A stretch of 64,000 bases of DNA from Kineosporiaceae bacterium. GTDB taxonomy: Bacteria > Actinomycetota > Actinomycetes > Actinomycetales > Kineosporiaceae. Both the position numbers and the translations under genes were made by a program. Below, piece by piece: positions 1 through 64,000 of this stretch. Each line of letters opens with the position of its first letter. Position 1 is the stretch's first letter. The notes beneath the pieces were generated by a model, which saw only the letters and a program-made list of their open reading frames with translations, was not told the DNA's origin and did no database searches. Where the stretch lies: assembly GCA_016794595.1 (NCBI GenBank), contig JAEUJN010000029.1, forward strand, positions 1-64,000, read 5' to 3'.

Positions 1-75
1 CCCCCCCCCCCCCCCCCCCCCGGCCTGTCGTCCTCTCGACCTCACCGACCCACCCCCCCCCCCCCGGGGGGGGGG
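1..75. repeat. Poly-C tract and C/G homopolymer palindrome at window edge
   Basis: Bases 1-21 are an uninterrupted run of C, and bases 53-75 are thirteen C followed by ten G, which form a self-complementary homopolymer block. Nothing else in the window resembles this. It may be a contig-end or sequencing artefact, or a true slippage-prone tract. No gene lies before base 177. Confidence 0.6.
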
Positions 76-176
76 TGCTCGAGCCACCGGTCCGCGGTAC
101 GCGAACGAGAACTCGGGGCCCGGAGCGGAAACCCGGTCGCGGGCCCTGCCGGGGCGTCGGCCATGATGGGCGGGTG

Positions 177-1919
177 ATGCCCCTGCTGAGACGCTTCCTG
201 GCGCCCTACCGCGCGGCGATCGCCGTGATCAGCGTGCTGCTGCTGGCCCAGGCGATCGCTGCGCTCGCCCTGCCCACCCTGTACGCCGACATCATCAACG
301 ACGGGGTGCTGACCGGGGACACCGGCCACATCGGGCGACTCGGCGGCATCATGCTCGCCATCTCGGTGGTGGTCGGGTTCGCCGCCATCGGCGGCGCCTA
401 CCTCTCGGCCAAGGTCTCGATGTCCGTCGGGCGTGACCTGCGCGGTGCCCTCTTCACCGCGGTGGAGACGTTCTCGTTGCGCGAGGTGACCACCTTCGGG
501 GCCCCGTCGCTGATCACCCGCACGACCAACGACGTCCAGCAGGTGCAGATGCTGGTCCTGATGGGCCTGAACCTGATGGCGATGGCACCGATCACCGTCA
601 TCGGCGGAGTGATCATGGCGGTGCGGGAGAACGCGCGGTTGTCGACGCTGCTGCTGGTCATCGTGCCCCTGATGGTGGCGATCGTGGTGCTCACCCTGCG
701 CCGGGCCCTGCCTCTCTTCCGCGTGGTGCAGAAGCGCATCGACGCGATCAACCAGGTGCTGCGCGAGAACCTGACCGGCGTGCGGGTGGTGCGGGCCTTC
801 GTGCGGACCCGGCACGAGGAGGCCCGGTTCGCCCAGGCCAATCAGGCACTCACCGACACCCAGCTCGCCGTGGCCCGGTTGCTGGCCCTGACCATGCCGG
901 CCCTGATGTTCGTGATCAACCTGGCCAGCGTGGGGGTGGTCGGCTACGGCGGCCGGCTGATCTCGCAGGGGCAGATGGAGATCGGCACCCTGGCCGCCTT
1001 CATCAGCTACATGATGCAGATCCTGTTCTCGGTGCTGATGGCCGTCATGATGATCGCCATGGTGCCGAGGGCGGCTGCCTCCGCCGAGCGGATCGGCGAG
1101 GTGCTCGACACGACCCCGGCGATCACCGATCTGGAGGGCGCCACGGCCCCGGCGCTGCGTCCGGCCGAACCGGGCCAGGCGATCATCGAGTTGGCCGGGG
1201 TCGACTTCCGCTACCCCGGTGCCGAGGAACCGGTGCTGTGTGGCATCGACCTGACCATTCGCAGCGGCGAGGTCACGGCGATCGTCGGGGGCACCGGGGC
1301 GGGCAAGACCACGCTGCTGAACCTGATCCCCCGGCTGTACGACGTCAGCGACGGGTCGGTGATGCTCGACGGGGTCGACATCCGCCGGATCCCGCGCGAG
1401 CATCTCTGGGCCCAGCTCGGGTTGGTGCCGCAGAAGGCGTTCCTGTTCACCGGCACCGTCGCCGACACGGTGCGGTTCGGGACGCCGCAGGCCACGGACG
1501 AGGACGTGTGGCACGCGCTCGAGGTGGCCCAGGCGGCCGACTTCGTCCGGGAGCTGCCCGACGGTCTGGCGGCCACGGTCGAGCAGGGCGGGGCCAACTT
1601 CTCCGGCGGGCAACGACAGCGCCTGGCGATCGCGCGGGCGCTGGCGCGCCGTCCGCGGGTGTACCTGTTCGACGACAGCTTCTCGGCCCTCGACTACGGC
1701 ACCGATGCGCGGCTCCGGGCCGCGCTGGCCGGGCAGACCCGCGACGCCGCCGTGGTGATCGTCGCCCAGCGGGTGAGCACCGTGCTGCACGCCGATCAGA
1801 TCGTGGTGCTGGACGGCGGCCGGGTGGTCGGCGTGGGCCGGCACGAGGAACTGCTGGCCGGCTGCGAGACCTACCGAGAGATCGTCGCCTCCCAGCTCGC
1901 CGCGCAGGGTGCGGCATGA
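177..1919 (+). CDS. ABC exporter half-transporter, degenerate-site subunit
   Basis: A 580-residue fused membrane and ATPase half-transporter of the multidrug/lipid exporter type. About six membrane segments fill the first 320 residues, followed by a nucleotide-binding domain with Walker A GGTGAGKTT near residue 371 and signature FSGGQRQR. The Walker B tail reads LFDDS, with Asp where the catalytic Glu usually stands, and the switch motif reads AQRVST instead of AHRLST. Both changes are typical of the non-hydrolysing subunit of heterodimeric exporters such as TM287/288. I chose ATG 177, directly before the first hydrophobic segment; GTG 174 is adjacent and a longer frame reaches base 75. The stop overlaps the next start as ATGA, so the two halves are co-translated. 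The substrate cannot be told from sequence. Confidence 0.9.
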   Translation: MPLLRRFLAPYRAAIAVISVLLLAQAIAALALPTLYADIINDGVLTGDTGHIGRLGGIMLAISVVVGFAAIGGAYLSAKVSMSVGRDLRGALFTAVETFSLREVTTFGAPSLITRTTNDVQQVQMLVLMGLNLMAMAPITVIGGVIMAVRENARLSTLLLVIVPLMVAIVVLTLRRALPLFRVVQKRIDAINQVLRENLTGVRVVRAFVRTRHEEARFAQANQALTDTQLAVARLLALTMPALMFVINLASVGVVGYGGRLISQGQMEIGTLAAFISYMMQILFSVLMAVMMIAMVPRAAASAERIGEVLDTTPAITDLEGATAPALRPAEPGQAIIELAGVDFRYPGAEEPVLCGIDLTIRSGEVTAIVGGTGAGKTTLLNLIPRLYDVSDGSVMLDGVDIRRIPREHLWAQLGLVPQKAFLFTGTVADTVRFGTPQATDEDVWHALEVAQAADFVRELPDGLAATVEQGGANFSGGQRQRLAIARALARRPRVYLFDDSFSALDYGTDARLRAALAGQTRDAAVVIVAQRVSTVLHADQIVVLDGGRVVGVGRHEELLAGCETYREIVASQLAAQGAA

Positions 1920-3943
1920 GCGGCCACGGACCCGGCTTCATGCGCGGCCCCAGCGCCCCCCCGGCCAAGCCGAAGGATGCCCGCCGGGCCTTCGGGCGGC
2001 TGCTCGGCCTGCTCGAGCCCGATCGGCCGAAGGTGGTCGTGGTGGTGATCCTCGCGCTGGCCAGCGTCGCCTTCTCGGTCGCCGGACCGCGGCTGCTGGG
2101 CAAGGCCACCGATGTCGTCTTCCGCGGGGTGGCCGGCCGGCAACTGCCCGCCGGACTGACCCAGGACGATGCGGTGGCCGGTCTGCGGGCCCGGGGTGAG
2201 GACCGGATGGCCGACATGATCGCCGGCATCGACGGGCTGGTGCCCGGTCAGGGGGTCGACCTGGGCGCGCTGACCCGGGCGCTGCTGGTCGTGGTCGCGG
2301 TGTACCTGCTGGCCGCGCTGTTCGGCTGGGCGCAGGCCTACATCATGGCCGGGGTCACCCAGCGGGCGATCTTCCTGCTGCGCGAGCAGGTCGATCTGAA
2401 GCTGGGCCGATTGCCGTTGCGCTACTTCGACTCCCACGCCCGCGGGGACGTGCTCAGCCGGGTCACCAACGACATCGACAACATCTCGACCACGCTGCAG
2501 CAGTCCCTGACGCAGGCGATCACCTCGGTGACGACCGTGCTCGGAATCCTGGGCATCATGATCTGGATCAGCCCGCTGCTGGCCCTGGTCGCCCTGGTCA
2601 CCGTGCCGCTGACCGTGATCGTGACGATCATCGTGGCCAAGCGGTCCAGGCCGCAGTTCGCGGCGCAGTGGATGTGGACCGGCAAGCTCAACGGCCACGT
2701 CGAGGAGATGTTCTCCGGCCACGAGCTGGTCGCCGTCTACGGGCGCCGCGCCCAGGCGGTGAGCACGTTCGAGGCCTCGAACCAGACGGTGTACGAGGCG
2801 AGCCTGCGGGCCCAGTTCGTCAGCGGGATCATCATGCCGGCCAGCAACGTGATCGCGAACCTGGGCTATGTCGGGATCGCCGTGATCGGTGCCCTGCGGA
2901 TCGCGTCCGGGTCGATGTCGCTCGGTGATGTGCAGGCGTTCATCCAGTACTCGCGGCAGTTCTCCATGCCGATCGGGCAACTGGCCGGGATGGCCAACGT
3001 GGTGCAGTCCGGGATCGCCTCGGCCGAGCGGGTCTTCGAGCTGCTCGACGAGCCGGAGGAGTCCGCCGAGCCGCCGGCGCCGGTGCGCACCCCGGCCCGC
3101 TCGCGCGGTCACGTGGTCTTCGACCGGATCGCCTTCGGTTACTCGCCCGACGTCCCGCTGATCACCGACCTGTCCCTGGAGGCCGAGCCCGGTCAGACCG
3201 TGGCCATCGTGGGCCCGACCGGGGCCGGGAAGACCACGCTGGTCAACCTGTTGATGCGTTTCTACGAACTGGACGGCGGGGCGATCCGGCTCGACGGGGT
3301 CGACATCCGCGAGCTGCGGCGCGAGGACCTGCGCCGCAACTTCGGGATGGTCTTGCAGGACGCCTGGCTGTTCGGCGGCACCATCGCCGACAACATCCGG
3401 TACGGCGACACCCGTGAGCAGGTCACCGCCGGGGGCGGGGCCGGGACCGGAGGCGGGGACGGGACCGGTGCCGGCAGAGGTGCCGGCGGAGGCGGCGCGG
3501 CGAACGGTCGGGTACCGGTGGACGACGCGCTGCGCCGGGCCGCCGAGGCCGCCCACGTCGATCACCTGGTGCGCACCCTGCCCGACGGGTACGACACGGT
3601 GCTGGACGACGAGGCGTCCAACCTGTCCAGCGGGGAGAAGCAGCTGCTGACGATCGCCCGGGCCTTCCTGGCCGACCCGCCGATCCTGATCCTGGACGAG
3701 GCGACCAGCTCGGTGGACACCCGCACCGAGGTGCTGGTGCAGCAGGCGATGGCCCGGTTGCGAGTCGGGAGAACGAGTTTCGTGATCGCCCACCGGTTGT
3801 CCACGATCCGCGGCGCCGATGTCATCCTGGTGATGGACCGGGGCGCGGTGGTCGAGCGCGGCACCCACGAGGAGCTGCTCGCGGCCGGTGGGGTCTACCA
3901 CGACCTCTACGTGAGCCAGTTCACCGCGCCGTCCGCGCAGTGA
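1916..3943 (+). CDS. ABC exporter half-transporter, canonical subunit with Gly-rich insert
   Basis: A 675-residue partner of the preceding gene, starting in the ATGA overlap. It has an N-terminal six-helix exporter domain with an extra loop after the first helix, then an ATPase domain with Walker A GPTGAGKTT (about residue 432), signature LSSGEKQ, Walker B ILILDEATSS and switch AHRLST. This subunit therefore carries the intact catalytic Glu and His. Between the Q-loop region and the signature lies a Gly/Ala/Thr-rich insert of about 30 residues (nt 3421-3510), absent from ordinary exporters and probably a flexible loop. The product should pair with its neighbour as one asymmetric exporter in the cell membrane; the exported compound is unknown. 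Confidence 0.92.
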   Translation: MSGHGPGFMRGPSAPPAKPKDARRAFGRLLGLLEPDRPKVVVVVILALASVAFSVAGPRLLGKATDVVFRGVAGRQLPAGLTQDDAVAGLRARGEDRMADMIAGIDGLVPGQGVDLGALTRALLVVVAVYLLAALFGWAQAYIMAGVTQRAIFLLREQVDLKLGRLPLRYFDSHARGDVLSRVTNDIDNISTTLQQSLTQAITSVTTVLGILGIMIWISPLLALVALVTVPLTVIVTIIVAKRSRPQFAAQWMWTGKLNGHVEEMFSGHELVAVYGRRAQAVSTFEASNQTVYEASLRAQFVSGIIMPASNVIANLGYVGIAVIGALRIASGSMSLGDVQAFIQYSRQFSMPIGQLAGMANVVQSGIASAERVFELLDEPEESAEPPAPVRTPARSRGHVVFDRIAFGYSPDVPLITDLSLEAEPGQTVAIVGPTGAGKTTLVNLLMRFYELDGGAIRLDGVDIRELRREDLRRNFGMVLQDAWLFGGTIADNIRYGDTREQVTAGGGAGTGGGDGTGAGRGAGGGGAANGRVPVDDALRRAAEAAHVDHLVRTLPDGYDTVLDDEASNLSSGEKQLLTIARAFLADPPILILDEATSSVDTRTEVLVQQAMARLRVGRTSFVIAHRLSTIRGADVILVMDRGAVVERGTHEELLAAGGVYHDLYVSQFTAPSAQ

Positions 3944-3946
3944 GAT

Positions 3947-3962
3947 CGCCGTTCGGACGGCG
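3947..3962. terminator. Short hairpin between convergent genes
   Basis: Six-base arms CGCCGT/ACGGCG with a four-base loop lie 3 bases after the ABC exporter stop and before the converging methyltransferase end. It could be a weak bidirectional terminator; there is no T-tract. Confidence 0.3.
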
Positions 3963-4001
3963 GGTAACGGCTGGCTGGGCAAGTGGTTTCGGGGATGTGC
4001 C

Positions 4002-4883
4002 TCAGGCGTCCCGGACGGCCTGCACGGTATAGGTCAGCGGGAGGCGAGCGGGCCGGTCGGCGAGGTGGTACTCGCCCGCGTCGTCCAGCGTCATGCGCCC
4101 GGGCAGCGCCTCCCACGGCACGCTGTCGTGCTCGATCAGCATGGTCAGTCGCATCCCCACGTCGAGCAGGGCGGTGACCACCTCGCCGAGGCCGTGATTC
4201 CAGGAGTGCGAGACGTTCTGGGTGAACGTGGCCTCCGTGGCGACGTAGGTCTCCTCGCTGGTGTCGACGTACGGCTCGGGCACCTCGAAGTAGGGATGGG
4301 CGATGTCGAGTGCGTCCATCCGGTACTCGTCGATGCTCCACAGCACCGGATGTCCCTCGCGCAGGAACAGCCGGCCGCCGGGTCGCAGCAACGCGGCCAC
4401 CACCTGCGCCCAGCGGCGGATGTCCGGCAGCCAGCACAGCGCGCCGATCCCGGTGTAGACCAGGTCGAACCGCCCGCCGCCGGTGCACCCCAGGGCAGCC
4501 ACCGCGTCGTCCACCGTGGACTCGACGAACGGCAGTTCCAGCCCCAGCCGGTCGACCAGCGACCTGGCCTGGGCCAGGGACACGGGGGAGAAGTCCAATC
4601 CGGTCATCCGCGCGCCGAGCCGGGCGAGGGAGACGGTGTCGGTGCCGATGTGGCACTGCAGGTGCACGCCGTCCAGGCCGGTGAGGTCGCCGAGGCGCTC
4701 GCGGTCGAACCGGACGACGTCCGACAGGTGCTCGGGGTCGGCCAGGAAACGCTCGATCGCGTACCCGGGGGAGGCGGCGTGGGCCGGGGCGCGTTCGTCC
4801 CACATGGCCCGGTTGAGCGAGAGATAGCTCGGTGTCGTGGACGTCGAGTCTGCGGTGTCCGGCATGGGGGTCGATGCTGCCAC
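4002..4883 (-). CDS. Class I SAM-dependent methyltransferase
   Basis: A 293-residue soluble protein. The SAM-binding motif I is in the variant form HLQCHIGTDTVSLA, followed by TGLDFSPVSL as motif II, a combination seen in a family of actinobacterial small-molecule methyltransferases. A GGRLFLREGHP stretch matches the post-I region. GTG 4883 has a GGGAGG just upstream; ATG 4865 is an alternative. It converges on the ABC exporter and lies downstream of the SorC-type regulator, separated from it by a large perfect palindrome. The substrate is unknown and the neighbours give no hint. Confidence 0.8.
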   Translation of the reverse strand: MAASTPMPDTADSTSTTPSYLSLNRAMWDERAPAHAASPGYAIERFLADPEHLSDVVRFDRERLGDLTGLDGVHLQCHIGTDTVSLARLGARMTGLDFSPVSLAQARSLVDRLGLELPFVESTVDDAVAALGCTGGGRFDLVYTGIGALCWLPDIRRWAQVVAALLRPGGRLFLREGHPVLWSIDEYRMDALDIAHPYFEVPEPYVDTSEETYVATEATFTQNVSHSWNHGLGEVVTALLDVGMRLTMLIEHDSVPWEALPGRMTLDDAGEYHLADRPARLPLTYTVQAVRDA

Positions 4884-4887
4884 CCCT

Positions 4888-4935
4888 CCCCGTGATCATG
4901 CACTTTCGAATAGTCGAAAGTGCATGATCACGGGG
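4888..4935. repeat. Perfect 22-bp-arm palindrome
   Basis: Arms 4888-4909 and 4914-4935 are perfect reverse complements around the loop ATAG. The tip reads GCACTTTCGA/TCGAAAGTGC. It starts 3 bases before the end of the SorC-type regulator and lies upstream of the methyltransferase start on the same strand, so it may terminate the regulator transcript. Its length and its mid-stem TGATCA-containing sequence are unlike the G/C-only hairpins elsewhere in the window, and suggest a REP-like interspersed element. Confidence 0.8.
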
Positions 4936-4937
4936 GG

Positions 4938-5897
4938 TCAGTGGGGCCGTGCCAGGAGGGCGGTGGCCAGGTCACGGGTGGTGACCAGGCCGTGCACCAG
5001 CCCGCTGTGCAGGGCTGCCGCCACGGCCTGGGCCTTGTCCGCCCCGTAGGCCAGGGCGGTGACGTCCGGCACCGCACGCAGCTGATCGGCCGAGATCCCG
5101 ATGGTCCGCCGCACCAGCGGGACGCGGACGGGCCGGCCGGAGGAATCGATCAGGATGCCGGAGATCTCCGCACACACCCCGGCCCGCCCCAGGTCCGTCG
5201 CCTCGTTGGTCGCCAGCGCGTCGAACACCGTCGAGCCCCCGCGGTACCAGGCTCCGATGCCGACGAACGCCTTGGTCACGGCGGGGAACCGGCTGATCGC
5301 CCGGGCCACCTCGGGCTGGGCCCGCAGGGCGTCCCCGAGTTGGCCGGTGGCCACGATCATCGGGATGTGGAAGTAGTAGGCGGCCCCGCCGCCGAGCCGG
5401 GCCACGTCGCGCACCAGATCCACCGAGCTGGAGTCGGAGTCATCGGAGATCTGCAGGGCGCCGGTCAGCTGGACCACGTCACAGGCGGCCATGCGGCGCA
5501 GTGACCGGGCCATGGCCGCGAGTGAACGTCCCCAGGCCAGGCCCACGACGTCCGCGGTGGTGACCGTCTCGGACAGCAACTCGGCCGCGGTGGCGCCGAG
5601 CGCCGTCCGCTGGGCCTCGGGTTGGTCGTCCTGGACGTCGATCACCAGCGCCCGGCGCAGTCCGTAGCGCTCCTGCAGGTCGGTCGAGAGGGTGACGTCC
5701 AGCGAGCCCGGCCACCCGATCCGGATCTGGACCAGCCCGGTCTCGATCGCCCGGTCGATCAATCGCGCCACCTTGAACCGGCTCATCCCGAGCTGCTGGG
5801 CGATGTCGCTCTTGGACATGCCGTCGACATAGAAGCGCCGGGCGACCGACGCCATGAGCACCGCCTCGGCCGGGCCGACCGGAGTGGACGTGGACAT
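4938..5897 (-). CDS. SorC/DeoR-family sugar-binding transcriptional regulator
   Basis: A 319-residue regulator. Residues 10-60 form a helix-turn-helix (ASVARRFYVDGMSKSDIAQQ, then LGMSRFKVARLIDRA), and the rest is a SorC-type sugar-phosphate-sensing domain including VGLAWGRSL and VVQLTGAL stretches. The ATG has a good GGGAGG ribosome site. The gene is divergent from the polyol-transport operon, and palindromes with GCTCA/TGAGC half-sites lie between them. It therefore probably controls that operon in response to a polyol or its phosphate; whether it activates or represses cannot be read from sequence. Confidence 0.88.
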   Translation of the reverse strand: MSTSTPVGPAEAVLMASVARRFYVDGMSKSDIAQQLGMSRFKVARLIDRAIETGLVQIRIGWPGSLDVTLSTDLQERYGLRRALVIDVQDDQPEAQRTALGATAAELLSETVTTADVVGLAWGRSLAAMARSLRRMAACDVVQLTGALQISDDSDSSSVDLVRDVARLGGGAAYYFHIPMIVATGQLGDALRAQPEVARAISRFPAVTKAFVGIGAWYRGGSTVFDALATNEATDLGRAGVCAEISGILIDSSGRPVRVPLVRRTIGISADQLRAVPDVTALAYGADKAQAVAAALHSGLVHGLVTTRDLATALLARPH

Positions 5898-5942
5898 GTC
5901 GCCTCCCGTGCGGGTCGTGCGGTGTGCCGGGGCGCCCGATGC

Positions 5943-5960
5943 GCTCGTTTGAGCACATTA
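5943..5960 (-). promoter_or_regulatory. Putative operator and -10 of the regulator gene
   Basis: GCTCGTTTGAGC (5943-5954) is a short inverted repeat sharing the GCTC/GAGC half-site with the larger palindrome at 6035. On the minus strand it lies directly after TAATGT (bases 5960 to 5955), a plausible -10 of the regulator gene. That placement would suit autoregulation. Confidence 0.4.
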
Positions 5961-5982
5961 GGTCTCATTCCGGCATCGACCG

Positions 5983-6011
5983 TTGACCCCAATTGGTGAC
6001 TGGAACAGACT
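5983..6011 (+). promoter_or_regulatory. Putative promoter of the polyol operon
   Basis: TTGACC (5983-5988) and CAGACT (6006-6011) are separated by 17 bases, a reasonable sigma-70-type promoter pointing at the solute-binding gene. The operator-like palindrome at 6035-6054 lies just downstream of the predicted transcription start. Confidence 0.4.
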
Positions 6012-6034
6012 CAGCATGCCTCATCTGAGACAGG

Positions 6035-6054
6035 GATCGCTCAAATGAGCGATC
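6035..6054. promoter_or_regulatory. Putative SorC-type operator
   Basis: GATCGCTCA and TGAGCGATC form perfect 9-base arms around AA. The site lies between the divergent regulator and transport operon, 14 bases before the ribosome site of the latter. It is the best candidate binding site for the adjacent regulator. Confidence 0.55.
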
Positions 6055-6076
6055 ACGGCACTCATCCGGAGGAACG

Positions 6077-7477
6077 ATGAATCTCAAGGCACAGAGTCGT
6101 CGCCTTGCCGTTACGGCTGCGTTCGGTATGGCGTCGGTGCTCGCGCTCACCTCGTGTGCGGGGGCAGGTGGCGGTAGCAGCAGTGACGGTGGCGCCTCGG
6201 GTGCCTCCGGGGGTGGTGGGGGCGCTCAGTCGATCAACGTGTTGATGGTCGGCAACCCGCAGATGACCGACATCCAGAAGATCACGGCAGAGACGTTCAC
6301 CAAGGACACCGGGATCACGGTCAACTACACCGTGTTGCCCGAGAACGAGTTGCGCGACAAGGTGACCCAGGATGTCGCCAACCAGGGTGGCCAGTACGAC
6401 GTCGCCACCGTGGGGATGTATGAGATCCCGATCTGGGCGAAGAACGGCTGGCTGCACGAACTGGACTCCTATGCCAAGGCCGACGCCAACTACGACTACG
6501 CCGACGTCCTGCCCTCGATCGTCAAGGGCCTGTCCGGTGAGGACGGCAAGGCCTACGGGCTGCCGTTCTACGGCGAGTCCTCGTTCCTGATGTACCGCAA
6601 GGACATCTTCGCCGAGAAGGGCCTGACCATGCCGGAGCGGCCGACCTGGACCCAGGTCGCCGACTTCGCCGCGAAGCTTGACGGGGCCAAGCCCGGCATG
6701 AAGGGCATCTGTCTGCGCGGTCTGCCCGGGTGGGGTGAGGTCTTCGCGCCGTTGACCACGGTGGTCAACACGATGGGCGGGACCTGGTTCACCCAGGACT
6801 GGAAGGCGCAGGTGAACTCGCCGGAGTTCACCAAGGCGGTCAACTTCTACGTCGATCTGGTCAAGGCGCACGGCGAGCCCGGTGCGGGCCAGGCCGGGTT
6901 CACCGAGTGCCTGAACGCGATGAGCCAGGAGAAGGTCGCGATGTGGTACGACGCGACCTCGGCTGCTGGTTCGCTGGAGGACGCTGCAGTCTCCAAGGTT
7001 GCGGGCAAGGTCGGCTACGCCTACGCGCCGGTCGAGGCGACCAAGGCCTCCGGGTGGTTGTGGGCGTGGGCGTGGGCGATGCCCAAGACGACCAAGAAGG
7101 CGGACGCCGCGGCGAAGTTCATCCTGTGGTCGACGTCCAAGGACTACGAGAAGCTGGTGGGCGAGAAGCTGGGCTGGCCGCGGGTGCCGTCCGGCAAGCG
7201 GGCCTCGACCTATGCGATCCCGGAGTACAAGGCAGCGGCGGCAGCGTTCGGTGACATCACGCTGAAGTCGATCGAGGAGGTCGACCCGGCCAACCCGGGG
7301 GTGCAGCCTCGTCCGACGGTGGGCATCCAGTTCGTGACCATCCCGGAGTTCGCCGACCTGGGAACCAAGGTGTCCCAGGACATCTCGGCGGCCATCTCGG
7401 GGAGCGGCACGGTGGAGCAGGCCCTGGCCAACGGTCAGAAGCTGGCCGAAGAGGTCGCCAAGAAGTACCAGAAGTAG
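6077..7477 (+). CDS. Polyol (sorbitol/mannitol-type) ABC transporter substrate-binding lipoprotein
   Basis: A 466-residue extracellular solute-binding protein. The first 28 residues are a lipoprotein signal ending in the lipobox LTSC, followed by a Gly/Ser linker. The mature part resembles the SmoE/MtlE polyol-binding group, with stretches such as TVLPENELRDKVTQDVA and YDVATVGMYEIPIWAKNGW. ATG 6077 is preceded by GGAGG at 6068-6072. Two permease genes and a sorbitol-dehydrogenase-like gene follow, supporting polyol uptake. A strong hairpin directly after the stop probably raises its expression relative to the permeases. The exact sugar alcohol is inferred. Confidence 0.88.
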   Translation: MNLKAQSRRLAVTAAFGMASVLALTSCAGAGGGSSSDGGASGASGGGGGAQSINVLMVGNPQMTDIQKITAETFTKDTGITVNYTVLPENELRDKVTQDVANQGGQYDVATVGMYEIPIWAKNGWLHELDSYAKADANYDYADVLPSIVKGLSGEDGKAYGLPFYGESSFLMYRKDIFAEKGLTMPERPTWTQVADFAAKLDGAKPGMKGICLRGLPGWGEVFAPLTTVVNTMGGTWFTQDWKAQVNSPEFTKAVNFYVDLVKAHGEPGAGQAGFTECLNAMSQEKVAMWYDATSAAGSLEDAAVSKVAGKVGYAYAPVEATKASGWLWAWAWAMPKTTKKADAAAKFILWSTSKDYEKLVGEKLGWPRVPSGKRASTYAIPEYKAAAAAFGDITLKSIEEVDPANPGVQPRPTVGIQFVTIPEFADLGTKVSQDISAAISGSGTVEQALANGQKLAEEVAKKYQK

Positions 7478-7483
7478 TCGGTT

Positions 7484-7520
7484 CGGCCCGGCCGGGAGCC
7501 ATGAGCTCCCGGCCGGGCCG
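7484..7520 (+). terminator. Intra-operon hairpin (attenuator or mRNA stabiliser)
   Basis: Perfect 16-base G/C arms (7484-7499 and 7505-7520) enclose CATGA. The hairpin lies between the substrate-binding protein gene and the first permease gene. At this place such structures usually let some transcription through and protect the upstream mRNA, giving more binding protein than permease. Confidence 0.7.
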
Positions 7521-7569
7521 CCGGTCCTGGTTCTCGCAGTCGTGAGCACTGTCCTGAGGGGTGGTCTGC

Positions 7570-8565
7570 ATGACGGCTCTGGCCGACGGCGCGGTGGACA
7601 CCGAGGTTGCAGCGCTGGCTCATCGATCGACGGCGGCGCAGCGGATGCGCCGGCGGGCGCCGCTGCTGCCGGCGTTGATCTTCACGATCATCATCACCCA
7701 GTTGCCGTTCCTGGTCACGATCGGCATCTCGGTGCTGAACTGGAACGTGTTGCGCCCCGGTGACAACGCGTTCCTGCCGGGCGTGGAGTTGGGCAAGTAC
7801 GAGTCCTTCGCCGGGATCTCGAACTACGTGACGGTGTTCACCGACAACCGGCTGCGGCACGCGGTGATGAACACGATCGTGTTGACCGCGTCGGCGGTTC
7901 TGGTCTCGGTCGTGATCGGTCTGCTGTTGGCGGTGCTGCTGGACCGCCGCTTCCCGGGGAGGGGCCTGGCTCGCACCCTGCTGATCGCCCCGTTCCTGGT
8001 GATGCCGGTGGCAGCGGCCCTGTTGTGGAAGCACGCGCTCTACAACCCCGATTACGGGCTGTTCAACGGGGTGCTGAACTGGATCTGGCAACTGTTCGGG
8101 GCCGAACAGGGCCCGATCATCGAGTGGGTCACGAACATGCCCATGACCGCAGTGGTCGCCGCGCTGGTCTGGCAGTGGACCCCGTTCATGATGCTGATCC
8201 TGCTGGCCGGGTTGCAGGCCCAGCCGGGGGACATCATCGAGGCCGCCAAGGTGGACGGGGCGAGTGGGTGGCAGACCTTCCGGTTCCTGACCCTGCCGCA
8301 CCTGCGTCAGTACCTCGAGCTGTCGGTGCTGCTGGGGTCGATCTACCTGCTGCAGACCTTCGATGCGGTGTTCACCATCACCCAGGGCGGTCCGGGGACG
8401 GCGACCACGAACCTGCCGTACGAGATCTACCTGACCATGTTCCGCAAGTACGAGTACGGCGAGGCCGCCGCGGCCGGGGTGGTCGTGGTGATCGGGACGA
8501 TCATCGTGGCCACGTTCGCGTTGCGGACCATCTCCTCGCTGTTCCGTGAGGAGGTCGGCCGATGA
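7570..8565 (+). CDS. Polyol ABC transporter permease, first subunit
   Basis: A 331-residue MalF-type inner-membrane permease with about six helices. The ATPase-coupling EAA loop is visible as EAAKVDGASGWQTFRFLTLP near residue 225. ATG 7570 is chosen because GAGGGG at 7556-7561 is well spaced; GTG 7561 lies inside that ribosome site. Its stop overlaps the next permease start. It forms the translocation channel with the next gene product and needs an ATPase that is not encoded here. Confidence 0.9.
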   Translation: MTALADGAVDTEVAALAHRSTAAQRMRRRAPLLPALIFTIIITQLPFLVTIGISVLNWNVLRPGDNAFLPGVELGKYESFAGISNYVTVFTDNRLRHAVMNTIVLTASAVLVSVVIGLLLAVLLDRRFPGRGLARTLLIAPFLVMPVAAALLWKHALYNPDYGLFNGVLNWIWQLFGAEQGPIIEWVTNMPMTAVVAALVWQWTPFMMLILLAGLQAQPGDIIEAAKVDGASGWQTFRFLTLPHLRQYLELSVLLGSIYLLQTFDAVFTITQGGPGTATTNLPYEIYLTMFRKYEYGEAAAAGVVVVIGTIIVATFALRTISSLFREEVGR

Positions 8566-9497
8566 ACGCCCCCCCCACCGGCAGTCTCGCCCGTCACGGC
8601 GGGCCGGGCGGCGCGCCACCGTCAGCGGCGGCCGCCCGGGGCCTGATGCGCCGGCTGCGCCGCGCGAAGGAGCCCGAGCAGGGACTGGCCCCCCGAGGCG
8701 GCCCGCTGTGGGCCACCCTGGCCTGGGGGCTGACCCTGATGTTCTTCGCCCCGGTGGCCTGGATGGTGCTGACCTCGCTGCACACCGAGGCCGACGCCGC
8801 GACCAACCCGCCCTCCCCGCTGGCCTCGCTGACCCTGAACGGCTACCGGGAACTGTTCCGCCGTGGGGTGGAGCCTTACCTGATCAACTCGGCGATGGCC
8901 AGCCTGGTCTCCACCGCCCTGGTGCTGGCCCTGGCCATCCCCGCCGCCTACGCCCTGTCCATCAAGCCGGTCGAGAAATGGACCGACGTGATGTTCTTCT
9001 TCCTGTCCACCAAGTTCCTGCCCGCGATCGCGGCCCTGCTGCCGGTCTACCTGATCGTGAAGAAGATCGGCCTGCTGGACAACATCTGGGCGTTGATCAT
9101 CCTCTACACCGCGATGAACCTGCCGATCGCGATCTGGATGATGCGCTCGTTCCTGGCCGAGGTCCCCCGCGAGATCCTCGAGGCTGCCGAGGTCGACGGC
9201 GCCGGCCTGCTGCGGGTCCTGACCCTGATCGTCTGGCCGATCTCCATGCCGGGGGTCGCCGCCACCGCCCTGATCTGCTTCATCTTCTCCTGGAACGAGT
9301 TCATGCTCGCGGTCAACCTCACCGGGGTCCGCGCCGGCACCGCCCCCGTCTTCCTGGTCGGCTTCATCACCAGTGAGGGCCTCTTCCTGGCTCAACTCTG
9401 CGCCGCGGCCACCCTGCTGTCCCTGCCCGTCCTGCTCGCCGGTTGGGCAGCACAGGACAAACTCGTCCGCGGACTCTCCCTCGGCGCCGTCAAATAG
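8562..9497 (+). CDS. Polyol ABC transporter permease, second subunit
   Basis: A 311-residue MalG-type permease beginning in an ATGA overlap with the first permease. A basic, Gly/Ala/Pro-rich N-terminus of about 45 residues precedes six membrane segments. The EAA loop reads EAAEVDGAGLLRVLTLIVWP. It completes the channel of the polyol importer. No ATP-binding subunit follows; actinobacteria often use a shared MsiK-type ATPase encoded elsewhere. Confidence 0.9.
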   Translation: MNAPPTGSLARHGGPGGAPPSAAAARGLMRRLRRAKEPEQGLAPRGGPLWATLAWGLTLMFFAPVAWMVLTSLHTEADAATNPPSPLASLTLNGYRELFRRGVEPYLINSAMASLVSTALVLALAIPAAYALSIKPVEKWTDVMFFFLSTKFLPAIAALLPVYLIVKKIGLLDNIWALIILYTAMNLPIAIWMMRSFLAEVPREILEAAEVDGAGLLRVLTLIVWPISMPGVAATALICFIFSWNEFMLAVNLTGVRAGTAPVFLVGFITSEGLFLAQLCAAATLLSLPVLLAGWAAQDKLVRGLSLGAVK

Positions 9498-9523
9498 GCA
9501 TCGGATCCATCAGGTCGTTCAGC

Positions 9524-9560
9524 TCGGCACAGGCCGGGCACAGGCCGGCACGGGTCGGCC
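9524..9560 (+). repeat. Short imperfect direct repeats before the dehydrogenase
   Basis: GGCACAGGCCG-type units recur about three times between the second permease and the dehydrogenase. No function can be assigned; the ribosome site (AAAGGGG) of the next gene follows. Confidence 0.35.
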
Positions 9561-9577
9561 GAGAAAGGGGACACACC

Positions 9578-10582
9578 ATGAAGGCGGCGGTCATCACCGG
9601 GGTGGGTCAGGTCGAGGTCACCACGATCGAGGACCCGACGCCGGGTCCGCGCGACGTGGTCGTGGCGGTGGAGGGGTGCGGCATCTGCGGCACGGACCTG
9701 CACATCCTGCAGGGGGAGTTCGCGCCCACCCTGCCGATCGTGCCCGGGCACGAGTTCGCCGGCACGGTGGTCGAGATCGGGTCCCAGGTCACCGAGCTCG
9801 CGATCGGCGATCGCGTCGCCGCCGACCCGTCGCTGTTCTGCGGTGAGTGCCACTACTGCCGTCAGGGCCGCGGGAACCTGTGCGAGCGCTGGAACGCGAT
9901 CGGCGTCAGCGTGCCGGGTGGGGCCGCGGAGTACTGCACGGCACCGGTGGCGAACTGCGTCAAGCTGCCCGATCACGTGCGGACGGCGGACGCCGCCCTG
10001 ATCGAGCCGCTGTCGTGCACGGTGCGCGGGTTCGACGTCCTGCAGGCCAAGGTCGGCGATCACTACCTGATCTACGGCGCCGGCACGATGGGGCTGATGA
10101 ACCTGGAGCTGGCCAAGCGGGCCGGGGCGGCCAGCGTCGACATCGTCGACCTCAACCCGAACCGTCTGGAGACCGCCCGGACGCTCGGGGTCAGCGCCGC
10201 GGTCACCTCGGCCGACGAGCTCGACCGGCCCCGCGGCTGGGAGATCGTGATCGACTGCACCGGGGTCGTGGCCGCGATCCAGGACGGCCTGGACCGGGTG
10301 GCCAAGGCGGGCACCTTCCTGCAGTTCGGGGTCTCCGACGAGAACGCGGTGGCCACCTGGAAACCGTTCAAGATCTACAACCAGGAGATCAGGATCATCG
10401 GTTCGATGGCGGTGCTGAACTCCTACGAGCGGGCCGCCGACCTGTTCGCCGCCGGGGTGCTCGACCCGGACATCATGATCAGCGACCGCCTGCCGCTGGA
10501 CAGCTACCCGCAGGCGATGGACCAGTTCAAGGCGGGCATCGGGCGCAAGATCCAGGTCAACCCCAACCCCTCGGCCGCCTGA
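9578..10582 (+). CDS. Zinc-dependent alcohol/sorbitol dehydrogenase (MDR family)
   Basis: A 334-residue medium-chain dehydrogenase. The catalytic zinc site is shown by CGICGTDLH and PGHEFAGTV; the structural zinc Cys quartet by CGECHYCRQGRGNLC; the NAD(P)-binding Rossmann motif by GAGTMGLMNLELA. ATG 9578 follows AAAGGGG; longer in-frame starts lack a ribosome site. As last gene of the polyol operon it probably oxidises the imported sugar alcohol to a ketose, as sorbitol or mannitol dehydrogenases do. Substrate specificity is inferred from context only. Confidence 0.88.
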   Translation: MKAAVITGVGQVEVTTIEDPTPGPRDVVVAVEGCGICGTDLHILQGEFAPTLPIVPGHEFAGTVVEIGSQVTELAIGDRVAADPSLFCGECHYCRQGRGNLCERWNAIGVSVPGGAAEYCTAPVANCVKLPDHVRTADAALIEPLSCTVRGFDVLQAKVGDHYLIYGAGTMGLMNLELAKRAGAASVDIVDLNPNRLETARTLGVSAAVTSADELDRPRGWEIVIDCTGVVAAIQDGLDRVAKAGTFLQFGVSDENAVATWKPFKIYNQEIRIIGSMAVLNSYERAADLFAAGVLDPDIMISDRLPLDSYPQAMDQFKAGIGRKIQVNPNPSAA

Positions 10583-10587
10583 GGTGA

Positions 10588-10613
10588 GGCCGTGACCCGC
10601 CCGGGTCACGGCC
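10588..10613 (+). terminator. Terminator of the polyol operon
   Basis: Perfect 12-base arms GGCCGTGACCCG/CGGGTCACGGCC with a 2-base loop start 6 bases after the dehydrogenase stop. There is no T-tract, as with the other terminator-like hairpins in this window. Confidence 0.65.
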
Positions 10614-10682
10614 GGCTGGGGTCCATCGGGTGATCCGCGGGGCGGGGTCAACTCCGCGGGGGGTGCCGCCGATACCCCCAGG

Positions 10683-13600
10683 GTGAGACAGCGCCTGTGG
10701 GGTGGATACGTACTGACCGCGTCGGTCGTCGCGTCCGCGTACTACCTGGTGCCCACGACCAACCTGAGCCACCTGCTGCTCTACAACGGCATCGGCCTGT
10801 CCGCGGTGATCGCCATCCTGGTCGGGATCCGGCGCAACCGGCCGGCCGACCGGCGTCCCTGGTTGTTGATCGCCGCCGGACAGGCGTCCTTCCTGATCGC
10901 GGACATCTCGTACTACACACTCGAGTCGATCAAGGACGAGGCACCCTTCCCGTCGATCGCCGACCTCTTCTACCTGGGCATGTACCCGCTGGTCATCATG
11001 GGGTTGATGCGCCTGGTGGCGCAGACCTCACCCGGGCGGGACTGGGCCAGCCTGGTGGATGCCGCGATCATCGCCGTGGCCACCTTCGCGGCCTTCGGCG
11101 TGCTGGTGATGGACCGCTACCTGACCGATCCGAACCTGACCCTGGCCGGGCGCGTGATCTCCGTCTGCTACCCGGTGATGGACGTCGCCCTGATCGCGGT
11201 CGCGGCCCGCCTGATCGGGTTGGTGCACCTGAGACGTCCGGCGTTCGGACTGCTGCTGACCGGTCTGTGCAGCCTGCTGGTGGCCGACCTGATCTACGGG
11301 ATCCTGAACTCGGCCGGGGTGTTCGAGACCGGCGGCGTGGCCGACATCTTCTGGCTCGGCTTCTACATCCTGCTGGCGGCGGCAGCGCTGCACCCGGACA
11401 TGGCCGAGCCGCCACAGGAACGCAACCACGGCCTGAGCATGACCACCTCGGGCATCGCCGTCCTGACCCTGACCACCTTGATGGTGCCGGCCATCGACCT
11501 GCTCTGGGGGCAGCCGGTCGACAAGCTGCTGACCACCATCTGCTCCAGCCTGCTGTTCGTCCTGGTGATCACCCGCCTGCTCACCCTGGTCGGGGTGATC
11601 CGCCGCAACGAGCAGCAGGCGCGCCACGACGCCATGCACGACGCGCTCACCGGGCTCGGCAACCGGGTGCTGTTCGCCCAGCGGGTCAACGACTTCGGGC
11701 GCTCTCGTGCCCAGGGAATCCTCGCCGTGCTGTTCGTCGACCTGGATGACTTCAAGACGGTCAACGACAGCCTCGGCCACGAACTCGGCGACCAGTTGCT
11801 GGTCGAGGTCGGTCAGCGGTTGCGGGCCAGCGTGCGCGAACAGGACCTGGTCGCGAGGCTGAGCGGCGACGAGTTCGCGATCCTGGTCGAGAGTGCGGTC
11901 GACCGGCAGGATGCCGTCGCGGCGGCCCGCCGCGTGCAGGAGGCGCTGTCCGGTCAGGTCGCACTCGGCGATCGCCGGGTGAGCATCTCGGCCAGCATCG
12001 GGATCACCGTCGAGGAGGTCGAGGACTTCCAGGGTTCCGACGAGTTGCTGCGGGCCGCGGACGCCGCGATGTACCACGCCAAGGCGAGCGGCAAGGGACG
12101 GTTCGAGTTCTTCGCCCCCGAGATGCGGCACGAGGCCGTCGAGCGCCTGGAGCTCAAGACCGACCTGCAGGTGGCTCTCGCCCGGGGCGAGTTCGAGGTC
12201 TACTACCAGCCCATCGTGCGGCTCAGCGACCGGCGGATCGTCTCGGTCGAGGCCCTGCTGCGCTGGCACCACCCGACCCGTGGCCTGATCACCCCGGTCA
12301 AGTTCATCCCGCTGGCCGAGCAGACCGGGCTGGTGACCTCGATCGGGGCCTGGATCCTGCAACAGGCCTGCCATCAGGTGGCCCGCTGGCAGCGGCTCTA
12401 CCCCGGGTCGGCACCCAAGCGGGTCAGCGTGAACCTGTCCGTGATGCAGCTGCACGACCCGGCCCTGGTCGACACGGTCGCCGATGCCCTGGCCCAGTCG
12501 GGCCTCGAGCCCTCGGCACTGACCCTCGAGATCACCGAGAGCATGCTGCTGGCCAAGACCCAGCAGACCACCCGGACGCTGGAGGCGCTCAAGGCCCTCC
12601 AGGTCAAGATCGCGATCGACGACTTCGGTACCGGCTACTCCGCCCTGAGCTACCTGCGGCACTTCCCGGTCGACGTGATCAAGATCGACCGGTCCTTCGT
12701 GCAGGAGCTGGCCGAGTCGGCCACCTCGCTCTCCCTGGTGGCAGCGGTGGTCGACCTGGCCAGGCGGCTCGAGATCGACACCGTGGCCGAGGGGATCGAG
12801 GACGAGGCCCAGCTGTCGGAGCTGCTGCAGATCGGCTGCTCCAGCGGGCAGGGCTACCTGTTCTCCATCCCGCTGCCCGGACGACGAGCCGAGGCTCTGT
12901 TCGCTCCCTCTCGGGGCAGCAACCGGGCCACCCCGGCCAGCACCGCCCCGCTGGAGACCGTGATGGTTGCCGGCGTCCACGACATCGACGGCATCGCCTC
13001 GGATCTCGAGCTGTTGCACGCCGATCTGGGCAAGCCGCTGATGTCGACCTGGACCTGGCTGCGCCCGTGGACGGCGGTGCACAGCGACTGGGATCCGTTC
13101 GCCGTGATCGTGCGCGAGCGCAATGGGCTGCGGATCGAGTCGGCCGCGCTGCTGGCGCAGAAGGTCGAGGACGGCGTCCGGCAGGTGATCGCCGTCGGCC
13201 GGGGGCCGCTGCAGTGCACCCGCCTGGCCGCCCGCTCCGACCGGGGTGCCCGGCTGCTGGCCCGGGGGATCATCGAGGCCCTGCCGGACGATCTGCCCTG
13301 GGTGCTGGACCTCCCCGAGCTGCCCGAGGCCGACCGGGTGGCGCGCATCCTGGCCCAGCAGCTGCCCGGCGCCGAGATCAGCCAGCTGCTGCCGATCCCG
13401 CGGGTCGACTTCGGCCAGTACCAGGGTGGCGACAACGTGCTCAGCACCAACATGCGGCGCCAGCTGCGCAAGGCGAGCAACCGGCTGGCCACCGACCAGC
13501 GTGAGGTGGTCGTCGACTTCACCCGGGACGACGGCGAGATTCAGCGACTTCTGCCGGAGATCGAACGTGTGCACGTGGATCGCGATCACAGCTCGGGCAG

Positions 13601-13994
13601 GACCAGTGACCTGGACGACGCCGACAGCCTCCAGCTGTGGCGGCGCCTGATCCAGGCCTGCGCGGCGGACGGCCGGATCGAGGTGGCCACGATGACCATC
13701 GACGGCGCCCTGGCGGCCTACGTGATCGCCCTACCCGACGGGCGCAGCTACCGCGTCTTCGACGGGCACTTCGACAATGCGTTCTCGCGGTACTCACCCG
13801 GACGGCTGCTGGAGTCGACCGTCCTCGACCGCGCGCTGGGCGATTCGCGGTACACCGAACTGGACTGGGGCTCGGGGGTGGCGAGTGAGAAGTTGCTCAC
13901 CTTCAACACGCTCGAGGCCCGCACCCGCCTGCAGGCGCGCAGCGCCCCGGCGGTGACCCGCCCAAAGGGCGATTCCGCCGCCGCTCTGGCCTGA
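10683..13994 (+). CDS. Membrane GGDEF-EAL c-di-GMP enzyme fused to an acyltransferase-like domain
   Basis: A 1103-residue protein in three parts. Residues 1-300 hold about eight to nine hydrophobic helices, probably a membrane sensor. Residues 315-475 are a GGDEF domain with active-site SGDEF (about 394-398) and an RxxD inhibitory site (REQD) five residues before it. Residues 490-740 are an EAL domain with EALLRW, IDDFGTGYSAL, KIDRSF and AEGIED all intact, so both synthesis and breakdown of c-di-GMP look possible. Residues 765-1095 match the GNAT-like Acetyltransf_6 (CelD/BcsL, FemAB-like) pattern: NMRRQLRKASNRL, a Leu-rich LWRRLIQACAADGRIEVA stretch, YRVFDGHFDNAFSRYSPG and ELDWGSGVASEK. The start is GTG 10683; the ribosome site is weak. 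The gene appears to be a single-gene unit after a terminator. Confidence 0.87.
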   Translation: MRQRLWGGYVLTASVVASAYYLVPTTNLSHLLLYNGIGLSAVIAILVGIRRNRPADRRPWLLIAAGQASFLIADISYYTLESIKDEAPFPSIADLFYLGMYPLVIMGLMRLVAQTSPGRDWASLVDAAIIAVATFAAFGVLVMDRYLTDPNLTLAGRVISVCYPVMDVALIAVAARLIGLVHLRRPAFGLLLTGLCSLLVADLIYGILNSAGVFETGGVADIFWLGFYILLAAAALHPDMAEPPQERNHGLSMTTSGIAVLTLTTLMVPAIDLLWGQPVDKLLTTICSSLLFVLVITRLLTLVGVIRRNEQQARHDAMHDALTGLGNRVLFAQRVNDFGRSRAQGILAVLFVDLDDFKTVNDSLGHELGDQLLVEVGQRLRASVREQDLVARLSGDEFAILVESAVDRQDAVAAARRVQEALSGQVALGDRRVSISASIGITVEEVEDFQGSDELLRAADAAMYHAKASGKGRFEFFAPEMRHEAVERLELKTDLQVALARGEFEVYYQPIVRLSDRRIVSVEALLRWHHPTRGLITPVKFIPLAEQTGLVTSIGAWILQQACHQVARWQRLYPGSAPKRVSVNLSVMQLHDPALVDTVADALAQSGLEPSALTLEITESMLLAKTQQTTRTLEALKALQVKIAIDDFGTGYSALSYLRHFPVDVIKIDRSFVQELAESATSLSLVAAVVDLARRLEIDTVAEGIEDEAQLSELLQIGCSSGQGYLFSIPLPGRRAEALFAPSRGSNRATPASTAPLETVMVAGVHDIDGIASDLELLHADLGKPLMSTWTWLRPWTAVHSDWDPFAVIVRERNGLRIESAALLAQKVEDGVRQVIAVGRGPLQCTRLAARSDRGARLLARGIIEALPDDLPWVLDLPELPEADRVARILAQQLPGAEISQLLPIPRVDFGQYQGGDNVLSTNMRRQLRKASNRLATDQREVVVDFTRDDGEIQRLLPEIERVHVDRDHSSGRTSDLDDADSLQLWRRLIQACAADGRIEVATMTIDGALAAYVIALPDGRSYRVFDGHFDNAFSRYSPGRLLESTVLDRALGDSRYTELDWGSGVASEKLLTFNTLEARTRLQARSAPAVTRPKGDSAAALA

Positions 13995-14283
13995 GAGGCC
14001 CCCTCCGCCCACACACGGGCCGACCACAGGGTGTGATCGCCACGTCGTCGGCACTGCCATCGGGCCGTGTCAGGGTCGCGCCCTCGGCCTGCGCGAACAC
14101 GCCGAAGCGGTTGGTAGTCACACCGTCACGGTGAGATGATCGCTAACTTGGTGTGAGCAAGTATGACGGACTGGTGATCCCCGCACGGCACGCCCGGCGG
14201 GTGGCCTACCGTAGGGTCGGACAGCGCCGATCCCGGTGGCCGAAGCGAACCGCTGGCGAGGGTGCGCAGCCGAAGGAGGCGTG
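13995..14283 (+). promoter_or_regulatory. Intergenic region with a -10 element
   Basis: This 289-base gap has no coding signal I trust. TAGGGT at 14212-14217 fits an actinobacterial -10 for the next gene, leaving a leader of about 60 bases. Small inverted repeats occur at 14121-14133 (CACCGTCACGGTG) and 14147-14161 (CTTG...CAAG). No riboswitch or tRNA was seen. Confidence 0.35.
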
Positions 14284-15312
14284 ATGTCCTGGACTGTGGC
14301 CGGGTCGTCTGCCGACCCCGGGATCCCCGGTCAGGGGTATCCGCTGGGTTATGGTCCCGGGCCCGACCTGCCGCCGCCCCCGCCACCCCCGGCCTATCCG
14401 CCGCCACCGGATCCCTACGCCCCGGCCCCGGTTCAGCCCGGGATGGGCTCCTGGGCACAGCCGCCCGCCGACTCGTGGTTCGACGCGCCGACACCCCCGT
14501 CGAGTCGGCCCGAGGAGGGTGCCGCACCGCAGCCGGCGGTGGGCTGGCAGGACACCCTGCGGGTCGAGCGTGAGGAACCGCATCCCGGCCCCCGGGATGC
14601 CCATGGCCGGTTGGTCGTGCTGGATCTGTCCGCGCACGGTCAGCTGCCGATGCCGGGCCAGGCGCCGGTGCAGGTCCTGGATCAGGCCGAGCCGGCGCTG
14701 TCCCGCCGTTCTCGATGGTCGGATGGCCTGATCGACCTGACCGGCCAGGCGCCGGTGGATCGTCGCCGGCGCGGCGGACGGCGGACGGCCCTCGTCGTGG
14801 CCTGCGTCGCCGCCTCGATCGGGGTCGGTGGTGCCGTCGTCGTCGCCACGCTCAACCAGGCCGGTCCGCAGCGCGTCGAGCTGGGCTCGGGGGACGAGCC
14901 CTCCGTGATCGAGAACGGCGCCCCGGAGAGCCCGCCGAGCGTCGGTTCCAGCTCTCCGGCCGGGATCTCGGTGATCGGGCGCAACGAGGTGACGGTGCCG
15001 GTGGCGCCGGTCCCGACGACCGGCCCGCGCCGGTCCACCAGCACCGCGCCGGGATCGACCAAGACCTCGACCACAGCGAGCACGAGCAAGGCGGTCACGC
15101 CGACCAGGTCGGTGACCCCCACCCGCTCGACCACGCCCCCGGCGACCACCGCGACGTCCACGTCGCCCCCGACGTCGACCACCACGACAACCAGCTCGTC
15201 ATCGCCACCGCCGCCCACCAGTTCGTCACCGCCACCGCCGCCACCGTCCACGCCCGTGGCCGAGCCCTCACCCAAGACGGTCCCCGCCGCTCAGGACGCC
15301 CAGGCTCCCTGA
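14284..15312 (+). CDS. Pro-rich single-pass membrane protein, function unknown
   Basis: A 342-residue protein I do not recognise. The N-terminal 60 residues are rich in Pro, Gly and Tyr, including a run of seven Pro. A single membrane helix (about residues 175-200, TALVVACVAASIGVGGAVVV) follows a basic RRRRGGRR stretch, and the C-terminal 140 residues are low-complexity Ser/Thr/Pro, ending in Pro-rich blocks. The predicted topology is a cytoplasmic N-terminus with an extracellular, cell-wall-spanning tail. ATG 14284 follows GGAGG at 14275-14279. Pro-rich cytoplasmic tails of this type often scaffold division or envelope proteins in actinobacteria, but nothing here proves it. Confidence 0.7.
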   Translation: MSWTVAGSSADPGIPGQGYPLGYGPGPDLPPPPPPPAYPPPPDPYAPAPVQPGMGSWAQPPADSWFDAPTPPSSRPEEGAAPQPAVGWQDTLRVEREEPHPGPRDAHGRLVVLDLSAHGQLPMPGQAPVQVLDQAEPALSRRSRWSDGLIDLTGQAPVDRRRRGGRRTALVVACVAASIGVGGAVVVATLNQAGPQRVELGSGDEPSVIENGAPESPPSVGSSSPAGISVIGRNEVTVPVAPVPTTGPRRSTSTAPGSTKTSTTASTSKAVTPTRSVTPTRSTTPPATTATSTSPPTSTTTTTSSSSPPPPTSSSPPPPPPSTPVAEPSPKTVPAAQDAQAP

Positions 15313-15502
15313 CCAGCCTCGGCCGAGGGGCCGGCGGCGCCCTTGGGCGCGGGTTCGGCCACCGGGCGGTGCGATACCGCGCTGTCCGGCGTCGAACGAG
15401 ATCGCCGGCCGTCGCGATCGAGCGCCGCATCTGGGTAAGGTTGTGACGATTCGTCACCGGAACTCGCGGTTCGGCCCCGCCGCCGGGTTGGGGATGGGAC
15501 CG

Positions 15503-16759
15503 ATGCACGGTGTGCGCAGCCTGCTGAGCGACCGGCGCTACCGCCGGTTCGTGCTGGCGCGCACCATCTCCCTGTTCGGCAGCACGATGGCGCCGATCGC
15601 CCTGAGCTTCGCGATCCTCGGGTTGGGGCCCGGGGAACAGGCCACCGAACTCGGCATCGTGCTGTTCACCCGCTACCTCGCCCAGGTGATCTTCACCCTG
15701 GGTGGCGGCGTGCTCGCCGACCGGTTCTCGCGCCAGCGCATGATGGTGATCGCCGATCTCGCCGCGGCGCTCACCCAGGCGCTGGTCGCCGTCCTGTTGC
15801 TCCTCGGGCAGGCCAGCGTGCCCCTGCTGGTCGTGTTGTCGTTCGTCAACGGACTGGCCGCCTCGGTGTTCATCCCGGCCGCGGACGGCGTCATGCCGCT
15901 GCTGGTGCCACCCGATCGGGTCAAGGACGCCAACGCCACCCGGCAGACCGGCGAGAACATCGCCCGGCTGCTCGGGGCGGGTGGGGCGGGTCTGTCGATC
16001 GCCCTCGCCGGACCCGCCGGGGCACTACTGGTGGACGCCGCGACCTTCCTCGTCTCGGCGGTCCTGATCGCCGGGCTCGGCCTGCCGACCGCGGAACGGT
16101 CCGCTTCGCGCAGCGTGCTGACCGATCTGCGCGGTGGGGTCCGCGAGGTCACCTCCCGCCGGTGGATGCTGGTCGGGCTGGGCCAGTTCGCCGTCCTGAA
16201 CTACTGCAACGCCGGGGGGATCTACGTCCTCGGGCCGGTGATCGCCGAGGAGCACTTCCGCGGGGCGGTCGGCTGGTCGCTCGCGCTGGGCGCCCAGACC
16301 GTCGGCTTCCTGCTCGGCAGCCTGGTCGCTCTACGGCTGCAGGCGCGCCGTCCGCTGGTGGTCGCGACTGTGTGGACGCTGGCCTGGCCACTGCCGCTGC
16401 TCGCGCTGGCCGGGCACCTGCCCCTGGCCGTGGTCGTGGCGACCATGGCCGTGGCTGGTATGGGAACGCAGATCTCCGAGGTGCTCTCGCGCAGCGTGGT
16501 GCAGACCCAGGTGCCGACCAGTGCTCTGTCCCGGGTCGCCTCGATCGACCTGGCGCTCTCGTTCACCCTGGTGCCGTTGGGGTTTGCGGCCGTCGGGCCG
16601 TTCAGCCAGGTGGTCGGGGTGGGCCGGACACTGCTGGTCTACGCGGCCGTGATGGTGGCCTCGGCGGGGCTGGCCCTGACCAGCCGATCGTTGCGTTCGA
16701 TCACCGCCGTCCGCCAGGGGGACGTCGCCCCGGCCGGACCCTCCACCCAGTCGGGGTGA
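15503..16759 (+). CDS. MFS transporter, enterobactin-exporter-like family
   Basis: A 418-residue major facilitator with about twelve helices. It starts MHGVRSLLSDRRYRRFVLAR, the usual pattern of the MFS_3/EntS-like group, and has the loop GGVLADRFSRQRMMVIAD between helices 2 and 3. ATG 15503 is favoured because GGTTGGGG lies 9 bases upstream; ATG 15494 and GTG 15443 are in frame. A possible -10 (TAAGGT, 15436-15441) would exclude GTG 15443. The exported compound is unknown. It converges on the amidase gene 12 bases away. Confidence 0.82.
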   Translation: MHGVRSLLSDRRYRRFVLARTISLFGSTMAPIALSFAILGLGPGEQATELGIVLFTRYLAQVIFTLGGGVLADRFSRQRMMVIADLAAALTQALVAVLLLLGQASVPLLVVLSFVNGLAASVFIPAADGVMPLLVPPDRVKDANATRQTGENIARLLGAGGAGLSIALAGPAGALLVDAATFLVSAVLIAGLGLPTAERSASRSVLTDLRGGVREVTSRRWMLVGLGQFAVLNYCNAGGIYVLGPVIAEEHFRGAVGWSLALGAQTVGFLLGSLVALRLQARRPLVVATVWTLAWPLPLLALAGHLPLAVVVATMAVAGMGTQISEVLSRSVVQTQVPTSALSRVASIDLALSFTLVPLGFAAVGPFSQVVGVGRTLLVYAAVMVASAGLALTSRSLRSITAVRQGDVAPAGPSTQSG

Positions 16760-16771
16760 GCGCCCGCCGCC

Positions 16772-17656
16772 TCAGGTGGTGCCCTCGGCCCGCAGGTGGG
16801 CCGCCATCCCGTCGGCCAGCGCCACCGCGATCCGTTGCCGCCAGCCGGGATCGATCACGTGGGCGGCGTCGCCGGCATTGCGCATGTTCGCGCACTCGAC
16901 GAACACCTTGGGCACCCGGGACAGGTTGAGCCCGCCGAGGTCGCTGCGGACGGTGAGGCCGCGTCCGCCGCCGGTATAGGTCGCGTAGGGCTCTCCGGCC
17001 GCGCGCAGGGCCGCCCGCAGGTGGGTCGACAACCGCAGGGACGGCGCGAGGATCGCCTCGTTGCCGCGGACCCGGGCCGGGGCGATGACGTGGAACCCGC
17101 GCCCTGTGGCCGGGCCGCCGTCCGCGTGCAGCGAGACCGCCAGGTCCGCCCGGGCGCGATTGCCGATCGCAGCCCGCTCGGTGATGCAGGGGCCCACGCC
17201 GTCGTCACCGCTGCGGGTGAGGATCACCGTGGCGCCGCGCCCGCGCAGGAGGTCGGCCAACCGGTTCGCCAGGTCCCAGGTGAACCGGTGCTCGGGGTAG
17301 CCGGCGTTCGTGGAGGTTCCGGTGCTGTCGCACGCCTTGCGGCCGTTGCCGATGTCGACCAGCTTGCGGGCGATCTCGGGGTGGGCCCCGTTGCCCCCGT
17401 TGTGGCCCGGATCGATCACGATCACCCGGCCTGCCAGGGGATTCCCGGCGGCCGGGGTGGGGGACCGGCTCGGATCCGGGCTCGGAGTCGGGCTCGAGAT
17501 GGAGCCGGGTGACGGGCTGCGTGACAGGCTGGGTGACAGGGGCGTGCTCGATGCCCCGGCCGAGGTGAGCACCTCACCGGTGCGCTCGGCCGGCCCCAGC
17601 ACCAGTGCGGGGATGACCGCCACGGCGGCCAGCCCGATCAGGGTGCGGCGCCTCAT
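16772..17656 (-). CDS. N-acetylmuramoyl-L-alanine amidase (Amidase_3), secreted
   Basis: A 294-residue peptidoglycan amidase that cleaves the bond between muramic acid and L-alanine. A signal segment (residues 5-22) and a Ser/Pro linker lead to the catalytic domain at about 75-290. Zinc ligands are visible: His in DPGHNGG, Glu in YPEHRFTWD and His in SLHADG; the catalytic Glu is in VFVECANMRN. It resembles the mycobacterial Rv3717 type without a cell-wall-binding module. Its ATG overlaps the stop of the threonylcarbamoyl-AMP synthase gene (ATGA), so the two are co-transcribed. Confidence 0.9.
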   Translation of the reverse strand: MRRRTLIGLAAVAVIPALVLGPAERTGEVLTSAGASSTPLSPSLSRSPSPGSISSPTPSPDPSRSPTPAAGNPLAGRVIVIDPGHNGGNGAHPEIARKLVDIGNGRKACDSTGTSTNAGYPEHRFTWDLANRLADLLRGRGATVILTRSGDDGVGPCITERAAIGNRARADLAVSLHADGGPATGRGFHVIAPARVRGNEAILAPSLRLSTHLRAALRAAGEPYATYTGGGRGLTVRSDLGGLNLSRVPKVFVECANMRNAGDAAHVIDPGWRQRIAVALADGMAAHLRAEGTT

Positions 17657-18720
17657 CGGCTGCCGGCGGCGGCTCGCCGCAGCCGGTCCCTGACCGCAGC
17701 CACGAGGGGCTCCTCACCCTCGGGGGCCACGGCGATGACCTGGTCCAGGGCGAGCACATCGGCATCACGGAGCGCGGTGTACAGCACCCGGGCGTAGTCC
17801 GCGACGTCCGGCGGCGCGGCCAGGCGCACCACGCCGTCCGGGGTCGGCAGGTGCGCCGGCGCCAGTAGCCCGGTGCGCCGTCCCGGGCGCGGCGCCGGGC
17901 CCGCGACCCGGCCGGCGGTGGCCAGCACCGCCGCCTCCATCAGCACCACCGTGGCCCGGGGTGCGTAGTGGGCGGCCAGGGTGCCGGGAGCCCGGACCCC
18001 CGGCTGCGCCCGGTCGGCCAGCGGGCGGCCGCCGATCCGTACGACCTCGGCCGGGCTGATCGCCCCCGGCCGCAGCACGGCGGGGGCCGGCCCGGTGCAG
18101 TCCAGGATCGTGGATTCCACCCCGACCCGGCTGGAGCCGCCGTCCAGGATGTAGTCACGCTCGCCGTCCAGCAGGTCGCCGAGCTCGGCCAGCACGTCGC
18201 CCGCGCGGGTGGGGCTCACCCGGCCGAACCGGTTCGCGGACGGCGCGGCCAGGCCGGCGCCCGGGCGTCCGGTGGCCTCGGCGAGAGCGTTCAGCACCGC
18301 GGTCGCCACGGGGTGGGCCGGGCAGCGCAGCCCGACGGTGTCACCGCCGCCGGTCACCAGTGCGCCGGCCCGCTGGCCCCTGGGGAGGATCACGGTCAGC
18401 GGGCCCGGCCAGAACGCCTCCATCAGGCGGCGGGCGTGATCCGGGACCTCGCGCGCCCACTGCGCCCCGTCACCGGTCACCGCGCTGGCCTCGGCCACGT
18501 GCACGATCAGCGGGTGGCCGAGGGGGCGGCCCTTGACGGCGTAGACACGCGCCACCGCATCCGGGTTCTCGGCGTCGGCCGCCAATCCGTACACGGTCTC
18601 GGTCGGCATGCCGACCACCCCGCCCCGCGCCAGGCGGGCGGCAGCCAGCGCGATATCGGTGCCGACCTCGACCGGCGTGCGCCGGGCCGTCTCGGGAACC
18701 ACGTGCACAGTCTCGCTCAC
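17653..18720 (-). CDS. L-threonylcarbamoyladenylate synthase (Sua5 type)
   Basis: A 355-residue enzyme that makes threonylcarbamoyl-AMP from threonine, bicarbonate and ATP, the first step of t6A tRNA modification. The YrdC domain (residues 15-215) shows PTETVYGLAADA, KGRPLGHPLIVHV and SANRFGRVSPT, and a C-terminal Sua5 domain brings it to the long Sua5 length. I place the start at GTG 18720; the open frame continues far upstream but only as non-coding antisense sequence. It is divergent from the secreted hydrolase gene and translationally coupled to the amidase. Confidence 0.9.
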   Translation of the reverse strand: MSETVHVVPETARRTPVEVGTDIALAAARLARGGVVGMPTETVYGLAADAENPDAVARVYAVKGRPLGHPLIVHVAEASAVTGDGAQWAREVPDHARRLMEAFWPGPLTVILPRGQRAGALVTGGGDTVGLRCPAHPVATAVLNALAEATGRPGAGLAAPSANRFGRVSPTRAGDVLAELGDLLDGERDYILDGGSSRVGVESTILDCTGPAPAVLRPGAISPAEVVRIGGRPLADRAQPGVRAPGTLAAHYAPRATVVLMEAAVLATAGRVAGPAPRPGRRTGLLAPAHLPTPDGVVRLAAPPDVADYARVLYTALRDADVLALDQVIAVAPEGEEPLVAAVRDRLRRAAAGSR

Positions 18721-18794
18721 ACCCCACGGGACCTGGCAATCTGCTGTAACCGGACGGCGACACACCGTGATTTCCTGCCGCTGACAGGGCCGGT

Positions 18795-18800
18795 TAGGGT
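18795..18800 (+). promoter_or_regulatory. -10 element, leaderless start of the Tap-like hydrolase
   Basis: TAGGGT ends 7 bases before GTG 18808, the spacing expected if transcription begins at the start codon. Confidence 0.55.
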
Positions 18801-18807
18801 CAGCACG

Positions 18808-20604
18808 GTGACGATGGACGGGCACCGTGAACCGCGGCGAGGGGCCCGACCACTGATCGTCACCGTCACCGCCGCGCTGTGGGCGGCGACCCTGGTCGCC
18901 GCCGCACCACCGGCTGCCGCCTCGGGCGTCGGGACCGCGGCCGCGACCGTCGAGGCAGCCGGGATCGCGGTCAGCTCCGCCGGGAGCACTGCCGTCCGGG
19001 GGACAGCTGCCCCGATCCCGACCCTGGTGTGGCGCGACTGCGGCAAGCCGCTGCGCTGCGCCCGGGCGCTGGTCCCGCTGGACTGGAGGAGGCCGCAGGG
19101 CCAGAAGATCTCCCTGGCGCTGGCCAAGCTTCCCGCGACCTCGCCGTCCCGCCGGATCGGCACCCTGTTCGTCAACCCCGGTGGCCCGGGCGCCTCCGGG
19201 GTGGAGCTGATGAAGGCCGACCCGACCTTCCTGCCCGCCTCGGTCCGCGCCCGGTTCGACGTGATCGGGTTCGATCCACGTTTCGTCGGCGAGAGCCGCC
19301 CGGCCGCCACCTGCCTGTACGACGAGGACTACATCACCTTCGCCTCCCAGCCGGCGTTCCCGGTCACCGACGACGAGGTGGACGACTACCTCGGCTCCCA
19401 GGCCGGCTACGCCGCCAAGTGCGCCCAGCACTCCTACCTGCGCTTCTCCTCGACCGCCTCGGTGGCCCGCGATCTCGAGCTCCTGCGGCTCGCGGTCAAG
19501 GACCGCCAGCTCACCTACGTCGGCTACTCCTACGGCAGCTACCTCGGGCAGGTGTACGCCCAGCTCTACCCCTCCAAGGTCCGTGCGATGGTGCTGGACG
19601 GCGTGCTCGACGCCCAGGAGTGGGCCACCGGGCAGGGCTCCGAGTGGCAGACCAGTCCGTTCACCGCCCGGATCGGCAGCGCCCAGGGTTCCTCGGCCGC
19701 GCTGGGGGAGTTCTTCCGGCTGTGCAGGGCCGCCGGTCGCACCCGGTGCGAACTGGCCCGTCAAGGTGACCCGGCCGCGACCTTCAGGTCGATCGCCGAC
19801 GAACTGGCGGCCGAACCGATCGACCTCGGCGGGGGCCTGCTGCTGGACTACCCGACCCTGATCAGCGCCACCGCCTCGGTGCTCTACAGCCCCGCGTACT
19901 GGCAGTCGTTCGCGGCCGAGTTGCAGGCGCTCCACCTCGAGCTCCAGGCAGAGCCCGTCCCGGCGCCGGTGCCCGCCGTCCCGCTGAGCGCCGCGGCCCG
20001 CACCACGGCCACGAGCAGCGCGAGCCGGGTGCGGGCGGCAGCGCGCCGGGTCGCCGTCCGGGCCCGGTCGGCCGACGATCGTCCCGCGCCCGCCTTCGGC
20101 ATCGGAGGGCTGGAGAAGCCGCTGCCGGATCGTCCCGAGCCCGTCCCGTCGATCGCGCCCGCGGACAACGGCCTGGCCTCCTTCGCGGCCGTGACCTGCT
20201 CGGACACCCGCAACCCGGGCAGCGGGGCCGCGTGGGCGGCGGCCGCGGCCGCCGAGGACGACGCCCACCCCTACTTCGGCCGGGCCTGGACCTGGTCGGG
20301 CGCCCTGTGTGCCACCTGGTGGGCCACTGACCCCACCACCTACCGCGGGCCGTTCGGGGCCAGGACGGCCACGCCCCTGATGGTGATCGGCACCACCTTC
20401 GACCCCGCGACGGCCTACAGCGGTGCGGTCGCCACCGCCCGGCGGTTCCCCGGTGCGCGCCTGCTGACGGTGCAGGGCTACGGGCACACCAGCTCGGCGA
20501 TGCCGAGCCGGTGCGTCCAGCGATCCGTGTCCTACTACCTGCTGACCCGCAAGCCGCCCCCGGCGGGTGCCCACTGCCGGCAGGACAGCGCGCCGTTCCG
20601 CTGA
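18808..20604 (+). CDS. Secreted Tap-like alpha/beta hydrolase (tripeptidyl-aminopeptidase-like)
   Basis: A 598-residue exported hydrolase. A signal sequence spans residues 10-35. The alpha/beta fold shows the oxyanion loop NPGGPGASG, the nucleophile elbow GYSYGSYLG, the acid in GTTFDPATAY and the base in GYGHTSS, followed by the TAP_C domain. Homologues cleave N-terminal peptides (Streptomyces Tap/Slp) or esters (mycobacterial Rv2223c/Rv2224c type). An Ala/Arg/Pro-rich insertion of about 75 residues sits between the fold and the C-terminal part (nt 19950-20165) and looks disordered. The start is GTG 18808, 7 bases after TAGGGT; ATG 18814 is an alternative. Peptidase versus esterase activity cannot be decided. 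Confidence 0.86.
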   Translation: MTMDGHREPRRGARPLIVTVTAALWAATLVAAAPPAAASGVGTAAATVEAAGIAVSSAGSTAVRGTAAPIPTLVWRDCGKPLRCARALVPLDWRRPQGQKISLALAKLPATSPSRRIGTLFVNPGGPGASGVELMKADPTFLPASVRARFDVIGFDPRFVGESRPAATCLYDEDYITFASQPAFPVTDDEVDDYLGSQAGYAAKCAQHSYLRFSSTASVARDLELLRLAVKDRQLTYVGYSYGSYLGQVYAQLYPSKVRAMVLDGVLDAQEWATGQGSEWQTSPFTARIGSAQGSSAALGEFFRLCRAAGRTRCELARQGDPAATFRSIADELAAEPIDLGGGLLLDYPTLISATASVLYSPAYWQSFAAELQALHLELQAEPVPAPVPAVPLSAAARTTATSSASRVRAAARRVAVRARSADDRPAPAFGIGGLEKPLPDRPEPVPSIAPADNGLASFAAVTCSDTRNPGSGAAWAAAAAAEDDAHPYFGRAWTWSGALCATWWATDPTTYRGPFGARTATPLMVIGTTFDPATAYSGAVATARRFPGARLLTVQGYGHTSSAMPSRCVQRSVSYYLLTRKPPPAGAHCRQDSAPFR

Positions 20605-20613
20605 GGCCGAGGC

Positions 20614-21480
20614 ATGGCAGGCTTGTCCCCGATGCCCCGACGATCCTCTCCCACGACCGCGGCCTCGTCCCCCGATTCCTCCCCGGACCGATCCGCTCGC
20701 ACGGTCCTGCTCGGCCTGAGCATGCCCCAGGTCACCGGAGCCGCCCTCGCCTCCGTCACCGCGGCCCTGGCGGCCTCTCGCCTGGGCGTCACCGGCACCG
20801 TGCTCGGGGCGGCATTCGGGTCGGTGGTCTCGACCGTGGCCGGGGCCGTGTACTCCCACTCCCTCGATCGGGCCCAGACCCGAGTGACCACCACCACCCG
20901 GCGGCTGGTGCGTTCGGCTCCCGACCGCGACCCGGCCGACCCGGCCGCGCTGCCCGCCGAGCTGGACGACGACGCCCGCGTGGTGGCCGAGCAGGTGGTC
21001 GCCGAGGAGGTCGTCACCGAGGACGTGATCGACCTCCCCGGCCGTACCGAGGGCAAGGGCACCGATCGATCGGCAGGTGGTGTCCCGGCCCCTCGCCGCC
21101 GTCCCCGGTGGCTGATCCCGGCGGCGGCGGTGGTGGTGTTCGCGGTGGCGATGGGCACGATCAGCCTGGTCGAGGCGATCCTGGGGCACCCGGTCTCCGG
21201 GGCGGGCAGCACCGGGCAGGGCGGGACCACGGTGACCCGGGTGCTCACCGGCGACGTTCAGGCGGAACCGGAGCCCTCGCCGACCCCCTCGGTGGAGCCG
21301 ACATCGTCCGGGGCGCCGCAGGACGGTTCGGCCTCGCCGTCCCCGGTGGACGGGGAGTCCTCCTTGTCGCCGTCCGCGGACCCCGGGGACTCCAGTGGGG
21401 AGCCCGCGCCGTCGATCACCTCCGGGCCGGATCCCTCGACCGAGGCCTCCGTCGAGCCGGGGACGCCCGCTGCCTCCTGA
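20614..21480 (+). CDS. Two-segment membrane protein with acidic Ser/Pro-rich tail, function unknown
   Basis: A 288-residue protein I do not recognise. Residues 30-70 form a Gly/Ala-rich hydrophobic stretch with Gly-zipper character, followed by a charged middle segment with an ARVVAEQVVAEEVV helix, a second membrane helix (about 167-190, WLIPAAAVVVFAVAMGTISL), and a 90-residue Ser/Pro/Glu/Asp tail. ATG 20614 lies 9 bases after the hydrolase stop; ATG 20632 is also possible. No motif indicates an enzyme. It may be an envelope-anchored structural protein. Confidence 0.65.
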   Translation: MAGLSPMPRRSSPTTAASSPDSSPDRSARTVLLGLSMPQVTGAALASVTAALAASRLGVTGTVLGAAFGSVVSTVAGAVYSHSLDRAQTRVTTTTRRLVRSAPDRDPADPAALPAELDDDARVVAEQVVAEEVVTEDVIDLPGRTEGKGTDRSAGGVPAPRRRPRWLIPAAAVVVFAVAMGTISLVEAILGHPVSGAGSTGQGGTTVTRVLTGDVQAEPEPSPTPSVEPTSSGAPQDGSASPSPVDGESSLSPSADPGDSSGEPAPSITSGPDPSTEASVEPGTPAAS

Positions 21481-21621
21481 CATGTCACGCTGATCCGGCA
21501 CTTCTCACCCCGCCTCACCCGTTGCACCGCAGTACCGAGCCGAACGTCCGATCCCACCCCTGAGCGCTGCCTGAGGCCTCGATCGATCGGGCCGCCCACC
21601 GCAGCCGAGCTGGAGCCGATC

Positions 21622-24600
21622 GTGAGTGAAGTCCGCAGTGGGCGCCGCCCGCGCTGGGTGCCCCGTGGCCTGACGGTGCCCCGCCGCCTGCGCGTGCCGG
21701 CCGTGGTGATCGCCGTGGTGGCCGCGGTCGCCGCGGGGATGGCGGCTCGGCCCGAGCCCGTCGTGCGCACCGAGGACCTGCGCCTGCCCGGCGTTCCCGA
21801 GGCGGGGCGACCGGTCGAGCTCGACACCCGGATCTACCGGCCGCCGACCGGTTCGGGGCCCTGGCCCGCGGTGATGCTCGCCCACGGGTACGGCTCGACC
21901 CGGGAGTCGATGGACGGCGAGGCCCGCCAGCTGGCTCGCGCGGGCTACCTCGTGCTGGCCTGGACGGCGCGTGGCTTCGGGCGCAGCGGCGGGCTGGTGC
22001 ACCTGGACGCTCCCGACTACGAGGTGGCCGACGCCCGGCTGGTGCTGGACGCTCTGGCAGCGCGCGCGGACGTGCAGCGTGAGGGGTCCGGTGAGGACCC
22101 GGTCGTCGGCGTCTCGGGAGGCTCGTACGGCGGTGCGCTCAGCCTGCTGCTGGCAGGCACCGACCCGCGGATCGACGCGGTCGGGGCGCAGATCACCTGG
22201 AACGACCTGCGGCGAGCCCTGTTCCCTCAGTCCGTGCTCCCCGCCGGGCCGCTACCGGTCGGCAGCCAGGTGGCCGGCGGCACCGCCGGGGGAGTGGCCA
22301 CTGCAGCCGCCCCGCCCGCGCCGGCGTCCGACGTCGCGACCTCGGGGGTGTTCAAGAAGGCCTGGGCGGGAGTGTTCTTCGGGCCCGGGCGGGGGGACGC
22401 CTCGGCGAGCCTGGCGGCAGCACTCGGCGGTGAGCCGTCCCGAGCCGCGTCGGCCGCGCCGTCCGGCAGTGCTGCCCTGTGCGGCCGGCTGGCGCCCGAC
22501 CTGTGTCAGGGCTACCTCGAGGTGGCCCGCACCGGGCGCCCGACCCAGCAGATCCTGGACCTGCTGGCCGCCTCCAGCCCGGCCCGGGTGCTGGACGCGA
22601 TCACCGCCCCCACGCTGATCGTCCAGGGCAGCGTCGACTCGCTGTTCCCGCTGGGCGAGGGCGATGCCAACGCTGCCGGGATCGCGGCCAACGGCACCCC
22701 GGTCAAGGTGGTCTGGACCGCCGGGGGACACGACGGTGGGGTGGACGAGTCCGAGCGGCTGCGAGCGATCACCCTGGCCTGGTTCGACCGCCACCTGCGC
22801 GGGATCGCCGGCCCGGACGGCGCCGACACCCGGTTCGAGGCCACCGTTCCGGCGGCGGCGATCTCCTCCCAGGACAGCGGGCTGGAACCCATGGTGCGTG
22901 CGGCTCCGGGCGCCCCGGGCGTCAACCCCGACGCCGAACCCGTGGCCTGGCAGCGCCTGCGCCTGACCGGGCGTGAGCAGACGATCGTCTCGCCGGCCGG
23001 TGGCTGGCCGGCCGCGGTCACCTCGCTGCCGGGGGTCGGCGGGGGCACCTCGCTGTCCGCGGTGGCCGGGTCGCTGGCCACCCTGCCCGGGCAGTCCGCG
23101 ACCTTCGACTCGGCCCCGTTGACCGACACCGTGCGCCTGGTGGGGGCGGGTCGGGTGGAGTTGCGGGTCTGGTCCAGCACCCGTGACGCCACGCTGTTCG
23201 TCTCCGTGCAGGACGTCTCGCCCTACGGCACCGTGCGCATCCCGGGCCGGTTGGTGGCACCGGTGAGGATCACCGACATCGGCCCCGGGGGCGCCCGGGT
23301 GACGGTGCAGTTGCCCGCGGCGCTGCGCGACCTCCAGGCCGGGCACCGGCTGCGGGTGGCGGTCTCGGCCACGGATCAGGCCTTCGCACTGCCGGCCGAC
23401 GGGCGCACCTACCGGGTCGCGCTGACCGAGGCGGCGCCCGAGCCACCCGGTCAGAACGGGGCCGGTCAGAACGGGGCCGGTCAGAACGGTGGAGGTGGCG
23501 CCGAGGGAGCGGCCGGCGCAGCACGGCCGCCGCTGACCGCCGGGGAGGTCGCCGTCCCGACCGTGGCCATGACCGTGTTGGACGCCGCCGGGCTGACCCG
23601 GTTGCTGCCGTGGGCGTTCGGGCTGGCCGGGGCGACGGTGCTGGTGATCGGGATCGGGCTCTGGCGCCGCCGGCGGGTGGCGCTCGCAGCGCCGTCCGCC
23701 GAGCTGACCGACGTCCCGCTGGCCATCGTGGGGTTGGCCAAGACCTACGCCAACGGGTACCGCGCGGTACGGGACGTCTCGTTCCGGGTCGAGCGCGGCA
23801 TGGTGCTCGGGTTGCTCGGACCCAACGGTGCCGGCAAGACCACGGTCCTGCGGATGGCCATGGGCCTGATCCACCCGACGGCGGGGCAGATCCGGGTGTT
23901 CGGTCACCAGGTACGCCCCGGTTCGCCGGTGCTGTCGCGGCTGGGCGCGTTCGTCGAGGGGCCGGGCTTCCTGCCGCACGTCTCCGGATGGGAGAACCTC
24001 CGTCTCTACTGGGCGGCCACCGGGCGCCCGCTGGATCAGGCCTACCTCGACGAGGCGCTCGAGGTCGCCGGGCTCGGGCAGGACGTGCACCGGACGGTGC
24101 GTACCTACAGCCAGGGCATGCGTCAGCGGCTGGCCATCGCTCAGGCCATGCTCGGCCTGCCCGACCTGCTGGTGCTGGACGAACCGACCAACGGCCTGGA
24201 CCCTCCGCAGATCCGTGAGATGCGTGAGGTGCTGATGCGCTACGCCGCCACGGGGCGCACCGTGCTGGTCTCCAGCCACCTGCTCTCGGAGGTCGAGCAG
24301 ACCTGCAGCCATGTGGTGGTCATGCACCACGGGGAGGTCGTGGCCTCGGGAGTGGTCGCCGACCTGGTCGGCTCGGCCACCGCGCTGGTGGTCGACATCG
24401 GCGGCAGCGAGGGGGGCCAGGCAGGTCGCGAGCGGGTCATCGCGCGCGCGGGCGACGTCGCCGCGTCCGTTCCGGGGGCCCGGGAGGTGACCACCACGGC
24501 GTCCGGGCTGACCCTCGAACTGATCGGGACGCCGCGTGCGGTCCTGGTGCGCGCGCTGGTCGAGGCCGGGCTCGAGGTGGAACGGGTGGCGCCGCGCCGC

Positions 24601-24654
24601 GGCCTGGAAGAGGCCTTCCTGGCCCTGATCGGAGAGGAGGCCGCAGATGCCTGA
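21622..24654 (+). CDS. X-Pro dipeptidyl-peptidase/CocE-like hydrolase fused to an ABC ATPase
   Basis: A 1010-residue fusion. A membrane anchor (residues 20-42) precedes an S15/CocE-type alpha/beta hydrolase with nucleophile GVSGGSYGG, acid in QGSVDSLFPL and base in GGHDGG, then a beta-sandwich PepX_C-like region to about residue 610. A Gln-Asn-Gly repeat and a membrane helix (about 655-680) lead to a cytoplasmic ABC-2-type ATPase at about 695-1005, with Walker A GPNGAGKTT, signature YSQGMRQR, Walker B LLVLDEPTNGLD and switch His in SSHLLSE. So the hydrolase should lie outside and the ATPase inside. It overlaps by 8 bases a permease gene, with which it should form the transporter. The substrate is unknown. 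Confidence 0.88.
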   Translation: MSEVRSGRRPRWVPRGLTVPRRLRVPAVVIAVVAAVAAGMAARPEPVVRTEDLRLPGVPEAGRPVELDTRIYRPPTGSGPWPAVMLAHGYGSTRESMDGEARQLARAGYLVLAWTARGFGRSGGLVHLDAPDYEVADARLVLDALAARADVQREGSGEDPVVGVSGGSYGGALSLLLAGTDPRIDAVGAQITWNDLRRALFPQSVLPAGPLPVGSQVAGGTAGGVATAAAPPAPASDVATSGVFKKAWAGVFFGPGRGDASASLAAALGGEPSRAASAAPSGSAALCGRLAPDLCQGYLEVARTGRPTQQILDLLAASSPARVLDAITAPTLIVQGSVDSLFPLGEGDANAAGIAANGTPVKVVWTAGGHDGGVDESERLRAITLAWFDRHLRGIAGPDGADTRFEATVPAAAISSQDSGLEPMVRAAPGAPGVNPDAEPVAWQRLRLTGREQTIVSPAGGWPAAVTSLPGVGGGTSLSAVAGSLATLPGQSATFDSAPLTDTVRLVGAGRVELRVWSSTRDATLFVSVQDVSPYGTVRIPGRLVAPVRITDIGPGGARVTVQLPAALRDLQAGHRLRVAVSATDQAFALPADGRTYRVALTEAAPEPPGQNGAGQNGAGQNGGGGAEGAAGAARPPLTAGEVAVPTVAMTVLDAAGLTRLLPWAFGLAGATVLVIGIGLWRRRRVALAAPSAELTDVPLAIVGLAKTYANGYRAVRDVSFRVERGMVLGLLGPNGAGKTTVLRMAMGLIHPTAGQIRVFGHQVRPGSPVLSRLGAFVEGPGFLPHVSGWENLRLYWAATGRPLDQAYLDEALEVAGLGQDVHRTVRTYSQGMRQRLAIAQAMLGLPDLLVLDEPTNGLDPPQIREMREVLMRYAATGRTVLVSSHLLSEVEQTCSHVVVMHHGEVVASGVVADLVGSATALVVDIGGSEGGQAGRERVIARAGDVAASVPGAREVTTTASGLTLELIGTPRAVLVRALVEAGLEVERVAPRRGLEEAFLALIGEEAADA
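23449..23493 (+). repeat. 15-bp in-frame tandem repeat
   Basis: Three copies of GGTCAGAACGGGGCC (last one imperfect) encode Gly-Gln-Asn-Gly-Ala in the linker between the hydrolase and membrane parts of the fusion protein. Copy number may vary without shifting the frame. Confidence 0.7.
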
Positions 24655-25621
24655 GCGCGGACACCACCACGGACTGGACGCTCTGGTCGCGGCGGCGGCC
24701 ACCGCCGGCGCCGCGAGGGGTACCGCCGCGGACGGCACGGCGGACGGCTCCGTCAGCGCCACCGCGGGTGCCCCGGGCCCGGACGGCGCTGCGGCCGGTT
24801 ACCGGGGGGGTGCCACCCTGCCGTGGTCGGTCGAGATCCGCCGCCAGCTGCGTCGCCGGCGCACGCAGATCACCCTGGCCCTGCTGGTGCTGCTGCCGTT
24901 CGTGCTGGTGGCGGCCTTCGAGCTGGGGGACGACTCGCCCGGCGGCGGGGCACCGGGGCTGGTTCAGGTGGCGACCCAGGGCGCGGCGAATTTCACCCTG
25001 TTCATCCTGTTCGCAGCCACCGGGTTCCTGCTGGTCGTGGTGTTCGCGCTGTTCGCAGGTGACACGGTGGCCAGCGAGGCGAGCTGGTCGAGCCTGCGCT
25101 ACCTGCTGGCCTCGCCGGTGCCTCGCGGGGTCCTGTTGCGTCGCAAACTGGTTGTCGCACTTGGCTTCTCGGCCTTCTCGATGGTGCTGCTACCGGTGAC
25201 TGCATTCCTGGCCGGGGGGCTGTTCTTCGGCTGGGCGCCGATTCGCACCCCGTTGGGGACCTCCCTGGGCGGCTGGGATGCCTTCGGCCGGGTGGCCCTG
25301 GCCGTGGTCTACATCGGCCTGACCCTGGTGCTCGTCTCGGCCCTGGCCTTCCTGCTGGGGGTGTGGACCGATGCCCCGTTGGGTGCCGTGGGCGGGGCGG
25401 TGATGCTGGTGATCGTGGCGAACATCCTGGACGCCGTCCCGGCGCTCGATCCCTGGCGGGTGGCCCTGCCGACGCACTACTCCTACGCCTGGCTCGACCT
25501 GCTGGCACCCGAGATCGCCTGGGACGCCATGGCGCGCGGGGTGTTGTGGTCGTTGAGCTACACCCTGGTGCTGCTGACCGCGGCCTGGTGGCACTTCACC
25601 CGCAAGGACATCACCAGCTAG
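24647..25621 (+). CDS. ABC-2-type transporter permease
   Basis: A 324-residue membrane protein with a poorly conserved Ala/Gly-rich N-terminus of about 60 residues and six predicted helices from residue 75 onwards. SLRYLLASPVPRGVLLRRKL after the second helix is a typical ABC-2 coupling region. It starts 8 bases before the end of the hydrolase-ABC fusion, so the two form one two-gene transporter unit. It presumably carries out export or repositioning of a substrate that the external hydrolase processes; this is inference. Confidence 0.82.
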   Translation: MPERGHHHGLDALVAAAATAGAARGTAADGTADGSVSATAGAPGPDGAAAGYRGGATLPWSVEIRRQLRRRRTQITLALLVLLPFVLVAAFELGDDSPGGGAPGLVQVATQGAANFTLFILFAATGFLLVVVFALFAGDTVASEASWSSLRYLLASPVPRGVLLRRKLVVALGFSAFSMVLLPVTAFLAGGLFFGWAPIRTPLGTSLGGWDAFGRVALAVVYIGLTLVLVSALAFLLGVWTDAPLGAVGGAVMLVIVANILDAVPALDPWRVALPTHYSYAWLDLLAPEIAWDAMARGVLWSLSYTLVLLTAAWWHFTRKDITS

Positions 25622-25677
25622 GTCACCAGCTGGGTCGGCGCTGCTCCTCGGGCCGGCCCTGGGTGCTGTCACCTCGC

Positions 25678-25734
25678 CGAGTGGGCAGATTCGCACCGTT
25701 TCGGGCGTCGAAACCGTGCGAATCTGCCCACTCG
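25678..25734. repeat. Palindromic element, copy 1
   Basis: Arms 25678-25703 and 25709-25734 are 26 bases long with a single mismatch, around a 5-base loop. The arm begins CGAGTGGGCAGATTCGCAC. The same arm recurs at 26761-26817, so this is a dispersed repeat rather than a private terminator. It lies after the permease stop and before the DUF559 gene end, and may also terminate both. Confidence 0.85.
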
Positions 25735-25758
25735 CCGCTGCGTGTTGCCGGCAGGCCG

Positions 25759-26697
25759 TCAGATCGGGGCCCCGGCGCGACGCAAGGTGTCGCGCATCCG
25801 GGTCACTGCCTTCTGCGGGGTGCCCAGGACGTCATAGGCGGTGAACACGCGCAGCTGCCACCCGGCGGTGGCCACCTGATCCTGGCGGGTGAGGTCGTGG
25901 CGCCGTCGCCAGTTGCTCCGACGACCGGCGACGACCTCGGCCTCGTCGTCCCACTGAAGGTGGTGGGCACCGTCGTAGTCGGCGGCGACCCGCCATCGGG
26001 GCCAACTCAGATCGGGTCGGTGGATGCGGTCGCCGAACTCGTCGATCACCCACTCGTTGACCTGCGGTGTGGGCAACCCGGCGGCGAGGAACAGGAGCCG
26101 CAGCCGGGTCTCCATCGGGGAGTCGACCTTGTCCGCGCTGAGGGCCAGCGCCTGGGCGAGTCGGCGGGCGCCCCGCTGCGAACCCCAGCCGTCGAGGCGT
26201 CGGGCCAGCCGGGTGCCGCCCTCATCGCGACGACGCCTGATCGCATCGGCCAGCACGACCAGATCGAGTCCGCTCCATCCCGTCGCCGCCAGGTCGCACC
26301 ACGTGCGCTCGGGCGAGGTGGTCCGCAGGCCGCGCACCACGACGACGTCCCCGGGAGCCCAGGTCACCCGGTGAGCCCGGATGCCGCGTACCCGCGGCCG
26401 GTCGAGTCCTGCCGCCAGGCTGATGTGCAGGTCGCCGTTCGGGGGCGCGTTCAGTGGCGTGGGCCATTCGCCCAGCCGGACAGCCGTGTCGTGTGAGAAG
26501 GCGGCGTGCTCCGGCATGATCAGCCGGGCGGCTGCACACCGCTCGCGCACGCCGTCCGGGGCGCCGGCGAGGACCCGGACGCCCGGGAACGGCGCTCGGA
26601 AGCGGGCGCCGTCGAGCACCCGGCGGCTCAGCCCCCACTCCGCCGCCCGGGCCACGGTGAACGGGCCTCGGGTCAGCTCCAGCGGGATCTCGCGCAC
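25759..26697 (-). CDS. AbiEi-like/DUF559 Vsr-type nuclease-fold protein
   Basis: A 312-residue protein. The first ~90 residues contain a winged-helix-like segment (FTVARAAEWGLSRRVLDG) as in AbiEi-type antitoxins. Residues 190-305 resemble the DUF559 domain, related to very-short-patch-repair endonucleases: MET-RLRLLFLAAGLP, then RPDLSWPRWRVAADYDGAHH with candidate catalytic acids, then the RQDQVATAGWQLRVF strand. Such genes are common, scattered and often variable in actinobacteria; a role in defence or mobility has been suggested but is unproven. GTG 26697 follows GGGAG. No toxin gene lies beside it, and it is bracketed by two copies of one palindromic repeat. Confidence 0.72.
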   Translation of the reverse strand: MREIPLELTRGPFTVARAAEWGLSRRVLDGARFRAPFPGVRVLAGAPDGVRERCAAARLIMPEHAAFSHDTAVRLGEWPTPLNAPPNGDLHISLAAGLDRPRVRGIRAHRVTWAPGDVVVVRGLRTTSPERTWCDLAATGWSGLDLVVLADAIRRRRDEGGTRLARRLDGWGSQRGARRLAQALALSADKVDSPMETRLRLLFLAAGLPTPQVNEWVIDEFGDRIHRPDLSWPRWRVAADYDGAHHLQWDDEAEVVAGRRSNWRRRHDLTRQDQVATAGWQLRVFTAYDVLGTPQKAVTRMRDTLRRAGAPI

Positions 26698-26760
26698 GGC
26701 TCCCGAGCTTGCCGCGAGTTGGGGCCCTGCTCAGGGTTGTCCACAGGGTAGAGGTCGAAT

Positions 26761-26817
26761 CGAGTGGGCAGGTTCGCACCGTTTCGCGAGCCGAAACGGT
26801 GCGAAACTGCCCACTCG
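26761..26817. repeat. Palindromic element, copy 2
   Basis: Arms 26761-26786 and 26792-26817, 26 bases with a single mismatch and a 5-base loop. The arm CGAGTGGGCAGGTTCGCACC differs from copy 1 at one base in this stretch. It lies between the start of the DUF559 gene and the end of the anti-sigma-like gene. Confidence 0.85.
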
Positions 26818-26841
26818 GCCCCCGCCCGCCGAGGCGACTCC

Positions 26842-27642
26842 TCAGGAGGCGGGGCTGCCGGCCCCGAACGCGGCCACGTAGAGGGCCTCACCCTCGGCGC
26901 TCCACGGGCCGCTGGGGTCGCAGAGGCCGACCGCACCGTCCGTCGCCACCACGAGGACACGGGTGCCCACGGTGAGCTCCGGGGCGTACAGGATTCCCGG
27001 GGCCGAGTCGGCGGGGCGGCGCACCACCACCATCGCCTGGCCGCCTCCCCCGCGGTACCAGCGGTCCACCCAGATGGAGGCGCTCGCAGGTCCCGCCTCG
27101 CGCACCGTCCCGGCGATGGCCAGGTCGACCGTGGTGGCCATCAGAGCCGGCTCGGGTCGCATGCACGACGCGCTCGGGTCCTGGACGGCGTCCTGCAGCG
27201 TGATCGTCGCCCAGCCGGGCGAGCTGCCCGGGGAGGCGGCGGTGGCCGGCGGATCGTCGGCGCGGCCGGCCCACCAGATGCCGCCCGAGACCAGGACGAC
27301 GAGCAGGAGAACCGCCGCCGCGGCGGCCGCCGGTCCGAACACCCAGGACGGCGGCCGCCGCCGTGCGCCAGTACCGGTAGCGGCGGGGTGGGCGACGGGG
27401 CCACCACCAGGTGGGGTGGAGCTGATCTCGGTCATGAGGGCCTCCAGTGAGTCGGGGTCGATCGAGGGCAGGGCCACCCCGGACGCCGCTGGGTCCGCGG
27501 CGCGCAGCCAGGTGCGCAGCTCCTCGTCGTCCGTCGGACCGGCCTCGTTGCCGGCCTCGTTGCCGGTCTCGCTGGCGGTCTCGTCAGCAGGGTGGTCGGC
27601 GGGGTGGTCGGCGGGGTCGTCTGCGGGGTCGGTGTCGGTCAT
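26842..27642 (-). CDS. Single-pass membrane protein, probable anti-sigma factor
   Basis: A 266-residue protein. The N-terminus is acidic with short repeats (PADHPADHPAD, GNEAGNEAG); residues 40-75 include DEELRTWLRAADPA, the usual position of an anti-sigma domain. One membrane helix (about 103-125) leads to an extracytoplasmic domain of about 130 residues with two Cys, CMRPEP and GLCDPSG. The zinc anti-sigma signature HxxxCxxC is absent. Its ATG overlaps the stop of the ECF sigma gene, which is the main reason for the assignment. The outer domain may sense an envelope signal. Confidence 0.7.
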   Translation of the reverse strand: MTDTDPADDPADHPADHPADETASETGNEAGNEAGPTDDEELRTWLRAADPAASGVALPSIDPDSLEALMTEISSTPPGGGPVAHPAATGTGARRRPPSWVFGPAAAAAAVLLLVVLVSGGIWWAGRADDPPATAASPGSSPGWATITLQDAVQDPSASCMRPEPALMATTVDLAIAGTVREAGPASASIWVDRWYRGGGGQAMVVVRRPADSAPGILYAPELTVGTRVLVVATDGAVGLCDPSGPWSAEGEALYVAAFGAGSPAS

Positions 27643-28346
27643 CGCGGCTGCCCTCCCTCACCGGAGGTGTGTCCGGCACCTGCTGGATCCTGTCGCGCCG
27701 GGCGATCCGGCCGCGTCGCCGGGGCGGTGCGGCCCGGGCCCCGGCCGGTCAGCAGGATCTCGCGCAGCCGGGAGCGTGCCCGGTGCAACCGGATCGAGGC
27801 CGCATTCGGGGTGATCCCGAGCACCACGGCCAACTGCCTCGGGGGGAGTTCCTCCCACGCCCACAGCCGCAGCAGTTCCCGGTCCCCGGGGGAGAGCCGG
27901 GCGAGGGCGTCGTTCACCGCCTCGGCCCCGGGGGCCGAGTCCGGCTCTGCCCGGTCGGCAGCGCCGCCGCCGGACGTCGCGGGCGGGTCCAGCAGCAGGA
28001 TGCGGGCCACCAGGGCGTGCCGGCGGCGAGTGGCCCGATGGGCGTTGGCCAGGCAGTTGCGGGCCACGGCGTAGCACCAGGCCAGGCGAGCTCCCGAGTG
28101 GCTGTCCGGACCGGCGCCGGGGTAGCGGTCGGCCGGCTCGCGCGGCAGGTCGTCCAGCCGCCTCCAGATCACGGTGAGGGCATCGGCCAGCACGTCGGCG
28201 GCGGTGTCGCGATCGGTGCGACGGACCAGGTATCGCCAGAGCGGATCCTGGACCTCGCGCACCAGGCACTCGAACCGTTCGCCCCGGGGGTCGGGGCGAG
28301 CCCGCCTGCCGCCCTGCCCGTCGTCCGGTGGTCCTGTTGCCGTCAC
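27639..28346 (-). CDS. ECF-type RNA polymerase sigma factor
   Basis: A 235-residue sigma-70 family factor. Region 2 spans about residues 22-95 (VREVQDPLWRYLVRRTDRDT, CYAVARNCLANAHRATRRR) and region 4 about 135-190 (LARLSPGDRELLRLWAWEEL, then PPRQLAVVLGITPNAASIRLHRARSRLRE split across the helix-turn-helix). A 40-residue Arg/Pro-rich tail follows. GTG 28346 is used; CACCAT lies 6 bases upstream and could be a -10. It is co-translated with the membrane anti-sigma candidate and divergent from an HExxH membrane protein 150 bases away. Confidence 0.88.
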   Translation of the reverse strand: MTATGPPDDGQGGRRARPDPRGERFECLVREVQDPLWRYLVRRTDRDTAADVLADALTVIWRRLDDLPREPADRYPGAGPDSHSGARLAWCYAVARNCLANAHRATRRRHALVARILLLDPPATSGGGAADRAEPDSAPGAEAVNDALARLSPGDRELLRLWAWEELPPRQLAVVLGITPNAASIRLHRARSRLREILLTGRGPGRTAPATRPDRPARQDPAGAGHTSGEGGQPR

Positions 28347-28496
28347 GTCCCCATGGTGTCCGGCAGGGCGGCGACTCTTTCGTCCCGGCGCGCCCGTCAG
28401 GTGGCAGGGTGCCGCGGGGCGACTCCCTCGGCGAGGCGGTGGGCTGTCGACGCGGCGTGATCGAGTTCGCGCTTCAGTTGGGCCGAACAGGTGCCG

Positions 28497-29165
28497 ATGC
28501 GCCGGGGTGTGTTGCTCACTGTGGCCCTCGGCCTCGGCCTGCTGGCCCTGGTCGTGACCCTCCGATGGGGGGTGGCCCGCGTCGATGCCCTCGGGCGGGT
28601 GCGGCCGTTCCCCGTGATGGCGGTGGGAATGCCGGCCGCGGCGGCCATGCTGTGTGCGATCCCGCTGATCCGGCACACCCAGCTGGAGGCCCGCCTGGCC
28701 TCGGTGGCGAGCGAGTTGGCCGGCACCCAGGTGACCGTGCGGTGCGAGACCGTGGGTGAGGCGTGGCTGGAGGCACATCCCGAGCGTGGCTTCGTGCGGT
28801 TCGGTGCCGACGGGGTTCCGGAGCGGCACGCGGTGATCACCTACGACACCTGCCAGGACCTGGCGTCCTGGGTTCGTTCGGACCACCGTGGCACGACCGA
28901 GGACCAGGTGATCGCGGTCCACGTGCTCACCCATGAGGCGATGCACATGCGCGGCCTGGTCAACGAGGCGAGCGCCGAGTGCGCTGCCGTGCAACGAGAC
29001 CACCGGACGGCGCGCCTGCTGGGTGCCTCCGACGATCAGGCGCATGACCTGACGCGCGGCTACCTGCTGTCCGTCTATCCCCGCATGCCCGAGGAGTACC
29101 GCAGCGTCGAGTGCGCGCCGGGTGGGTCGATGGACGAGCAGCTCGAGGATTCCCCATGGGCCTGA
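28497..29165 (+). CDS. Membrane protein with HExxH zinc-peptidase motif
   Basis: A 222-residue protein. Two hydrophobic segments lie at about residues 4-26 and 40-60, followed by a soluble domain. THEAMHMRG provides an HExxH zinc motif near residue 143, and NEASAECAAVQ downstream may supply a third ligand. Cys residues at RCETVGE, DTCQDL, AECAA and VECAPG hint at disulphides and an extracytoplasmic domain. ATG 28497 is preceded by ACAGG; GTG 28491 is also in frame. I cannot name the family. Its divergent neighbour is the ECF sigma/anti-sigma pair, so a role in that signalling is possible but unproven. Confidence 0.68.
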   Translation: MRRGVLLTVALGLGLLALVVTLRWGVARVDALGRVRPFPVMAVGMPAAAAMLCAIPLIRHTQLEARLASVASELAGTQVTVRCETVGEAWLEAHPERGFVRFGADGVPERHAVITYDTCQDLASWVRSDHRGTTEDQVIAVHVLTHEAMHMRGLVNEASAECAAVQRDHRTARLLGASDDQAHDLTRGYLLSVYPRMPEEYRSVECAPGGSMDEQLEDSPWA

Positions 29166-29278
29166 CCCGCGGATTCACCCGCCGGCCCCCTGGGGGACGC
29201 GCCGAGCCCGGCGCAGCTTCGGCGAGCACCGCCGAAGCAACCACACGGCGACACCGGTCGCCCGACATCGGAGGGTCC

Positions 29279-30040
29279 ATGCCCGCGAAGTTCACCATCA
29301 CCGAGGACAAGCCCGGCGCATTCCGGTTCACGCTGGCCGCGTCCAATGGCCAGGTCGTGGCCACCTCGAAGGCCTACACCAGCAAGGCTGCCGCGATGAG
29401 CGGGATCACCTCGATCCGTCGTGGGGCCGCGGCCGCGATCCTGGACGACGCCACGAAGTCCGTCGCGAAGCCGGTGGTCAAGCCGATCACGAAGTCGGTG
29501 GCCAAGCCGGCCGCCAAGCCGGTGGCCAAGCCCGCGGCCAAGCCTGCCGCCAAGCCGGTGGCCAAGCCGGTGGCCAAGCCGATCACGAAGTCGGTGGTCA
29601 AGCCGGCCGCCAAGCCGGTGGCCAAGCCCGCCGCCAAGCCGGTGGTCAAGCCGATCACGAAGTCGGTGGTCAAGCCTGCCGCCAAGTCGGTGGTCAAGCC
29701 TGCCGCTAAGCCCGTGGCCAAGCCTGCCGCCAAGTCGGTGGTCAAGCCCGCGGCCAAGCCGATCACGAAGTCCGTGGTCAAGCCTGCGGCGAAGTCCGTG
29801 GTCCGGCCTGCGAAGCCGGTGGCGAAGTCCGCCGCCAAGTCCGTGGTCAAGCCCGCCAAGGCCGCGTCGTCCACCGGGACGTCGTCCGGTTCGCGCGCGA
29901 TCGCGACCATCTCCGCCAAGCGACGGGTCGCTGCCTCGCGCCCGACCCGGACCTCCCCCGTGCAGAAGGCCATCCCCGGCCCGCGCCGTCCGGCCCGCAC
30001 CCGCGCGACGTCGACTCGCTCGGCGGTCGGCAAGGCCTGA
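29279..30040 (+). CDS. DUF1508 (YegP-like) protein with histone-H1-like Lys/Pro/Ala repeats
   Basis: A 253-residue protein. Residues 1-55 form one DUF1508/YegP unit: AKFTITEDKPGAFRFTLAA, a GQVVATSKAYTSKAAA stretch and a final IRRGAAAA segment. From about residue 60 to 197 the sequence is a repeat of KPAAKPVAKP, KPITKSV and KSVVKPAAK units, with no acidic residue. The last 55 residues are Ser/Arg/Thr-rich and basic. ATG 29279 follows GGAGGG. The tail resembles H1-like and HupB-type actinobacterial tails that coat DNA, so a nucleoid role is likely; the job of the DUF1508 part is not known. Confidence 0.82.
   Translation: MPAKFTITEDKPGAFRFTLAASNGQVVATSKAYTSKAAAMSGITSIRRGAAAAILDDATKSVAKPVVKPITKSVAKPAAKPVAKPAAKPAAKPVAKPVAKPITKSVVKPAAKPVAKPAAKPVVKPITKSVVKPAAKSVVKPAAKPVAKPAAKSVVKPAAKPITKSVVKPAAKSVVRPAKPVAKSAAKSVVKPAKAASSTGTSSGSRAIATISAKRRVAASRPTRTSPVQKAIPGPRRPARTRATSTRSAVGKA
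29456..29866 (+). repeat. Coding tandem repeats of the H1-like tail
   Basis: Degenerate units built on AAGCCGGTGGCCAAGCC, with the longer motif encoding KPITKSV recurring five times. Near-identical codons across units suggest expansion by recombination or slippage. It is in frame throughout and is not a CRISPR array. Confidence 0.8.
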
Positions 30041-30056
30041 GGACACGGTCCGGCCC

Positions 30057-30089
30057 CAGGCGGGCGGCCCCTGGTGGGCCGCCCGCCTG
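30057..30089 (+). terminator. Hairpin terminator after the DUF1508 gene
   Basis: Perfect 14-base arms (30057-30070 and 30076-30089) of G/C-rich sequence around CTGGT, starting 17 bases after the stop. No T-tract follows. Confidence 0.7.
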
Positions 30090-30211
30090 CTCGGTCTGGC
30101 CCCCATGGTCGTGATCACAAGGACCCGTGGCCCCCGGCGAGCACGCGAAGTGAGCAGGTCGAGTCGCCTCTGCCGATGCGCGAGCGGGGCGGGCGATGCC
30201 ACCATGACCGG

Positions 30212-30925
30212 GTGAGTCCGCACCCGCGGTACCCAGAGCGCCCGCGTCGACCGGCGTTCCTGCCGCCTGCCGCCGCCGACGCCCAGGTGGGCTCGGTCGA
30301 CCCGGCGCAGCGCATCGAGGCGGCGCACGCGACCGCCGAGGCCCTGGTGGCCCACGGTCGCGACGGGGACGACGAGCGCACCGCGCGGCTGGTGGCCCTG
30401 GCCGACGAGCACGGCATCGACGAGATGGCGCACCTGTGGTCCGACCGTCCGGCAGACACCCTGCCCGGCGCGCTGTGGCGGCTGTACGCCCTGCGGGCCG
30501 GGATCCGCCGTGACCCGGTGGACATCGCCCGGGCCTTCGAGCACGGCCGGCATCGGGCGCCGGTGCACGAGGTGGTGGCCGGTGTCGGCGAGCCCCCGGG
30601 CCCGGAAGAGGTGCAGGCGGTGGCGGACGCCGTCCTCGCCGGAGCCTTCACCGGTGATCTGGGCGTCGCTCTCGACCGTGCCGCGGCCTTCTGCCGGGTG
30701 GTCTCCACCGGCTGGGCGCTGATGGCCGACACCCTGGACGACCCGATCGGGCCGGGTCGGCCGGCGGCTCTGACGGGCGCGGGGACGCTGGCCGGGCACG
30801 AGCCAGCCGGACCCGAGGCCGTCACCCCGGCGGCCGGGCTGACCCGCCGGGCCGCCGATCTGCTGCGCACCGGCGTCCAGTTGGAGCTGGCCGCCACCCG
30901 CTGGCGCGAGGGCGGGCTGCACTGA
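30212..30925 (+). CDS. Conserved-looking soluble protein, function unknown
   Basis: A 237-residue protein I do not recognise. It is Ala-rich, acidic and predicted to be mostly helical, with segments such as RIEAAHATAEALVAHG and DIARAFEHGRHRAPVHEVVA. Regular amphipathic patterns and normal codon use support a real gene. There is no signal peptide, membrane helix or clear catalytic motif. GTG 30212 is chosen; CACCAT lies 6 bases before it and may be a -10 for a leaderless message. It sits alone between two terminator-like structures. Confidence 0.6.
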   Translation: MSPHPRYPERPRRPAFLPPAAADAQVGSVDPAQRIEAAHATAEALVAHGRDGDDERTARLVALADEHGIDEMAHLWSDRPADTLPGALWRLYALRAGIRRDPVDIARAFEHGRHRAPVHEVVAGVGEPPGPEEVQAVADAVLAGAFTGDLGVALDRAAAFCRVVSTGWALMADTLDDPIGPGRPAALTGAGTLAGHEPAGPEAVTPAAGLTRRAADLLRTGVQLELAATRWREGGLH

Positions 30926-31070
30926 CCCCTGATCCAGTCCCTGATTCCAGCCACGCTCCGGCCCCGACCTGGCCCCGACCTGGCCCGGACGTGCTCCCGG
31001 TGACGACTCGCTGAACTGAGTGGGTGGTCCTGGCTGTCGGATTCTGAAGACATCGGGGAACATGGACGAC

Positions 31071-31244
31071 GGTAACCGTGTTGGTTGCCATCGGTGACAC
31101 CCCCTCGGGGGTCTCACCGGGTGTCGGTCCGCGGTAGCCCCGGGTCCCATGAAAAGCCGCTCCGAGCGGCCGTTGCACCGAGAGGTGCTCCCGGTCCGGC
31201 ACCTGGCAGTGCGGTTCGCCGCCCCGGTTCTGCCGGGGCGGCGA
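31071..31244 (+). ncRNA. Structured leader upstream of the metallophosphoesterase gene
   Basis: The 360-base gap before the phosphoesterase gene can fold into at least four hairpins: GGTAACC/GGTTGCC (31071-31089), GACACCC/GGGTGTC (31096-31125) with an alternative CCCCC/GGGGG stem inside, GCCGCT/AGCGGC (31156-31170), and a perfect 12-base stem with a 5-base loop (31216-31244) ending 40 bases before the ATG. This is more structure than other gaps here show and suggests a cis-regulatory RNA. I could not match it to a known riboswitch. A 43-codon frame at 31149 overlaps it. Confidence 0.35.
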
Positions 31245-31277
31245 CCTGCTCTCGGGCCCGAGCGCGGGGAGCGGTGA
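31149..31277 (+). CDS. Possible small leader ORF (42 residues)
   Basis: ATG 31149 opens a 43-codon frame starting MKSRSERPLHREVLPVRHL and ending 7 bases before the phosphoesterase ATG. The peptide is very basic, with Arg clusters. The start lacks a good ribosome site and the frame overlaps two hairpins, so it may be chance. It could serve as a translated leader that couples or attenuates expression of the next gene. Confidence 0.25.
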   Translation: MKSRSERPLHREVLPVRHLAVRFAAPVLPGRRPALGPERGER

Positions 31278-31284
31278 TCGGCTG

Positions 31285-33012
31285 ATGAAACCGCCCGCCA
31301 GGTTCCGGCGCGGTGGCAGCCCCACGGCCGCCCGCATCCGCACCCGAGCCCGCGTGCGCGCCCACACCCTGCGTGCACTGGGGGTGGCGCTGGTGGTGTT
31401 GCTCGGGTCGGCGGTCGGCGCGGCCCTGGCCCCCCCGGTGACCACTCACGTCGGTCCGCTGGAGGCGGCCATCCGGGTCCGGCCCAGCGTGCAGGGCGGC
31501 GTCCACGTTCTGTTGCCGCCGGCAGGGGAGGCCCGCTTCGCCACCCACTGGAGCCCGGTTGCCGTCGACGTCCAGGTGGTCACGGTCGATCTCGCGCAGG
31601 CGCAGCGACTGCTGGCCTCGCCGACCGCCATCCGCGACCTCAGCCTGAGCGCCCCGGCCGACCTGCGCTCGGCGACGCTGAAGGCCGCCGGGCTGTCGGC
31701 CGGTTCGGCCGTGGCCGGTGCTGTCGTCCTGTCACTGCTGATCTACCGGCGACGCTGGCGCCGGACGGCGATCACGCTGGTGGGCGTCGTCGGACTGCTG
31801 TCCACGATGGGGATCAGCACCGCGCTGACCTTCGATGCCGACCGTTTCGCCCAGCCCCGGTTCACGGGCCTGCTCAGCCAGGCCCCCTACATCGCGGGCG
31901 AGGCCACCGGTCTGGTGCAGCGGCTGGAGAACTACCGTGCGGGCGTCGCGGACATCGTGCAGGGGGTCACCACCCTGTACGCCATGAGCGGCCGGTTGCC
32001 CGTGGTCGCCCCCTCGTCCGCCGGGGAGGATCTGGTGACCGTGCTGCACGTCAGTGACCTGCACGTGAACCCTCTCGGCTTCGATCTGGTCGAGCGGCTG
32101 GTGGCCGATTTCGACGTCCAGGTCGTGGTGGACTCCGGCGACATCACCACCTGGGGCACCGAGGTCGAGGCGGGCACCCTGTCCTGGATCGGCCGGCTCG
32201 GAGTCCCCTACGTGTTCGTGCGCGGCAACCACGACTCTCGTCGCACCGAGGCGCTGATCGGTTCCCTGCCCAACGGGATCGTGCTGGACGGCGGGGTCAC
32301 CGAGGTCGCGGGGCTGCGCCTGGCCGGGATCGGCGATCCGGTGTTCACCCCCGAGGGCGGACGGCGGGTGCCGCCCGCCGTCCTGGGCAGCCCGCGGGCG
32401 AGCGTGACCTCGCCCGCGCCGGCTGCGGGGTCGCCCACGACTCCGGGCGCGGCCGGGTCGGCCGGTCCCGAGGGGTCCGCGGCGCCGTCGGCCACGGTTC
32501 CGCCGCCGCCGCCCGACCTCCAGGTCCGCGCCGGCACACGGCTGGCCGAGGCGATCAGCGCCTGGAACGGAACCCGTGCCGACACCCCGGTCGACATCGC
32601 GGTGGTGCACGAGCCCTACGCCGTCCCCCCGCTGCTCGGGACGGTGCCGCTGGTGCTCACCGGGCACTTCCACTCCCGCGACATCACCCGGGACGAGGCC
32701 ACGGGCACCCTGGTCATGCGCCAGGGCAGCACGGGCGGCGCCGGGATCTCGGCGGACTTCCAAGCGGTCGGGGAGGGCAAGGCGCTGCCCCTCGAGGCCA
32801 CCCTGCTCTACGTGGCCCGCTCCGGTTCGCGGGCCGGTCAGGTGGTCGCCTACGACGAGGTGACGGTCGGCGGGTTCGGGACGGCGTCCGCCTCGGTGGA
32901 GCGCACCGTCGTCCGGCAGCCGGAGCCGGCACCCAGCCCGTCGGCGCCGGACAGCCCCTCCCCGGAACCGAACGGCGCGGGACTTGCCGAGGGCAGCCCC
33001 TCCGCCGGCTGA
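31285..33012 (+). CDS. Membrane-anchored metallophosphoesterase
   Basis: A 575-residue protein. One membrane helix lies at about 30-52 and two more at about 135-180. The phosphoesterase domain begins near residue 250 with the metal motifs SDLHVN, DSGDITT, RGNHDSR and a final GHFHSR; VHEPY supplies another His. A Ser/Pro/Gly-rich insertion of about 50 residues splits the domain between GNHD and the last motifs, and a Pro/Ser tail ends the protein. The active site probably faces outside. The substrate (nucleotide, phospholipid or other phosphoester) is not shown. The following DUF47 and Pit phosphate-transport genes make phosphate scavenging likely. Confidence 0.85.
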   Translation: MKPPARFRRGGSPTAARIRTRARVRAHTLRALGVALVVLLGSAVGAALAPPVTTHVGPLEAAIRVRPSVQGGVHVLLPPAGEARFATHWSPVAVDVQVVTVDLAQAQRLLASPTAIRDLSLSAPADLRSATLKAAGLSAGSAVAGAVVLSLLIYRRRWRRTAITLVGVVGLLSTMGISTALTFDADRFAQPRFTGLLSQAPYIAGEATGLVQRLENYRAGVADIVQGVTTLYAMSGRLPVVAPSSAGEDLVTVLHVSDLHVNPLGFDLVERLVADFDVQVVVDSGDITTWGTEVEAGTLSWIGRLGVPYVFVRGNHDSRRTEALIGSLPNGIVLDGGVTEVAGLRLAGIGDPVFTPEGGRRVPPAVLGSPRASVTSPAPAAGSPTTPGAAGSAGPEGSAAPSATVPPPPPDLQVRAGTRLAEAISAWNGTRADTPVDIAVVHEPYAVPPLLGTVPLVLTGHFHSRDITRDEATGTLVMRQGSTGGAGISADFQAVGEGKALPLEATLLYVARSGSRAGQVVAYDEVTVGGFGTASASVERTVVRQPEPAPSPSAPDSPSPEPNGAGLAEGSPSAG

Positions 33013-33019
33013 GCGGCGG

Positions 33020-33025
33020 TAGCGT
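33020..33025 (+). promoter_or_regulatory. -10 element, leaderless start of the DUF47 gene
   Basis: TAGCGT ends 6 bases before GTG 33032. Confidence 0.5.
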
Positions 33026-33031
33026 CGCGCT

Positions 33032-33652
33032 GTGATGTTCAGGCTGCGCCGCGACGAGTCACGGCTGGGGGATGCGCTGGCGGAGTGTGCAGGTCACCTG
33101 GCAACGGCGGCCCAGCACCTGGCTGCGTCACTGAACGTCGACCCGGAGGCGCGCTCGGCCAGCGTCCGGGCCCTGCAGGAGACCGACCGGGCTGCCGAGG
33201 CCGCCGCTCACGGCGTCCTGCGCGGGTTGGCCGCCTCGTTCGTGACCCCCTTCGACCGAGCCGACATCTTCCGGCTCAGCTGGGCGATGCGCCGGGCCAC
33301 CGCCCGCACTGCCGCCGTGGGCGACACGCTGGAGGTGCTCAGGCTCGGTGAGTTGCCGACCCGGACCGCCGAGCTGGTGCAGCACGTGGTGAGGGCGACC
33401 GAGATCATCGCCACCGCCGTCCCGCGCCTGGGTGACCCGGGGAGTCTGGCAGGGTCGTGGGTCGACCTCACCGTGCTGGTCAAGCAGGCGGGTCAGGTTC
33501 ACCGGCGGCTGGTGGCCGACATCACCTCCTCGATGCACGACCCCGCCCAGCTCTTGCGGCACGCCGAGGTGGCCACCAGCCAGCGCCGGCTGATCGATGC
33601 GCTGGAGGCGGTCTCCGATGCCCTGCAGACCGTCGTGGTGACGGAGAGCTGA
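33032..33652 (+). CDS. DUF47 PhoU-like protein
   Basis: A 206-residue all-helical protein of the DUF47 family, related to PhoU and nearly always encoded beside Pit phosphate transporters, whose activity it is thought to control. Visible features are the FVTPFDRADIFRLSWAMRR stretch and regularly spaced charged helices. GTG 33032 fits the upstream -10; ATG 33035 follows immediately. The stop lies 3 bases before the Pit start, so the two genes are coupled. Confidence 0.88.
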   Translation: MMFRLRRDESRLGDALAECAGHLATAAQHLAASLNVDPEARSASVRALQETDRAAEAAAHGVLRGLAASFVTPFDRADIFRLSWAMRRATARTAAVGDTLEVLRLGELPTRTAELVQHVVRATEIIATAVPRLGDPGSLAGSWVDLTVLVKQAGQVHRRLVADITSSMHDPAQLLRHAEVATSQRRLIDALEAVSDALQTVVVTES

Positions 33653-33655
33653 TCG

Positions 33656-34687
33656 GTGGACGCCACCCTGGTGGTCCTGGTGGTGCTCGCCGGGTTGGCC
33701 TATGCCTGGATGAACGGCATGCACGACGCGGCCAACGCGGTCGCGGCGTCGTTGAGCACCGGTGCCCTGACCCCCCGGACGGCACTGCCGATGTCGGCCG
33801 TGCTCAACCTGGTCGGGGCATTGATGGGGGTGCAGCTGGCGCAGGTGTTCGGCACTCACCTGGCCACGGTTCCCGTTCACCGTCCCGGCCCGGCGCTGAT
33901 CCTCACCGCCCTGCTCACCGCACTGGCCTGGAACACGCTCACCTGGTGGTTCGGGCTGCCGTCCTCGTCCTCCCACGCGCTGATCGGGTCCCTGGCAGGC
34001 GCCGGGTTCGCCCTGGGCGACCGGGTCGACTGGCACCTGCTGGCGGTCTGGCTCGCCCTGCCACTGGTGCTCTCGCCGGTGCTGGGGTTCATCGGCGCCT
34101 GGTTGGTGATGGCGATCCTGTTGCGGCTGCTGCGGGACGCCGCTCACGAGCGAGCGATCCGCGGGTTCCGGATGGCGCAGTCGGTGACCGCGGCCACGAT
34201 GTCCCTCGGGCACGGACTCCAGGACGGGCAGAAGACCATGGGCGTGATCATGCTGGCGCTGGGTGCCGGCGTCGGCCTGGGCAGCGACCAACTCTGGGTG
34301 ACCTCCACCGACCCGTCGCCGCTCGGCCTGTCAGCCTGGGTGCAGCTCGCGGTCGGGGTGTCGCTGGCCCTGGGCACGCTGGCCGGCGGCTGGCGGATCA
34401 TCCGCACCCTCTCGCGCAGGATCGTGCGGATGACCCCGGCCACCGGGTTCGCCGCCGAGAGCGTCGCCTCCAGCGTCCTCTACGCCTCCGCGGCGCTGGT
34501 CGGCGTTCCGGTCTCCTCGACGCACACGGTGACAGCCGCCATCATCGGAGCCGGCTCGACGGCCGGGTTGCGCGCGATCCGCTGGGGGACCGTCCGGCAG
34601 ATCCTGATCGCCTGGCTGCTCACGCCGGTGGTCACCTTCCTGCTCGCGGCGGCGGTGGCCCTGGTGCTCAGCCGAATCGGCCGTTGA
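33656..34687 (+). CDS. pit: Low-affinity inorganic phosphate transporter, PiT family
   Basis: A 343-residue cation-phosphate symporter of the cell membrane with about ten helices. The two PiT signature repeats are clear: [10 protein letters not shown] near residue 21 and the [21 protein letters not shown] region near residue 280, with [12 protein letters not shown] in the middle. GTG 33656 follows the DUF47 stop by 3 bases. Its 3' end overlaps the converging pstB gene by 20 bases, so both strands are coding at 34668-34687. The two genes feed the same phosphate pool at different affinities. Confidence 0.92.
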
Positions 34688-35537
34688 TGTAGTCCTCGGT
34701 GGCCTTCTGCCGGGGATTGCCGAAGATGGTCGAGGTCAGGTCGAACTCCACCAGCTCGCCGGTCCGGTCGCCGCTGCCCTCGGCCGCCTTGGCGGTGAAG
34801 AAGGCAGTCCGGTCGGCGACGCGGGCCGCCTGCTGCATGTTGTGGGTGACGATGATGATCGTGTAGTCCCTGACCAGCTCGAGCATGAGGTCCTCGATCC
34901 GCGAGGTGGCGATCGGGTCCAGCGCCGAGCACGGTTCGTCCATCAGGATCACCTCGGGACGCACCGCGATCGTGCGCGCGATGCAGAGGCGTTGCTGTTG
35001 TCCCCCGGAAAGGCTGTAGGCCGACTGCCGCAGCTTGTCCTTGACCTCCTCCCAGAGTGCGGCGGCCCGCAGGGCCTCCTCGACCAGGTCGTCCATGCTC
35101 GCGACCTTCATGCCGGTGACCCTGGGGCCGTAGGCGATGTTGTCGTAGATGGACTTCGGGAACGGGTTCGGTTTCTGGAAGACCATGCCGATGCGTCGGC
35201 GAACCTCGATCGGGTCGACCTGCGGGGCGTACATGTCCTGGCCCCTGAAGCTGATCGTCCCGTTGAGGCGAGCTCCGGGGATCAGGTCGTTCATCCGATT
35301 GAGGCAGCGCAGCACCGTTGACTTGCCGCATCCCGACGGCCCGATCAGCGCCGTGATCTCGTGGGTGCGGAAGACCAGGTTGACGTCGTGGACGGCCTTG
35401 AACGAGCCGTAGTAGATGTCGACGTCACGGCACTCGATCACCGGGGTGGGGTTCTGGGTGGGGATGCGATCACCGCGGGTGGCGATCGCGGACAGCGGGC
35501 CCCGGTGGTCGGGGGCGGTGGCATCGGTGGTGGTCAT
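34668..35537 (-). CDS. pstB: Phosphate ABC transporter ATP-binding protein PstB
   Basis: A 289-residue ATPase driving high-affinity phosphate uptake. Walker [10 protein letters not shown], the PstB-typical [17 protein letters not shown], signature [11 protein letters not shown], Walker [14 protein letters not shown] and [10 protein letters not shown] are all intact, and it ends in the usual [12 protein letters not shown] 30-residue Thr/Asp-rich N-terminal extension precedes the core. It is the last gene of pstSCAB, 58 bases after pstA. The tail overlaps the converging pit gene by 20 bases. Confidence 0.96.
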
Positions 35538-35595
35538 CGGACTCCCCTGACGTGGCTCGGACGAACGGGACGACGGCGTGGGATGTGCACGGCGG

Positions 35596-36525
35596 TCACC
35601 AGCGCTTCTGGTAGCGATTGCGGATGACGATGGCGAGCGTGTTCATGGCCAGCAGGAGGACGAGGAGCACCATGATCGCCGCCGAGGCGACGGTGCGGAG
35701 TTCCTCCTGCGGGCGACCGGCCCAGCCGAAGATCTGGATCGGCAGGGTGGTGAAGCCGGACAGCAATCCGTCCGGGTCGTAGGTGATGAAGGTGGCCCCA
35801 CCCAGCAGGAGCAGGGGGGCTGCCTCACCCATGGCTCGCGACAGCGCGAGGATCGTTCCCGTCGCCACGCCGGGGACGGCGGCCGGAAGGGTCTGCCGCC
35901 ACACCGTCGTCAGCGGGGTGGCTCCCAGGGCCAGGGATGCCTGACGGATCTCCGAGGGCACCGCCCGCAGGGCCTCGCGGGTGGCGATGATGATGACCGG
36001 CAGGATCAGCAGCGCCAGTGCCAGGCCGCCGGCCAGGACGACGCCGCGGCGCAGGCCGACCGCGAGCGCCACGCCCGCGGTGAGCATGCCGTAGATGATC
36101 GCCGGCACCGCGGCCAGGTTCTGCAGGTTGGCCTCGATCAGGCGGTTGTACCAGCGCTGATTGTCGGCGAACTCCTCGAGATACACCGCTGCGGCGACCC
36201 CCAGCGGAATGGCCAGGGCGGCGGTGACCCCCAGGACCCACACGCTGCCCAGGATGGCCGCGCGCGCCCCGGCGCCGTCCGGGTTGATGGTCGAGGCATA
36301 GGCCGTGAACAATGCGCCGTCCAGGCGCGGCAGGCCGCTGATGAACGCATCCAGCAGCAGCACGGCCAGCACGGAGCAGGCGAACAGCAGGGTGAGCCAG
36401 AGGGCCACCAGGAATGCGATCGACGCCGGGCTGTCGTCGCCGTGCCGTTCGGCCCTCAGGGGTCGGGTGGGGGGCTGGGCAGGGGATGGGGCAGGAGGAG
36501 GGGTCAGGTCCGACAGGGCAGCCAT
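35596..36525 (-). CDS. pstA: Phosphate ABC transporter permease PstA
   Basis: A 309-residue membrane permease with six helices and the PstA-type loop [19 protein letters not shown], followed by [21 protein letters not shown] charged and Pro-rich cytoplasmic N-terminus of about 30 residues precedes helix 1. Its ATG shares one base with the pstC stop (TGATG), indicating coupled translation. With PstC it forms the phosphate channel. Confidence 0.94.
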
Positions 36526-37481
36526 CAGTAGGCCTCTCGAATTCGCCGCACGAGACGGATACTGATCAGGTTGATCACCAGGGTGATCGCGAACAGGGCG
36601 ATGCCGACGGCGTAGAGGGTGTCGTAGGAGAGGGTTCCCGGGACGCTCTCGCCGGTGGCCGTCTGCGCGATGAAGCCGGTCATGGTCTGCCCGGCGTCCA
36701 GCGGGCTGGTGGCCATGGTCGGCTGGGTGCCGGCGGCCAGGGCGACGATCATCGTCTCGCCGATCGCCCGGGACAGCGCCAGCACGATGCTGGCCATGAT
36801 CCCCGAGATGGCGGCCGGGAACACGACTCTCAGGGTTGTGCGCATCCGGTTGGCGCCCAACGCCAGCGAGCCGTGTCGCAAGGATTGGGGCACCGCGCTC
36901 ATCGCGTCCTCGGACAGCGAGGCCACGGTTGGGATGATCATGACTCCGAGGACCAGCCCGGCGGCCAGCACGCTGAAGGTACCGACCGGCAGGTTCAGGA
37001 GGTCCTTCAGCAGGATGGGAGTCACGAAGGTCAGGGCGAAGAACCCGTAGACCACCGACGGGATGCCTGCCAGCACCTCCAGGACGGGCTTGAGCACCCG
37101 GCGGACGGAGGGCCGCGCATACTCTGACAGGTACACCGCGGCCCCGAGGCCGAAGGGCACGGCGATGAGCAACCCGATCGCGGTGGTCCAGAGGGTTCCG
37201 GTGACCAGCGGGAGAATGCCGTAGCTCTCCTGCCCGCGGAAGCGCGGCGCCCAGCGGGTCCCGGTCAGGAAGTCCAGCAAGGGTACCTGGCGGAAGAACT
37301 CGATCGCGGGGAACAGCAGGGACAGCACGATCCCGATCGTCACCACGATCGAGAGCCCGGCTGCCCCGGCCAGCAGGGCCAGGACGAGGCGTTCGCCCGG
37401 GCGTGCGGTGCGGTCGGTGATCAGGCCCAGCCGGGGACCCGGCACGACGGCCGGGCCCCCGTCGGTTCGGGAGGCGGTCAC
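36525..37481 (-). CDS. pstC: Phosphate ABC transporter permease PstC
   Basis: A 318-residue permease. The loop VPQSLRHGSLALGANRMRTT and the following ALSRAIGETMIVALAAG match PstC, as does FRGQESYGILPLVTGTLWTT after the first helix. It lies 31 bases after pstS and is translationally coupled to pstA. It forms half of the membrane channel for phosphate. Confidence 0.94.
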   Translation of the reverse strand: MTASRTDGGPAVVPGPRLGLITDRTARPGERLVLALLAGAAGLSIVVTIGIVLSLLFPAIEFFRQVPLLDFLTGTRWAPRFRGQESYGILPLVTGTLWTTAIGLLIAVPFGLGAAVYLSEYARPSVRRVLKPVLEVLAGIPSVVYGFFALTFVTPILLKDLLNLPVGTFSVLAAGLVLGVMIIPTVASLSEDAMSAVPQSLRHGSLALGANRMRTTLRVVFPAAISGIMASIVLALSRAIGETMIVALAAGTQPTMATSPLDAGQTMTGFIAQTATGESVPGTLSYDTLYAVGIALFAITLVINLISIRLVRRIREAY

Positions 37482-37512
37482 GCTCCGGCGCTCCGATCTG
37501 CTCGTCGGGGCA

Positions 37513-38502
37513 TCAGCCGATGGAGTCGGCAGCGCTCTGGAGCTTCTGCCGCTGCTCGGCGTTGAGTGGGATGAACTGCGCCGCCGTGGTGATCGCCTCG
37601 TCGGTGGCGACGTACCAGGAGACGAACGCCTTGACCTGGGGCTTGGAGGCGAACGCCGCGTTGTTCACGTAGACGAACAGCGGTCGGGACAGCGGGGTGT
37701 AGGTGCCGTTCTGTGCGGTCTCGGCGCTGGGGGTCACGCAGCCCTTGCCGCCGTCCACCTGGACGGCCTTCAGCGCGGACTGGTTCTCCTCCAGGTAGGT
37801 GTACCCGAGGTAACCCAGCGCGTTCGCGTCCCCGGAGACCCCCTGGACGGTGACGTTGTCGTCCTCGGAGGCGTTGTAGTCGGTGCGGCTCGCCCCCTCC
37901 TCACCCGTGATCTCCGCGGTGAAGTAGTCAAAGGTTCCCGAGTCCGTCCCCGCCCCGTACAGGGTGATCTTCTCCTTGGGGAAAGCGGGGTTGACCTGGT
38001 CCCAGGTCGTGACCTTGCCCTCCGCCGCCGGTTCCCACAGCTTCTTCAGCTCGGCGGTGGTCAGGCAGGTGAGGAAGGTGTTCCCCTTCGACGCGACCAC
38101 GGTCAGGGCGTCGGTGGCCACCAGCAGTTCGGTGAACGTGACCCCTGCGGCCGCACAGGCCGCCTTCTCCTCGTCCTTGATCGGGCGCGAGGCGTTGGAC
38201 AGGTCGGTCTGACCCTGGCAGAACTTCTTGAACCCACCCCCGGTGCCGGAGGTCTGCACGGTGATGTTCACACCGGGGTTGTCCTTGCGGAACAACTCGG
38301 CGGCGGCTTCGGTCAAGGGGCCGACGGTCGAGGAGCCGTCGGAGATGATCTCTCCGCTCAGGGCGGCACCCGAGGCACCACCTGCGGCACCGGCCGAGGT
38401 GGCGGTCGAGGCCGCCTCGTTCTGCCCGCCGCAGGCGGTGAGGGCGGTGGCCAGCGCCACGGTGCCGGCCAGCGCGGCCAGCCGGGAGGAACTGCGCTTC
38501 AC
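37513..38502 (-). CDS. pstS: Phosphate-binding lipoprotein PstS
   Basis: A 329-residue extracellular phosphate receptor. The signal ends in lipobox LTACGG at about residue 23. Phosphate-contact stretches DGSSTVGPLTEA, TSGTGGGFKKFC and LSNASRPIK are clear. GTG 38502 is preceded by GAGAGAGG; a longer frame begins upstream but would place the signal peptide inside the protein. It heads the pstSCAB operon, which in actinobacteria is switched on by phosphate starvation through RegX3/PhoP; senX3-regX3 lie 23 kb away in this window. Confidence 0.95.
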   Translation of the reverse strand: MKRSSSRLAALAGTVALATALTACGGQNEAASTATSAGAAGGASGAALSGEIISDGSSTVGPLTEAAAELFRKDNPGVNITVQTSGTGGGFKKFCQGQTDLSNASRPIKDEEKAACAAAGVTFTELLVATDALTVVASKGNTFLTCLTTAELKKLWEPAAEGKVTTWDQVNPAFPKEKITLYGAGTDSGTFDYFTAEITGEEGASRTDYNASEDDNVTVQGVSGDANALGYLGYTYLEENQSALKAVQVDGGKGCVTPSAETAQNGTYTPLSRPLFVYVNNAAFASKPQVKAFVSWYVATDEAITTAAQFIPLNAEQRQKLQSAADSIG

Positions 38503-38799
38503 AGTGGATGCCTCTCTCGAGGAACAGGTCCCTCGTCGAGGGACGCCTGGGATGAGCTCGCGACGCTGCGAGGCGGGTGGAGCCGAACCCGCGCCCACCC
38601 ACCACGGCGACGCGGGCCGGCCCCGATCCGGACGCTAGGCAGCGCGGGCAACGGGTCGGGGCGAGCTGGACGCACGACAGCTGAACGGCCCGGGACAACT
38701 CGACGGCCACGTGGCCTCGAGATCGGACAGGGCCGATAGTCCTATGACAAATCAGACAAAATGCTCAACTGCGGCGTGAGAGCGCCGTTCTCGACCAGT
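38503..38799 (-). promoter_or_regulatory. Upstream region of the pst operon
   Basis: The gap between pstS and the Nudix gene holds a perfect 8-base inverted repeat GTCCCTCG/CGAGGGAC at 38528-38544 in the pstS leader, and on the minus strand an A/T-rich block with two TTTGTC repeats nine bases apart (38760 to 38746). The latter could be a PhoP/RegX3-type site or -35 region; the classical 11-base PHO-box period is not seen. The A/T-rich stretch at 38741-38764 is the best promoter candidate. Confidence 0.4.
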
Positions 38800-39861
38800 T
38801 CAGCGAAGGGCCTGATGCCGTTCGATCCCGACCACCATGGGTAGCCGGTTCGCACGGTGGATCACATGGGCGACCAGGACCTCGCCGGGGGCGAGGTAGG
38901 GGTCCTCCTGGGGAACGAGCTTGACCAGATCGCGCGCCGCCCGCTCGCGCAGGGCTCGGAACACCCCGCCCAGCACGGGGCGATGCGTGCAGATCAGCGA
39001 GGGGCGCCCGCGATCCACCAGATCCATCAGATGCTTGCGGGCCTTGTCCTGGTCGCGGCGGAACCCGCGTTCGGTCAGCCCGCCCTTGGTGCGCACCTTC
39101 ACCTTGGCGCGCGCGGCGTACGGGGTGATCGTGTCGATGCACCGTCGCCAGGGGGAACTGAGGATGTGCTCGGGCTGCCAGCAGGTCAGCAGCGAGACCA
39201 GGGAGGCTGCCTGCCGCCGCCCGGAGCCGATCAACGGACGCTCGGCGTCGGCCCGCGCCCAGGCGTCGCGGGGGCGCGCCGTACCGTGGCGGACGACGAG
39301 CACCGGCGTGGTGTCCAGTTCACCGTCCACGGCCATCGCGGCGATCGCGTCCAGTGGCGCGGCGTCCGTCGGGTGCGCCAGGCGCTCACCCACCTCCTCC
39401 AACGGGACCCATTCCACCGCGTCGATCTCCGAGAGAGGGGCCGTACGGGCGCCCTGACGCAGCGGCCGCGCGACCCAGTAGTCGGCCTGCTTCACGGCGC
39501 CGTTCTGGTCCAGATACCGCACGGACGGCAGGGTGCGGCCGAGCACGGCCTCGACCCCGGTCTCCTCGCCCAGTTCGCGGATGGCGCACTCCGGCAGGGT
39601 CTCCCCGGCCTCGAGCTTGCCCTTCGGGAAGGACCAGTCGTCGTACTTGGGTCGGTGGACCATCAGCAGTTCGATCCCGGCCGGCGTCGAGCGCCAGCAC
39701 AGAACACCCGCTGCCAACACCGTGGGGGCCGTTCCGTTCATGACCAGGTCCCCCGGGGCCCATGCCGCGGCGACGCCGGTCGGCGGGAGGGACCCACCGG
39801 CCGGCGCGACTCGTTCGGCGGGGTCGGCCTGCGCAGACTCGACCCCCGGCGAGGTTGACAA
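38800..39861 (-). CDS. mutT1: MutT1-type Nudix hydrolase with histidine-phosphatase domain
   Basis: A 353-residue two-domain enzyme like mycobacterial MutT1, which hydrolyses oxidised guanine nucleotides and diadenosine polyphosphates. The Nudix box GKLEAGETLPECAIRELGEE followed by TGV lies at about 81-103, and the phosphatase domain starts at VVRHGTARP near residue 190, with TERGF and ICTHRPVLGG later. The frame starts at TTG 39861, 13 bases after the ppk stop with a GGAG site; ATG 39741, just before the Nudix core, is an alternative. Adjacency to ppk is also found in Mycobacterium. Confidence 0.88.
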   Translation of the reverse strand: MSTSPGVESAQADPAERVAPAGGSLPPTGVAAAWAPGDLVMNGTAPTVLAAGVLCWRSTPAGIELLMVHRPKYDDWSFPKGKLEAGETLPECAIRELGEETGVEAVLGRTLPSVRYLDQNGAVKQADYWVARPLRQGARTAPLSEIDAVEWVPLEEVGERLAHPTDAAPLDAIAAMAVDGELDTTPVLVVRHGTARPRDAWARADAERPLIGSGRRQAASLVSLLTCWQPEHILSSPWRRCIDTITPYAARAKVKVRTKGGLTERGFRRDQDKARKHLMDLVDRGRPSLICTHRPVLGGVFRALRERAARDLVKLVPQEDPYLAPGEVLVAHVIHRANRLPMVVGIERHQALR

Positions 39862-39874
39862 AGGCCGCTCCGTC

Positions 39875-42271
39875 TCAGCGTCGTCTGGTCGTGATGCGGC
39901 GGCTGGGACGGGTGGCGATCATGTGCGCCTGCAGGTCGCGTCCCGGCTCGCCGTCCGATCCACCGTGCCGGACCCACCGGCCGTCGGGACCGAGGTGCCA
40001 GGAGATCGTCTCCGGGTCCATGGAGAGGGTGAGCATCTGGTCGAGCTCCTCCAGGTGACCGGGGTCGCTCAGCCGGACCAGGGCCTCGACCCGGCGGTCC
40101 AGGTTGCGGTGCATCATGTCCGAGCTGCCGATGTAGACCACCGGTTCGCCCTTGTTCTCGAACCAGAACACCCGAGAGTGCTCCAGGTAGCGGCCGAGAA
40201 TGCTGCGCACCCGGATGTTCTCGCTCATTCCGGGGACTCCCGGGCGGATGGCGCAGATCCCCCGGACGACGACGTCCACCGGGACGCCGGCCTGCGAGGC
40301 GCGGTAGAGCGAGTCGATCAGCACCTCGTCCACGATCGAGTTCATCTTCAGCCGGATCCGTGCCGGCTGACCCTCGGCGTGGTTGGCGATCTCGCGGTTC
40401 ACCCGGTCGACCAGCCCGCTGCGCAGCGAGCGGGGCGCCACCAGCAGCCGCCGGTAGGCGGTCTTGGGGGCGTAGCCCGACAGCTGGTTGAACAGCCGGG
40501 TCAGGTCCTCACCCACCTGCGGGTCGCAGGTGAGCAACCCGAGGTCCTCGTAGAGCCGGGCGGTCTTCGGGTTGTAGTTGCCCGTTCCCACGTGGCAGTA
40601 CCGCCGCAGCCCCTCGGCCTCCTGCCGGACGACGAGGCTGAGCTTGGCGTGTGTCTTCAGCCCGACGATGCCGTACACGACGTGGACGCCGGCCTGCTCC
40701 AGTTTGCGGGCCCAGGTGATGTTGGCCTGCTCGTCGAAGCGGGCCTTGATCTCCACCAGGGCCAGCACCTGCTTGCCCGAGTCGGCCGCGTCGATCAGGG
40801 CGTCGACGATCGGGGAGTCACCGCTGGTGCGGTAGAGGGTCTGCTTGATCGCCAGCACCCGCGGGTCGGCCGCGGCCTGTTCCAGGAAGGTCTGGACGCT
40901 GGTGGAGAAGGAGTCGTACGGGTGGTGCAGCAGGATGTCGCGCGCCCGGATGGCCGCGAACACATCGCTCGGCTTGGCGGTCTCGACCTCGTTCAGGTGC
41001 CGGTGGGTCTTGGGCAGGTACTTCGGGTAGTGCAGTTCGGGCAGGTCGAGGTCGGCGATCGTGTTGAGGCCGCGCAGGTCCAGCGGCTCGGGCAGGGTGT
41101 ACACCTCGGCCTCGCTGACCCCGAGCTCCCGGATGAGCAGATCGCGGACGTGGTCGTCGACGTCGTCGGCGAGTTCGAGGCGAACAGGCGGACCGAACCG
41201 GCGGCGCAGCAGTTCCTTCTCCAACGCCTGGAGCAGGTTCTCCGCATCGTCCTCCTCGACCTCGAGGTCCTCGTTGCGGGTCACCCGGAAGGTGTGGTGC
41301 TGCATGACCTCCATGCCCGGGAACAGCTGATCGAGGTGGAAGGCGATCACGTCCTCGATCGGCACGAACCGGGCGTGGTGCAGGTCGTCACTGTCCACCC
41401 GGATGAACCGGGGCAGCAGCGGCGGCACCTTGACCCGGGCGAAGTGCTCCTTGTCGGTGACCGGGTTGCGCAGGATCACCGCGAGGTTGAGCGACAGGCC
41501 CGAGATGTAGGGGAAGGGGTGGGCCGGGTCGACGGCGAGCGGGGTGAGCACCGGGAAGACCTGCTCCCGGAAGAAGGTGTGCAACCGTTCCTGCTCGGAG
41601 ACCGACAGTGCCTGCCAGTGGACCAGGGTGATCCCTGCCTCGCGCAGTGCAGGGGCCACGTCGTCGGTGTAGATGGCGGCGTGCGCGGCCATCATCTCGT
41701 GGGCGCGCTCACCGATGGCCTCGAGCAGGTCTCGCGGCTCCAGACCACTGGCTGCGGTGACCGCCAGTCCGGTCGCGATGCGCCGTTTGAGACCGGCGAC
41801 CCGGACCATGAAGAACTCGTCCAGGTTGCTGGCGAAGATGGCCAGGAACCTGGCCCGCTCCAGCAGCGGCAGCGACTCGTCCCTGGACAGCTCGAGCACC
41901 CGGGTGTTGAAGGCCAGCCAGGACAGCTCACGGTCCAGGAACCGCTCTGTGGGAAGCGGTTCCGGCTCGGCGGGAGCGACCGCGACCAGCGTGCGGGCCT
42001 CGACCGTGCCGGTCACTGCCGCGGCGGGGGCCGTGGTCACCGTCGGCTCACCGGCCGGCGGGAGGGCCGACACGGTGGGCGACGCGCTGCCGTTGGCTGC
42101 GGTCGCCCCGGCGGCTGCGGTGGCGGAGGTGCGGGCGCGGGTGGCGCGGGGACGGCGGGGAGCCGACGACGCCGGAGTCGTGGCAGAGCTGGTCATGCCC
42201 GGCATCGTTTCACGTCGCATCCGATGCGACGAGGGACTCAAGCCACCGTTGTCAATCGTGACGCCGCTCAT
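39875..42271 (-). CDS. ppk: Polyphosphate kinase 1
   Basis: A 798-residue enzyme that reversibly polymerises ATP gamma-phosphate into polyphosphate. The N-terminal 100 residues are low-complexity Ala/Thr/Pro. The core begins at [20 protein letters not shown]. The phospho-acceptor His lies in [18 protein letters not shown] near residue 560, with [11 protein letters not shown] before it and [14 protein letters not shown] near the end. The start is uncertain: ATG 42271 overlaps the mshD end by 20 bases, while ATG 42205 and 42196 lie after a small hairpin. None has a good ribosome site. It is co-directional with mshD and the Nudix gene. Confidence 0.94.
42213..42231 (-). promoter_or_regulatory. 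Hairpin at the mshD/ppk junction
   Basis: CGTCGCAT and ATGCGACG form a perfect 8-base stem (9 counting C/G at the tip) with a 3-base loop, between the mshD stop and the two downstream ppk ATG codons. It may attenuate read-through or mask the ppk start. Confidence 0.4.
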
Positions 42272-43238
42272 ACATCACGTCGGTGTCGTGGTGGGCGAAA
42301 CCCAGTGCGTGGTAAACGGCCTTGGCCGGTGCGTTGTCGGCCTCGACGTAGAGCATGGCCTGTTCCAGGCCGGTCTCGGCCAGGCGGTGCAGCCCGGCCA
42401 GGGTCAGCTCGCGACCGAGCCTGCGACCCTGGTGATCAGGGTCGACCCCGACCACGTAGACCTCCCCGATCGGCTCGTGCGCATGCCCGGCGGGGGACCC
42501 GTGCACCTTCGTCCAGTGGAAGCCGATCATCCGGCGGCCGAGCAGGTTGCCCCCCGCCCGGCCGGGGTTCGGCCCGGTCTCGCCCTCCTGCTCGGCGATC
42601 AGGAAGCCCTCGCGGTCGAACCACGACTCGGCCAGTCGCACGTGCAGGTCGCGCACCGTCCACCCGCCCTGCTCGGGGTGGTCGGCAAAGGCCCGGGAGT
42701 TGAGTTCCAGCCACGCCTCGTCGTCCACCCCGGGGACGAAGCTGCGCAACCGGACGCCGTGCGGTAGCGACACGGGGGGCAGCGGCTCGGTCAGCGACCG
42801 CCGCCACTGCTCCAGCCTGCGTTCCTCGACGAAGCCCAGCGACGCCGCGAGCCGGCGCGCCGCCGGGTGCAGGCCGTGGGCCCACAGCCGCAGGCGCCCG
42901 TCCGGTGAGGCGGCGATGACCGCCTCCACCAGGGTGCGCCCGACCCCCCGGCCCCGCCGCTCGGGGTCGACCACCACCTCGGCGGCCGGCCCGGCGACCA
43001 GATCGGTGGGGTCCAGATGGGCGTAGCCGACGATCCCGTCCCCGGCCACAGCGATCAGGTGGCGGTCGCCGCCGTCCGGTCGGTCACCCCGGTCGCCACC
43101 CTGGCGCAGGTGCAGCCGGACGTGCTCGCTCAGCGGCTCGGTGCCGTCCGCCTGCGCCGCCCGGTGGCACAGTGCCGTGACGGAGGCGACCTGGTCGGGG
43201 GACAGCTCCGGCAGCACGCTCACCGTGACCACGCTCAT
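42252..43238 (-). CDS. mshD: Mycothiol synthase MshD
   Basis: A 328-residue tandem GNAT acetyltransferase that adds the acetyl group to Cys-GlcN-Ins in the last step of mycothiol synthesis. The N-terminal GNAT half shows [20 protein letters not shown], the C-terminal half [20 protein letters not shown], each an acetyl-CoA pyrophosphate loop, and [18 protein letters not shown] matches the MshD end. ATG 43238 lies 6 bases after TAGGGT, a likely leaderless start. mshA lies 14 kb further along; glnR is a close neighbour as in Mycobacterium. Confidence 0.93.
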
Positions 43239-43244
43239 GGGGTG

Positions 43245-43250
43245 ACCCTA
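43245..43250 (-). promoter_or_regulatory. -10 element, leaderless start of mshD
   Basis: TAGGGT on the minus strand ends 6 bases before ATG 43238. Confidence 0.55.
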
Positions 43251-43388
43251 CGAGGCGAGATCGGCTGATCGTGCACACGGCCCAGGTCGACGGGGGCCGT
43301 TCAGGTGACCGGTGCTGGAATTGGGCAGTAACGTCCGTCCTCATCGTCGGGGGTCGTCGACGCGGGCCAGGCCCGCCGAGGAGGATGG

Positions 43389-45335
43389 ATGTCCAGCCAC
43401 CAGCGTCATCGGCACCGCGCGAGCCGCCGGGTGCGGCGGGCCCTTCTCGGGCTCGTGGCGGCCGGCACGGCGATCGCCGCGGCCTCGGCCACCGGGTCGG
43501 CGGTCGCCGCGCCCTCCCCGGTCGACCTGCAGATCCTGAGCTTCAACGACTACCACGGGCAGGTCGACCTGCCCAGCGGCGGCAATGCCACCCTGCCCGG
43601 GGTCGGGGCACCCGCCCCGGGGGAGCCGGTCCCGCAGTTCGGCGGCGCGCAGTACCTCGCCACGACGTTGAAGACACTGCGGGCGGGCAAGAAGAACACC
43701 CTCACCGTCGCCGCCGGCGACCTGATCGGCGCCAGTCCGATCGTGTCCGGGTTGTTCCACGACGAGCCGAGCATCGAGTCGCTGAACGCGATGCGGCTGG
43801 ACGTCTCCAGCGTGGGCAACCACGAGTTCGACGAGGGTGTGACCGAGCTGCTGCGGATGCAGTACGGCGGGTGCCGCGCCGACAGCGGGTGTTACCTGCC
43901 GAACAAGTTCCCCGGCGCTCGGTTCGGCTACCTGGCCGCCAACGTCGTCTACAACAACGGGGTGAAGGTGAAGGCTCCCGCAGGGAGCCGCAACTACGGC
44001 GACTGGTTCAAGAGCCGCACCGGTCGCACCGTCCTGCCGCCGACCTGGGTCAAGGAGATCGACGACATCAAGGTCGGCTTCATCGGGATGACGCTGGAGA
44101 GCACCAGCGAGCTGGTCGCCCAGGCCGGGGTCAAGGACGTCACCTTCAAGGACGAGGTGGTCTCGGCCAACCTCGCGGCGGCCGACCTCGCCCAGCGGGG
44201 GGTGCGGGCGATCGTCGTCCTGATCCACGAGGGCGGGCTCCCGCCGAGTGGGGCGGCCTACAACTTCCCCTGCACCGGGGAGAACACCGGATCGTCCATC
44301 TCGGGCCCCATCGTGGACATCGCCAAGGGACTGGACGCGCGGATCGACATGGTGATCAGCGGCCACACCCACCAGCCGTACACCTGCGTGATCCCCGATC
44401 CGGCCGGGAAGCCGCGCTGGGTGACCAGTGCCTACGCCTTCGGGCGGTTGGTCACCGAGTCCAACCTGCAGCTCGACCGGCGCACCAAGGACGTGATCCG
44501 GTCCTCGGTGACCGCGGTGAACCGTCCGGTGGCCCGCACGGTCGCCCCTGACCCGCAGCAGACCTCGATCCTGACCAAGTGGCAGGCCCTGGCCGCGCCG
44601 ATCGCCAACCGGGCGGTGGGAAGCATGACCGCCACCGACGACTTCACCCGGGCCTTCGGCATCACCCGGGCGTTCGGGCCGGCCACACCACCGGCCAACG
44701 ACCCGAACGGCACGCCGACCTTCTCGACGGACAACCGCGCGGAGGAGTCGGCGCTGGGCGATCTGATCGCGGACGCCCAGCTCGATCGGACGGCGGCCAA
44801 CGGTGCCCAGATCGCGTTCATGAACTCCGGTGGGATTCGCGCCGATCTGTCCTACGCGGGCTCGGCGGCCGGTGAGGGGGATGGCAACATCACCTACGGC
44901 GAGGCCTTCCTGGTGCAGCCGTTCAGCAACTCGTTGGTCACCCTGACCCTGACCGGTGCCCAGATCGAACAGGCACTGGAACAGCAGTTCATCGCCACCC
45001 GGAGCCGCCCGATCCTGATCAACGGGGTCTCCCGTGGCTTCGCCTACACCTACTCGGCGTCGGCGCCCTTCGGGGACAAGATCGACCCGGCGTCGATCAC
45101 GCTGAACGGCACGGTGATCGATCCGGCCGCCAGCTACCGAGTGACGGTGAACAACTTCCTGGCCGACGGCGGGGACGGCTTCGCCGCCTTCCGGTCAGGG
45201 ACCAACCGGGTCGGCGGAGGCATCGACCTGGACGAGTTCGTGGCCTGGCTGGGTGCGAACTCACCGGTCACGTCCCTGGCAGTCAACCCGACCACCAGGG
45301 ATCTGATGTCCCCCAGGATCACCATCGCCCCCTGA
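43389..45335 (+). CDS. Secreted 5'-nucleotidase/metallophosphatase
   Basis: A 648-residue exported enzyme of the UshA/5'-nucleotidase family, releasing phosphate from nucleotides outside the cell. A Sec or Tat-like signal (RRVRRALLGLVAAG, cleavage near residue 41 at AVAAP) precedes the metallophosphatase domain with FNDYHGQ, AGDLIGASP, VGNHEFDEG and SGHTHQPYTC. The C-terminal 5'-nucleotidase domain shows FMNSGGIRADL, TYGEAFLVQPFSNSLV and YRVTVNNFLADGGDGF. ATG 43389 follows GAGGA. It ends in a bidirectional terminator shared with glnR. Confidence 0.93.
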   Translation: MSSHQRHRHRASRRVRRALLGLVAAGTAIAAASATGSAVAAPSPVDLQILSFNDYHGQVDLPSGGNATLPGVGAPAPGEPVPQFGGAQYLATTLKTLRAGKKNTLTVAAGDLIGASPIVSGLFHDEPSIESLNAMRLDVSSVGNHEFDEGVTELLRMQYGGCRADSGCYLPNKFPGARFGYLAANVVYNNGVKVKAPAGSRNYGDWFKSRTGRTVLPPTWVKEIDDIKVGFIGMTLESTSELVAQAGVKDVTFKDEVVSANLAAADLAQRGVRAIVVLIHEGGLPPSGAAYNFPCTGENTGSSISGPIVDIAKGLDARIDMVISGHTHQPYTCVIPDPAGKPRWVTSAYAFGRLVTESNLQLDRRTKDVIRSSVTAVNRPVARTVAPDPQQTSILTKWQALAAPIANRAVGSMTATDDFTRAFGITRAFGPATPPANDPNGTPTFSTDNRAEESALGDLIADAQLDRTAANGAQIAFMNSGGIRADLSYAGSAAGEGDGNITYGEAFLVQPFSNSLVTLTLTGAQIEQALEQQFIATRSRPILINGVSRGFAYTYSASAPFGDKIDPASITLNGTVIDPAASYRVTVNNFLADGGDGFAAFRSGTNRVGGGIDLDEFVAWLGANSPVTSLAVNPTTRDLMSPRITIAP

Positions 45336-45349
45336 TCCACACCCCTGCC

Positions 45350-45384
45350 GGACGGCGCTCGGCCCACGGGGCCGGGCGCCGTCC
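45350..45384. terminator. Bidirectional terminator between nucleotidase and glnR
   Basis: Arms 45350-45365 and 45369-45384 pair over 16 bases with one G-T wobble and a 3-base loop ACG, midway between two converging genes. Confidence 0.75.
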
Positions 45385-45398
45385 GCGTGTCCGGGCGA

Positions 45399-46163
45399 TC
45401 AGGCGGTGACGTCTGCCTCGGGTGCCGTCACCCGGGTCTGCGGGGCGGCGGGTGGGACGGACTCGTCGTCCAGGTCGGAGCCACGTCCGGCCGGGACGAA
45501 TCGGTAGCCGACATTGCGCACCGTGCCGATCAGCGACTCGTGCTCGGTGCCCAGCTTGGCCCGCAACCGCCGGACGTGGACGTCGACCGTGCGGGTCCCG
45601 CCGAAGTAGTCGTAGCCCCAGACCTCCTGCAGCAGCTGCGCTCGGGTGAACACCCGCCCCGGGTGCTGGGCGAGGTACTTCAGCAGCTCGAACTCCTTGT
45701 AGGTCAGGTCCAGCGACCGGTGACGCAGCCGGGCGCTGTAGGTGACCTCGTCGATCACCAGATCGCCGTTGCGGATCTCGCTGCTCTCCGGGATCCGTTC
45801 CTGGTCCAGGGCCCGACCCCGGCTGATCGCCAACCGCAGCCTCGCCTCGACCTCCGCCGGGCCGGCGGTGTCGAGCACCACATCGTCCATGCCCCAGTCG
45901 AGGGCCACGGCGGCCAGCCCTCCCTCGGTGAGTACCAGGAGGAGGGGGGCCGACAGGCCCGTCGTCCGCAGCAGGCGGCACAGCGAGCGGGCCCCGGCGA
46001 GGTCGCGTCGGCCGTCGACCAGCAGGACGTCGGCAGTCGGGGCCTCCACCAGGACCGCCGGTTCGGCGGGCAGCACCCGGACCTGGTGGGCGAGCAGGCC
46101 CAGGGCGGGCAGGACCTCGGAGGAGGGCGCGAGCGCGTTCGTGAGCATCAACAGTTGGGCCAC
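45399..46163 (-). CDS. glnR: GlnR-type OmpR-family response regulator
   Basis: A 254-residue orphan regulator closely matching actinobacterial GlnR, the global nitrogen regulator. The receiver starts [20 protein letters not shown] and contains [11 protein letters not shown] and [20 protein letters not shown]; the winged helix (about 140-225) reads [15 protein letters not shown] and [11 protein letters not shown]. The conserved Asp in LLVDGRRD stabilises GlnR homodimers rather than receiving phosphate from a partner kinase, and none is encoded nearby. GTG 46163 has an excellent AAGGAGG. A C-terminal tail of about 30 acidic/Pro residues is extra. The mshD linkage is shared with Mycobacterium. 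Confidence 0.93.
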
Positions 46164-46322
46164 GAGGCCTCCTTCCCGGCAGGCACCGGCGGCTACCGGT
46201 TCCCAGCAGGTGTTCCGTGATCGCCCGGGCGATCGCACCGCGCCGCGTCACTGCGGGGAGCGAGACGTGGTCCCAGGATAGCGAGGTTGCCTCGGCCCGG
46301 GCCCCGGTCGGGATCTGTCAGG

Positions 46323-47072
46323 ATGCGGCACGTGATGTCGCTGCTGTCCTCGCTGCTGTCCGTGGCGCTGGCCGCGGGGGTGGGCCTCGCGGCCCATCAG
46401 GGGCCGGGCGCGCTGGCCGCCGCGGTGGCGGTGACCGTGGTGCTGGTGGCCGCAGGCTGGGGTGTGCTCCTGGACGTCGACCGGGCGCGGGTGAGCACGG
46501 CGGCCGTGATCGCGGTCAGTGGCCTGGGGGGCGTGGCCCTGGCATGGGTGGTGCGGGACGAGGTCGAGCCGTTGGCCGGTTTCGCCGGCCTGCTCGCGGG
46601 CTGCGTCGTGCTGGCCTTCGCTCATCAGCTGCTGCGCAGGGACGGTCGCTCGGTGCTGGTCGAGTCGGTCACCGCAACCTTGTCCGGCCAGGTGATCGCC
46701 GTGCTCGCAGCAGGCTGGATGTTGCTGCCGGACACCCGCCTGGGCCTGGCCGGGCTCACCGTGGCGGCCGCCGCGCTGGGCGCCTCGTCGATCGTGGTGG
46801 CCCTGCCGATCGAGTCGAACCTGCGAGGGTGGGCCGCGTTCGCCGCCGGCGTCGTGATCTCGGCGGTGGCGGCGGTGGTGGTCGCGGACGGCGACCGGCT
46901 GGCCACGGGGCTGGTCGGCGCGGCGGTGGCGGCCGTGGCGTCGGGCACCAGCATGCTGCTGCGTGCGCAGCCGCAGGCCACGCGCTGGATCGGGGTGCCC
47001 GCGGCCGCTGCCGGCCCGGTGAGCGCCGTGGGGACGGTGGCCTACGCCGTGGCCCGGCTGTCCGGGGGCTGA
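46323..47072 (+). CDS. Polytopic membrane protein, function unknown
   Basis: A 249-residue protein with about eight short hydrophobic helices rich in Ala, Val and Gly, and few charged residues (EVEP and RRDGR loops). I do not recognise it and see no transporter signature. The start could be ATG 46323, GTG 46332 or ATG 46335; no ribosome site distinguishes them. It is divergent from glnR by 159 bases and precedes the nitrobindin-like gene by about 100 bases. Confidence 0.65.
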   Translation: MRHVMSLLSSLLSVALAAGVGLAAHQGPGALAAAVAVTVVLVAAGWGVLLDVDRARVSTAAVIAVSGLGGVALAWVVRDEVEPLAGFAGLLAGCVVLAFAHQLLRRDGRSVLVESVTATLSGQVIAVLAAGWMLLPDTRLGLAGLTVAAAALGASSIVVALPIESNLRGWAAFAAGVVISAVAAVVVADGDRLATGLVGAAVAAVASGTSMLLRAQPQATRWIGVPAAAAGPVSAVGTVAYAVARLSGG

Positions 47073-47177
47073 GCCCCCGGCGACCGGGGCCCGTGCCGGG
47101 GTGTGCCGGGGGTGACCGGGGACTGCATCGCCGGACGCGGTGGGCGGCACCTGGGGCGGCATAGGAAGATGGGCCCC

Positions 47178-47699
47178 ATGCCGATCGAGCTGTCCGCCGA
47201 CACCCCGCCCGCGCTGGTCCCGTTGAGCTGGCTCGTCGGGGTCTGGGCGGGGGCCGGGGTGGTGGGGTACCCGACCATGGACGCCGACCTGCGCTTCGGT
47301 CAGGAGGTCGAGTTCGCCCACGACGGGCGGCCGTTCCTGTCCTACCGGTCGCGGGCCTGGTTGCTGGACGAGTCCGGTGCCACCGTCCGCCCCCTGGCCA
47401 CCGAGACCGGGTTCTGGCGGCCCGGTGGCCCGGCGGAGGCCGGCGGCACCGAGGTCGAGCTGCTGCTCAGTCATCCGACCGGGTTCGTGGAGATCTACCA
47501 CGGAGCGGTCGACGGCCCGCGGATCACGCTGGCCACCGATGTGGTCGCGCGGACCTCCACCGCCAAGGAGTACTCGGCCGCGACCAGGCTCTACGGTCTG
47601 GTCGAGGGTGACCTGCTGTGGACCATGGACATGGCCGCCATGGGCACGGCGCTGACCCCTCACGTGTCGGCTCAACTGAAGCGGGTGACGGGCAGCTGA
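47178..47699 (+). CDS. Nitrobindin-like heme protein (FABP-like, DUF1794)
   Basis: A 173-residue beta-barrel protein of the nitrobindin family. The family hallmark WLVGVWAGAGVVGYPT lies near residue 18, and the probable heme-ligand His is in TPHVSAQLKRV near the C-terminus. Relatives bind ferric heme and react with NO or peroxynitrite. ATG 47178 follows AGGAAG; ATG 47169 is also in frame. The Fur-type and YgfZ genes follow closely, suggesting an iron/heme or redox theme. Confidence 0.85.
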   Translation: MPIELSADTPPALVPLSWLVGVWAGAGVVGYPTMDADLRFGQEVEFAHDGRPFLSYRSRAWLLDESGATVRPLATETGFWRPGGPAEAGGTEVELLLSHPTGFVEIYHGAVDGPRITLATDVVARTSTAKEYSAATRLYGLVEGDLLWTMDMAAMGTALTPHVSAQLKRVTGS

Positions 47700-48157
47700 T
47701 CGCCACGACGACGAACACGTCCCAGACCCCGGACGCGCTGGGCACCGCCCTGCGCGCCCGGGGACTGCGGGCCACCACCCAGCGCCGGCTGGTCGCCGAC
47801 GCGGTCAGCGAACTGGTGCACGCCACCCCCGAGCAGGTGTGCGACCTGGTGCAGCGCGACGCTCCCGGGCTCAGCCTGTCGACCGTCTACCGGACCCTCG
47901 AACTGCTCGAGGCCCTCGGCGTCGTGACCCACACCCACCTCACCCACGGTGCCTCGACCTATCACGCCGGTGGTCACGGCCAGCACATCCACCTCGTCTG
48001 CCACCGGTGCGAGGCGGTGGCCGAGGCGGACACCGCGCTCGCCCTGGACTTGGCCTCGGCAGTGACGGACAGGTACGGGTTCCGCGCCGATCTGTCCCAC
48101 CTGTCCCTGCACGGGCTGTGCCGCGCGTGCGCCGCCACGGAAGACGCCGATCGATGA
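47666..48157 (+). CDS. Fur-family metal-responsive regulator
   Basis: A Fur-type repressor of about 163 residues. The winged helix shows RGLRATTQRRLVADAV and LSLSTVYRTLELLEALG; the metal site shows HGQHIHLVCHRCE and the final structural zinc Cys pair HGLCRACA. The start is unclear: GTG 47666 lies inside the nitrobindin gene, and no ATG or GTG lies nearer the conserved core, so a rare start codon is possible. Which metal it senses (Fe, Zn, Ni) cannot be told from these motifs. Its stop overlaps the YgfZ start (ATGA). Confidence 0.85.
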   Translation, partial: VGSTEAGDGQLIATTTNTSQTPDALGTALRARGLRATTQRRLVADAVSELVHATPEQVCDLVQRDAPGLSLSTVYRTLELLEALGVVTHTHLTHGASTYHAGGHGQHIHLVCHRCEAVAEADTALALDLASAVTDRYGFRADLSHLSLHGLCRACAATEDADR

Positions 48158-49416
48158 TCTCCCCGCTGCTCGACCTGCCCGGTGCGGTCCCCGCACCCAC
48201 CCACTCGCCCGTCGGCGCGACCACCGACAGGGCCACGGGCACGGACATGGCCACGGCCACGGACACGGACACGGCCACGGACACGGACACGGGCACGGAC
48301 ACGGGCGCCATCTCTCCCGATGCCGAGGTGGCCTGGCATCACGGTGACCCGATGCGCGAGCAGCGCCTGCTGGCCTCCGGTGAGGCCGTCACCGACCTGT
48401 CGCATCGGGGCCTGCTGATCGTGACCGGCCAGGATCGCCTGCCCTGGTTGCACTCCCTGACCACCCAGCACCTGAGCGAGCTGTCGCCTGGGGTGGCCGT
48501 CGAGGCGCTCGTGCTCAGCCCGCACGGCCACGTCGAGCACTCCCTGCATCTCGTGGACGACGGCGAGCGCACCTGGATCTCGGTCGAGGCCACCTCGATG
48601 CGTCCCGCGAGCGCCCCGTCCACCGCCGAGCCGGTGGCGGACTGGTTGCGCAGCATGCGTTTTCGCAAGCGGGTTGCGGTGGAGGACGTCAGCGATCAGT
48701 GGGCGGCCCTCGGCCTGGTGATCGCGCCGGACGCCGCCCTGCCGGAGGCCCTGTCCGGCGCCCTGTCCGGCGGCGTGGCCGACGCCGGGTCCATGGTCGC
48801 GGGCGGGCCGCCGTCCTGGCAGGACCCCTGGCCGGCCATCGGGGAGGACACCGGTGTCTACACCGGTGCGGCGCCGTCCGAGCACCCGGGCTGGCAGCGT
48901 CCGTGGCGTGAGATCTGGCTCCCGCGAACGGAATTGGCGGCAACGGTGGCAGCGGCCGGCCCGGCCGGGCTGTCGGTGGCCGGGTCCTGGGCCAGTGAGG
49001 CGCTGCGGGTTGCCGCCTGGCGTCCGCGGGCCGGGTGCGAGAACGACCATCGGACTCTCCCGCACGAGGCGGACTGGCTGCGCACCGGCCTGCACCTGAC
49101 CAAGGGCTGCTACCGCGGGCAGGAGACGGTCGCCCGGGTCTACCACCTGGGCAAGCCGCCACGGCGGTTGGTGATGCTGCACCTCGACGGGTCCGAGCAC
49201 GACCTCCCGGCGGCCGGCGACGCGGTGTTCGAGGTCGGTGGCGAGCGGGCGGTCGGGCACGTGACCACCGCGGTGCGTCACCACGAACTGGGGCCGATCG
49301 CGCTGGCGATGGTCAAGCGGGCGCTCGCCGTCGAGGCCCCGTTGCGGGTGCGGGCTCCCGGGGCCAGTCCGGACGGCGGCCAGGCGGCGTCCCAGGAGGT
49401 CATCGTCGCGCCCTGA
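48154..49416 (+). CDS. ygfZ: Folate-binding protein YgfZ (GcvT-like, Fe-S cluster repair)
   Basis: A 420-residue tetrahydrofolate-dependent protein that helps maintain Fe-S enzymes. The family signature KGCYRGQE, with the essential Cys, lies in LTKGCYRGQETVARVYHLGK near residue 320, and RPRAGCENDHRTLPHE precedes it. An unusual N-terminal Thr/Asp/Ala repeat (about residues 27-50, encoded by 6-base units) and a disordered Ala/Ser/Gly insertion are extra to the usual length. It begins in the ATGA overlap with the Fur-type gene. Confidence 0.88.
   Translation: MISPLLDLPGAVPAPTHSPVGATTDRATGTDMATATDTDTATDTDTGTDTGAISPDAEVAWHHGDPMREQRLLASGEAVTDLSHRGLLIVTGQDRLPWLHSLTTQHLSELSPGVAVEALVLSPHGHVEHSLHLVDDGERTWISVEATSMRPASAPSTAEPVADWLRSMRFRKRVAVEDVSDQWAALGLVIAPDAALPEALSGALSGGVADAGSMVAGGPPSWQDPWPAIGEDTGVYTGAAPSEHPGWQRPWREIWLPRTELAATVAAAGPAGLSVAGSWASEALRVAAWRPRAGCENDHRTLPHEADWLRTGLHLTKGCYRGQETVARVYHLGKPPRRLVMLHLDGSEHDLPAAGDAVFEVGGERAVGHVTTAVRHHELGPIALAMVKRALAVEAPLRVRAPGASPDGGQAASQEVIVAP
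48234..48306 (+). repeat. 6-bp minisatellite inside ygfZ
   Basis: About twelve units of ACGGAC/ACGGCC/ACGGGC type encode alternating Thr with Asp, Ala or Gly. Changes in copy number would keep the frame. Confidence 0.75.
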
Positions 49417-49434
49417 CCGACCCGCCGGGCACCG

Positions 49435-49440
49435 TAGCCT
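49435..49440 (+). promoter_or_regulatory. -10 element, leaderless start of the BKACE gene
   Basis: TAGCCT ends 7 bases before GTG 49448. Confidence 0.55.
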
Positions 49441-49447
49441 GGGTCGG

Positions 49448-50314
49448 GTGACCTCCACGACCTCATCCGCCCGGCCCTCCGGCACCCTGATCACCGTGGC
49501 ACCCACCGGGGCCGAGAGCGCGAAGGCCGATGTCCCGGCCCTGCCGGTCACCCCGGAGGAGCTGGCCGCCGCGGCCGCGGGCTGCGAAGCGGCCGGCGCG
49601 GCGCTGATCCACATCCACGTGCGCGACCACGAGCACCGGCCCACGCTGGAGCTGTCCCGGGTGCGCGAGGCCGTGGCCGCCGTCCGCGAGTCGAGTTCGC
49701 TCATCGTTCAGTTGTCGACCGGTGGCAGCGTGCACGACCCGCTGGACCGCCGGCTCGCCGTTCTCGAGGCCGCCCCCGACTCGTGTTCGCTGACCTGCGG
49801 CACGGTCAACTTCGGCGACGAGGTGTTCCTCAACCCGTGGCCGTTCATGGTCGAGCTGTACCGGGCCGCCCAGCAGGCGCGGGTGGTGCCCGAGTTCGAG
49901 CTGTTCGACCTGGGACACGTCGCCTCCCTGCGCCGGCTGATCGACACCTGCGGCCTGCCCCACGGCGGCACCGTGCACTGCGACCTGGTGCTCGGCGTCC
50001 CCGGGGCCGCCCCCGGCACCGGCGCGACCCTGGCGAGCCTGGTCGCAGCGCTGCTCGCCCAGGTGCCCGAGGTGACGTCCTGGTCGGCGACCGGGGTGGG
50101 GCGCAGCGCGCTCGCGGTGATGCCCGGTGCGCTCTCCCTGGGCGGGCACCTGCGGGTCGGCATGGAGGACACGCTCACCTTCGTCCCCGGCCGACCGGTC
50201 CGCTCGAACACCGAGTTGGTCGAGCGGGCCGCCACGTTGGCGACGCTGGTCGGGCGGCCGCCGATGACGCCGGACGACGCCCGCGCGCTGCTCGGGATCC
50301 GTCCCGGAGGCTGA
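49448..50314 (+). CDS. Beta-keto acid cleavage enzyme (BKACE, DUF849)
   Basis: A 288-residue TIM-barrel enzyme of the BKACE family, which condenses a beta-keto acid with acetyl-CoA and splits it to acetoacetate and a CoA ester. The zinc-binding HxH is in LIHIHVRDHEH, and later conserved parts are QLSTGG, CGTVNFG, EFELFDLGH and HLRVGMEDTL, the Glu completing the metal site. The substrate group cannot be read. No pathway partner genes flank it. GTG 49448 lies 7 bases after TAGCCT. Confidence 0.86.
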   Translation: MTSTTSSARPSGTLITVAPTGAESAKADVPALPVTPEELAAAAAGCEAAGAALIHIHVRDHEHRPTLELSRVREAVAAVRESSSLIVQLSTGGSVHDPLDRRLAVLEAAPDSCSLTCGTVNFGDEVFLNPWPFMVELYRAAQQARVVPEFELFDLGHVASLRRLIDTCGLPHGGTVHCDLVLGVPGAAPGTGATLASLVAALLAQVPEVTSWSATGVGRSALAVMPGALSLGGHLRVGMEDTLTFVPGRPVRSNTELVERAATLATLVGRPPMTPDDARALLGIRPGG

Positions 50315-50330
50315 GCCGACGCAGGGCCGT

Positions 50331-50384
50331 GCGGGGCCGCACACGGGGCCGCACACGGGGCCGGACACGGGGCCGGACACAGGT
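50331..50384 (+). repeat. 12-bp intergenic tandem repeat
   Basis: Four to five copies of GCACACGGGGCC-like units lie between the BKACE and XRE genes. The function is unknown. Confidence 0.65.
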
Positions 50385-50422
50385 CGGAGCGTCGGTGTGG
50401 GCGGGATCATGCCCGGTTCGAC

Positions 50423-50451
50423 TTGCGAGTGCTAACAACTGCAAGCAATAT
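50423..50451 (+). promoter_or_regulatory. Promoter of the XRE-HbhA locus with possible operator
   Basis: TTGCGA (50423-50428) and CAATAT (50446-50451) are 17 bases apart, the best -35/-10 pair in the window. ATG 50459 follows the -10 by 7 bases. The symmetrical CTTGC...GCAAG ends (50422-50445) enclose the spacer and could be bound by the XRE product. Confidence 0.6.
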
Positions 50452-50458
50452 GGATGCC

Positions 50459-51118
50459 ATGGCAAGCATCTCCGAGCGGGTCGTGGACCTCGGCGACTAC
50501 CTGCGAGAGCAGCGTGAGGGCGCCAAGCTCTCCGTTCGCCAGCTGGCCACTCTGGCGGGGGTCAGCAACCCCTACCTGAGCCAGATCGAGCGCGGGCTGC
50601 GCAAGCCGTCCGCCGAGGTCCTCCAGCAGATCGCCAAGGGACTGCGGATCTCGGCCGAGGCGCTCTACGTGCGTGCCGGCATCCTCGACAGCGAGGGCCG
50701 TCCCGACGTCGAGGCCGCGATCGCCGCCGACCCCCAGTTGACCGATCGGCAGCGTCGGGCGTTGCTGGACATCTACTCCTCGTTCGTCGCCGAGAACCAC
50801 CGGTCGTCCCCCGAGCCGGCGCGACCGGCGCGCCGTCCGAGCACTCGCCGGACGGCGGCCACGGCTCTTGCGGCGCAGGCCACGGCGCCCTCGACACCGC
50901 GAAAGCCCCGCGCACGAGCGGTCAAGTCCACCACTGCCCTGGCCGATGCCGCGGCAGTGGCCGCGGTCTCGCGCCCGCCGCGGCGGCGCCGGTCCGCCAC
51001 GTCCGGCGGCGCGACCCCGAGAAAGCCCCGCCAGAGCGCCACCCCGCCGGCAGGCACCCCGCAGGCCGGCACCCCCCAGACCACATCGACCCATCACGAC
51101 TCGCTCTCGGGCGAGTGA
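50459..51118 (+). CDS. XRE-family regulator with basic C-terminal tail
   Basis: A 219-residue protein. Residues 5-75 are an XRE helix-turn-helix (LGDYLREQREGAKLSVRQLA, then GVSNPYLSQIERGLRKPS). After residue 115 a 100-residue Arg/Ala/Pro/Thr tail follows, with TPRKPR twice and several RRR clusters, resembling nucleoid-protein tails. Its place before an HbhA-like gene and a DUF2516 gene mirrors Rv0474-Rv0476 of M. tuberculosis. It may regulate its own operon through the symmetrical TTGC/GCAA promoter ends. ATG 50450 is an alternative start. Confidence 0.85.
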   Translation: MASISERVVDLGDYLREQREGAKLSVRQLATLAGVSNPYLSQIERGLRKPSAEVLQQIAKGLRISAEALYVRAGILDSEGRPDVEAAIAADPQLTDRQRRALLDIYSSFVAENHRSSPEPARPARRPSTRRTAATALAAQATAPSTPRKPRARAVKSTTALADAAAVAAVSRPPRRRRSATSGGATPRKPRQSATPPAGTPQAGTPQTTSTHHDSLSGE

Positions 51119-51135
51119 ACTCGAAGGAGCAGGCA

Positions 51136-51849
51136 ATGTCCGTTGCAACCGACATCCGCAAGGCCGTCACCCAGGCGTCCCCGGTGATGGCCGCCGTCGG
51201 GGTCACCGACCTCGCCGTCGCCCGCGTGCGCAAGGCCGCCGCCGAGGCCGGCCACCTGCAGGAGGGTCTCGAGACCCGGGTGACCGAGCTGCAGGTGCGG
51301 GTGGAGAAGGTCGTCGCCTCCATCGACCCCGCCTACCTGCAGAAGTTCTTCAGCAAGGCGTTCGACCTCGACACCCTGCAGTCGCAGGTCAAGGAGGTCC
51401 CCGCGTTGGCCATCACCCGTGCACTCGAGATGGCCGGCAAGGTCGAGCACCGCTATGAGGACCTCGCCGAGCGGGGCAAGCGCCTCGTCCTGCGCATCGA
51501 GGAGGCGCCCGCCACCCAGGAGTTCGTGCACCAGGGCAAGGTGACCGTGAGCCGGGGCAAGGCCATGGTGACCACCGCGACCAAGGCGGTCGACGAGACC
51601 CTGGCCGAGGCCAAGTCGGCGCTGACCACGAGTCGCAAGGAGCTCAAGGAGGTCGCCGCGGACGTCGAGCAGGTCGTCGTCGCCGACACCGCCCGTACCC
51701 GCGCCGCGGTGAAGAAGACCGCCACCACCGCCAAGACCAAGGCCGCCACCACGCGGGCCGCCACCAAGCGCGCTGCGACCACCGCTCGCGGTGCCGCGAG
51801 CAAGGCCGCCAAGGCCGCCGAGAAGGCCGCCGAGACCGTCGGCGACTGA
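51136..51849 (+). CDS. HbhA-like heparin-binding/nucleoid-type protein
   Basis: A 237-residue protein. Residues 1-160 are helical and partly coiled-coil (VTDLAVARVRKAAAEAGHL, LETRVTELQVRVEKVVASI), and residues 185-237 are a Lys/Ala/Thr tail with AAVKKTATTAKTKAATTRAA-type repeats. In mycobacteria this family is the heparin-binding haemagglutinin HbhA, linked to adhesion and lipid bodies; in free-living relatives the Lys-rich tail may bind DNA or polyanions. ATG 51136 has AAGGAG. It lies 17 bases after the XRE gene and ends in a strong hairpin. Confidence 0.8.
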   Translation: MSVATDIRKAVTQASPVMAAVGVTDLAVARVRKAAAEAGHLQEGLETRVTELQVRVEKVVASIDPAYLQKFFSKAFDLDTLQSQVKEVPALAITRALEMAGKVEHRYEDLAERGKRLVLRIEEAPATQEFVHQGKVTVSRGKAMVTTATKAVDETLAEAKSALTTSRKELKEVAADVEQVVVADTARTRAAVKKTATTAKTKAATTRAATKRAATTARGAASKAAKAAEKAAETVGD

Positions 51850-51911
51850 CCCCGGCGAGTCGCGGCCGGCCCGCCCGGCCCGCACACGCTCGGGACCGAC
51901 CAGAGCACCAT

Positions 51912-51947
51912 CGCGACCCATCCGGCCACCCGGCCGGGTGGGTCGCG
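51912..51947 (+). terminator. Terminator after the HbhA-like gene
   Basis: 16-base arms (51912-51927 and 51932-51947) with one G-T wobble and loop ACCC, followed 22 bases later by the -10 of the next gene. Confidence 0.7.
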
Positions 51948-51969
51948 GGCGTGTGCCGACGAAGTTCCG

Positions 51970-51975
51970 TACCCT
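51970..51975 (+). promoter_or_regulatory. -10 element, leaderless start of the DUF2516 gene
   Basis: TACCCT ends 7 bases before ATG 51983. Confidence 0.55.
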
Positions 51976-51982
51976 GGCACGC

Positions 51983-52306
51983 ATGGGTGACTTGCAGCTG
52001 TACGTCCTGTGGGGTCTGGCCGTGGTGGCGTTCGGCGCTGAGGTCTACGCCCTCGTGGACGCCGCACGCACCCGCGCCGATGCCTTCTCGGTGGCCGGCA
52101 AGCTCAGCAAGCCGAAGTGGCTGGCGATCCTGGGGGTGGCCACCGCCCTGGGGTTCCTCGCCCTGCCGGGCGGCTTCATGACCATCCTCAACTTCCTGCC
52201 GATCATCGCCTTCGCCGCGTCGGCGGTGTACCTGGCCGATGTCCGTCCCGCCGTCCGGCAGCTGCGCGGGGGTGGGGGGCGTCCCGGGCCGTACGGTCCG
52301 TGGTGA
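51983..52306 (+). CDS. DUF2516 small membrane protein
   Basis: A 107-residue protein with three hydrophobic helices (about 5-25, 42-60 and 63-85) and a Gly/Pro/Arg tail. The VDAARTRADAFSVAGKLSKP loop and KPKWLAILGVA match the actinobacterial DUF2516 family, whose function is unknown. In Mycobacterium the homologue (Rv0476) also follows hbhA. ATG 51983 lies 7 bases after TACCCT, so it probably has its own leaderless promoter despite the linkage. Confidence 0.82.
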   Translation: MGDLQLYVLWGLAVVAFGAEVYALVDAARTRADAFSVAGKLSKPKWLAILGVATALGFLALPGGFMTILNFLPIIAFAASAVYLADVRPAVRQLRGGGGRPGPYGPW

Positions 52307-52350
52307 CGTCCTCCTCGATCGGGATTCGTCTCTCTGAGTATCCGTAACGA

Positions 52351-52378
52351 CACGGTGTGGCACCGTGCGCGGTAGGCT
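52351..52378 (+). promoter_or_regulatory. Putative promoter and inverted repeat before rsiG
   Basis: TAGGCT at 52373-52378 is a likely -10, leaving a leader of about 50 bases. Directly upstream, CACGGTG TGG CACCGTG (52351-52367) is a perfect 7-base inverted repeat over the spacer/-35 position, a possible operator. Confidence 0.45.
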
Positions 52379-52435
52379 CGTGCGCAGGCCGCGCCGATCC
52401 AACGGGCGGGCCCACGGTCGAGGAGGAGCGCGGAG

Positions 52436-53008
52436 ATGACCGAGTACATGGTGGGCGGACGCCGCCGGATCGACCGTGTGCTGGCCCCGGACTACCTCGA
52501 CGGCATCGACGGTTTCGACCTGGATGAGCTGCGTTCGCGCAAGGCCGAGGCCGAGCAGGAGGAGACCGACCTGTCCTACGCCCGCCGACTGGTGCAGGGA
52601 CGTCTCGACCTGCTGCGGGCCGAGCACGAGGCGCGCGAGCGGGGCGAGGCCGGGCTGGCCGGTCGGCCCCCGGGGGAGTCGACGGACGCCGAGCTGGCCG
52701 AGCGGCTGGCGAAGGCCCTGGCCGACCCGCCCCGGCAGAGCCGGGGAATCGGGCGCCACCTGGCCGGGTTGCGTCCGAGCCGAGTGGGGGAGAACCGCCG
52801 CGAGGCCGAACGGGCGGTCGCCGACGTCGGGGGATCGGACCTGGCGCACCTCAGCGACCCCGAGTTGGCCGGGGCGATGGAACACCTGGCGGACGTCGAA
52901 TCCCGGCTGAGCCGGTCCCGCCGCAAGGTGCAGAACGTGGTCGACCGGCTCACCGGCGAGATCGCCCGTCGTTACCAGGCCGGTCACGTCCCGGTCGGCC
53001 TTCCCTGA
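52436..53008 (+). CDS. rsiG: RsiG-type c-di-GMP-responsive anti-sigma factor
   Basis: A 190-residue protein. RsiG of Streptomyces binds c-di-GMP through two copies of the motif E-x3-S-x2-R-x3-Q-x3-D on a helical hairpin and then sequesters the sigma factor WhiG. Both copies are exact here: ETDLSYARRLVQGRLD near residue 42 and ESRLSRSRRKVQNVVD near residue 157. Both should form long antiparallel helices, with a helical, acidic middle region. ATG 52436 follows GAGGAGG. The expected partner, a WhiG/FliA-type sigma factor, is not in the window. A GGDEF-EAL enzyme lies 40 kb away. Confidence 0.88.
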   Translation: MTEYMVGGRRRIDRVLAPDYLDGIDGFDLDELRSRKAEAEQEETDLSYARRLVQGRLDLLRAEHEARERGEAGLAGRPPGESTDAELAERLAKALADPPRQSRGIGRHLAGLRPSRVGENRREAERAVADVGGSDLAHLSDPELAGAMEHLADVESRLSRSRRKVQNVVDRLTGEIARRYQAGHVPVGLP

Positions 53009-53092
53009 CGCCCCGCCTCTCGTCAGCCTCCCGTCAGCGACCGCACTCGCCCTCCGGGTCGAGGTCCCGATCACCCGGCGCTCGCGACGCCC

Positions 53093-53098
53093 TACGCT
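53093..53098 (+). promoter_or_regulatory. -10 element, leaderless start of the asparaginase gene
   Basis: TACGCT ends 6 bases before ATG 53105. Confidence 0.55.
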
Positions 53099-53104
53099 CG
53101 CGCC

Positions 53105-54106
53105 ATGACACCCGGACCGACACCCGGACCGACACCCGCAGCGACACCACGGCACCCGGTGCCGACTCACGGACTGCTGGCTCACGTCGTCCGGTCGGGG
53201 TTCGTCGAGGGCGCCCACCACGGGACCGCAGTGGCGCTGGGCGCCGACGGCCGGGTGGTGGCCCAGGTCGGCGACCCCGAGGCGCCGATCTTCCCGCGGT
53301 CGGCGAACAAGCCGCTCCAGGCCGTGGCGATGCTGCGGGCGGGGCTCGACCTGCACGGCCGGCTGCTCGCCCTGGCCACGTCCAGCCACTCCGGGGAGCA
53401 CTTCCACCGGGACGGCGTCCGCCGGATCCTGGCGTCGGTGGACCTCACCGAGCAGGCCCTGCAGACCCCTGCGGAACTGCCCGCGGGCGTGCACGAGGGC
53501 GCGCTGTGGCGACGGACCGGCCGGTCGCCCTCGGCCATCGCGCACAACTGTTCCGGCAAGCACGCCGCGATGCTGGCCACCTGCGTGGTCAACGGCTGGT
53601 CAACGGCTGACTACCGCGACCCCGGGCACCCGCTGCAACGCCAGATCGCCGAGACCGTGGCCGAGCTGACCGGATTCCCGGTGAGCGCCACCGGGGTGGA
53701 CGGGTGCGGCGCGCCCGTGCTCGCGGTCCCCCCGGTCGGCCTCGCCCGAGCGTTCGCTGCCCTGGCGACCGCGACCGGCGGGAGCGCCGAACACCAGGTG
53801 GCCCAGGCGATCCGGACCCATCCGGACTGGCTCGGGGGGACCGGGCGCAGCGTCACGAGCCTGCTCGAGGCCGTCCCCGAGGCGATCGCCAAGGACGGCG
53901 CCGAGGGCGTCTTCGCCGCCGCGCTGCCCGACGGGCGGGCGGCCGTGGTCAAGATCGCGGACGGCGCCGAGCGCGCCAGCGTGCCGGTGATCGCGGCCCT
54001 GCTGCGCCGCCTCGGGGTCGACGGCGAGGCACTGGGTGAGCTGCTCGATGTCCCCGTGATCGGGGACGGCCGCCCGGTCGGCCGGGTCGAGGTCGTCGGC
54101 ATCTGA
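53105..54106 (+). CDS. L-asparaginase, class 3 (ReAV-type)
   Basis: A 333-residue enzyme of the PF06089 family, converting asparagine to aspartate and ammonia. The residues of the Rhizobium etli ReAV active site are visible: Ser and Lys in RSANKPLQ, the zinc-site Cys and Lys in NCSGKHA, and Asp and Cys in [25 protein letters not shown] and TGRSVTSL are other family blocks. A Thr/Pro repeat of 20 residues precedes the core. ATG 53105 lies 6 bases after TACGCT. Confidence 0.9.
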
Positions 54107-54113
54107 GCCCGAC

Positions 54114-54119
54114 TAGGCT
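54114..54119 (+). promoter_or_regulatory. -10 element, leaderless start of dtd
   Basis: TAGGCT ends 7 bases before GTG 54127. Confidence 0.55.
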
Positions 54120-54126
54120 CCTGGCC

Positions 54127-54552
54127 GTGCGAGCGGTGGTGCAGCGAGTCGCCCGGGCGCGGGTCAGCGTGGACGGCGAGCTGGTGGGCGAGATCGATCG
54201 GCCCGGCCTGCTGGTCCTGCTCGGGGTGACCCACTCCGACACCGCGGCCCAGGCCTCGGCCCTGGCCCGCAAGGTCGCCGGGCTGCGGATCCTGCGCCAG
54301 GAGCGCAGCGTCGTGGACTGCGCCGCCCCGGTGCTGGTGGTCAGTCAGTTCACGCTCTACGCCGACACCGGCAAGGGGCGGCGCCCGTCCTGGTCGGCGG
54401 CCGCTCCCGGTGAGGTTGCGCAACCGCTGGTCGAGCAGTTCGCCGAGGCGTTGCGGGCTCAGCAGCTCGAGGTCGCCACCGGCCGGTTCGGCGCCGACAT
54501 GGCCGTCGAGCTGGTCAACGACGGCCCGGTCACCCTCATCCTGGAGGTGTGA
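54127..54552 (+). CDS. dtd: D-aminoacyl-tRNA deacylase
   Basis: A 141-residue enzyme that removes D-amino acids mischarged onto tRNA. Family motifs [10 protein letters not shown] (active-site SQFTLY) and [10 protein letters not shown] (NxGPVT) are intact, and the length is normal. GTG 54127 lies 7 bases after TAGGCT. The stop overlaps the macrodomain gene start (GTGA), so the two share a transcript. Confidence 0.93.
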
Positions 54553-55115
54553 GCGTGCAGATCGAGATCGTCCCCGGAGACATCACGACCCAGCGGGTCG
54601 ATGTGATCGTCAATGCGGCGAACGAGTCCCTGCTGGGCGGTGGGGGCGTGGACGGCGCGATCCATGCCGCCGCCGGACCGGCCCTGCTGGAGGAGTGTCG
54701 TGAGCTCCGCCGCACCCGCTTCCCCCGGGGGTTGCCCGTGGGCGAGGCGGTGGCCACGTCGGCCGGTGACCTGGCCGCCCGCTGGGTGGTGCACACCGTC
54801 GGTCCCAATCGGCACCGCGGTCAGGTCGATCCGGCCCTGCTGGTCTCGTGCTTCCGGACCAGCCTGGTGCGGGCCGGCGAGCTGGGGGCGGGCTCGGTGG
54901 CCTTCCCCGCGATCAGCGCGGGGGTGTTCGGGTGGGACGTCGAGCAGGTGGCCACGATCGCCGTCCGCACGGTGCACGCCGTGGACGCCGCCCAGGAGGC
55001 CACCTCGGTCGACCTGGTGCGGTTCGTGCCCTTCGGGCAGCGGGCGGCGTCCGCGTTCACCGCCGCGGTGGCCGAGTGGGGGCGAGGCATGGGTGAGCCG
55101 TGGACCTCGTCCTGA
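54549..55115 (+). CDS. Macrodomain protein, O-acetyl-ADP-ribose deacetylase type
   Basis: A 188-residue macrodomain. [20 protein letters not shown] is the ADP-ribose-binding loop of the MacroD type, with Asn-Asn and the Asp-Gly block that support O-acetyl-ADP-ribose or ADP-ribosyl hydrolysis; [12 protein letters not shown] is the second loop. GTG 54549 overlaps the dtd stop with GGAGG upstream. The following phosphatase gene starts inside its 3' end, so dtd, macrodomain and phosphatase form one operon. Confidence 0.9.
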
Positions 55116-55783
55116 TCCGGCACGGCCAGTCCGCCAACAACGCGCTCTGGCAGCGAACGGGCTCCAGCGTGGGCCGCTCGCCCGACCCGGAGCTCACCGA
55201 ACTCGGCCGGATCCAGGCCCGGGCGGTGGCAGAGGCGTTGCAGCGCAAGGACTTCGACGTCACTCCCACCCACCTGTACACCAGCCTGATGACCCGGGCC
55301 GTACAGACCGCGGCGCCGATCGCTCACGCCCTTGACCTGCCGCTGGTCGCCCACGAGGAGATCTTCGAGTTCTACGGGCCGGTCGAGATGGACCCGGACT
55401 CCTTCGAGCGAACCCCGCACCCGGGGGCGGCCCGCCAGGTACTGGCCGCCCTGAGCGACCGGTTGATGCTGCCCGAATCGGCCACGCCGGCCGGGTGGTG
55501 GAGCGGGCCGGTGGAGACCGAGCAGGGATGCGCCGAGCGCGGCCGCCGGGTGGTGGAACACCTGACGGCGCAGTTCGGGGGCACCGATGCGGTGGTGGTG
55601 CTGGTGACCCACGGAACCTTCAGCCAGTACCTGATCCGCGCCCTGCTGGGCGCGGACACGATGACCGGCTGGCTGACCATCGAGAACACCGGGGTGTCCC
55701 GGTTCCGGCTGCTCGACGGCTTCACGCTGGCCTCCTACGTCAACCGGACCAGCCACCTGCTCCCCGAACAGCTCAGCGAGTGA
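55100..55783 (+). CDS. Histidine phosphatase (phosphoglycerate-mutase-like)
   Basis: A 227-residue enzyme with the [10 protein letters not shown] phospho-His motif at the N-terminus and VTHGTFSQYL as the second His block. Unlike gpmA elsewhere in this window it lacks the mutase-specific KNKKQT region, so it is probably a broad or small-molecule phosphatase. A large lid insertion (about 95-140) distinguishes it from cobalamin phosphatases. It overlaps the macrodomain gene by 16 bases and converges on the next gene. Confidence 0.83.
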   Translation: MDLVLIRHGQSANNALWQRTGSSVGRSPDPELTELGRIQARAVAEALQRKDFDVTPTHLYTSLMTRAVQTAAPIAHALDLPLVAHEEIFEFYGPVEMDPDSFERTPHPGAARQVLAALSDRLMLPESATPAGWWSGPVETEQGCAERGRRVVEHLTAQFGGTDAVVVLVTHGTFSQYLIRALLGADTMTGWLTIENTGVSRFRLLDGFTLASYVNRTSHLLPEQLSE

Positions 55784-55826
55784 GGCCACGGCGGTTCGGC
55801 AAGCGGCGACCCGAGGCCGCGACGGC

Positions 55827-56438
55827 TCAGCCGGCCGGCGTGACCTCGAAGCTCTGACCCCCCGCGGTGGCGCCCATCGTGGCGGCCACGCTGCGGGCGA
55901 CGGCCTCGCTGTCGCGGCGGGTCACCTCGACCCGTCCGCCCTGCGGGTCGAGGCGCCAGACCACCCACTGGGCGGGGGCCTCGGGGCGGCCCGCGGCCCG
56001 GGAGGCGGCGGCCACCACCTCGTCGGCGAGCGGATCGACGTCCACCGGCGCGGAGGCGTCCACGGCCACCGTCGGCCAGCGGTGGTCCCCCGACGGGGCG
56101 TGTTCGCCCTCGCCCTCGGGCAGGACGACCACCTCGACCACCTGCCCGTCCAGACCCGCCAGCGCCTCGTCGTCCGCGCCGATGCCGTCCAGCACTCCGC
56201 CACCGCTCTGGGCGGCCAGCGCGACCAGGGCCGACGAGCATGCCCGGCCGAACCGGCTCGACTGCTCGGAGTCCGACAGGTTCAGCACGTCGGCGAGCGC
56301 ATCGTGCAACGTCGTCCGGGCGAGCAGCGGCAGGCCGAGTGCGGGGGCGAGTTCCCGGCCCAGATCGGCGGTGTGCCCGCTGCGGTCCCGGGGCAGCAGG
56401 ACGAACAGTCCCGGGGTGCCGGTGGTGATCGAGGTCAT
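55827..56438 (-). CDS. Soluble protein of unknown function
   Basis: A 203-residue protein I do not recognise. It is Ala/Val/Asp-rich with alternating strand and helix patterns (GLFVLLPRDRSG, GQVVEVVVLPEGEG, QWVVWRLDP). It has no signal peptide or membrane helix. ATG 56438 is chosen because the longer frame runs through the preceding gap into non-coding sequence. It may be co-transcribed with the upstream methyltransferase, which ends 11 bases before it. Confidence 0.6.
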   Translation of the reverse strand: MTSITTGTPGLFVLLPRDRSGHTADLGRELAPALGLPLLARTTLHDALADVLNLSDSEQSSRFGRACSSALVALAAQSGGGVLDGIGADDEALAGLDGQVVEVVVLPEGEGEHAPSGDHRWPTVAVDASAPVDVDPLADEVVAAASRAAGRPEAPAQWVVWRLDPQGGRVEVTRRDSEAVARSVAATMGATAGGQSFEVTPAG

Positions 56439-56449
56439 GGTGAGCTGTT

Positions 56450-57337
56450 CTACCGCGTGAGGTCCCCGGATGACCCGGAGACACTTCCACCGTGCACGGA
56501 TCGTGACGGTGCGACGCACTCCCAGTGCACGGTGAGCTCGCCCAGCCGCCACCGGGACGGCCCGTCGAGCACCGGCCAGCCCTCGCTGCGCACGGTGGCG
56601 GCCATGGCCGACCAGCGCTGGCGGGCCCCGAAGCCCGCCAGCGGGGCGTGCCGGGCCCAGGCGGCGTCCAGGGCCTCGAGCAGTGCGTGCACCCCCTCGC
56701 CCCGGACGTTGCGGTGGATCAGTGCCTTGGGCAGGCGCTCGGCCAGCTCACTCGGCCGCTCCAGTCCGGCCAGCCGGGTGGACAGCGTGAGCGAGATCGG
56801 CCCGCCCTCCTCGAGCGCCACCCAGGTGGCGCGCCGTCCGATCTCGTCGCAGGTTCCCTCCACGATCAGCCCACCGGGCGCCAGCCGGGCGGCCATCGAG
56901 GCCCACGCGGCGGGGACGGCAGCCTCCTCGTACTGGCGCAGCACGTTGAACGCCCGGATCAGCACCGGTCGGCGGCCGGCCGGCAGCGGAACCTCGAACC
57001 CTCCCAGGGCGAAGCTGAGGCCCGGGCCGGTCAGCGGCCGGGCGGCCTCGACCCGCGCGGGGTCGATCTCGATGCCCACCACCTCGACCTCGGCCCGGAC
57101 GGCACGCAGCCGGGCGAGCAGCTCCACCGCCGTCACCGGGGTGGCCCCGTAGCCCAGGTCCACCACCACCGGTTGGCCGGCAGCCCGTAAGCGCCGCGCC
57201 CCGCCCGGTCCGGCGAGCCACCGGTCGACGCGGCGAAGGCGGTTGGGGTTGGTGGTTCCCCGGGTGATGGTGCCCTGAGGACGACCGGACGGCGCCCGGC
57301 GCGCCGGGCGCCGTCGGTTCTCGTCGATACCGGTCAC
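56450..57337 (-). CDS. Class I SAM-dependent methyltransferase-like protein
   Basis: A 295-residue protein. Motif I reads VVDLGYGATPVTAVEL and the acidic motif II VVGIEIDPARVEAA; GGLIVEGTCDEIGR matches the post-I strand. The N-terminal 45 residues are basic and contain TRGTTNPNRLRRVDRWLAG, a candidate nucleic-acid or ribosome contact. The substrate is unknown. GTG 57337 follows GGGAGA; a 28-base perfect palindrome lies in the first codons. It is divergent from mshA. Confidence 0.75.
   Translation of the reverse strand: MTGIDENRRRPARRAPSGRPQGTITRGTTNPNRLRRVDRWLAGPGGARRLRAAGQPVVVDLGYGATPVTAVELLARLRAVRAEVEVVGIEIDPARVEAARPLTGPGLSFALGGFEVPLPAGRRPVLIRAFNVLRQYEEAAVPAAWASMAARLAPGGLIVEGTCDEIGRRATWVALEEGGPISLTLSTRLAGLERPSELAERLPKALIHRNVRGEGVHALLEALDAAWARHAPLAGFGARQRWSAMAATVRSEGWPVLDGPSRWRLGELTVHWECVAPSRSVHGGSVSGSSGDLTR
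57288..57315. repeat. 28-bp perfect palindrome in the methyltransferase N-terminus
   Basis: Fourteen-base halves meeting at GGCG|CGCC (57301/57302) are perfectly complementary without a loop. It lies 23-50 bases inside the methyltransferase gene, near its start codon. Being all G/C except one A/T pair, it may cruciform or fold in the mRNA. Confidence 0.7.
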
Positions 57338-57585
57338 TGTCCGGTCTCCCGGGTCTGCTGTCGGGCGGGCTGCGGTGCTCCCCACGATCGTCCCAGTCCC
57401 GGTTCCGGTTCTGGGCACCGGTGGCTCGGTCGTGAACCCGCCGGGGGGAGACCGCCTCGAAGGTCCGCATCGCCGTCTGAGACCATGGTCAGTCCGCGAC
57501 CATGCCGGCGGTGTCGGGAAGGCATCGGGCATCCGCCGCGTTGAGCGCCTGTGGACCTGTCCGCCGCCGCAGCGAGGAGTTGTTC

Positions 57586-58995
57586 GTGAGTCGTGCCGAC
57601 GTCCCGCACCGCGTGGCCATGCTCTCCGTGCACACCTCGCCGCTCGAGCAACCGGGCACGGGGGATGCCGGCGGGCTGAACGTCTACGTGGTCGAGACCG
57701 CCAGACGACTCGCCGCGCGGGGGGTCCAGGTCGAGATCTTCACCCGCGCCACCAGCAGCGACGCCCCCTCGGTGATGTCGTTCACGGACGGGGTGCTGGT
57801 CCGGCACGTGGTCGCCGGACCGTTCGAGGGACTGTCCAAGAACGACCTGCCCGGGCAGCTGTGCGCGTTCACCGCAGGGGTGATGCGGGTGGAGGCCCGC
57901 CAGGAGCCCGGCTGGTACGGGCTGATCCACTCCCACTACTGGCTGTCGGGCCAGGTGGGCTGGCTGGCGGCCGACCGCTGGCAAACCCCGCTGGTGCACA
58001 CCATGCACACCATGGCCAAGGTCAAGAACGCCGCGCTGGCCACGGGGGACACCCCCGAACCGGCGGTGCGCATCATCGGTGAACAGCAGGTGGTGGACGC
58101 CGCCGACCGCCTGGTGGCCAACACCCAGGCCGAGGCGCGCGAGTTGATCGGACTCTACGGCGCCGAGCCGCGGCGGGTGGCCGTCGTGCCGCCGGGGGCG
58201 GATCTCGAGACCTTCACCCCCGGCGGTCCCGGGGCGAAGGCCGCTGCCCGGCGCCGCCTGGGCCTGGACCCCGAGGCGCAGGTCGTGGTGTTCGTCGGAC
58301 GCATCCAGCCACTCAAGGCGCCGGACGTGCTGGTCCGCGCGGTGGCCGAGTTGCGCGCCGCCGATGCCGCTCGGGCCGCAGTGACCGGACGGCGCGCCGG
58401 GCGCCGCCTGGTGCTCGCCGTCCTGGGGGGCCCGAGTGGTACCGGGCTGGAGCACCCCGAGGAGTTGGCCGACCTTGCCCACGCGCTGAACCTGGACGAC
58501 GTGGTGCGCTTCCGTCCGCCGGTCGACCGGCCGGCGCTCGCGCAGTGGTACCGGGCCGCCGACCTGGTCGCAGTGCCCTCGTACAGCGAGTCGTTCGGCC
58601 TGGTCGCGGTCGAGGCACAGGCCTGCGGGACGCCGGTGGTCGCCGCGGCGGTGGGCGGGCTGCGGACCGCGGTCGCCGACACCCGGTCCGGCATCCTGGT
58701 CGACGGGCACGATCCGCGCGTCTGGGCCGCCACCCTCGGCGCGCTCCTGGACGACCCTGCCCGGCGGGAACGGATGGCCCGGGCCGCCGTCCGGCACGCT
58801 GCCTCCTTCAGCTGGGACGCCACGGTGGACGCTCTGCTCGAGGTCTACCGCGGAGCGGTCCACGATCACCGCCGGCAGTTGTCCGACCTGGGCGACCTGG
58901 AGGTCCTGTCCGCCGGGTCCATCGGGTCCCTGGCCCGCCGTGAGCCTGCGGTGCCGGGGCAGGTCCCGACGCCGTCGCTGGCCGGCGTGCGATGA
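57586..58995 (+). CDS. mshA: D-inositol-3-phosphate glycosyltransferase MshA
   Basis: A 469-residue GT-B enzyme that starts mycothiol synthesis by joining GlcNAc from UDP-GlcNAc to inositol 3-phosphate. The acceptor-side loop [11 protein letters not shown] lies near residue 27, [13 protein letters not shown] and [11 protein letters not shown] follow, and the donor domain shows [14 protein letters not shown] and [19 protein letters not shown] 45-residue Gly/Ser/Pro tail is longer than usual. GTG 57586 has GCGAGGAG. Its stop overlaps the YbjN gene (ATGA). Confidence 0.94.
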
Positions 58996-59609
58996 CCGCC
59001 CGGGCCGATCGGGCGGCCGATGCCCGGGCCACCCTCGAGAGCTGGCTGACCTCCTCCGGTCTGGCCTGGGAGCCCGGGGCCCGGGCCGGGGAGTACGCGG
59101 TGACCCTGCCCGGCGAGACCAAGCTGGCCACCACGGCATCCGTCATCGTCGGCGAGCAGTCCCTGTCGGTCTCGGCGTTCGTCGTCCGCCGCCCGGACGA
59201 GAACCACCAGGCGTTCTACCGTTGGCTGCTGGCCCGCAACCTGCGTCTGCCCGGGATCGCGTTCGCCCTGGATTCCCTGGGGGATGTCTACCTGGTCGGC
59301 AAGCTGCCGATCGCAGCAGTGACGGACGACGCGATCGACCACCTGCTGGGAGCGGTCCTGGCCGCATCGGACAGCTCGTTCAACGACCTGCTGGTCCTCG
59401 GCTTCCTGGAGGCGATGCGTCGCGAGTGGCGCTGGCGGATCGACCGCGGTGAGTCCACCCGCAACCTGGAGGCGTTCAAACACCTTCTCGAGGCCCCGGA
59501 CAACCCCGGGACCGCCGAGGCCTCACCCCCGGGGGAGCCCGCCCAACCCGGTGAACCGCGGGGTGGAGAGACCCACACCACCGAGGCGGGCCCGCCCACC
59601 AGCGGGTGA
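58992..59609 (+). CDS. YbjN domain-containing protein
   Basis: A 205-residue soluble alpha/beta protein of the YbjN family, related to type III secretion chaperone folds. Family blocks are [20 protein letters not shown] and VYLVGKLPI. The C-terminal 35 residues are Pro/Gly/Glu-rich and probably disordered. It is translationally coupled to mshA and precedes gpmA, the same order as in Mycobacterium (Rv0487) and other actinobacteria. Its role is unknown. Confidence 0.86.
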
Positions 59610-59615
59610 TCCGAC

Positions 59616-59621
59616 TAGCCT
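59616..59621 (+). promoter_or_regulatory. -10 element, leaderless start of gpmA
   Basis: TAGCCT ends 7 bases before ATG 59629. Confidence 0.6.
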
Positions 59622-59628
59622 TCGGGCC

Positions 59629-60372
59629 ATGACCTACACCCTCGTGCTGCTGCGCCACGGCGAGAGCGACTGGAACGCCAAGAACCTGTTCACCGGCTGG
59701 GTCGACGTGCCCCTGTCCGACAAGGGCCGGGCCGAGGCCGCCGCCGGCGGGCGCATGCTCGTCGAGTCCGGGGTGCTGCCCGACGTCCTGCACACCTCAC
59801 TGCTGCGCCGCGCGATCGTGACCGCGCAACTCGCCCTGGACGTCGCGGATCGGCACTGGATCCCGGTGCGGCGGTCCTGGCGGCTCAACGAGCGCCACTA
59901 CGGAGCCCTCCAGGGCAAGAACAAGAAGCAGACCATGGAGCAGTTCGGCGAGGAGCAGTTCATGCTCTGGCGCCGCTCCTACGACACCCCACCGCCGCCG
60001 ATCCCGGCCGATGACGAGTTCGCCCAGACGGGTGACCCGCGCTATGCCGACCTGGGTGCCGGCATGCCGGCCACCGAATGCCTGAAGGACGTCGTGGCCC
60101 GGATGCTGCCCTACTGGGAATCCGCAGTGATCCCGGACCTGAGGGCCGGCAACGTGGTGATGCTGGCGGCGCACGGCAACTCCCTGCGCGCCCTGGTCAA
60201 GCACCTGGACGGGATCAGCGACGCCGACATCGCGGGGCTGAACATCCCGACCGGCATCCCGCTGGTCTACGAACTGGACGGCGCCTTCGCCCCGATCGTG
60301 CCGGGCGGGCGCTACCTCGACCCCGAGGCTGCTGCCACGGCCGCAGCCGCCGTGGCCAGTCAGGGTCGCTGA
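59629..60372 (+). CDS. gpmA: 2,3-bisphosphoglycerate-dependent phosphoglycerate mutase
   Basis: A 247-residue glycolytic enzyme interconverting 3- and 2-phosphoglycerate. [18 protein letters not shown] carries the phospho-His, [19 protein letters not shown] is the mutase signature, and [16 protein letters not shown] the second His. Length and motifs are canonical. ATG 59629 lies 7 bases after TAGCCT. It converges on phoU. Confidence 0.96.
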
Positions 60373-60406
60373 ACCCCGGCGGGCGGGTCGCCGGGCGCGC
60401 GGTCCC

Positions 60407-61054
60407 TCAGTTGAGCACGCGCTGCCCGGTGACCAGGAAGACCACCCGGCGGGCGACCGAGACCGCGTGGTCGGCGTAGCGCTCGTAGTAGCGCCCGCAG
60501 AGGGTGACGTCGACCGCGGGCTCGACCCCGTGCGGCCACTGGTCGTCGAGGATCATGGTGAACAGCTGCCGGTGCAGGGTGTCCATGGCGTCGTCGTCGG
60601 CCTCGAGTTCGGCGGCGGCGGCCAGGTCACGTCGGGCGATCACGCTGCCGGTCTTGGCCACGATGTGCTCGGCCACCTGCCCCATCTCCAGCACGGTCTC
60701 ACGCAGCTGGACCGGGATGGCGGAGCGGGGGTGGCGCATGCGGGACAGCTTGGCGATGTGCCGGGCAAGGTCACCCATGCGTTCGAGATCGGAGCTCATC
60801 CGCAGGCCGGTGACGATCACCCGCAGGTCGGCGGCCCCGGGCTGCTGAAGCATGAGCAGCCCCAGGGACCGTTCCTCGAACTCGAGATGCAGCGCATCCA
60901 CCCGCTCGTCGGCGGAGATCACCGACTCGGCCAGGGTCAGATCGGCGTCCAGCAGCGCCATGGTCGCCTTCGAGATCGCCGATCCGACCAAGCGGGTCAT
61001 CTCGACCAGAAGCGCGGACAAGCCGTCCAGCTCGTCGTGCAGTTCCGCGCGCAT
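60407..61054 (-). CDS. phoU: Phosphate signalling regulator PhoU
   Basis: A 215-residue all-helical protein with two PhoU repeats. ADERVDALHLEFEERSL and SDLERMGDLARHIAKLSR carry the acidic metal-binding E/D-x3-D pattern of repeat 1, and YYERYADHAVSVARR that of repeat 2. It links the Pst transporter to the SenX3 kinase and represses the response in phosphate excess. ATG 61054 follows GGAG; TAGCAT about 70 bases upstream is a possible -10. It is divergent from senX3, as in other actinobacteria. Confidence 0.95.
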   Translation of the reverse strand: MRAELHDELDGLSALLVEMTRLVGSAISKATMALLDADLTLAESVISADERVDALHLEFEERSLGLLMLQQPGAADLRVIVTGLRMSSDLERMGDLARHIAKLSRMRHPRSAIPVQLRETVLEMGQVAEHIVAKTGSVIARRDLAAAAELEADDDAMDTLHRQLFTMILDDQWPHGVEPAVDVTLCGRYYERYADHAVSVARRVVFLVTGQRVLN

Positions 61055-61255
61055 GCCAGTACTCCGATCCCGCGCCTGGTGGACCATTCCCGGCCTCGCG
61101 GTCCGGGAACGGTGGTCACGGTCACCTCATGCTAGGCCTCCCGATCCCACCCTGGTCCCGCGCTTGGCGTATACCCGGGCGCACCAACGGGTGAACTCCG
61201 GCCAAACGAGGCCACCGACCGGGTTCGGGGAGGCCGGATCCGGGGTGTGGCGCCC

Positions 61256-61261
61256 TACCCT
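61256..61261 (+). promoter_or_regulatory. -10 element, leaderless start of senX3
   Basis: TACCCT ends 7 bases before GTG 61269. Confidence 0.6.
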
Positions 61262-61268
61262 GGCAGGT

Positions 61269-62549
61269 GTGACCTCGGCGTGGATCGTCGGACTGGCCGG
61301 CCTGGTGGGCCTGCTCACCGGCGTCCTCGGCATGCTCTCGTTCCGGCGCAGTGAGGTCGAGCGGGCGCGGCTGGCGATGGTCCCCGAACCGGAGCTCCCC
61401 CCGGGCCTGACCGAGGTGCTCGCAGTCCTGCGCTCGGCAGCGATCCTGCTGGACGCCGGGCAGGAGGTGAGCACCGCCAGCCCGGCTGCCTACGCATTCG
61501 GTCTGGTGCGGGGCCACGACCTGGTGCACTCCGAGCTGCACGACATGGCCACCGAGGCGAGGCGCCTGGGCGTCGTCCGCGAGCGGGAACTGGAACTGCC
61601 CCGTGGCCCCCTGGGCCTGGGCCGGATCGTGGTCAACGCCCGCGTGGCGCCGTTGGGGTCGGAATACGTGCTGGTGCTGGTCGACGACCGCACCGAGGCC
61701 CGCCGGGTCGAGGAGGTGCGCCGGGACTTCGTGGCCAACGTCAGCCATGAGCTCAAGACCCCGATCGGGGCGCTCAAGCTGCTCGCCGAGGCGGTCGCCA
61801 ACGGTGCCGACGACCCGGACGCCGTCCAGCACTTCGCCGCCCGGATGGAGCGGGAGGCCCAGCGTCTGGCCACCCTGGTCCAGGAGATCATCGACCTGTC
61901 CCGGCTCCAGGTGGCCGACGCCCTGCACGCCCCGGAACCGGTCGGACTGGACGTGGTCCTGGCCGAGGCCGTCGACCGGGTGCGGTTGGCGGCGCAGAAG
62001 AAGCAGATCGGGCTCAGCATGGGTGGGGACCTGGGCGCCATCGTGTACGGCGACCGTGATCTGCTGGTCACCGCGGTGCGCAACCTGATCGACAACGCCA
62101 TCGCGTACTCGCCCGAGGGAACCCGGGTGGACGTGGTGGTGCGCCGGGCGGACAACCTGGTCGAGATCGCGGTCAAGGACCAGGGCTACGGCATCCCGAA
62201 GTCCGACCTGGAGCGGATCTTCGAGCGGTTCTACCGCGTCGACCCGGCCCGTTCGCGCGCCACCGGTGGCACGGGCCTGGGGCTGAGCATCGTCAAGCAC
62301 ATCGCGGCCAACCACGGCGGTGAGGTCACCGTGTGGAGCCAGGAGGGTGTGGGGTCCACCTTCACCCTGCGCCTGCCCGACAGTGCCCATGCCGCGGCGA
62401 CGGCGGACGGCGCGCCGTCCTCGCCGGCCGTGTTGACCGACCCCCCGATCAGCCCGGTGGTGGGCCTGCCGCTGCACGCCGACCCCAATGGCCTGCCTGC
62501 CGGCGCCGCGGCGCCGAGCATCACAACGACGAGAGGAGCACCATCGTGA
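61269..62549 (+). CDS. senX3: Phosphate-sensing histidine kinase SenX3
   Basis: A 426-residue membrane kinase. One hydrophobic segment spans residues 4-25, a PAS-like domain follows (about 45-140), then the H-box NVSHELKTPIGALKLLAE with His near 160, and the ATPase part with NLIDNAIAYSPEG, DQGYGIP and GGTGLGLSIVKHIA. A 60-residue Ala/Pro tail after the kinase domain is unusual. It phosphorylates RegX3, whose GTG overlaps its stop. Only one clear membrane helix is seen, whereas mycobacterial SenX3 is described with two. Confidence 0.94.
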   Translation: MTSAWIVGLAGLVGLLTGVLGMLSFRRSEVERARLAMVPEPELPPGLTEVLAVLRSAAILLDAGQEVSTASPAAYAFGLVRGHDLVHSELHDMATEARRLGVVRERELELPRGPLGLGRIVVNARVAPLGSEYVLVLVDDRTEARRVEEVRRDFVANVSHELKTPIGALKLLAEAVANGADDPDAVQHFAARMEREAQRLATLVQEIIDLSRLQVADALHAPEPVGLDVVLAEAVDRVRLAAQKKQIGLSMGGDLGAIVYGDRDLLVTAVRNLIDNAIAYSPEGTRVDVVVRRADNLVEIAVKDQGYGIPKSDLERIFERFYRVDPARSRATGGTGLGLSIVKHIAANHGGEVTVWSQEGVGSTFTLRLPDSAHAAATADGAPSSPAVLTDPPISPVVGLPLHADPNGLPAGAAAPSITTTRGAPS

Positions 62550-63229
62550 CCCGCATCCTCGTGGTGGAGGACGAGGAGTCGTTCAGCGACCCGCTGTCCT
62601 ATTTGCTGCGCAAGGAAGGGTTCGAGGTCTCGGTAGCCGGTGACGGCCCGGCGGCACTCGACGAGTTCGATCGTGCCGGTGCCGATCTCGTGCTCCTCGA
62701 TCTCATGCTGCCCGGCTTGCCCGGCACCGAGGTGTGCCGGCAGTTGCGTTCCCGGGGCAACGTCCCGGTGATCATGCTCACCGCCAAGGACAGCGAGATC
62801 GACAAGGTGGTCGGGCTCGAGCTCGGGGCCGACGACTACGTGACCAAGCCGTACTCCTCGCGGGAGCTGGTGGCCCGGATCCGGGCCGTGCTGCGCCGCG
62901 GGGTGGAGGTGGAGGCCCCGCACACGACGGCGACCGTCGAGGCCGGCCCGGTGAGGATGGACATCGATCGCCACGTGGTGACGGTGGACGGCGAGCCCAT
63001 CGCCCTGCCGTTGAAAGAGTTCGAACTGCTCGAACTGCTGCTGCGCAACGCCGGGCGGGTGCTCACCCGGATGCAGCTGATCGACCGGGTCTGGGGGGTC
63101 GACTACGTCGGGGACACCAAGACGCTCGACGTCCACGTGAAGCGGCTGCGCAGCAAGATCGAGCCGGACCCGGCCAACCCGCGCTACCTGGTCACCGTCC
63201 GGGGCCTGGGCTACAAGTACGAGGCCTGA
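62546..63229 (+). CDS. regX3: Response regulator RegX3
   Basis: A 227-residue OmpR-family regulator. The receiver begins TRILVVEDEESFSDPLSYLL, with the phospho-acceptor Asp in LVLLDLMLPG and Lys in YVTKPYSSRELVARI. The winged helix ends DTKTLDVHVKRLRSKIE and TVRGLGYKYEA. It is expected to activate pstS, phosphatase and transporter genes in phosphate limitation. GTG 62546 overlaps the senX3 stop, with GAGAGGA upstream, and a perfect terminator follows. Confidence 0.96.
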   Translation: MTRILVVEDEESFSDPLSYLLRKEGFEVSVAGDGPAALDEFDRAGADLVLLDLMLPGLPGTEVCRQLRSRGNVPVIMLTAKDSEIDKVVGLELGADDYVTKPYSSRELVARIRAVLRRGVEVEAPHTTATVEAGPVRMDIDRHVVTVDGEPIALPLKEFELLELLLRNAGRVLTRMQLIDRVWGVDYVGDTKTLDVHVKRLRSKIEPDPANPRYLVTVRGLGYKYEA

Positions 63230-63234
63230 GACGA

Positions 63235-63271
63235 CCGAGGCGGCGGCACGTGAACCGTGCCGCCGCCTCGG
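63235..63271 (+). terminator. Terminator of senX3-regX3
   Basis: Perfect 16-base arms (63235-63250 and 63256-63271) around TGAAC, starting 6 bases after the regX3 stop; also faces the converging lipoprotein gene. Confidence 0.8.
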
Positions 63272-63314
63272 TGTGTGCTCGGTGTGGGTCAGGCGTCCCG
63301 CGAGCCCGCTGGGC

Positions 63315-63827
63315 TCAGGGAGCGACGTCGGCGTAGTGGCCCTCGGCGGCCAGCACCGGAAGGGACATGACGGCCTTGCCGGCCGGAGTGCGAGCCTCGA
63401 GCTGGACCACGGTGCCGGGCGTGACCGACTCGACCGAGACCGTGCCGGGGCCCTGGCCACCCACCTGGGTGAGCTCCGCGGGCCGGGCGGTCACCGTCCC
63501 GGCGTCCCCGAGTGACTTGCCCTCGGAGTCCAGCACGGTCAGCGTCACGGTGACCGGCTCGGTGCCCTCGTTCAGCACGGCTCCGATCAGGGTGCCCGGG
63601 CCGCCCTTCTCCTTGCCGACCACGAGGAAGTTGCGGAGCTGGACACCGCTGTCGGTGTTGGGATCGATGATCTCGCCATTGGTGCCGTCGGCCGCCGCGT
63701 AGGTGGTCGCGGTGGTGTTGGGGCTCACGTAGGAACACCCGGCCACCCCTGGCAGGACGACGAGTGCCGTCGCCGAGAGGAGGACACCCAGGCGGGACGA
63801 CCGTCCCCGACCACTGCTGCGCTTCAC
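63315..63827 (-). CDS. Putative lipoprotein, function unknown
   Basis: A 170-residue exported protein. The signal (residues 12-31) ends in lipobox GVAGC. The mature part is beta-rich with Thr/Val/Gly patterns (VTVTLTVLDSEGKSL, GTVSVESVTPGTVVQLEA), like a small immunoglobulin- or DUF4352-type fold; this is only an impression. GTG 63827 has GGAAAGGA upstream. Similar lipoproteins lie near regX3/carD in other actinobacteria; carD is not in this window. Confidence 0.75.
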   Translation of the reverse strand: MKRSSGRGRSSRLGVLLSATALVVLPGVAGCSYVSPNTTATTYAAADGTNGEIIDPNTDSGVQLRNFLVVGKEKGGPGTLIGAVLNEGTEPVTVTLTVLDSEGKSLGDAGTVTARPAELTQVGGQGPGTVSVESVTPGTVVQLEARTPAGKAVMSLPVLAAEGHYADVAP

Positions 63828-63882
63828 GTCCGGTTCCTTTCCACCCCGGCCCGCGTCCGGGCCGACTCGGCAACGGCCTGTT

Positions 63883-63929
63883 CCCAGGTCACTTCCCAGG
63901 TCACTCCCCAGGTCAGTCAGGTCTGACTG
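63883..63929. repeat. 12-bp direct repeats and palindrome upstream of the lipoprotein
   Basis: Three tandem copies of CCCAGGTCACTT-like units (63883-63918) run into the perfect inverted repeat CAGTCAG GT CTGACTG (63914-63929). This could be a regulator-binding array serving the lipoprotein gene or a divergent gene beyond the window end. The last 70 bases hold no coding signal I can identify. Confidence 0.5.
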
Positions 63930-64000
63930 TCCGTGGGCCGGTCCGCTGTTCCATGACTTGGCTTCCGCCGCGCGCAGCCTACTCGCTCCACCACACGCGC

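Follow-up and report, generated by a model that had tools for sequence, protein, structure and literature searches.

HfsK (CC3689) of Caulobacter crescentus is a FemX-like GNAT protein that binds c-di-GMP with a Kd of 724 nM, is controlled by it and, in the view of its authors, must be tethered to the membrane to be active (PMC5362036). PixB of Myxococcus xanthus carries a c-di-GMP module and an acetyltransferase domain on one chain (PMC8316039). In principle, an acyltransferase under c-di-GMP control is already known from these two proteins. Searches of the open literature listed no description of a membrane-GGDEF-EAL-acyltransferase chain; the statement of an earlier note on this DNA that no such case was known thus stands for the architecture, but not for the principle. 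It is, to our knowledge, an open question how a single c-di-GMP enzyme out of dozens comes to act on one target.

Here, we analysed a stretch of 64,000 nucleotides from a Kineosporiaceae bacterium (contig JAEUJN010000029.1), referred to as the window. It contains an open reading frame of 1103 amino acids, which begins with a GTG at 10683 and is open through to the stop at 13994 (Table 1). Membrane helices, a GGDEF domain with SGDEF and RxxD, an EAL domain and an acyltransferase had been proposed to lie in one chain, and Pfam, the motifs and a ten-helix model agree with this layout.

Table 1. Parts of the fused gene, with positions in the window.
Feature	Position	Strand	Basis
Fused gene: membrane domain - GGDEF - EAL - FemX-like acyltransferase	10683..13994	+	single open frame, Pfam
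N-terminal membrane domain, residues 1-310, about ten helices	10683..11612	+	AlphaFold2 model, hydropathy
GGDEF domain, residues 317-472	11631..12098	+	PF00990 1.6e-39
RxxD (REQD), putative inhibitory site, residues 385-388	11835..11846	+	motif alignment
SGDEF active-site motif, residues 394-398	11862..11876	+	motif alignment
EAL domain, residues 494-729, all catalytic motifs present	12162..12869	+	PF00563 1.6e-78, motifs
EAL-acyltransferase linker	12870..12956	+	codon-frame test
FemX-like double-GNAT acyltransferase domain, residues 759-1090	12957..13952	+	predicted model, homology to separate genes
GTGATG, in frame, at domain border: perhaps a former start, or a coincidence	12960..12965	+	sequence
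PF13480 Acetyltransf_6 match, residues 923-1067	13449..13883	+	5.8e-19
LRKxxNR signature (LRKASNR in the fused protein), residues 928-934	13464..13484	+	conservation
RYSPGRLLE segment, residues 1036-1044	13788..13814	+	conservation
K1070, probable counterpart of FemX Lys305	13890..13892	+	alignment column

The N-terminal 310 residues matched no Pfam family and form ten long helices in an AlphaFold2 model (pLDDT 84.1). The matches of a fold search with this membrane domain were confined to 7-helix receptors, rhodopsins and a designed fold, all with Z <= 11.1, and by the tool's own caveat matches of such low Z may signify just a helical bundle. The catalytic EAL motifs (EALLR, NLS, EITE, DDFGTGYS, KIDRSF, AEGIE and QG) were all found in the fused protein. 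The whole protein matched 28 NCBIfam families, and the 25 listed among them are all GGDEF/EAL models, of which TIGR00254, the general GGDEF model, alone exceeds its cut-off while the other 24 score far under theirs. Judged by its motif, the GGDEF domain appears to carry a usable active site, and the SGDEF cyclases ECA3270 and MbaA have been reported to be active (PMC3974145, PMC8967002).

For the C-terminal part, the PF13480 match reaches 69.1 bits against a curated cut-off of 22. A predicted model of 345 residues (pLDDT 87.8, pTM 0.83) has FemX as its closest solved fold (Z 21.8, rmsd 3.3, 292 residues, with model residues 2-332 aligned), and the two GNAT-like halves of the model are arranged as in FemX, so that the GNAT-like C-terminus suspected earlier is recovered by both the family and the fold search. 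The domain is not filed as a FemAB member, because neither the full protein nor the C-terminal part matched PF02388 (FemAB) at E<=1. The fold assignment is taken from structure prediction, since PDB sequence searches were uninformative (nothing with the domain alone, and three matches only, best E 0.13, with profile A2). With the C-terminal part as query, NCBIfam yielded a single match, to an exception model with E 0.012 that stays far below its cut-off. No c-di-GMP-binding motif was recognised in the acyltransferase domain.

Is the combination of these parts confined to this genome? The fusion was found here only, and the acyltransferase domain is present in 1 of 13 searched genomes of the source's family. 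In all 17 close relatives with upstream DNA, none of which is fused, the acyltransferase is encoded by a separate gene immediately downstream of a GGDEF-EAL gene, where close means E < 1e-30 with the domain of the window or more than 360 bits with the profile, limits that were chosen after viewing the lists. In 16 of these pairs the stop of the first gene overlaps the start of the second by 4 bases, and in one a gap of 3 separates them. The coupled relatives span nine other families (f5, f15, f97, f102, f108, f112, f114, f115 and f117), and most other neighbouring genes differ between the loci. All 15 complete coupled partners retain intact GGDEF and EAL motifs; an RxxD at the position seen in the fused protein occurs in at most one of these 15 (L093) in the motif alignment. 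The earlier note's idea that c-di-GMP turnover is coupled to an acyltransferase finds support in these gene pairs, whose members overlap or abut.

Records found twice (L045, L046, L048, L088-L091) received one count each, and two Kineococcus contig ends without upstream DNA (L024, L028) are not among the 17. Clear matches below the limits (G884 with 183 bits, G1063, G468, G172, G074 and G059) had no GGDEF-EAL in the upstream DNA examined, and all of them lie outside the coupled clade in the tree. By tblastn, the domain was found neither in L035-L037, the wider regions around the weak matches L019, L020 and L021, nor in L099 or L101. A scan of named genomes yielded no relative with the single protein and 7 loci among 24 candidate stretches with the profile; the plasmid search and PADLOC gave no match. 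The GGDEF-EAL part has 39 matches in its own genome and 14 to 107 per genome in the eight genomes searched. As a control, we examined 20 paralogous membrane GGDEF-EAL loci, picked for their resemblance to the fused protein; none had the acyltransferase domain (tblastn at 1e-3).

The fused acyltransferase is the sister of the 17 coupled ones (support 100/97), and the fused GGDEF-EAL half belongs to a different lineage from the coupled partners (AU p 2.9e-46 on 741 columns; 1.0e-5 for the GGDEF-EAL part alone). The clade to be tested was chosen once a preliminary tree had been seen, and the p value of the clade test is therefore not that of a blind test. From these two placements it follows that the acyltransferase joined c-di-GMP enzymes twice or swapped its partner. 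Two modes of attachment to c-di-GMP enzymes occur in this acyltransferase branch, fusion and gene coupling, and two GGDEF-EAL lineages are involved. Within the 15 complete pairs, the divergence of one partner parallels that of the other (Mantel r 0.94, 0/5000 permutations). L066 and L067 were left out of the trees; L144, for which one TAG is reported, entered the FastTree trees in a wrong frame and was left out of both AU tests; and of the long remote frames L032, L069 and L098 only the last 470 residues went into the acyltransferase tree.

Across 13 sequences of the acyltransferase domain, 28 alignment columns are invariant. The five named residues of LRKxxNR are identical in the fused and all coupled proteins (18/18), and in 11 remote relatives they recur to differing extents (L in 2, R929 in 4, K in 1, N in 2, R934 in 8). 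R1036, R1041 and E1044 are likewise invariant in 18/18 and occur in 3, 2 and 0 of the 11 remote relatives. The catalytic lysine of FemX is Lys305 (PMC12945691). The column of K1070 holds a lysine in the fused protein and in 11 of 11 remote relatives, and 16 of the 17 coupled proteins have T, S, A or R instead; with the lysine missing there, catalysis in the coupled branch may have changed or ended.

CelD/BcsL genes are typically placed in a cellulose operon. Among the ten neighbours of the fused gene in the window, Pfam recognised no cellulose or polysaccharide gene (the neighbours include a sugar ABC transporter, a dehydrogenase, an unassigned ORF, an MFS protein and an amidase), and with FemX as the nearest solved fold a specific BcsL or CelD identity is not supported. 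The polymer output suggested by the earlier note has indirect support, from remote relatives of the domain that lie within Wzx/Wzy-type exopolysaccharide clusters in three of four loci tested (L062, L032, L033). In the gene lists of the coupled pairs, in which most genes were judged without Pfam, no polysaccharide gene was recognised.

Taken with the known systems, these results suggest, at a probability of about 0.5, that the fused protein is a one-piece membrane c-di-GMP signalling enzyme with an acyltransferase output of its own, of a type that modifies cell-surface material, working in the manner of HfsK. The parts very probably cooperate, because relatives keep them as separate genes lying end to end. 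The membrane domain would sense a cue, and the GGDEF and EAL domains would set the c-di-GMP level, probably locally. The FemX-like acyltransferase would then act on the cytoplasmic side of the membrane, where its acceptor would be a precursor of the cell envelope or of exopolysaccharide, or another membrane-linked amine, and its activity would follow the state of the GGDEF-EAL part via bound c-di-GMP or contact. What we infer here are the enzyme activities, the acyl donor and acceptor, and that one part controls the other and in which direction. We tentatively extend this proposal, with somewhat less assurance, to the whole FemX-like branch, which may have become dedicated to partnering the membrane c-di-GMP enzymes of many actinomycetes and is here merged with one, so that a private c-di-GMP signal would directly control membrane acylation.

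Information could also flow in the reverse direction, the FemX-like domain binding a metabolite (acyl-CoA, aminoacyl-tRNA or nucleotide-sugar) and informing the GGDEF-EAL part without having to be an active enzyme. This is suggested by the replacement of the FemX-type lysine in nearly all coupled proteins next to partners with intact GGDEF and EAL motifs, and by an acyltransferase gene positioned for translation with its partner, like that of a subunit. We nevertheless regard it as unlikely: the fused protein retains K1070, the remainder of the domain is strongly conserved, and the N-terminal membrane domain would already supply a sensor. Slightly less probable still is a role in tethering and co-expression alone, by which the acyltransferase would be held at the membrane in fixed amount with no signalling between the parts. 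The family does resemble enzymes that work at the membrane, FemX and MprF being among the best solved folds, and the tethering requirement stated by the HfsK authors fits in as well. However, the separately encoded partner is in every case a GGDEF-EAL protein, with intact motifs wherever it is complete and, counting the fusion, from two lineages, and a plain membrane anchor would not require such a partner.

The last alternative to the signalling enzyme proposed above, an assembly or sequencing error joining two neighbouring or unrelated genes, we consider very improbable. The restriction of the fusion to one genome, and of the domain to one searched genome of the family, would fit such an error, as would the short linker stretch without codon signal, where the frame of the TGA at 12961 is the least bad. 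Yet to either side of the linker, and as far as the domain border, frame 0 is the coding one, and the window contains zero Ns. In overlapping 45-base test windows with starts between 12741 and 13071, frame 0 has the top codon score in 22 of 23. At the exception, 12876, no frame is coding-like (frame 0 at -10.1, the others at -7.3 and -10.1), and the least bad one, which ends in TGA 12961, scores badly in both flanking test windows; the codon signal of the linker is weak in those starting at 12876-12906. The junction hence carries no clear sign of a frameshift error, a concern that had been raised for this fusion. Moreover, a random misjoin would rarely hit a membrane GGDEF-EAL gene, the very partner type of the relatives, and the coupled pairs would hold even were the fusion artefactual. 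The overlap-like GTGATG at 12960 had suggested to us that a coupled pair was merged by a frame change, the TGA at 12961 overlapping this hexamer in another frame. We rejected this origin: the GGDEF-EAL half comes from another lineage in the tree, the TGA-using frame has poor codon use outside one test window, and the 12 coupled proteins in A2 begin 8-27 residues ahead of the point at which the fused domain starts to align.

As synthase, hydrolase and candidate output enzyme share a single chain, local signalling would be directly testable, and the 17 natural gene pairs form a comparison set. The system would also offer a lead on the effect of c-di-GMP on envelope chemistry in Kineococcus and its kin.

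In comparison with known systems, the protein shares membrane helices, GGDEF and EAL with the membrane GGDEF-EAL proteins of actinomycetes, and differs by its C-terminal acyltransferase, which none of the 20 paralogous control loci holds. With FemX and the other FemABX aminoacyl-tRNA-dependent transferases it has in common a predicted double-GNAT fold across the whole domain, and as far as the alignment goes the K1070 column may match the catalytic lysine; unlike them it is fused to GGDEF-EAL, lacks a PF02388 match and has 14% identity with FemX. MprF, the lysyl-phosphatidylglycerol synthase, likewise joins a polytopic membrane domain and a C-terminal double-GNAT transferase in one chain, and its C-terminal fold matches our model with Z about 17, although the PDB searches found no match at the sequence level; we know of no MprF with GGDEF or EAL. 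Like PixB, the fused protein unites a c-di-GMP module and an acyltransferase on one chain, whereas PixB has two PilZ receptor domains, not turnover enzymes, with an acetyltransferase domain of the GNAT family (PMC8316039). To HfsK it is likened by description and not by sequence: both have a FemX-like GNAT acyltransferase tied to c-di-GMP, and the action at the membrane in the HfsK authors' model and the location of hfsK outside the main polysaccharide locus have counterparts in what is proposed and seen here (PMC5362036, PMC8449245). HfsK, however, is a free protein that itself binds c-di-GMP, while here the turnover domains lie on the same chain or, in the relatives, are encoded by an overlapping gene.

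The fused gene (table below) encodes both motifs that the earlier note had read in its GGDEF domain, SGDEF and an RxxD site (REQD), and the EAL domain described there as intact keeps every EAL motif. Activity of the SGDEF variant has been reported for ECA3270 and for the bifunctional MbaA (PMC3974145, PMC8967002). The first 310 residues are without any Pfam match; for this N-terminal membrane domain, AlphaFold2 predicted ten long helices (28 aligned membrane domains, pLDDT 84.1). Across the linker, codon usage trained on five other genes of the window favoured frame 0 in 22 of the 23 codon-usage windows spanning 12741-13071. The one at 12876 scored well in no frame, the least bad being that ending at TGA 12961 (-7.3 vs -10.1 and -10.1), and at 12891 and 12906 all frames were negative, with frame 0 still best. 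In the 45 bases from 12921, which is 36 bases upstream of the domain border, frame 0 scored +7.5 vs -15.6 and -7.6. The window contains no Ns, and its source genome (4.95 Mb, 123 contigs) is 99.4% complete.

Coordinates of the fused gene, its domains and selected neighbouring features
Feature	Located in	Position	Strand	Remark
Fused ORF	window	10683-13994	+	open through 1103 codons
GGDEF domain	fused protein	residues 317-472		Pfam
EAL domain	fused protein	residues 494-729		Pfam
Acetyltransf_6	fused protein	residues 923-1067		Pfam, E 5.8e-19
ORF after fused gene	window	14236-15312	+	no Pfam match
Second GGDEF-EAL gene	L094	7838-10105	+	directly behind coupled pair
Membrane GGDEF protein	L025	11356-12858	-	one gene past coupled pair, opposite strand
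Two adjoining FemX-like/Acetyltransf_6 genes	L062	6602-8838	-	in exopolysaccharide cluster

The C-terminal domain extends beyond its Pfam match, and residues 759-1103 were modelled from an alignment with 12 relatives (pLDDT 87.8, pTM 0.83). The top fold match was FemX of Weissella (Foldseek E 2.8e-14; VIA-align Z 21.8, rmsd 3.3, 292 residues), followed by S. aureus FemX (Z 21.0) and FemA (19.8), the aminoacyl-tRNA-dependent synthases Sbb17/Sba18 (about 19) and MprF (about 17); tandem GNATs scored about 12 to 15.5 and the function-unknown protein 2hqy 16.8. The C-terminal part is accordingly predicted to form an entire FemX-type double-GNAT transferase domain, although its sequence family is PF13480, not PF02388.

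Does this domain accompany c-di-GMP enzymes elsewhere? Searched as protein or profile in overlapping genome sets, it was found in 1 of the 13 genomes of the family (the window's own) and matched in 17/396 of the order, 18/394 of the class and, mostly weakly, 12/396 of the phylum; small neighbouring orders gave 1/3, 2/8, 4/13 and 1/5. Named carriers are Kineococcus siccus, K. indalonis, Kineococcus sp. TRM81007 and actinobacterial MAGs. Close relatives, defined by E below 1e-30 (order search) or over 360 bits (class search), occur in 19 genomes besides the window. Two loci (L024, L028) end at a contig edge before the upstream gene, which leaves 17 testable, and in all 17 the acyltransferase gene lies directly downstream of a GGDEF-EAL gene in the same orientation (L022, L023, L025, L026, L027, L029, L030, L031, L042, L043, L044, L047, L092, L093, L094, L095, L096; for L044 and L047 the contig reaches back only into the final part of the EAL gene). 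Sixteen of these pairs have a 4-base overlap between stop and start codon, and 3 bases lie between the genes in L096. None of the 17 is fused. No GGDEF-EAL was found in the upstream DNA examined for the remote relatives L032, L033, L034, L062, L097 and L098, and the reverse check, on 20 loci that carry paralogous genes for membrane GGDEF-EAL proteins, found the acyltransferase domain in none (tblastn, 1e-3, 29 queries).

In a tree with 11 remote relatives for comparison, the 17 coupled acyltransferases group together on one side of a branch (support 100/98), with the fused domain as their sister lineage (100/97). The GGDEF-EAL tree (35 membrane proteins: the fused one, 15 complete coupled partners and 19 paralogs from genomes G000, G001, G009, G016, G086, G125, G797 and G819) places the partners in a single clade (100/100) and the fused half outside it, among other paralogs, in a group that also contains one from its own genome (L132). 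Forcing it into the coupled clade cost 119.8 log units (AU p 2.9e-46), and 74.9 (p 1.0e-5) with the GGDEF-EAL part alone. The fused acyltransferase shares a mean identity of 33% with the coupled ones (15 used) vs 24% with the remote ones; for the fused GGDEF-EAL protein the means are 31% to coupled partners and 31% to paralogs, and raw identity therefore fails to show the placement seen in the tree. Within the coupled set, divergence of one partner tracks that of the other (15 pairs, r 0.94, 0/5000 permutations). Either there were two separate joinings of this acyltransferase branch to c-di-GMP enzymes, or the branch changed its partner; in both cases the association is a repeated one, unlike what inheritance of one gene neighbourhood would produce. 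In family f68 of the phylum, weak acyltransferase relatives (L063, L064, L065) lie end to end with an opposite-strand GGDEF gene, possibly a third such association.

The residues LRKxxNR (928-934), D968, R1036, R1041 and E1044 are invariant in the 18 fused and coupled domains; the 11 remote relatives retain L928 in 2, R929 in 4, K930 in 1, N933 in 2, R934 in 8, D968 in 3, R1036 in 3, R1041 in 2 and E1044 in 0. A lysine ahead of the C-terminal strand, equated with FemX Lys305 from its motif and rough position rather than from coordinates, is present in the fused protein (K1070) and in 11/11 remote relatives. In the coupled proteins this column holds T (12), S (2), A (1), R (1) and K (1, L043), so that 16 of the 17 are without the FemX-type lysine, the remaining domain being conserved. 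This absence counts against taking every coupled protein as an ordinary acyltransferase, and is consistent with the fused protein as the more canonical member.

Upstream of the fused gene lie a sugar-binding regulator, an ABC sugar transporter and a zinc dehydrogenase, and downstream an unassigned ORF rich in proline and threonine, an MFS protein and an amidase; none of these window neighbours suggests a polymer. The tabulated ORF after the fused gene is proline-rich at its N-terminus and Thr/Ser/Pro-rich at its C-terminus, with one hydrophobic segment in between. In Kineococcus and in L094, from another family, an EamA-type transporter gene (by Pfam in L023, L025 and L094, by sequence resemblance in L026, L027, L029, L030 and L031) immediately precedes the pair in the same orientation and may be a third partner, absent from the window. 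Flagellar rod genes lie some kilobases farther off in L023, L026 and L031 (Pfam-tested in L023). The membrane domain of the tabulated L025 protein is closer to that of the window protein than the coupled partner's is (E 1e-26 vs 5e-8).

Neighbourhood tests of remote relatives covered L062, L032, L033 and L097. Pfam identified Wzy-type ligases/polymerases and glycosyltransferases beside L062, L032 and L033, Wzx-type flippases near L062 and L033, sugar-phosphate transferases near L032 and L033, and polysaccharide deacetylases near L062 and L033; the single neighbour tested in L097 was not of the exopolysaccharide kind. Two Wzy_C proteins are encoded elsewhere in the window's genome. The two adjoining genes of L062 have a gene for a polysaccharide deacetylase next to them, an arrangement reminiscent of the HfsK/HfsH pair.

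By analogy, HfsK is the closest working precedent for the fused protein: a soluble FemX-like GNAT reported to bind c-di-GMP. In the proposed model it works at the membrane and detaches when c-di-GMP is high, with holdfast polysaccharide as its presumed target (PMC5362036). Its role is not universal, as an hfsK deletion in Hirschia baltica reportedly had no biofilm phenotype (PMC8449245). In PixB, PilZ receptors are described as joined to an acetyltransferase (PMC8316039). Among the open-licence papers listed, no title or abstract opening described a GGDEF-EAL protein linked with a FemX-like or Acetyltransf_6 domain. Unlike HfsK, the fused protein has membrane tether, synthase and hydrolase all built in, and the simplest reading would be a private c-di-GMP switch acting on a membrane acyltransferase. 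A c-di-GMP-controlled acyltransferase is already known as a kind; what would be new is to have the turnover enzymes and the acyltransferase on one chain, with support from a conserved gene pair.
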